Positions 1 through 23,438 of a stretch of DNA of 23,438 bases are shown one piece after another. Position 1 is the stretch's first letter. Every line of letters starts with the position of its first letter. The position numbers were made by a program, and so were the translations under genes. Source of the DNA: Loktanella sp. M215 (GTDB lineage Bacteria > Pseudomonadota > Alphaproteobacteria > Rhodobacterales > Rhodobacteraceae); contig NZ_WMEA01000002.1 in NCBI RefSeq assembly GCF_021735925.1, forward strand, positions 1 through 23,438, in the 5' to 3' direction. Under the pieces are notes generated by a model. That model was not told where the DNA came from. It ran no database searches and worked only from the letters and a program-made list of their open reading frames with translations.

Positions 1-825
1 TCGGACTCACCTGTAGCGACAAGCATAGTGCCATAGCGAGTGATACAGGTTTCTGGACCGTAAGGTGCAAGAGATAGTGCAATAGTTCCATATCCACCAA
101 TCCCACAAAGCTCATCGTAAACCTCTGGTGGGTATATTTAACTGTCAACTTTCAATATCCAGCTTGCGAGTTTCAGAATTCGGAAATATCCTTCTGATAA
201 ATTTCCAGGTTCGTATATCCCCGCTGATCAGGATGAGGGGAATGGGAAGAGGAAAGATACAGTCCCTTCTGGGAAATCAGATGAATTGGACTTGTTCTGG
301 CAAAACCCACAGGATCGTACCCGATTGCTATAACAACTTTACGGTCCTGCACTGAATCGCGAGAAAGTCTGAAGCTAGGTAAAAGCATCCCATGCCTCAT
401 GATTTTCTGATTAAGGCATTTTGGTCGTGCTTCTCGGGGCTCCGTATAGGTAAATATGATATTTTTAGTTTGCAGCGGTAATTTTAGGCAAAGCTTGCAC
501 AGGAAAAAAGAACCTTTTGCGGCATCGAAGTGATGTCAATATTCAGGTTCTCGCCTACACTATCCTTCAGGAACTCTTAATACGAGCTTCAAAATTTCCG
601 GAAACGTGATTGAGTTGAAATTCTATTAATACTAGAATTATTAACGCCATTCCGAAGAAATTCGTTTCCCCTATTAAAAACTTATCTTTCTGTTGATTTT
701 GTCGGCTTCCCACACCGGTCCATGTTCAACCCTCAAAAGATTAGTTCACTAGTTATAGAGCAGAAATTTCCAATCTGACTAATGAGCCCGGTACACCTTT
801 CTTCAGTTGAAATACAACCAATCAT
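1..825 (-). pseudogene. Frame-broken fourth gene of the methyltransferase/PRTase/ATPase operon, cut by the window edge
   Basis: No single frame is open, but joining frames gives a coherent protein. It starts near the ATG at 825-823 with MIGCISTEERC, continues with FLRVEHGPVWEAD, then NLNIDITSMPQKVLF, NIIFTYTEP and KVVIAIGYDPVGF, and near the edge shows LAPYGP followed one frame over by KPVSLAMAL. About six single-base shifts are needed, several in A/T runs (near 735, 675, 570, 495, 165 and 50). From memory, this motif order (an ERC motif, a DITS-P motif, a YT motif and a PyGPKP-like end) belongs to a conserved uncharacterised family found in prokaryotic conflict loci; I cannot name it. It lies downstream of the ATPase on the same strand, so it is probably the last operon gene. 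The start is uncertain, because an in-frame TTG lies about 75 nt further upstream. The C-terminus lies outside the window. Confidence 0.5.
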
Positions 826-946
826 AGACCAATCTGTAGCTACACACCCCGAAAGTATTCTCTCGACACTTCCCCACGCCCTGAATGGCCTACCCTCGCG
901 TATCAATCTTCTACCCCGCCACGAAAATTAAGTGTAAGTTGTTCGT

Positions 947-1209
947 CTATAGGATTACTAATATATTTTTCTTGAGTTTTGAGCGGCTAACACCAGCCGC
1001 TGAAGATACTCGCGCTGAACACATCCAGTCTTCAATATCCTCAATGTTGGAATATATTGGTTCTTTAGTATGAGCAGTTGGAATTTGAAAATAAGGAGTA
1101 AGAATTGAAGACAGAAACCACTTCTGACTTTGTCCTCGGGATCGAGACTTAGAAGTGTGAGAATGTTGCTCAAGAACTCCAAAAGACACGCAATTTTCAA
1201 GGAATGACT
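947..1209 (-). other. Out-of-frame C-terminal tail of the ORC/CDC6-like ATPase
   Basis: The ATPase frame stops at 1210, but the next frame is open from about 1260 to the stop at 947. It encodes a natural-looking continuation: FLFPVKDLEAARHVESFLE, later SFGVLEQHSHTS, KWFLSSILTPYF and TKEPIYSNIEDIEDWM. Adding one C to the CCC run (GGG at 1241-1243 on the + strand) would join the two frames into a protein of about 661 residues. I infer that this is the true C-terminus, probably a winged-helix-like end, lost to one deletion or a sequencing error. No ribosome-binding site suggests separate translation. Confidence 0.55.
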
Positions 1210-2931
1210 CTACATGGCGAGCCGCCTCAAGATCTTTAACGGGAAGAGAAAATCCGTTCTCCCCGGATATGACATACTTTTATCACGCGTCAGCCGATCC
1301 CTTATCGCTGTGCCAAGAACGTTAGCGAACCGATGTCGGTCATCACCTCCTTTTGGCTCAGCGCGAACCTTCCTAAACCAATATTCACTAGCTGAATGAA
1401 TCCCAGTAGCCTGTGTAAGAGGATCAATCCCCTTTGGAAAAATCTGCGAAGACTCACTAGTACTTCGTAGATACTCGGCCCAAATGAATTGGCAAATACT
1501 CAGAAATACAAATATGTTTTTTCCAGAGAGCAAAACAATATCAGGCGCACCATACCAGACAAGCTTTTGCCTACATGTTGAAAAAACCTGCATTAATGCC
1601 TGTTGTTTACGCTCCTTCTTCCACCAAACTTTACTTTGCCAAGGTTCTGACATGATTAACTCAGGCGAAATATCAATGGAATCAATATTCTGACGCGTCC
1701 AAGCCTCACCAAGTTTTGCACTTATCGGATTCGTCCGAGATACCTCTGAAAGGGCATTTTTGATCAGTGGTGAAACTTGGAAATCTGATGAAATTACTCG
1801 TTTTCCACTATCGCGGATGAACGTAGCCACCTTATCTTCAGCAGAAGCGCGTTTTCCGAAAAGATATGTTAATTTGCTGCCTTTTGGCAAGCAATCGAAC
1901 TCGGCGAATCTCAGCCGTCTATCAAATACGTCCTCACATAAGTCTTGAAACAACGTTCTTCGATTCTCGCCGCCTCGCAAAATCTTGATGATATCAACAA
2001 GCTCATATTCCCTCCCCTCTTCAGTAAAGGAGTTGTTTCCAAATCCCTGAAGGCCCTTCAGCATTGAATACGGTCTTGCTCCGACTCTATATGATACTCT
2101 TTTATCGCGATTTCCCAGCATTCTCATTATCACGCTGCGAAAAATCGGAGTTCCTAATTCGCCATTATCCCGCTCCAAATCCATCAAATCTTCAAATTGA
2201 TCTATGGTGATAAAAATTGGTAAGTCGATCGGTATGATTCCACTGGACTTTAAAGCATCTGCAATGCTTCCAATTGGATCACCGGGCTTCGTCTTTGTAA
2301 AATTAAGGCTTTTAGGAAAGTCAGAATTATAATTTAGAAAACTTTCGTACTGAAGAATTCTATTAGAAATTACCTTCCTCAGTGCATGAAATGTATCGAC
2401 ATTATCAAGAACACCGAACCAGCACGAATCCTTTTTTAATTTCTGAGCGAAATTATTAAGCTTCGTTTCCGAAATTTCGGCGCCGATAAAATCGGCTAAC
2501 TTAGCGCCGCGATCGGACCAGAGAAGCTCAATATTTGTCAAAAGATCGTCGACTATCCAGTAATTTAGATAGTCTCCAAAGAATAAACCTAATATATTCT
2601 TGTTGCTATCTACTTCTTCAGATATTGATCTCTGGCCGAAATCTAAAGCACCACTTGACCGAAGAACGATACTTGCAGATAAAAACTTCGAGCAATGAAC
2701 TGGTAATGGCCAAGGTTCAGAACTATTTTTATAAGCAATCAAAACTTCTGGTTTTAATAAATTCAGTAAGGCTGATTTTCCGGAACCTTGCAGGCCAGTT
2801 AATACTACACTACCAGGTTGGAACAGCTCATGCGTTTTACTTTCACGGAGTAAAACGGGACTAAAGATCTCTACAAACCTATCAGCTGGTATTGATTCAG
2901 TATGATATAGATTGTTGAAAGGATTAGTCAT
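1210..2931 (-). CDS. ORC/CDC6-like P-loop ATPase of a PRTase/methyltransferase conflict operon
   Basis: A 573-residue P-loop ATPase, probably the motor or sensor of a defence-type operon. A Walker A motif (GLQGSGKS, residues 46-53) and a Walker B motif (IFITIDQFED, about 239-248) are plain, and VSYRVGARPYS (about 279-289) could hold an arginine sensor. There is no signal peptide or membrane segment, so it should be cytoplasmic. The start codon overlaps the stop of the upstream phosphoribosyltransferase-like gene (ATGA, 2928-2931), which implies translational coupling. The pairing with a PRTase-CE-like protein matches the ORC-CDC6/PRTase-CE association predicted by comparative genomics of prokaryotic conflict systems; I rely on memory for that. 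The visible stop seems premature, since a plausible C-terminus continues in another frame to 947. Family assignment is moderate; the ATPase call is strong. Confidence 0.75.
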   Translation of the reverse strand: MTNPFNNLYHTESIPADRFVEIFSPVLLRESKTHELFQPGSVVLTGLQGSGKSALLNLLKPEVLIAYKNSSEPWPLPVHCSKFLSASIVLRSSGALDFGQRSISEEVDSNKNILGLFFGDYLNYWIVDDLLTNIELLWSDRGAKLADFIGAEISETKLNNFAQKLKKDSCWFGVLDNVDTFHALRKVISNRILQYESFLNYNSDFPKSLNFTKTKPGDPIGSIADALKSSGIIPIDLPIFITIDQFEDLMDLERDNGELGTPIFRSVIMRMLGNRDKRVSYRVGARPYSMLKGLQGFGNNSFTEEGREYELVDIIKILRGGENRRTLFQDLCEDVFDRRLRFAEFDCLPKGSKLTYLFGKRASAEDKVATFIRDSGKRVISSDFQVSPLIKNALSEVSRTNPISAKLGEAWTRQNIDSIDISPELIMSEPWQSKVWWKKERKQQALMQVFSTCRQKLVWYGAPDIVLLSGKNIFVFLSICQFIWAEYLRSTSESSQIFPKGIDPLTQATGIHSASEYWFRKVRAEPKGGDDRHRFANVLGTAIRDRLTRDKSMSYPGRTDFLFPLKILRRLAM

Positions 2932-3959
2932 GGCGTCACCTCTAAAGCTTCCCTTGATGTTCTCAAAAAAAGTGGTTCCCAGTATCCCGCTCGCCTGCGA
3001 TGGATAAGAGGTATAGTATTATCCGGGCAATTTGTCGATGTAACAATGAAGCCACCAGTAGCTCCTTGCTGATTGACGCCGTCAAAACCAAATGGCCCAA
3101 AATCTTGAGGAGATCCGGGGATAACTACCTTTGGATGGACGACGTTTGCAGTTTTCCTAATTGTTGGAAAATCCGGGTGTTCGCCATCTATTGCATTTTT
3201 AGTTATGAAACATTTTTGAGGTATTTCAAGGACAGGACTAAAACTAAAGTTTCTATATTGTCTCTGTAACCTTAGTGCTAACTGGGCACCCGCGGGGCAG
3301 ATATACATAGGACAGAACAAAACTTTTATATTCCGATCGACATTACACGCAAGCTTTAGAAAGGGCTCAACTTGCGAACCGCTGCCAACGAAATCTTCAA
3401 ATAAAACTATGTGGCTTATGTTTTCACCAAGATTCCGGACAATTTCGGTATCTATAAATTGCTGTCGCTGCCATGATTTACGATGAGCATACCATGTATA
3501 TCGTGGCCTTCCGTGTAGATTATTTTTTCCCAAAAAGCTACGTAGCCCAAAACTGTCAGTAATCTCAGTGAGCAAAGTCCTATTTAATATTGATTTTAAA
3601 TCTGCATCTGCCGTTGTAGAGAATACATTTAATTTTTGATCGTTCATCAACCAAGATACTACGTGACGGCTGAATGCTGTTCGGTAAGCTGCATCAAGTT
3701 CATTGTCGCCAAAGAAAATTAGGTGACGCAATAGTACAAATAAAGATTTCTGGTCGTCATCAGTTTCTGCAGATCCAATCCATCGCGCCAACCGGAAGAT
3801 AAAATCTCCATGACCACCATGTTTTGTGACGTCATATTCATTATAGAGCTCTCGTGACAAAAACTCTATGTCCTTCTTAATATCACTTATGCCAATGGAT
3901 CCGTCGTAGTCTTCTTGGCACCAAATCTGTAGTTTCCGTTGTAGTTCAATAGGTGTCAT
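2928..3959 (-). CDS. Phosphoribosyltransferase-like protein (PRTase-CE type)
   Basis: A 343-residue soluble protein with a PRPP-binding-loop-like motif at residues 184-196, IVLFEDFVGSGSQ. It is a hydrophobic strand followed by acidic E188-D189 and a GSGS loop, resembling the DD-x(3)-TG-T signature of type I phosphoribosyltransferases. The N-terminal 180 residues are helical and unassigned, and a second strand pattern (KVLFCPMYICPAGAQ) follows the loop. Classical purine or pyrimidine salvage enzymes are shorter and stand alone. This one sits between a DNA methyltransferase and a P-loop ATPase with 4-nt overlaps on both sides (3956-3959 and 2928-2931), as in the predicted PRTase-CE conflict systems. 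The substrate is unknown; acting on a nucleotide or a base-derived signal is only a guess. The frame is intact. Confidence 0.72.
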   Translation of the reverse strand: MTPIELQRKLQIWCQEDYDGSIGISDIKKDIEFLSRELYNEYDVTKHGGHGDFIFRLARWIGSAETDDDQKSLFVLLRHLIFFGDNELDAAYRTAFSRHVVSWLMNDQKLNVFSTTADADLKSILNRTLLTEITDSFGLRSFLGKNNLHGRPRYTWYAHRKSWQRQQFIDTEIVRNLGENISHIVLFEDFVGSGSQVEPFLKLACNVDRNIKVLFCPMYICPAGAQLALRLQRQYRNFSFSPVLEIPQKCFITKNAIDGEHPDFPTIRKTANVVHPKVVIPGSPQDFGPFGFDGVNQQGATGGFIVTSTNCPDNTIPLIHRRRAGYWEPLFLRTSREALEVTP

Positions 3960-5188
3960 CTTTTAAACCATTCATCACGTATATATTCAGCAATTTGTAT
4001 GGAAAAACTTGGTGGTACGGCATTTCCGATCATTCTGAAGTTTACTTGATCTGAGCCGAAGAATTTATAACTATCAGGAAAACTTTGTATGCGTGCTGCT
4101 TCACGCACAGTAAAACCTCGGTGTTGATCAGGATGTAAGAAATACCGTGGTTGCCCAAATCTCGTGTCAACTGTTGGCGATACATCATTCCAATGTGGGC
4201 GTCTATATTTTCCATTAAAAGTGTGCGTTATATCGATATAATCTTCGACACGCTTAGCATATCCTTTTTTAATAAGACTATTTAAGATCTCGCTAGTATC
4301 TGATCCATATGACTTATCAATATAATAAGGCTCTACTGGATCGGCATCGCCGTTGCTCCGCCGGCGGTTTTGCCGCCGTAGTCTGGAAATGATCTCTAGT
4401 ATTGATATCTCCGTATCATTAACTTGCCCGAATACTTCTGGTATATTCCATGTGTGAATTGAAGATATACCACACCTAACGTTTGATAATTTTTGACCTT
4501 GAGAAATTCGCCGCGAAATCTTATAGTCATTACCCTCTTCTGAAAGGGGATAAATTTGACCATTTATAATATCTTCAGACCCTCTAAGAATGTCACTTAG
4601 CCTCTTGGGACTTTTATGCTTTAGGTTTAGGTTCAGTGGCTTCTCGTCTAAAACGGCGGTTATCAGGACTCTGGTCCGAGATTGAGCTATTCCAAAATCA
4701 GAGACGAGATAGGACTTGGACGTTACCTTGTAATCTGAACTTTCCAGCTTCGAGACGGTTTCTTCATAATGATATTTATTAGTGGGGCTAAGTAGGCCCT
4801 TAACGTTTTCAATCAATACCAACTTTGGTTTGGCAAGACATGCGATTTCTGCGACGTTTAGCAGATGCTTGTTTCTTTCATCTGTTGGATCATTTTTTCC
4901 GGCGGTAGAAAAACCCTGACAAGGTGGACCAGCTATTAATATGTCAGATTCAGATACCTTTTGAATTACGTCGGCGTCTGGCTTGCTTAGGTCAGCTAAC
5001 CTCACAGTTGCGCCTGTGTTTCTCTGAAGTGTTTCCAATGCATTTACGTCGTGATCAAATGAGCAATGCTGTTGAAATCCGGCTCGTTCGAAGCCTAAAT
5101 CTAAACCGCCACAACCGCTGTATAAGCTGGCATATTTAATTTTTACTGGCACTTGTATGTCGGGTCCCGATCTGGATGTACTGAGCAA
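3956..5188 (-). CDS. DNA (cytosine-5)-methyltransferase, first gene of the conflict operon
   Basis: A 410-residue C5-cytosine methyltransferase that would transfer a methyl group from SAM to cytosine in a specific DNA site. Conserved blocks are in order: motif I SLYSGCGGLDLGFERAGF (from residue 21), motif IV GPPCQGFSTAGKND with catalytic Cys90, motif VI ENVKG (127-131), motif VIII QSRTRVLI, a variable target-recognition region, and motif X RMIGNAVPPSFS near the end. The target is unknown. The only open upstream start is a TTG at 5188 with AAGGAG unusually close (2 nt); a GTG just before VPVKIKYA is the alternative. The stop overlaps the next start (ATGA). No restriction nuclease follows. Downstream genes encode a PRTase-like protein and an ATPase, so the methyltransferase may mark self DNA for them. 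The 289 bp upstream hold no clear gene and should carry the promoter. Confidence 0.88.
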   Translation of the reverse strand: MLSTSRSGPDIQVPVKIKYASLYSGCGGLDLGFERAGFQQHCSFDHDVNALETLQRNTGATVRLADLSKPDADVIQKVSESDILIAGPPCQGFSTAGKNDPTDERNKHLLNVAEIACLAKPKLVLIENVKGLLSPTNKYHYEETVSKLESSDYKVTSKSYLVSDFGIAQSRTRVLITAVLDEKPLNLNLKHKSPKRLSDILRGSEDIINGQIYPLSEEGNDYKISRRISQGQKLSNVRCGISSIHTWNIPEVFGQVNDTEISILEIISRLRRQNRRRSNGDADPVEPYYIDKSYGSDTSEILNSLIKKGYAKRVEDYIDITHTFNGKYRRPHWNDVSPTVDTRFGQPRYFLHPDQHRGFTVREAARIQSFPDSYKFFGSDQVNFRMIGNAVPPSFSIQIAEYIRDEWFKR

Positions 5189-5477
5189 GACTCCTTGCTG
5201 TCGTATGGTTCATTCCTGTATCAAACCTGAAGGAGATCTGAGACCAGCTTTGGTGATAGTTAAGGTGCCAAGGTATGTTTGGCTATGCGAGCAGCTTATG
5301 TGCGTCTTCGAAAAGGTTTTTCGAGCTGGCAATGCCGTTGTGGCTTTCGAAACCGGATGAAACGTACGCCGTATGAGTATGTTGGTCGGTAGCATGGTTT
5401 GATGAGGCCAAGGTGTCTAGGTTTTGTGAACGATCGTAGGGCGGGGATCCTTGATAAGTACTTGACGCTGAAGTTAC

Positions 5478-6410
5478 CTATGCTTTTAGTGCTAGGATGG
5501 AAGTTGCGAATGTTGGTATACCCATTACATCAAGGCCGGGCGTCGAAACTCTTATAGATCCTGTGTTATTAGGCTCTTCATACTGAAACGTAGAGAGACT
5601 GGAGAACTTGAGGCCGCTTCCTGTAAGCTTGGTCTTCGCTTCCTGCACCAGAGTATCGCGATAACTGTCAATATCGTTCGAAACCACTCGGTTAACCAGT
5701 TGCAACACCCCACCAGTATGAAGCAGCCGTGATGCGAGTTCGAGCTGTCTTCTTTCGAGTGCTTCGCGGTTTTCACGATCAGAGTGAATACCAATCTCAT
5801 TGTAGATTTTGGTCATGCTTCGGGCCTTGTGTACACCCATGAACCACATCGTTACTGCATCAAACGGACTTTGCTCTTCAAGCCAGATTTCGAACTGCGG
5901 ATCACGAAGTAACATGTCTGCGTTAATAACAGAGATTTCGCTTGGAGCGGGTATACGTCCTTTTCGGACTTCTATACTAAATTGGCCGCTCAATTGCCGT
6001 TTAGATTTGAGGCGCTGATGTGCCATTGGGATTAACTCTAAGCCGAGTAGCTTTACTGCTCCCGAAATACAATCGGGGTTCTCATCAACGCCAACGATCG
6101 AGCTTTGTAAAGGTGGTAGTTCGGATTTTTATAGCTTCAATCCCATGCCCGAGACCGCAACCTATATCAAAAACTTTTTGATATTTCCAACCGAGACAAG
6201 ATTGAGCGCTAGCTGATGATAGAGGCCTTGGGCCTTATATCGTTCCGCATTTTGGTTCCACCCACTAGCGTAACGCGCTTGAGCAACCTGAAGCTGCTTG
6301 TGCGGCGGTGCGGAGAGGATGGGACCATGACAGTCGTTGTGAAGATCACCGCTGCCGCAGGGACAGGGCTCATGTGGTTGAAAGTCCATCATACGCCCTA
6401 ATCGACCCAA
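5478..6410 (-). pseudogene. SEC-C zinc-motif / SAM-dependent methyltransferase fusion, frame-broken twice
   Basis: The reading is split into three frames but reassembles to about 310 residues with no net length change. The N-terminus carries a SEC-C zinc motif (PCPCGSGDLHNDCHG). It is followed by methyltransferase motif I, VFDIGCGLGHG, then SSIVGVDENPDC as motif II, NADMLLRDP, FDAVTMWFMGVH as motif IV, and LLHTGGVLQLVNRV. The first break, near 6175, needs one extra base between AAAAAG and TTTTT. The second is an extra A in a five-base run (6126-6130 on the + strand). The two shifts compensate, so a single pair of homopolymer errors would explain it. The annotated start is TTG at 6410 with AAAGG upstream; ATG at 6392 or 6389 is also possible. 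The substrate is unknown. It points toward the methyltransferase operon at 5188 and may belong to the same island. Confidence 0.7.
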
Positions 6411-7103
6411 TTAACCTTTGCTTTGAGGCATACTCATAAACCAGTCGTTTGGAAAAGTAAGTCATCAAACCGCTAAGCTCATCACGCCGCATGGAGTGGT
6501 CACCGCCCTCCCTGATGGTATCTTAACACACCTTAAGGGGTATTTTTAAGGAGTCAGGCATGGGCCTGAACATGACTGCCCTCCTTCTTTTTGTCCCTGT
6601 GCAGCTGAACTATGCAAGCTTTTTGATATACGCTTGTACGGCCGGAAGTGGACTGTGCCCCACCGTACGTCGAAAGGCCGCTTCGAGCGCAAATGACCAC
6701 ATCCGGAGGTTGGTAGTTTTTATGTATTAAGGCTCTGCGCAAGTTTCGTGTCGCGAGCGAAGGGGCTGCCCTCGTACGACGTAACCTTCACTGCCTGACA
6801 TCCAATGAGCAGGTTGTGCTGGTTACTGACCTTAGCTGCAAATGGTACGAACGGCTACTTTGAGGCAATGACACCTTGCCATAAACTGTCATTTTTTCCA
6901 GTGACAGAGACTGTGGGCGCAACCGGCCGAAAACCTGCCCGAGCTGAGGTAACTAGCTTCAGGGGCCTTGTTTTCAGCCTTGCGGCTTGCAGGCCGCACC
7001 AGCCTCTTGACGCAGGATCCTGTTCGTCTCCTAGTTTGCAGCGGCGAAGGCTGCTCCGAAGAACAGGCACCAGCTCAGTCGGACTTAATCGCAGACACGT
7101 CAC
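6411..7103. other. Gene-free spacer of about 690 bp
   Basis: I see no convincing gene on either strand; the short open frames lack ribosome-binding sites and recognisable motifs. It contains a 6-bp hairpin (TCAGGC/GCCTGA, 6554-6569) and one copy of the 18-bp direct repeat shared with the recombinase upstream region. The left end must hold the promoter of the SEC-C methyltransferase gene, and the right end the transcription stop of the operon ending at 7104. Confidence 0.5.
6612..6629 (+). repeat. 18-bp direct repeat, copy 1
   Basis: ATGCAAGCTTTTTGATAT occurs here and again at 11027-11044 in the same orientation, 4.4 kb apart. Looser similarity continues for about 13 bp to the right of both copies (7 to 8 of the next 13 bases match). 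The second copy lies about 130 bp upstream of a tyrosine recombinase gene. The pair could be recombination sites bounding a mobile block; this is inference. Confidence 0.6.
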
Positions 7104-8025
7104 TCAGAAGGGCAGGGTGACAGTGTTTAGCCATTGCAGTGCTGTCTCTACCACTTGGCCAATCTTCTCACCGACAAGAACCCCTGCGAGCTGAACAGTG
7201 ACGCCGCCGACGACCGCGACACCGCCCGCTGAGCCAATCGTCGCCATGAAGCTGTCGACGGACTTGTCGAGTTTCTTGCCCATCCAGAAGAGGACTTTTT
7301 GCAGCCGTCCTGTTGCCTCGAGCACGACCTCTACGTCGGGCTTTTCGTTAGCTAGCTCTGCATCCATCTGGTCGATGGCATCGGTTGCTTCGATCTTCAG
7401 CTCGACCGTCAGTGCCGGTTGCTCTGGCGGTTGATTGTGCCCAATCCCGCCATGCGACGGCGGGTCTTGAGCAAGGAGCGCGCGCAGCTCCGCTAGTTTG
7501 CGGCGCAATGCCACGCGTTCCTCGTGTTCAAACGGATCGCCAAAGGCGGGAACGACGCCGTTTTCTATCCGCCGCTGAATATCTTCTAAGGCCGGTGAAG
7601 GGGGGCTCGTTATAGTGTTCGGCCATTGCCCCGTCGCGGGCGGCTATCTGATCAGGATGATTTGGACCTGGGGCCCATTCTATCGTGCCGTCTGATTGTA
7701 CCTCTAGGACGGCTTCCTGAATAACCTCAAAGGGCACTATGTCGCTAAACTCGTCTTGGAGCTGTTCGTCGGCATCGTAGGGTCCGCCCCAAGGATAGCG
7801 ATAGGGAGAGTCGCCAGGGTCTTCCTTGTCCGCGTAGGGCATCTCGTTCTGAGGGTCTTCAAACATGCCTCGAAACCAGTGGACCATATACTCGATCTGC
7901 TTCGTCCGAGCGAAGCGCTTGAGCCTAGACGAGGTAACGTAGTTCTCTGGATCGTCCGGTGAGTAATATCGGGCTGCCACGTCCTGTCTTTCGTTAAAGG
8001 TTCGGGCCCACGTCGCTAATGTCAC
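7104..8025 (-). pseudogene. Hypothetical protein with GGIGHNQPPE motif, one frameshift
   Basis: Two overlapping frames join into a protein of about 306 residues if one C is removed from a six-base run (GGGGGG at 7600-7605 on the + strand), giving NEPPSPALEDIQRRIENGV at the junction. The N-terminal half is acidic and Tyr/Trp-rich. The C-terminal half contains GGIGHNQPPE, a motif I recall from many unassigned alphaproteobacterial plasmid and phage proteins, then a helical region and a Gly/Val-rich hydrophobic stretch (SAGGVAVVGGVTVQLAGVLVG) that may sit in or on a membrane. The start is GTG at 8025, overlapping the stop of the preceding gene by 4 nt. It is the last gene of the four-gene operon starting at 9285. 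I do not recognise its function. Confidence 0.6.
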
Positions 8026-8282
8026 CGCATTGATGTAAGCGATGTACTTACCGCCTCGTACCGTTTCATCTCGACCACCGGCAGGACAAGAGCCTTTATA
8101 CGCTTAAGGTAGTCAGCTCTCCTAGGGGCACGAGCAAATCCCAACATATCGCGCAGTAAACAGTCGTTTTTAGGAATTCCAATCAAAATCTTCAATCTCC
8201 CGCCAAGGATTAGCACTGAGTGCCACAAACGGTGGTTTTCGGGCCCCAGAGTAAGGCAGAGTGACCTAGAAGGAGGGATCAC
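8022..8282 (-). CDS. Hypothetical protein, 86 residues
   Basis: A small basic protein (KRIKALVLPVVEMKRYEA near the end) with no motif that I recognise. It starts with GTG overlapping the stop of the gene before it (8279-8282) and ends overlapping the GTG of the next gene (8022-8025), so translation of the whole operon appears coupled. The overlaps support it as real even though the protein is short. A hidden frameshift cannot be excluded, given how many there are nearby. Confidence 0.5.
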   Translation of the reverse strand: MIPPSRSLCLTLGPENHRLWHSVLILGGRLKILIGIPKNDCLLRDMLGFARAPRRADYLKRIKALVLPVVEMKRYEAVSTSLTSMR

Positions 8283-8752
8283 AAGACCAGCTTCGAGGGA
8301 TCGACACCTGCGTCTTCTAGTCGTCGCCTGGCGGCAAGCTGCACCTCCGGATTGAACTCCTTACTGTGTTTTAGGACCAGTGCCTCGCCGGTAAGCTCGG
8401 GGCAGCCATAGTCGATCAAGATCCTGAAGCCGTCTGTCGGGGTCTTGCTGGTCGCGAACCCGATCAGGGTCTCCTTTACGCCGACACGGGCGACCTTCTG
8501 GCGCGTCCGGGACAGCCTGATGGTCTTTCCTCGCTCCTCGCTGTGCATCTCCTCAAATGCGTGGATCGTCTTCCAGAAGTCGTGCTCGAGCGTGCCGGGC
8601 TCTTCTTTCGGAAGTATCTCCACCAAGCGCCGGAAGGCGGCTTCCTCTACATCGGTCGCGCTGAGCCTGCGGGCATTGGCTCTAAAGTTGCGGAGCTTGG
8701 CGGGGTCCGTAGTGGCCGCGATCGCGATCAGGACGTTCTTGTGATCAGCCAT
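8279..8752 (-). CDS. Conserved hypothetical protein, 157 residues
   Basis: A soluble, charged, largely helical protein beginning MADHKNVLIAIAATTDPAKL and ending ARRRLEDAGVDPSKLVL. It has no catalytic motif that I can identify. The start lies 11 bp after the stop of the RHH-like gene at 8764, and its stop overlaps the next start by 4 nt. Codon use and GC content match the neighbouring operon genes and differ from the AT-rich left end. The role is unknown; its position behind a small DNA-binding-like protein suggests co-regulation. Confidence 0.6.
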   Translation of the reverse strand: MADHKNVLIAIAATTDPAKLRNFRANARRLSATDVEEAAFRRLVEILPKEEPGTLEHDFWKTIHAFEEMHSEERGKTIRLSRTRQKVARVGVKETLIGFATSKTPTDGFRILIDYGCPELTGEALVLKHSKEFNPEVQLAARRRLEDAGVDPSKLVL

Positions 8753-8763
8753 GGGGGTTCCGC

Positions 8764-9285
8764 TTACGATGCACGGACGATGACGGCTGCGACGGGAGGC
8801 TCCACAGCGAGGAGTGTGTAGCTCTTGATCGGCTCGCCGGTAACATACTCCCTGCGTGGAGTGCCCGCGTCGTCGAGAAGCGGCTCTGCGCCGACCGCCT
8901 TCTTGATGTACCAGCCTAGGTACATGTTGAGCGGCATCTTTCCGGGCGCCTTGTCAGCATAGGCGTCCACGCCGATCACCTCCTCGTAGAGAGCCCGAAT
9001 GTTTGGGATGGCCATCATCGCGCGAAAGACAGTGAGCGTGAAATGCTCGTCCGCTTTTCCCGCGTCACGGATCTCGCGGGCTACGGTCTGCGCCATCTCG
9101 TAGAGGGCCGTGGTGTTGTCGATCTCCCGCCGCCGATCAGCCGGTAGGTGTTCGTAGACGGCGCGTTCCAGCGCGCGCTGCATGAAGGCGGAGGGATCGA
9201 TCCCAGCTTCGGAGGATAGCGACTTGATGAGGTCGGCCACATCGCTCCGGAGGCGTAAGGAAATTCGGGTTGTACTATCAGTCAT
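8764..9285 (-). CDS. Ribbon-helix-helix-like protein, first gene of a four-gene operon
   Basis: A 173-residue protein whose first 45 residues look like a ribbon-helix-helix DNA-binding unit: a short strand (TRISLRLRSDV) then two helices (ADLIKSLSSEAG and PSAFMQRALERAV). The remaining 125 residues are a helical domain without a recognised motif, longer than typical antitoxins. A perfect 8-bp inverted repeat (9342-9362) lies about 57 bp upstream of the start, overlapping a TTGACT box, which fits autoregulation by this protein. It leads an operon of three further unknown genes ending at 7104. Antitoxin-like regulator is possible; the DNA-binding call rests on pattern only. Confidence 0.6.
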   Translation of the reverse strand: MTDSTTRISLRLRSDVADLIKSLSSEAGIDPSAFMQRALERAVYEHLPADRRREIDNTTALYEMAQTVAREIRDAGKADEHFTLTVFRAMMAIPNIRALYEEVIGVDAYADKAPGKMPLNMYLGWYIKKAVGAEPLLDDAGTPRREYVTGEPIKSYTLLAVEPPVAAVIVRAS

Positions 9286-9337
9286 AATTTACAAACTCCA
9301 CCAGTGTATGACTGCTGATATACAGGGAAGTCTGCTG

Positions 9338-9362
9338 AGTCAACAGGTGAATGACACCTGTT
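9338..9362 (-). promoter_or_regulatory. Candidate promoter/operator of the 9285-7104 operon
   Basis: A perfect inverted repeat, AACAGGTG-5 nt-CACCTGTT (9342-9349 and 9355-9362), overlaps a minus-strand TTGACT box (9343-9338). A -10-like TATCAG follows after 17 bp. A dimeric repressor bound here would block the promoter; the RHH-like product of the first gene is the obvious candidate. Confidence 0.55.
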
Positions 9363-9510
9363 AAAAGTCTTGGCCTACATCAGACCCAATCCACATTTGT
9401 CTTGGATTGGCGCTGATCGAGCAGCCTGCAGAGGAAGGCTTAAGCCAACGCGACCGACCTCTACGCCGCCTGCTGTAAGCCTTAACGTACCCGACTTTTT
9501 CAACGCCGTT

Positions 9511-9813
9511 CTAATCCGTACTCATGAACTCGGGGGGCCACGCCTCTCGGGCATCCTCATTGACCAAGCGGATGACCGACCGCACTGAAACGTCTGTAAA
9601 ATCGAGCTTCCGCAGACATGTACGGCACATGGTGGTCGCCGTCTTGTAACGTTTTACGCCGGTCTCGATTGTGGCGTTGCGGTAAGTCAGATCGTGACCC
9701 TTGCGGTTCAGGACAGGGACGAAGGGCGTTACTTCCCGCGTTAAGGGGGTAAGCCAGAAACGGTGGTTTTTGGAACGTGGTGAATGGCGGTTCTGAGCCC
9801 AAACTTCCGACAC
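9511..9813 (-). CDS. Hypothetical protein, 100 residues (doubtful)
   Basis: A GTG-started frame with GAGG about 8 nt upstream. The product contains KNHRFWLTPLTREV and a CRTCLRKL pair of cysteines. I recognise no family. It reads toward the RHH operon 225 bp away. A second frame (9823-9557) overlaps most of it, so either frame or neither could be used. I prefer this one because its residue composition looks like a normal protein. Confidence 0.35.
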   Translation of the reverse strand: MSEVWAQNRHSPRSKNHRFWLTPLTREVTPFVPVLNRKGHDLTYRNATIETGVKRYKTATTMCRTCLRKLDFTDVSVRSVIRLVNEDAREAWPPEFMSTD

Positions 9814-9879
9814 TTACTTGCACCTCTAATGTCGGCTTCTAGTTCAGGAATAATCTAAATGGTTTGCCGGACGAAAACA

Positions 9880-9915
9880 GTGCTCAAAAACCCTTCAACA
9901 AAGGGTTGTTAGCAC
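9880..9915 (-). terminator. Hairpin terminator for the 10766-9942 operon
   Basis: The inner stem AACCCTT/AAGGGTT (9889-9895 and 9901-9907, 5-nt loop) and the outer arms GTGCT/AGCAC (9880-9884 and 9911-9915) form one long stem with a small bulge. It begins 27 bp after the stop at 9942. On the minus strand the hairpin is followed by TGTTTTCG, a weak U-tract. Confidence 0.5.
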
Positions 9916-9941
9916 AAACCACGATAGCGAGTACGTTTATG

Positions 9942-10533
9942 CTAGCGTAAGATCATAGGGAACATTCGAGAAATTTTGCGTTGCCACCATTCCAGCGTAG
10001 GTTTTTCACCGGAAACAAGATCAACTTCTTTTAGAAATTCCCACCAAAGGTTCGGCAGATCATGAAGATCATTGTAAAGGATGCTGGTTTTACTTTCATG
10101 TAACTTTAAGATGACAAAGCCCAGGCGGGTCATGCTCGCTGGCCGCGTCATATCTGAAATTGAGTTCTCCATTTTTCCAGCGACGTTCCTTGTGCTTACC
10201 GTGCTTCGTCGTATTAGCAACGTCTACACAGAGACCCTGATGAGGTATTTTCGCGTCTACCAAATCAGTAAAGTCCTGTTCCTTTACCCTGAACTTTTTC
10301 TTGCGTTCTTGTTGCATCCATCGTGTTCTCGCCCAGTTTTCCAAAGAAGACGCTGAAATACATGCATTGAGTGCTAAGTAAGCGAGCGGCTCATGTTCTT
10401 CCGGAAATGATCGTTGGACGTCTCCGAAAGCATCCACATCCCAATACATTTTAGACCATGCTGCGCGGATGTCCCCGATGATGAGCGTATGGAGCGCCGG
10501 TAGTTTCTCAGATTTTTCAGGCCTGTTTCTCAT
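9942..10533 (-). pseudogene. Hypothetical protein with VANTTKHGKHK motif, one frameshift
   Basis: Two frames fuse into about 196 residues if one G is removed from a GGG run (CCC at 10120-10122 on the + strand), giving HDPPGFVILKLHESK. The N-terminal part (LAYLALNACISASSLENWART) is helical. The middle motif DVANTTKHGKHKERRW resembles the D-x-AN-x(2)-KH pattern I recall from helical HEPN-like proteins; this is a weak inference. The C-terminal part is Trp-rich (DLPNLWWEFLKEVDLV). It begins 5 bp after the stop of the 75-residue gene and ends before a terminator hairpin, so the two form a small operon. Function unknown. Confidence 0.55.
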
Positions 10534-10538
10534 AGTAT

Positions 10539-10766
10539 TTATTCAACCTTCAAAATTTCTCTCAAGGCTGATTTTGCTCCACTATGATGATCGCCTTCTA
10601 GAAACTCTGTTGTCGAATAAGTCCTTTTTCCCGTATTCTGAGCCAAACCTTTAACTGTGACGTAGTCCCAATGGTGCGTGACCACACTTTTTTCTGCATC
10701 AAAGTTCCACCAGTCCTCGTATTGTCCTAGGTGTCCCTTTGTAACTTCGTAAAACTGTTTGCTCAT
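10539..10766 (-). CDS. Hypothetical small protein, 75 residues
   Basis: A small soluble protein, rich in aromatic residues (QYEDWWNFDAE, THHWDYVTVKG). ATG is preceded by AAGGA at about 8 nt. It is the first gene of a two-gene operon with the 196-residue protein, 5 bp downstream. No family recognised; a toxin/antitoxin-like or anti-phage pair is possible but unsupported. Confidence 0.55.
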   Translation of the reverse strand: MSKQFYEVTKGHLGQYEDWWNFDAEKSVVTHHWDYVTVKGLAQNTGKRTYSTTEFLEGDHHSGAKSALREILKVE

Positions 10767-10904
10767 TCATCTGTCCTTATAAAATAATGATAGTCGCTTT
10801 CGTCCTTTATAATCGGCTTTGTGGGACGCTGCGATAAGTGTCCAGTTTAGGTCAGAAATATGATACGCGAAAGGTAACTTTATCCGGCACTGCCGTCATT
10901 CAGA

Positions 10905-10936
10905 CGTGTGCCAAAAACCCTCGTTTTTGGCACACG
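10905..10936. repeat. Perfect 14-bp inverted repeat, candidate recombinase core site
   Basis: Left arm CGTGTGCCAAAAAC (10905-10918) and right arm GTTTTTGGCACACG (10923-10936) are perfect complements around CCTC. The size (32 bp) and symmetry fit a tyrosine-recombinase crossover site, with two arms of about 11 to 13 bp and a short spacer. A hairpin terminator is the alternative, but no T-run follows on either strand. Confidence 0.5.
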
Positions 10937-11024
10937 CATCCCCTGCCCTGTTTTTAGCTGCCACAAACCCGCTTCAAAAGCCGAACAGTAGATACACGTT
11001 TTTGAACTGCACCGGCTTACCCAT

Positions 11025-11056
11025 CCATGCAAGCTTTTTGATATTAGCTCGCATGG
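11025..11056. repeat. Second 32-bp inverted repeat containing direct-repeat copy 2
   Basis: Arms CCATGCAAGCT (11025-11035) and AGCTCGCATGG (11046-11056) match at 10 of 11 positions around a 10-bp AT-rich spacer. The 18-bp sequence shared with 6612-6629 occupies 11027-11044. It has the same overall length as the palindrome at 10905 and lies 118 bp before the recombinase start. Confidence 0.5.
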
Positions 11057-11139
11057 CGACCGATGGGGCTGAGCTATATAAAACAGGGGTTTCATGGGTT
11101 CTTCGCGCTTCACCTCTTCCGGTATGCACGCTTTCCCGC

Positions 11140-11145
11140 TATAAT
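11140..11145 (+). promoter_or_regulatory. -10 box of the recombinase gene
   Basis: A perfect TATAAT lies 28 bp before the recombinase ATG. The -35 position holds only a weak TTCCGG. AAGGA about 9 nt before the ATG serves as the ribosome-binding site. Confidence 0.45.
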
Positions 11146-11173
11146 GGGTGCGTAGCCTGCAAGGATTGGCCCC

Positions 11174-11817
11174 ATGACACCCCCTCCGAAACCGGCCTGG
11201 AACCGCGGCAAGGTGGTGGGCAAGAAACCCCCGCTCACCCCTGACGAGGTCAGCCTGATCCGGCTCTTGCTGCGGCAGGACAGCCGGACGCAAGCTGCGG
11301 CGGTCCGTGACCTGGCGCTGTTTAACGTGGCCCTGGATACCTGCTTCCGGGGCTCCGACTTGGTGCGGCTGCGGGTCGCCGATGTGGCCACCCCGCTCGG
11401 GGTGCGCGAGATTGTCGAGATCCGGCAGAAGAAGACCGAGACCCGGAATGCCCGCCCCGTGCAAGCGCGGCTGTCGGCGGTGACGCGCGACAGCCTGCGC
11501 GTCTACCTGGCCGCCAGCGAGCGGCCGCTGCACGGCTGGCTGTTCACCGGACAGGGCGTGCGCTGGTCGCATTCACACCTGAGTGAAAGCCAGCTCTGGC
11601 GGCTGTTCAAAGGCTGGCTGATACGGGCTGGCTCGATCCCGCGCTCTACGGGCTGCACTCCCTGCGCCGCACCTTCCCGACCTATATCCACCAGCAGACC
11701 GGCAACCTACGGGCTGCCCAGCTCCTGCTGGGCCACGTCAGCATCGAGAGCACGAAAGAATACATCGGCACCGAACAGGCCGAGGCCCTCGACATCGCCC
11801 GCAAATACCATCTCTGA
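11174..11817 (+). pseudogene. Tyrosine recombinase/integrase, one frameshift
   Basis: A short (about 214 residues after correction) site-specific tyrosine recombinase that would cut and rejoin DNA at paired core sites. The catalytic set is present across two frames: the first Arg in DTCFRGSDLVRLRV, then after the break HSLRRTF (H-x-x-R), LLLGHVSIESTKEYI (His and the nucleophile Tyr), and a C-terminal ARKYHL. The break lies near 11632, where GCTGGCTCG appears to have lost one C; restoring it gives RAGLDPALYGLHSLRR. As read, the protein ends in a wrong frame and would be inactive. It lacks a long N-terminal arm-binding domain, as in small plasmid integrases. Neighbouring palindromes and direct repeats are its likely sites. 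Confidence 0.75.
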
Positions 11818-11918
11818 TGATCGCGCAGACCTATCTGGCGAAACGCAATCCAGTGAAGAACTGGGCGTGGCTGGAGAGTCGAACACAGCAGCGTAGGTTA
11901 GCTTGATTGCGGGCCTAA

Positions 11919-13365
11919 TCATCTTTTGATGCTCCATCCGTGCGGGATGAGGATTACATCGTCTTCATCAACAGATGCAGGGGTGTAGGTCACATTCAGC
12001 AGGCGCTGAGGGACGACAAGTTCGTGGGAAAGGTTTGCGTTCAGTCTCTCAATGATAGTTTTAGAGTATAACGGTATACCATCGAGGTCATCCCAATCGC
12101 TTTCCGGACGCTGAAATAAATCCAGTCCGCCTATAAATACTGATTCAACAAGATAGCCTTTCTTTTTTTTCTTTGTTGAAACGGTAACGTCCAGTACGTG
12201 CCCACGACCAGGTAGTTGGATGAAGTTTGCGCCCGCAGCCGATAGTGTGTCCGCAATAAATTCAAAACTCGCCTTAAGTTCGGGTATTTTTTGTAAGTCA
12301 AATACTTCGTCAAAATATTTACTTTTGATCTTGGGGCGGAGGTTACCTGTCGAGTCAAAAAATATCTCGAATAGCATCCCGTCTAACAACGCCTTCCGCT
12401 TCAATTTGCCAAACTGTGCAGTGCGCGATTTGAAGTCTTCGATAAAAACGTCAGCGGCTCCAGATGATCCACAAGCGGCTTGATATATATTTCGACCAAG
12501 GACGAATAGGTTGTTAATACTCATCGGCTTAACGCTTTTTTCATCAAGCTTCAGTAATGCCGGATTTTGAACATACCAATTATAGCTCTTCAAACCTTCT
12601 ATAATTTTATGTGACAACTTAGAGTTGTCGAGGCCAAACAGGCCATCTGCAAGAGCGGTTTCGTCATATTCCTTAACTATTTTGTCGATACCTAGATTGA
12701 AATAGAACTCACCGGCTAAGGATGTGTGTTCCCATGTAGTCTGCTTACCTTGGCTGGCGGCGGCGACGGTGTTTCTTACCCGCTTGAACATTGTCTCGAT
12801 GGGGCAGTCTTTTGTGTCAATGTGCTGCAACAGAGCCTCAGTATAAGTGCCATTCCGTCCGACCCCATCAGCAGCGGTTTCACCGGGGGACGTTGCAAAT
12901 CCTATGATCGTGCCTTTCGGGGCATAAACAGACGCAAGGCCGCGCATGGCTATATCCCGATGCCACGCCCTCTTCCAAGGATTGTTTCGGCACGCATCCA
13001 ACACAATAATCTTGGTTAATGCCTTGGATTTTGCCAATACCTCTACAACCTTATCCAAGGAGAGTGAGCTGTATTTTGCATCAATCTCTGAAGAGTCGTC
13101 TGTGTCGATGGCTAGCAAATAATTGCTACCATCAATTTGCATACCATGACCGGCGAAAAAAAAACATTCCGACATCATGGGTTTTGAGAAGATCACCACA
13201 TTCTTTAAGCTTTTTTTCCATGGCCGCTTTTGAGCAGTCTGTCCCGAGTATCACCTCAAAATCGTAGGACTTTAGTTTTTCACTTATGTCCAAAGCGTCG
13301 TTGACAGGATTTTCGAGTTCGCCACCTGCGGGATACTCCGCATTCCCTAAAACCAGAGCTGCCAT
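11919..13365 (-). pseudogene. Caspase-like (peptidase C14) protein, broken in an A9/T9 run
   Basis: A caspase-fold cysteine protease of about 481 residues after one correction. The p20-like domain shows MAALVLGNAEYPAGG, ENPVNDALDI, the catalytic His73 in MFFFAGHGMQ, NYLLAIDTDD, the catalytic Cys125 in IIVLDACRNNPW, then IIGFATSPGETAADG and GRNGTYTEALL. The break is one extra base in a nine-base run (A9 at 13156-13164 on the + strand) right before the catalytic His; eight would be in frame. The C-terminal 250 residues form an unassigned domain, perhaps the regulatory or recognition part. Bacterial C14 proteins often act as suicide or defence effectors; this role is inferred from family and from the location beside a recombinase on a plasmid. 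The start has only a weak A/G-rich leader. Confidence 0.75.
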
Positions 13366-13436
13366 TTTTTCTTTTCAACTTAAATCTCCCTTGCCGACGC
13401 ACATACTTGCGTTCTCAAATGTTCATAACCGTTCCG

Positions 13437-14136
13437 CTACTCGTAATTTTTTGAATCTCCACCCAGTCCGCGCGTCGTGCGCCCGGTTGTTCCGGCATGG
13501 AATTTTGGAAATAAGTGGCTCAGTCGGTAACCATGAGATGCACCGGGTAAGCGATCCATCCGCTCATAGCTTTCCACGGTAACAAGACCGTTGATGTTCA
13601 GAATCCCAAGAGCGCGCTTAATGCGCTTAATCGGGACACCCGCATAGTCGCTGATTTGATCGTAGGTGATCCGGGTCACGTTCTGTTTAGTGTCACGCCG
13701 CGCCGCGAGCGCGAGATAGATTTTCACGGCATCCAGCTCTGCCACCTTACGAAGATAGAAGTCTTCGAACATCGGCATAGCTCCATTGCCATCGTATAAA
13801 GGTTTCGCAGGCAGCGCGGCCCAAAGGACGCCCCTTGCCGTAGTTTGTGAGTTGGAATGTGCTGCGCCCGTTAGCTTCGCGTATCACCAAATTACGTGCT
13901 GCCAGAATTTCGAGACCATCGGCAATCTTGGTGCGGCTTACGCCAGTTGCGGCAAACAGGTCGTTGTATGTCGCGCGAGCGATGCCCTCTTCCAGATCAG
14001 CGCGATGCGCGATTGCCATCAGAACCATGAGAGCTGCTGTTTCGGATGCCCCGGCCTCGGCACGCCACTTGAAGGCTGAAAGCCCGCCTTCTTCCATCCA
14101 AGCAGACGGCAGCTTTACCCACTGACGCATGTTCAT
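13437..14136 (-). pseudogene. Tandem winged-helix-type DNA-binding protein, one frameshift
   Basis: Two frames join into about 232 residues if one G is removed from a GGGG run (CCCC at 13831-13834 on the + strand), giving YGKGVLWAALPAKPLYDG. Each half looks like a winged-helix unit: ATYNDLFAATGVSRTKIADGL with ILAARNLV in the first, and ITYDQISDYAGVPIKRIKRA with GILNINGLVTVE in the second. The opening MNMRQWVKLPSAW recalls a family common on mobile elements. Probably a transcription or replication-related regulator. The start overlaps the stop of a 47-residue gene (ATGA); the caspase gene begins 71 bp after its stop, so the three may be co-transcribed. Confidence 0.65.
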
Positions 14137-14276
14137 TTGCGACGTTCCTTCGTGATGGCGTGAAGGACTACGTGCAGCGCAAATCCGGCTACACCTACAG
14201 CACTAATTCCAAGGAGAAGCGCGAGGATGATCGGGGGTGCTGAGAGCAGCGAGGAGAGAACGTCATCAGAGGGCAT
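14133..14276 (-). CDS. Small membrane protein, 47 residues
   Basis: The frame starts MPSDDVLSSLL and continues with one long hydrophobic segment (PIILALLLGISAVGVAGFAL) before a basic tail ending ITKERRK. ATG is preceded by AAGGA at 8 nt, and the stop overlaps the start of the winged-helix gene by the usual ATGA. A single-pass inner-membrane peptide is likely; function unknown. Confidence 0.6.
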   Translation of the reverse strand: MPSDDVLSSLLSAPPIILALLLGISAVGVAGFALHVVLHAITKERRK

Positions 14277-14340
14277 GTGGGTAATCCTTGGTTTGAACTT
14301 TTTGCGTCGATTATGTCCAAAAATACGATGCCCGTTATTT

Positions 14341-14354
14341 TCTATCTAGATAGA
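14341..14354. repeat. Perfect 14-bp palindrome
   Basis: TCTATCTAGATAGA is self-complementary without a spacer. It lies in the 285-bp AT-rich gap between the 47-residue gene (start 14276, reading away) and the end of the endonuclease gene, upstream of the 14276 gene. It could be an operator for that operon. Confidence 0.4.
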
Positions 14355-14440
14355 CTTCTCTGAAGTATTCTAAATTATACAAAAAAAACACTATATTTTT
14401 CAAAGTACTATATGATAAATAACTATCTTTGTAAGAACCT

Positions 14441-14476
14441 ATTTCAGTCCATAAGCTGAACTCTATAGACTGAAAT
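14441..14476. repeat. 9-bp inverted repeat in the AT-rich gap
   Basis: ATTTCAGTC (14441-14449) and GACTGAAAT (14468-14476) are perfect complements with an 18-bp spacer. It lies about 85 bp beyond the end of the endonuclease gene. Operator or loose terminator; I see no coding potential around it. Confidence 0.4.
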
Positions 14477-14561
14477 GGCGGAAATCTGCGATGTCGCGGT
14501 GCAGACTTGCCCACAATGCGTTCAGCCGACCTCATTCATGTGGAGCATAGTATTGCGGTCA

Positions 14562-15924
14562 TTATGTTATCGCCACCTCCTCAGCCCCCCTGTATAATGC
14601 GTTCAAGTCAGCGTGCCGGACTCGAAACTGGCTCCGGCGCTTGATCAGCGGCTTTGCTGATCCCGCAGCTTCCATCTTGATGCCCGGATCGTAGTAAACG
14701 CTTCCGGCTGAAACCGCCGCCAGCAGGAGGAGCACGTCAGTTCCTTCGCACAACTGGACTACACCTCCATAGCTGTACTCCGGCGGTGGGAACTGCATGA
14801 GAGACGGCACATAGACGGCCTTGGCGTGCTTGCGGTTCCAGTGGGCCATAATGCCCCGGAACCCCCATGAAGCTGCGACAGTGTTGTCGCGGTCCAGCAG
14901 GACAATCCCGCCGTCGAAATCTGTGATCTTCCCCGTTGCCGCGTCGAACCCGTCAAGGCGCAGCATGAGGCCGGTGTCTGCGTGGAAATCACGGCTGGCG
15001 GTGTAGATCCCGCCGAAATTGATACGGTCTGCCTTGCCCGACTTATCGGCATAGCCATAGCGGTTCAGAAACGCCGCGACACCCTCATCCCGGTACAGCC
15101 CGCCGGTTGGTTCCGGCGTCATCAGGGTCACAGCGCCTTTTGCACGGTAGCTGGTAAAGTCGTTTACCCCGTATTGCTTGACCTCCCAGCCCATAAAGTC
15201 CGGATCCGCATAGCCGTTCGGAGCGATGCCCAGCTCAGCTTCCAGCGTATAGCCGCCGCCGTTGCGGGCGCTGTAGGGGGGCCGGCACCCCTGCCCTGCC
15301 CATCTTCTGCGATGCGATCCAGCCTTTGGCGTGAATCCGCCGGAGCGCGGCGAGCAGTGCTTCCTTCGGGTCGGTGCCATCTTGGCGCAGTTTTTCCAGA
15401 TCGTGAAAGACGCCGGTCGTTTCGAGACCGGACGCTGCTGCGTCAAAGGTGTGGGCAACGGGATCGTCAGCTGCAACGACATGACCCAGAACCCGGCCAT
15501 CGGCACAGATCCCCAAAAACAGCACTCTGCCTTCGTCGCGCGACCTCATCAGCACGACTGGTGCACGTTTCGCTCCGCGCAAAAAGCCGGACATCCGCAC
15601 CTCGGGATATTTCGGATACAGGATTAGCTGCGCATCGGGTGCGGGCGTCGGGCCGTCAGCATCGAGCCAGAAGAAACGAACCATGGCTTTGGCCCTGTCT
15701 CGGACGCTGCCCGCGCGGTCACTGTCGTCACCCTCGACCGGACCATGCGGAATGATGTTCAGGGCGCCAAATCCGCCGCCCAGATAAACCTGATTTTTTG
15801 AGTTGTCATTCGGAGCAATTCGCTTGGCGTAGAAACGTACCGCCCCATGGGCAGCCATCTGGTCAAGCAGGCGGGTGAGCGGCGTTATCAATCCATTGGC
15901 CTTCAATGCAGAATTCATCTGCAT
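14562..15924 (-). pseudogene. MvaI/BcnI-type restriction endonuclease, one frameshift
   Basis: About 453 residues after one correction: a type II restriction endonuclease that should cut a CCNGG-like site as partner of the methyltransferase at 16338. Family signs include AVRFYAKRIAPNDNSKNQVY and LGGGFGALNIIP in the N-terminal part. After the break come NGGGYTLEAELGIAPNGYAD and PDFMGWEVKQY (acidic D/E-x-K catalytic core), LMTPEPTGGLY, and a C-terminal RRSQFRVRHADLNALY. The break is one extra C in a six-base run (GGGGGG at 15276-15281 on the + strand), and five would be in frame (VPAPYSARNGGGY). As read, the catalytic core is out of frame, so the nuclease would be dead. The start lies 62 nt inside vsr, so all three genes overlap. 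Confidence 0.75.
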
Positions 15925-16345
15925 CAGAGGACAGCCAGTGCGCTATTGAGTCAATGACATGACCGGGTGACAGACGCCCCCTGCCCTTCAGAGCACATTC
16001 CCAGACAACGCCACATCGCCAGCCGGCGGCCCGGGCAGCTGTCCATGTGGCAGCGTCCCGTTCCTGATTGCGGCCGATCTTGGCCCGCCAGAAGTCCTCA
16101 CGGCTCTTAGGCCAGTGAAACAGCGGGCAGCTGTGCCCGTGCCAGAAGCAGCCGTGGACCCAGAGCAGCGCATGATATTTAGGAAAGACCAGATCCGGCC
16201 TGCCGGGGAGGTCACGGCCCTGCAGTCTGAATCTGAACCCCTGTGCGTGCAGTCCTTTGCGGATGATCAGCTCAGGTTTTGTATCGCGGCTGCGGATGGC
16301 CGCCATATTGCGACTCCGGGTTGCGGGGTCATGGACATCAGCCAA
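15863..16345 (-). CDS. vsr: Very short patch repair (Vsr) endonuclease
   Basis: A 160-residue Vsr endonuclease, which nicks beside T:G mismatches that arise when 5-methylcytosine deaminates, so that the methylated site can be repaired. Signatures: RSRNMAAIRSRDTKPE at the start, GRPDLVFPKYHALLWVHGC with catalytic Asp51, His64, and the zinc-binding C/H cluster HGCFWHGHSCP, then FWRAKIGRNQERD and GVVWECAL. Length is usual for the family. The start overlaps the end of the methyltransferase gene by 8 nt, and its 3' end overlaps the endonuclease gene. The pairing with a Dcm-type C5 methyltransferase fits its known role. The frame is intact. Confidence 0.93.
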   Translation of the reverse strand: MADVHDPATRSRNMAAIRSRDTKPELIIRKGLHAQGFRFRLQGRDLPGRPDLVFPKYHALLWVHGCFWHGHSCPLFHWPKSREDFWRAKIGRNQERDAATWTAARAAGWRCGVVWECALKGRGRLSPGHVIDSIAHWLSSDADEFCIEGQWIDNAAHPPA

Positions 16346-17558
16346 CTTTGCGCAGGTCCTGCCCTTCGGTCAGCGACAGAATGTGCGGCCGCATCAGGCG
16401 GGCCACCTCGGCAAAAACCGGCACTGCAACCGAATTGCCGAACTGTTTGTAAGCCTGTGTGTCCGAGACCGGGATCCGGAAGCTGTCGTCATAGCCCATC
16501 AGGCGTGCGCATTCCCGCGGTGTCAGACGGCGCGGGTTCTGGCCCGGGCCACGGCTGACGAGGATCTCAGAGCCGTCCTTGTAGTAGCGTGCAGACAGTG
16601 TCCGCGAGATGCTGTCAGGCGTCACCAGACCGAACCCGAAACCGTTGCCGGCCGCTTTGTGCTTGGCCGCGTATCCCTGCAGGTACTGCCAGAGCTTGTC
16701 GCTGAGCGTATATTTGTCGCTCACCTTTGCATCCGGACCTACCGTGAAGTGACTTTCAGGCACTTCAGTCCCGGTTTCAGGATGCAGAACGTCGCGCATA
16801 CCGCGCCCCGCCCTGCCAGCCAGAACAAGATCATCGAAGGAAAAGCCGGTCTTTTCGCGGAAACCTACCATAACGATCCGTTCGCGGTGCTGAGGTACGA
16901 AGTTCGCTGCATCGATGATCCGGGTATGCAGCGTATAACCCAGCTCCTCAGTCAGCTTGCGTTTGATCACATCAAACGTGCGGCCCTTGTCATGGCTTTT
17001 GAGGTTCTTGACGTTCTCCAGCAGGAACGCTGCCGGCCGGTGGTGCATCAGAACACGCAGCACGTCGAAGAACAACGTGCCCTGGGTTTCATCCTGAAAT
17101 CCGTGCAGCCGGCCTAAAGCATTCTTCTTGGAGACGCCCGCGATGGAAAATGGCTGACAGGGAAAACCTGCAACCAGAACGTCGTGCTCGGGGATGTCAG
17201 CGGCGTCCACCTCACGGATGTCACCCGCGATCGGCCGGTTGTCCGGGAAGTTGGCGTGATAGGTCTTCTGGGCAAAGGCATCCCATTCCGATGTGTAAAC
17301 ACAACGCCCGCCCGCACTGGCCATCGCTTTGCGCAATCCGCCGATTCCGGCGAAGAGATCGATGAAGGTGAAGGCTCCTTCAGGTTGTGCGCCCTTGTGC
17401 GTATCGATATGCATACGCAGCAGATTGATGACACCGTCCCGCGGCACTTCTTCGCCCCGTTTCCACCGGTAGACGTGGCCTTCAGAGTATCCGAGCACCT
17501 TAGCAGCCTCAGCCACACTCCAGCCTGTCTGCTGAACCAGCATTTCAAATTCGGTCAT
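16338..17558 (-). CDS. dcm: Dcm/EcoRII-type DNA (cytosine-5)-methyltransferase with N-terminal HTH
   Basis: A 406-residue C5-cytosine methyltransferase. Motif I is FIDLFAGIGGLRKAMASAG (from residue 65), motif IV is GFPCQPFSIAGVSKKNALGR with catalytic Cys134, motif VI is ENVKNLKSHDKG, motif VIII is VPQHRERIVMVGF, and motif X is QFGNSVAVPVF. The stretch after the Cys (GVSKKN-LGR-HGF-D-TQGTLFFDV) is close to my memory of Dcm and M.EcoRII, so CCWGG or a related CCNGG site is expected. Residues 10-45 form a helix-turn-helix (SVAEAAKVLGYSEGHVYRW), as in SsoII/EcoRII-type enzymes that repress their own gene. A palindrome 20 bp upstream is the likely operator. GGGAG lies about 10 nt before the ATG. 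It leads the M-Vsr-R cluster. Confidence 0.92.
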   Translation of the reverse strand: MTEFEMLVQQTGWSVAEAAKVLGYSEGHVYRWKRGEEVPRDGVINLLRMHIDTHKGAQPEGAFTFIDLFAGIGGLRKAMASAGGRCVYTSEWDAFAQKTYHANFPDNRPIAGDIREVDAADIPEHDVLVAGFPCQPFSIAGVSKKNALGRLHGFQDETQGTLFFDVLRVLMHHRPAAFLLENVKNLKSHDKGRTFDVIKRKLTEELGYTLHTRIIDAANFVPQHRERIVMVGFREKTGFSFDDLVLAGRAGRGMRDVLHPETGTEVPESHFTVGPDAKVSDKYTLSDKLWQYLQGYAAKHKAAGNGFGFGLVTPDSISRTLSARYYKDGSEILVSRGPGQNPRRLTPRECARLMGYDDSFRIPVSDTQAYKQFGNSVAVPVFAEVARLMRPHILSLTEGQDLRKVG

Positions 17559-17569
17559 ATGGTAAACGC

Positions 17570-17592
17570 TCCCAGTGCCCAGACATCTGGGA
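17570..17592 (-). promoter_or_regulatory. Candidate autoregulatory operator of the dcm-vsr-endonuclease cluster
   Basis: A perfect inverted repeat, CCCAGA-CA-TCTGGG (17578-17591), lies 19 bp before the methyltransferase ATG, with an extra half-site CCCAG at 17571-17575. It overlaps the leader next to the ribosome-binding site. The methyltransferase's own HTH domain is the natural ligand. Confidence 0.55.
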
Positions 17593-17683
17593 ATATTTCT
17601 GACACTGTGTCGTGATACCTCCCAAAATACAAGAACATTGTAAAAACAGAGCTGCTATATGTAGTAACTTTCGCCGCTGCAGG

Positions 17684-17711
17684 GCATCACAAACCATCAG
17701 ACCTGTGATGC
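17684..17711 (-). terminator. Hairpin after the ParE-like gene
   Basis: GCATCACA (17684-17691) and TGTGATGC (17704-17711) are perfect complements around 12 nt, starting 5 bp after the toxin stop at 17717. There is no clear T-run, so it may instead be an operator between the two transcription units. Confidence 0.35.
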
Positions 17712-17716
17712 TGAGA

Positions 17717-18020
17717 CTATGACAGCCTCGCTTTTAGCCGCCGCAGAAAATCCATGCGTTCGTGCAAAATGGCAATTATGACCGGACGGCTCTCGCTCAG
17801 CCAGACGATGTAATGATGCTGGCATTGGTGAACACGGACGCCGTCTGGCAACTGGTCATTTAGCTCTGGAGCGCACCAGGCCATTATTTAAGGCTTCGCA
17901 ACATGCCTCTATCTGATTGAAGTACATCTCAGCCTGATCAAAGCCCCACTTGCGATAGGTATCATGCCAGATGTCGCGCAAATCTTCCTCTGCCGCTAAT
18001 GTAAGGTCGTATGACTGCAT
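17717..18020 (-). pseudogene. parE: ParE/RelE-family toxin, one frameshift
   Basis: About 100 residues after one correction, the usual ParE length. It opens MQSYDLTLAAEEDLRDIWHD, continues with TYRKWGFDQAEMYFNQIEACC, and after the break has APELNDQLPDGVRVHQCQHH, then YIVWLSESRPVIIAILHERM and DFLRRLKARLS. This is the classic ParE layout of helical hairpin plus beta-sheet, ending in a hydrophobic strand, HERMDF and an Arg-rich tail. ParE toxins poison DNA gyrase; the exact target of this one is unknown. The break lies near 17880, where one extra C in GGCC explains the shift. As read, the toxin stops early and would be harmless. It follows the antitoxin gene by 8 bp. Confidence 0.7.
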
Positions 18021-18028
18021 AGCTGCAG

Positions 18029-18296
18029 TTATAGCCCCGCCTGCTTGTGTGCGTCCCGCCGAATGTCCGCTATGGACTTCACGGAAAGCTCGCCGCGCCG
18101 GGCTTGCTCAATCCGCGGCTTAAGGAAATTGGCCAGGGCTATGACCGCCTGGGGCCTCGCTCATGTCGTCCAGAGAAGGCGTGTCCCCAAGTGTCCGGCT
18201 CAATACATATTCTTTGATGCTTTCGCCTTTCAGCGCAGCAATGGCTTTCAGCTTTTGATGCTGCTCGGGCGTAATGTCGATTGAGAGTCTGGGCAT
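18029..18296 (-). pseudogene. parD: RHH antitoxin of the ParD type, one frameshift
   Basis: About 88 residues after one correction. The N-terminus MPRLSIDITPEQHQKLKAIA followed by ALKGESIKEYVLSRTL is a ribbon-helix-helix DNA-binding unit. The C-terminal toxin-binding part (ANFLKPRIEQARRGELSVKS and IADIRRDAHKQAGL) is in the next frame. The break is one extra C in a four-base run (GGGG at 18151-18154 on the + strand): EAQAVIAL instead of EAPGGHSP. It precedes the ParE-like toxin on the same strand, and a perfect inverted repeat lies 22 bp upstream of the start. Loss of the C-terminus would leave the toxin uncontrolled, but the toxin is broken too. Confidence 0.7.
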
Positions 18297-18317
18297 GAGA
18301 TCGAACTAGCACGTTCT

Positions 18318-18343
18318 GCCACACAAAACAACATTTGTGTGGC
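18318..18343 (-). promoter_or_regulatory. Operator of the parD-parE operon
   Basis: A perfect 10-bp inverted repeat, GCCACACAAA-6 nt-TTTGTGTGGC, lies 22 bp before the antitoxin ATG. This is the expected position for an autoregulatory RHH antitoxin site. Confidence 0.55.
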
Positions 18344-18373
18344 TTGCTTCCACCCCCTCCAGAGTCTACCTAT

Positions 18374-18451
18374 TATCTGGTATCTTTACTTATCCGGTAA
18401 TCTTATATATCCAATTAATCAATATATCCGGTTACTTAAAATATCGGATAA
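18374..18451 (+). repeat. TATCCGGTA repeats upstream of parA (candidate parS/operator)
   Basis: Four related decamers: TATCTGGTAT (18374-18383), TATCCGGTAA (18391-18400), TATCCGGTTA (18425-18434), and an inverted TTATCCGATA (18442-18451). They sit in an AT-rich stretch just before the parA ribosome-binding site. Further copies lie at the end of the partner gene. Such arrays are bound by small RHH partition proteins and serve as centromere and operator. Confidence 0.6.
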
Positions 18452-18466
18452 AATAAGGGAGAAGTT

Positions 18467-19136
18467 ATGCCCACAGTTGTCATCGCTTCGCCAAAAGGTG
18501 GGGCCGGAAAGTCCACTACGGCTGTCCTTTTGGGAACCGAACTTGCCCATGCAGGTGCAAATGTTGTCATGCTGGACTGCGACCCAAACCAGTCCCTGAC
18601 TTTGTGGTCTGACAAAGGTCCAGTACCTGAACGGATCACCGTTCTGTCGAACGTCAGCGAGTCCGACATCGTGAAAACAATCAAGCGTCATGACACAGAC
18701 GGCCAGATCGTCATTGTTGACCTTGAAGGGGTAGCCTCCCGCTTAGTCTCGCGCGCAATATCTCAGGCTGATCTGGTCATTACCCCCATGCGAGCCACCA
18801 CCTTGGACGCAACGATTGGTGTACGAGCTTTACAGCTTATTGCGGAAGAGGAGGAAGCACTGGACCGGAAAATTCCTCACGCTGTCGTCTTTACTATGAC
18901 GAAGGCCATTAAGTCCAAGCAGCACAGTGGGATTGCGGGCTCACTAACCGAGCAGGGCGTGGATCTGATTAATCCCCCTCTGATGGAGCGCGCTGCCTTT
19001 TTCTGCGCTTTTTGAGTTTGGCGGCGATCTGCATAGTATGCCCGCGCAAGGTAATATGGATAGAGCCATCGAGAATGCCGCGCAGTTTGCGCAAGCTGTA
19101 TATCAACGACTAGCCGGTGAGGTGGAAAATGACTGA
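18467..19136 (+). pseudogene. parA: ParA-type partition ATPase, frameshift near the C-terminus
   Basis: A small (about 222 residues after correction) ParA/ParF-type ATPase that drives plasmid segregation on the nucleoid. It has the deviant Walker A KGGAGKSTT (residues 10-18, signature Lys10 and Lys15), the Walker A' motif LDCDPNQSL (36-44), and Walker B IVIVDLEGVAS. There is no N-terminal HTH, as in type Ib systems. GGGAGAAG gives a strong ribosome-binding site 6 nt before ATG. An extra T in a five-base run (18998-19002) shifts the frame, so the protein read directly ends at 19015 (182 residues). Restoring it gives ERAAFSALFEFGGDLH and a tail ending LAGEVEND at 19136, where the stop overlaps the next gene (ATGACTGA). 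Confidence 0.83.
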
Positions 19137-19422
19137 GAAGCCCTTCAATATCGACCTTGGCCGCCTGAAGACGCGCGAAAAAGACAGAAGCGCACAAGCT
19201 GTAGAGAAGACGGATAAGGCAGGAGAAACCCTTGGTTTTGTTGCACGGGAGCCCCAAAAGAAGCGCGGTCGCAAACCAAGCCCCCGCACTGATCAGGTTC
19301 ATGCCAAAGTAATGCCTGGTATTTCAGAAGAGATTGCCAACGAAGCAAGGCGTCGGGGCGTTCAGCAAGGGGTCATCATCGAAGATGCGTGGGCCATGTA
19401 TAAAAACAAATCCGGTATCTAA
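19129..19422 (+). CDS. Small RHH partition partner (ParG/ParB-like)
   Basis: A 97-residue basic protein. The N-terminal 55 residues are charged and probably flexible (RLKTREKDRSAQAVEK, then KKRGRKPSPRTDQ). The last 40 (VHAKVMPGISEEIANEARRR, GVQQGVIIEDAWAMY) fit a strand-helix-helix ribbon-helix-helix fold. That layout matches ParG-like partners of short ParA ATPases, which bind centromere repeats and use a flexible N-terminus to stimulate ATP hydrolysis. ATG at 19129 lies inside the restored end of parA; an ATG 12 nt earlier is less likely. It ends 2 bp from the convergent repA stop, with centromere-like repeats at its 3' end. Confidence 0.68.
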   Translation: MTEKPFNIDLGRLKTREKDRSAQAVEKTDKAGETLGFVAREPQKKRGRKPSPRTDQVHAKVMPGISEEIANEARRRGVQQGVIIEDAWAMYKNKSGI

Positions 19423-19435
19423 AATTATCCGGTAT
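19411..19435 (+). repeat. Two more TCCGGTAT repeats at the partition/rep junction
   Basis: TCCGGTAT at 19411-19418 spans the stop of the RHH gene, and TATCCGGTAT at 19426-19435 lies in the end of repA. They match the repeats upstream of parA, so the partition genes are bracketed by the same sequence. Confidence 0.5.
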
Positions 19436-20498
19436 TTTTTCTATTCTGCACCCATTTTCTGCAAAATCCCAGAAATGCTGCTTCGGGATTGCGGGGCGTC
19501 TCAGGTAACCATTTTCGCCACTCCCGCTCCAGATAATAGACGTCATGGCCAGACACGAGCATACGTGCAGTCTCGTAGACATCCGGATCAAGCTGCGGCG
19601 CTGTCGCCTGTGGCAACACCAATTTGACGCTCTGCCTGTTCGAAAAAACGACCATGTCATCCTGCTCGTCCAGTTCAATGGAATAATCAGGCATATGGTC
19701 ATGTGACCGGTCTTCCAGGACAATATTCATGACCAAACGTCGAAACTCTCGAAGCGTGGAGTTCGACCCGCATTTTTTCTGAAGTAACAGCAGACTAACC
19801 CGCCATTGTTTCTGTGCACCACAGTGTTTGCGCGCAATTTCATAAATGCGCCGTTCCAGTGGCTTACGGAGGCGGAAGTAGTCTCGATGGAGGGTCAAGA
19901 CCTCCTTTGACTGGATAGCATTAAATACCCAATCAGATAGCTTAACCTCCACTTCCTGCATCCGCCCATCACGTGTTTCACGCACGATCTCGGCACTTTC
20001 GATCAATCCAAAAGTTCTAAATACTTCCTGACCGCCCGTCACAATGTTTGTACTGATCCGGGTTCCGGCAAGCCTTTCTAAGGCAGCCTTCAATTGAGCA
20101 TATCCAGATCCAGCTGTGTTACGATTGGTCGCAACCAGCATATCGAATGCACGAAAACGAACTGCTGGAGAGACCTTTTTACCATCGTTGATAGCAGTCA
20201 TAAGTTGACTGATGCAGTAAATCAAAATGTCCCTGTCATGTACGGTTGCAAGTCCGTCTACTGAAGGCTTGATCGCAATCTTTATGCCATTGTGTTCATA
20301 CTCACGGACACGAGTGTCCGGTTTGGTCGAAAGCGAAAAGATCGGATGCTCCATTGAAGCCATATCAGCTTTAGGAACGGCATCAAAAATATCGCAAACG
20401 AAAAAATCCCCTTGAGGGTGCCTGTCTGGCAAAAGAGGGGAGCGGTTGACCGCACTCTCATCAGGCAAAACTGGATCCTTTCGTACTTTCACACACAC
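19425..20498 (-). CDS. repA: Plasmid replication initiator, RPA/RepA family
   Basis: A 357-residue replication initiator of the alphaproteobacterial RPA type that would bind the iterons upstream and open the origin. Recognisable stretches are GDFFVCDIFDAVPKADMASM, EHPIFSLSTKPDTRVREYEH, FDMLVATNRNTAGSGYAQLK, SDWVFNAIQSKEVLTLHRDY and FRLRKPLERRIYEIARKH, which form the winged-helix pair of this family. The frame is intact. The longest open start is GTG at 20498, inside iteron 1. A TTG at 20468-20466 with AAAGGA about 7 nt upstream is better placed and would give 347 residues. Binding to iteron 1 would then repress its own gene. It is convergent with the partition genes. Confidence 0.87.
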   Translation of the reverse strand: MCVKVRKDPVLPDESAVNRSPLLPDRHPQGDFFVCDIFDAVPKADMASMEHPIFSLSTKPDTRVREYEHNGIKIAIKPSVDGLATVHDRDILIYCISQLMTAINDGKKVSPAVRFRAFDMLVATNRNTAGSGYAQLKAALERLAGTRISTNIVTGGQEVFRTFGLIESAEIVRETRDGRMQEVEVKLSDWVFNAIQSKEVLTLHRDYFRLRKPLERRIYEIARKHCGAQKQWRVSLLLLQKKCGSNSTLREFRRLVMNIVLEDRSHDHMPDYSIELDEQDDMVVFSNRQSVKLVLPQATAPQLDPDVYETARMLVSGHDVYYLEREWRKWLPETPRNPEAAFLGFCRKWVQNRKNTG

Positions 20499-20618
20499 TA
20501 AAGTTCAAAAAGCTCAAAGTCACCACGATTCGTACTTTCACACACGCTGACCGACCTTTCGTACTTTCACACACAGTTCTTCGTACTTTCACACACGTTC
20601 TTTCGTACTTTTACACAC
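20480..20618. repeat. Five 17-bp iterons of the replication origin
   Basis: TTCGTACTTTCACACAC occurs at 20480-20496, 20529-20545, 20558-20574 and 20580-20596, and with one change (TTTTA for TTTCA) at 20602-20618. Start-to-start spacing is 49, 29, 22 and 22 bp, so the last three are about two helical turns apart. All face the same way directly upstream of repA. Confidence 0.92.
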
Positions 20619-20753
20619 GCACGCCCTAAAAGATCTCAACAAAATCAAAATCTTACACGCGATATTTTTTGCTTAACACAGAGTCTAACACCTATTTAAC
20701 ACCCTCTTCGTTTTAGCAGCCTGTGGATAAGTCTCTTCCCAACCGCATTTCGC
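20619..20753. other. Origin region: AT-rich stretch with DnaA box
   Basis: After the iterons come about 80 bp of AT-rich sequence, a candidate melting region. TGTGGATAA at 20722-20730 is a perfect DnaA box (TTATCCACA on the minus strand). Together with the iterons this marks oriV. Confidence 0.7.
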
Positions 20754-21300
20754 TCAACTTCGGTTAAAGAACGCGCAGACGTAGGAGCTTGCACTGGTCT
20801 CCGTCCAGGTCCCGCCGAGAACACCGCAGCCAGACGGAAACTGCGCGATGAAGCGTGGCACCGTCAGCGTCATGACCATCGCAAAGACACCGACAGCGAA
20901 TGTCATCCAGGGCAGCTTTGCTTTGAAAGCATCAATACGCCGTTCGCGCTCCGTGAGGGTCTTGCGGTCCCGGTCCCGGTCGTCATCCTTCTGCTTCAGG
21001 ACAGTTATCGTCTGCCGGGTCTGACGATCGAGATCACTGATCGTCCCTTTCAGGTCCGCGAGGGAACGTTCAATCAGCTTCAGAGCCACTTCACCAACGA
21101 TCTGTCCGTAGAACTCCGGATCGGTTTGCCTTTGCGCCGCGAAGGCCGCCTGGCGGGCTTCCGTCGTGGTCTTGTTCAGCCGGTCCAGCGCATCCGTCTG
21201 GGCGTCTACGCGGTCAGAAACCGAGGCCACGACGGTGCCGATCATATCCAGCGTTTCGCGCAGCTCGTCGTCAGAGAGGGCAGGGGGTCTGGTTTGTCAT
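20754..21300 (-). pseudogene. DUF6118-like membrane protein, frameshift near the start
   Basis: A protein of about 181 residues after removing one C from a five-base run (GGGGG at 21283-21287 on the + strand), which gives MTNQTPALSDDELRETLDMI at the start. A helical, coiled-coil-like body follows (DRVDAQTDALDRLNKTTTEA, then LADLKGTISDLDRQTRQTI), then a charged stretch (KQKDDDRDRDRKTLTERERR). One membrane helix follows (WMTFAVGVFAMVMTLTV) and a short C-terminal tail with two Cys. I recall this layout as DUF6118, common beside traG and relaxase genes on alphaproteobacterial plasmids. Without the correction the first usable start is MIGTVV at 21245. It follows traG by 37 bp on the same strand. 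Function unknown. Confidence 0.6.
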
Positions 21301-21337
21301 CGGGTGGGGTCTTTCAAAACAAGGCGGGTGAATGCGG

Positions 21338-23191
21338 TCATGCGGCTTCCGCCACGAACAATCCGGCAAACTCAGGATCAGCGTAGTACCGCAGTTTCTG
21401 CACCACGGCGGGCGGCTGGCCTTGGATGCGGAGGAGCTGCACAGTGGGTGGCATCTGCATGATCTCGTCAGGGGTCAGCAGATCCCGGCCGGTGACGATT
21501 GTGCGAGGTGGACGGGTCCTCACCGAGCTTCGTGCTTTGGGTCTGATACCCGGTGGTGGCCTGACCCATGGTCTGGCTCAGCCATTTCGCGGTCTCAAAG
21601 TCGTTGACACCGAAGACCTGCTGCACCCCGGCGTTGGCGATGAAGGTATTGGCCCGGGCCCCGTAAAGATCCTTCAGCTGACTCATATCCTGCAGGATCG
21701 GCCAGAGCTGCAACCCGTAGCCCGCCATCAGCCCCATGGCCCGCTCCACGGCCTCCAGACGCCCCAGCGCCGCAAACTCGTCCAGCAAAAACAGGGTGGG
21801 CGTTGTGGGGGCGGCGGGGAGGGGCCTGAGGGATCCGCAGCAGCCCTGCGGTCCCAAGAGAGCCCCGTCACGCTGTCTGGTGCGTCAGAGGCACCCTCAG
21901 AGGCACCCTCAGAGGCTGTCTGTGCCTCTGAGGGCTCTGTACCCGCCTTGAGGAGGGGAACGGCGGTACGTGAGGTTGTACGCCCCGCTGTGGCGGCCGC
22001 AAGATCTCCCTGAGGCCCGGAGACCGCCTCTGCGTCCCGAGCGATCTCCTGCAGAGCACGGGTGACCAGCAGGCGCAGCCAGCGCGCGTAGGCATCGAGG
22101 CGGTTCGGAGGCAGCACGAGGAAGACCGAGGCGATCCGGTGGCGCAGTTCCGCGAAGTGAAAGTCGGACCGGGACGTCACGCTGATAATCCGCGGGCTGT
22201 CGAGGAAGTGCGTGTGGCGCTGCGTTGTCGAGACCACTGACGCCGCTTCGCGCTCTGCCTTGCCGAGGTGCCGGTTGGCCGCCCGTGCGATCAGACCGCC
22301 TGCTGCGGTGCTCTCCTGCATCAGCTCCATCAGCTTAGTGAAGTTTTCTGCTGACAAGGTCAGGTACTCCCGGACCGTGGCGGGACACCGGCGCTCCGCC
22401 TCCTCATGGGAGACACAGAACATGATCAGCCCGCCGATCAGAGCTTTGGCCTCTTCGTTCCAGTGAGTCCCCGCCCTGACCCGCCGCATCTATCACCAGC
22501 GCATCCGCCAGAGAGCTCGCATCATCGCCCAGATCGAGGCTGTCAGCCGACAACCGGTCGAGCGGGTTGTAGGATGCCGACGCCATGCCCGTAACCCCGA
22601 ACGGATCAAGGATGAACACATCGCCGAACGCTTCCCTTGCCGCCCCCGCGATGCGTGCGTTCTCGCCCTTGGGGTCAATCACCAGCACGGAGCGCTCCAC
22701 CAGCAGCAGGTTCGGCAGAACGCTGCTCCACACCGCTGCCCGAGCGTGTTGGCGCGAAGGTCAGCAGATGGGCCGGTCCGTCATAGCGTAGCAGCCGGCC
22801 GGTGTTGGGGGATTGCGCCCAACGATCAGCCCGGTGCCGCCCTCCATTCGCGCAAGATCTTTCTTGTCGGCAAACCGCGCAGAGCCGTGACTGTCGCCAC
22901 GCCCGCGCCGGAGGCTGGCGGCGATGCCGGTATACTCCGTCCAGAGCCAGACGGCGACGCACCAGCACGCGACGTAAACAACGAGAGCGCCGGCCCAGCC
23001 CACAAAGCGTTGTCGGATCATCGAAGGCGTCCAGCCCCAGCACAGCGCCCCGAAAGATCGAGCGCAAACAAACCCCACCAGTGTCGCCAGCAGCAGGCCG
23101 ACGACAAGGTAGACCAGCATGACGGGTGCCATCACAATCCCAGCATGACCACACGGGCCACAGACTGGACTGCGCCGATCAGACCCCTCAT
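21338..23191 (-). pseudogene. traG: TraG/VirD4-type conjugative coupling protein, several frameshifts
   Basis: A type IV coupling protein of about 617 residues that would link relaxosome and secretion channel. Segments in order: MRGLIGAVQSVARVVML with two N-terminal membrane helices (VYLVVGLLLATLVGFVCA; ALVVYVACWCVAVWLW), HGSARFADKKDL, LLTFAPTRSGSGV (Walker A), VLPNLLLVERSVLVIDPKGE, THWNEEAKALIGGLIMFC, LFLLDEFAALGRLE (Walker B), QLWPILQDMSQLKDLYG, and the end LLTPDEIMQMPPTVQLLRIQ. Six breaks are needed, near 23143, 22790, 22730, 22495, 21790 and 21510, mostly in G/C runs. The Walker A Lys is replaced by Ser as read, though this is beside a break. Between the motifs sits a Ser/Glu/Ala-rich insert (about 21880-21940). 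The start overlaps the upstream stop (ATGA, 23188-23191). Confidence 0.8.
21885..21916. repeat. 12-bp tandem repeat inside traG
   Basis: TCAGAGGCACCC occurs twice in tandem (21885-21896 and 21897-21908), followed by a partial third unit, TCAGAGGC. On the coding strand it gives a repeated GAS(E/D) in a low-complexity linker between Walker A and Walker B. Such units expand and contract by slippage. Confidence 0.6.
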
Positions 23192-23438
23192 TGCCCGCTC
23201 CGACCGGTGCCTGTGTCAGAGGCAGATGTGGTGGAGGGTCGCCGACAGGGCAGAGGTATCAACGGCTGCGCGACCACCATCATCTTCAGCAGCTGTTCCT
23301 GCGCCGCTCTGTGCGTCCGTACCCGGTGGATGGTATCAACGCAGATGCCGGGTTCACCCAGTCGTCGAATGCTTTGCGGTCCTGCTCACGGGGCAGGTTA
23401 TGAACCAGACGGTCGATCATGGCGGCGGCTCTGCTGTC
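23188..23438 (-). pseudogene. C-terminal part of the gene before traG, one frameshift, cut by the window edge
   Basis: Minus-strand coding continues from the right edge: AAMIDRLVHNLPREQDRKAF, then DDWVN, and after a probable one-base loss near 23350, GICVDTIHRVRTHRAAQEQL with LKMMVVAQPLIPLP. It ends in a Ser/Thr-rich tail (STTSASDTGTGRSGQ) at 23188. The stop overlaps the traG start by 4 nt, so it belongs to the transfer operon. By position it could be a small CopG-like regulator or accessory mobilisation protein; I cannot identify it from this fragment. Confidence 0.45.

Follow-up and report, generated by a model that had tools for sequence, protein, structure and literature searches.

The minus strand of positions 1-5188 of the window (the whole 23,438-nucleotide stretch of Loktanella sp. 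M215 DNA that was analysed) carries an operon of four genes, encoding a C5 methyltransferase, a PRTase-CE protein, an ORC-CDC6-like ATPase and a tandem-CARF protein of the family CARF6. Most likely, the PRTase is an exchangeable effector and the ATPase and CARF6 are its switch, because the gene before the ATPase-CARF6 pair changes between genomes and PRTase-CE is the effector of type III-A retrons. The fuller reading, an immune operon with the ATPase and CARF6 as sensor-switch, PRTase-CE as effector and the methyltransferase as self-mark, has in our estimate about an even chance of being correct. A first-pass annotation had already proposed a defence candidate; its model changes here because the fourth gene encodes a CARF-type sensor. 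No name for the combination was found in the searchable literature, where the likeliest sources are not covered, and an earlier description is quite possible. The features are:

3956..5188, minus strand: C5-cytosine DNA methyltransferase, 410 aa, TTG start (relatives about 400 aa)
2928..3959, minus strand: PRTase-CE protein, 343 aa, the proposed effector
1210..2931, minus strand: ORC-CDC6-like AAA+ ATPase, first 573 aa, to a premature frame end
947..1279, minus strand: C-terminal stretch of the ATPase in a different frame (ORF 947-1189 resembles the end of the L005 ATPase)
1..906, minus strand: CARF6 protein gene, in several frames, truncated by the contig start

Two 4-nt ATGA overlaps, at 3959-3956 (methyltransferase/PRTase) and 2931-2928 (PRTase/ATPase), are present as first described, as is the PRPP-loop-like EDFVGSGSQ of the PRTase, and in the other assembled plasmid copy (L005) the CARF6 gene overlaps the ATPase gene by 4 nt. 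The operon sits on a small plasmid with a circle of about 25.9 kb (contig C3), which was assembled three times (contigs C2, C3 and C11). ParA-like and VirD4-like genes also appear on this plasmid, judged from the look of their translations only.

The first-pass annotation took the methyltransferase, PRTase and ATPase to be intact, which does not hold for the ATPase: its frame in the window ends early, with the profile match stopping at position 501 of 571, and its relatives are mostly about 680 aa long. In L005 the frame continues past the window's stop point (5139-6302), and ORF 947-1189 is 96% identical to the ATPase end there over 77 residues. The fourth protein, described as conserved-looking and on the same strand, is a CARF6 protein (the L005 ORF matches PADLOC CARF6, PDLC01923, at 2e-55), a sensor type that had been missed. 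Its gene in the window is spread across several frames and truncated at the contig start. Window base 1 corresponds to L005 position 4248 and the gene ends at 4117 in L005, so the contig starts within CARF6. The L005 gene is a single open frame of 341 aa (4117-5142), and the window stretch 151-903 matches the CARF6 alignment A3 at 1.2e-28 with internal stops. A comparison of the window with L005 shows 21 mismatches and 52 indels; of the indels, 46 affect one base only and 35 fall within runs of at least three, which hold 17.7% of bases. Contig C3 goes round the plasmid circle more than once, and where it covers one stretch twice the two versions are separated by 54 gap openings and 25 mismatches. 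Judged from these sequences, the differences between the window and L005 look like long-read errors. A dead operon, considered on account of the split CARF6 and the short ATPase, was set aside given the open frames of L005 and the error-like indel pattern; real inactivation may still have occurred.

A Pfam profile search bears out the families first assigned to the methyltransferase, PRTase and ATPase (PF00145, PF24390 and PF24389). The methyltransferase matches PF00145 at E 3.4e-60, its translation contains PPCQ, ENV, QxRxR and GNAV motifs, and its closest solved relative is M.HaeIII (2e-31). Its target-recognition region is conserved equally with the catalytic core across 16 of the 17 loci having the gene (L021 omitted), a sequence pattern that suggests one fixed DNA specificity. 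Because this region is conserved, marking of self DNA, as originally proposed, is our best guess for the role of the enzyme. The methyltransferase is undetected in L024 (about 1.9 kb upstream covered), L093, L167, L170 and L172, and it therefore lies outside the minimal unit. The operon differs from type II restriction-modification in having no cognate endonuclease, with no endonuclease family found among the four proteins by Pfam and PADLOC.

The PRTase matches PF24390 PRTase-CE at E 1.6e-25 (90.9 bits against a curated cut-off of 27; profile positions 2-253 of 253) and carries an NCPDNT motif at its C-terminal end. The phosphoribosyltransferase fold supposed at the outset is upheld by an AlphaFold2 model (pLDDT 94), for which 44 of the 50 VIA rows in the structure comparison name PRTases, UMP synthase or PyrR, although the best PRTase match by Foldseek reaches an E of no better than 0.005. 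The predicted structure combines the PRTase fold with an acidic-pair PRPP loop, which places the protein among type I phosphoribosyltransferases, and by sequence its alignment has no match among solved structures. The PADLOC retron profile PRTase_III-A matches residues 32-335 at 1.7e-15, pointing to a homologous effector in type III-A retrons, and the two have acidic PRPP-loop-like and C-terminal Pro-Asp/Asn-Asn motifs in common. Unlike these retrons, the operon has an ATPase, CARF6 and methyltransferase instead of a reverse transcriptase. In the window and its 16 complete relatives, the PRTase is flanked by the methyltransferase and ATPase and lacks an adjacent reverse transcriptase. A search for msr-msd RNA in the window gave no Rfam match over the gathering score, though Rfam covers retron RNAs poorly. 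A PRTase effector under a partner is also proposed for DprA-PRTase of P2-like phages and for ShosTA-type pairs, in which the partner protein may sense DNA according to PMC9122126; the partner in DprA-PRTase is DprA, whereas here it would be the ATPase with CARF6.

The ATPase matches PF24389 ORC-CDC6-like at E 2.2e-27 (96.5 bits, cut-off 27; profile positions 5-501 of 571), and a full-length relative, the ATPase of the intact L007 operon from Pseudorhodobacter aquimaris, reaches 131.4 bits with the same profile. Its translation contains the Walker A motif GLQGSGKS as well as ITIDQFED. The CARF6 protein has the CARF Rossmann fold of the CARF superfamily, with invariant or near-invariant residues at the strand ends of both halves; a cyclic oligonucleotide or similar ligand might bind this protein. 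Against the assignment, Foldseek puts KaiC and transporter domains at the top of its ranking (best E 1.8e-7), but their TM-scores are only 0.21-0.26. By sequence the CARF6 alignment finds nothing credible among solved structures, its best hit being an unrelated chain at E 0.02. The CARF families come from the census of Makarova 2020. The PADLOC-DB CARF6 family includes the CARF_STK_AAA profile, from which the operon differs in having a separate PRTase as its effector, plus a methyltransferase. Tandem CARF domains are shared with Can1, the type III CRISPR ancillary nuclease; in contrast to Can1, the operon has no recognised nuclease domain or CRISPR link, and the genome of the window (G000) has no Cas10-palm match.

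Among closer relatives, linkage of the four genes is almost complete. All four stand in a single order and strand in 16 of 18 named genome loci with PRTase relatives, the same order occurs in bacteria of several phyla, and the four proteins co-diverge. In L022 (genome G759) the locus ends after the PRTase, and CARF6 has no match anywhere in that genome. The first-pass annotation expected the genes to travel together and held that rare co-occurrence would count against its proposal; the expectation stands for these relatives, but rarity is partly what is seen in the wide PRTase-CE family. In the window's class, where 13 genomes, its own included, have PRTase-CE over the cut-off, the ATPase and CARF6 accompany it in only 1 of the 10 neighbourhoods examined (G306 and G089, partial matches, omitted). 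A search of 398 genomes with CARF6 alignment A3 matched one genome besides the window's own; the alignment undercounts the family, since it fails to pick up the distant CARF6 proteins in L093 and L094. Carriage by phages is not supported, since the viral contigs searched hold no PRTase relative and a single partial CARF6-like frame (L098). The flanks of relatives vary and include some defence genes, seen without a background rate in a scan of 88 of 109 listed ORFs.

The ATPase-CARF6 pair reappears in distant genomes behind a varying gene, which encodes PRTase-CE, HD-CE, a phosphoesterase or a protein kinase. Outside G000, two overlapping samples gave 7 and 12 ORC-CDC6 hits over the cut-off. 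Ten of the 19 span more than 100 profile positions, and CARF6 is adjacent or fused in all ten, which include the near-twins L169 and L173; CARF6 in L093, L094 and L104 was called by PADLOC, and these loci also seed the profile behind the other calls, the weakest of which are L169 and L173 (9e-6) and L171 (3e-6) at fixed database size. The other nine hits, shorter than 100 positions, show no CARF6, within 7.8-14 kb for five (L095, L096, L097, L105 and L106) and within about 3 kb for L149, L150, L151 and L153, where it could sit further away. The ATPase profile also matches weakly in L150 (1.8e-4), and L096 is an exception in that its full ORF matches this profile at 6-349 yet comes without CARF6. 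In L094, the kinase-ATPase relative reaches 5e-70 with the fused CARF_STK_AAA profile. The phosphoesterase, SIS-HAD and kinase-fusion proteins have no match among solved structures by sequence; they are assigned from sequence motifs, HAD and PfkB matches in L093, blastp kinship and one weak sugar kinase match, presumably of PfkB type, and the phosphoesterase and SIS labels are likewise ones we assume from appearance or family knowledge. PRTase-CE also adjoins retron reverse transcriptases in L089-L092, where CARF6 has no match. Because it is exchanged before the same ATPase-CARF6 pair and found with retron reverse transcriptases, the PRTase fits an effector better than the enzyme first suggested, which would make or consume a signal or modify a base.

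This exchange bears on a BREX-like restriction system, in which a methylation-guided ATPase would recognise foreign DNA and itself block phage replication, the PRTase would be an accessory modifying DNA or nucleotides, and CARF6 would tune the response. BREX methyltransferases are PglX-type, and the operon further differs from BREX in its C5 enzyme, PRTase and CARF protein, while Pfam and PADLOC give no match to PglZ for any of its four proteins. PMC12839542 describes BrxD as an ORC-Cdc6 ATPase whose features BrxC shares, so that a methyltransferase and an ORC-Cdc6-type ATPase within one operon follow BREX logic too, and the conserved recognition region is consistent with it. We nevertheless regard this account as unlikely: the ATPase-CARF6 pair occurs without a detected methyltransferase in L024, L093, L167, L169, L170, L172 and L173, and in the loci examined what precedes the ATPase, as a gene or as a domain, is an enzyme that gets exchanged, which suits an effector rather than an accessory.

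In a signalling relay, the PRTase would instead make the nucleotide ligand of CARF6 and the ATPase-CARF6 complex would execute the response. PRTases handle nucleotides, and any CARF6 ligand has no obvious source, since neither CD-NTase nor Cas10 cyclases were found among the four proteins by Pfam and PADLOC, which also sets the operon apart from CBASS and type III CRISPR signalling, and neither Cas10-palm nor SMODS matches over the cut-off in 13 of the 19 carrier genomes, a figure that falls to 9 when weaker matches to E 0.001 are included. G000 itself has two SMODS matches, both on other contigs. The relay is nonetheless distinctly improbable, as ATPase-CARF6 units occur without a detected PRTase (the HD-CE, phosphoesterase and kinase versions), neither CARF6 nor the ATPase shows an effector domain recognised by Pfam or PADLOC, and PRTase-CE adjoins retron reverse transcriptases in the loci without a CARF6 match. 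There is only a slim chance that the operon is a mobile-element cassette for epigenetic or replication control: the window plasmid carries RepA (PF10134) and the apparent ParA-like and VirD4-like genes, and ORC-CDC6 and C5 methylation count among replication-type functions, but 10 of 18 relatives lie on contigs >100 kb, tblastn searches of a plasmid collection with the window PRTase and the L007 ATPase found no relatives, flanks vary and hold defence genes, and CARF and PRTase-CE are defence-associated families.

Under the preferred reading of an immune operon, the methyltransferase would mark one fixed site on self DNA and the ATPase would engage foreign DNA, unmarked or replicating. CARF6 may then bind a nucleotide-type ligand and gate the complex, and the released PRTase would then have PRPP, nucleotides or some other ribosyl acceptor as its substrate. 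Its presumed toxicity would halt growth, resulting in abortive infection.

More tentatively, and with somewhat less than an even chance, the ATPase and tandem CARF6 may form a general immune chassis for plug-in effectors (PRTase, HD enzyme, metallophosphoesterase or protein kinase) that needs no Cas10 or CD-NTase and takes its ligand from outside the known messenger cyclases, for example from the ATPase-effector complex or the phage; in the PRTase version the self mark would be set by a C5 methyltransferase with a single, conserved specificity. If true, CARF sensing would extend beyond the known Cas10 and CD-NTase pathways and be tied to an ORC-type AAA+ switch. It would define a messenger to seek, make four interchangeable effectors testable on one chassis, and render the chemistry of type III retron PRTase effectors approachable in a protein-only setting. 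It would also account for the methyltransferase that accompanies these effectors across phyla with its recognition region conserved.

The first-pass annotation proposed a four-gene candidate defence operon with an unnamed fourth protein, and profile matches bear out the identities it gave to the other three:

1210-2931, minus strand: ORC-CDC6-like ATPase (PF24389, 2.2e-27)
2928-3959, minus strand: PRTase-CE protein (PF24390, 1.6e-25)
3956-5188, minus strand: C5 cytosine DNA methyltransferase (PF00145, 3.4e-60)

The two 4-nt ATGA overlaps it reported, at the methyltransferase/PRTase and PRTase/ATPase junctions, are present in the window sequence. It also took the three proteins as intact, which does not hold for the ATPase, whose frame stops early. 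The fourth gene, which we call CARF6 (tandem CARF), is spread across several frames and truncated by the contig start. The operon families are already named in Pfam and PADLOC, and labels on relatives in NCBI/UniRef read ORC-CDC6 family AAA ATPase and phosphoribosyltransferase-like protein; no description of the four-gene combination was found in the literature searched, which did not extend to the two likeliest sources.

The window is a contig (C2) of 23,438 bases, and the same DNA lies on two further contigs of its assembly at 98.5-99.4% identity; a circular plasmid of ~25.9 kb has been assembled three times in this genome (C2, C3 and C11), with homopolymer-type indels between copies. On C3, the fourth gene is one 341-aa ORF, and the ATPase frame, longer than in the window, runs 4 nt into it; the N-terminal part of the ATPase is split there instead. 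Between the window and the C3 copy there are 52 indels, 46 of them single-base and 35 in runs of at least three, which hold 17.7% of bases. C3 itself runs more than once round the circle, with 54 gap openings between its two passes over one stretch. Because the indels are mostly single-base and run-biased, and C3 disagrees with itself, the frame breaks in the window operon look like sequencing errors, as probably do many other broken frames in the window. The broken operon genes may, alternatively, be truly inactivated.

Elsewhere, the window encodes:

5478-6410 (9717-10649, minus strand, in L005, the C3 copy): SEC-C-like protein, weak PADLOC mad2 likeness (4.4e-7)
11919-13199, minus strand: caspase-domain protein (PF00656, 1.8e-22)
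14562-17558, minus strand: second C5 methyltransferase (N-terminal HTH), Vsr nicking endonuclease and MvaI/BcnI-type endonuclease
19425-20498, minus strand: RepA-type replication protein, with 92% identity to its counterpart on a Roseinatronobacter plasmid

The SEC-C-like protein (N-terminal motif) lies immediately upstream of the operon and has weak methyltransferase similarity. By sequence, the 14562-17558 set is ordinary type II restriction-modification, and the caspase-domain protein is possibly a further defence effector. The RepA similarity suggests that the plasmid's host belongs to the Rhodobacterales.

Scanning one genome per species for relatives of the window PRTase yielded 18 loci, 16 of which carry all four genes in one shared order on one strand; a contig end cuts the CARF6 gene at L014, and the PRTase of L008 occupies two frames. 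Locus L022 ends after the PRTase, and a CARF6 profile search of the rest of that genome gave no match. In L024, a Lokiarchaeota bin, a TIR-domain gene (883-1692; PF10137, 3.1e-19) is followed by PRTase, ATPase and CARF6. Pairwise distances of the four proteins across 13 loci correlate (r 0.74-0.87), a level reached in none of 2000 permutations for any protein pair, to which shared host descent can contribute. The four genes form a unit among close relatives, as first proposed; linkage is looser in PRTase-CE proteins at large, where the ATPase-CARF6 pair occurs in one of ten neighbourhoods of the window's class. Flanks are diverse, with no Pfam family in more than three of the 88 flanking ORFs scanned; they include relatives of ThsA, SoFic, PD-T7-1, PD-T7-5 and type I and IV restriction enzymes, as well as resolvases and integrases.

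ORC-CDC6 searches of 385 and 378 genomes (overlapping samples) gave 19 over-cut-off hits in genomes other than the window's own. In ten of them the match spans more than 100 profile positions, and each of these ATPases has a CARF6-type protein next to it or fused to it. The ATPase is preceded by PRTase-CE in L093, L167, L170 and L172, by HD-CE in L104 (PF24391, 2.2e-23) and L168 (4.8e-24), and, in L169 and its near-twin L173, by a putative calcineurin-type phosphoesterase, assigned by motifs; in L094 (PF07714) and L171 it is fused to a protein kinase. A C5 methyltransferase is present also in L104 and L168, and is divergently oriented in L171. Near the other nine hits (<100 profile positions), four of them read in ~3 kb only, no CARF6 was found; one, L096, has a wider ORC-CDC6 match as a whole ORF and is thereby an exception to the association of wide matches with CARF6. 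Since the first enzyme is exchanged before a constant ATPase-CARF6 pair, this comparison of sequences argues that the enzyme would be the effector and the pair its switch.

Several of these loci carry additional genes. In L093, L170 and L172, PRTase-ATPase-CARF6 has as neighbours, in varying orders, a HAD protein with two domains and a kinase of the PfkB type, which may hint at a sugar-phosphate as PRTase substrate. In L104 (530-9001), PDC-M33A/B/C genes sit between the C5 methyltransferase and the HD-CE, ATPase and CARF6 unit, and the PDC-M33 candidate may belong to a larger operon. A dGTPase-type triphosphohydrolase gene (L167, 2345-3721; closest solved relative 4.7e-60) lies upstream of PRTase-ATPase-CARF6, with a short opposite-strand gene in between.

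Among 16 methyltransferase relatives, mean pairwise identity is 43% in motifs I-VIII, 47% in the recognition region and 52% in motifs IX-X. Three unrelated C5 enzymes, put through the same alignment procedure, share 28-31% identity in the catalytic part but just 16-19% in the recognition region, with fewer columns aligned. The recognition region is conserved in the operon copies, unlike in the three unrelated enzymes; most simply, every copy would methylate one common site, or a partner protein would keep the recognition domain under constraint. From the parallel with restriction and BREX, the methyltransferase is predicted to mark self DNA, and the ORC-like ATPase could read unmethylated or replicating DNA as a possible trigger; we infer every functional step, including the effector, switch and self-mark roles.

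Regarding the source of a putative CARF6 ligand, 19 carrier genomes, some of them bins, were compared: Cas10-palm matches are over cut-off in two (seven at E 0.001), and SMODS in five; neither is over cut-off in 13, six having one or both, and at the looser limit neither is found in nine. The window's genome has two SMODS (CD-NTase-type) matches on other contigs (C4:85829-86308 and C5:87926-88393).
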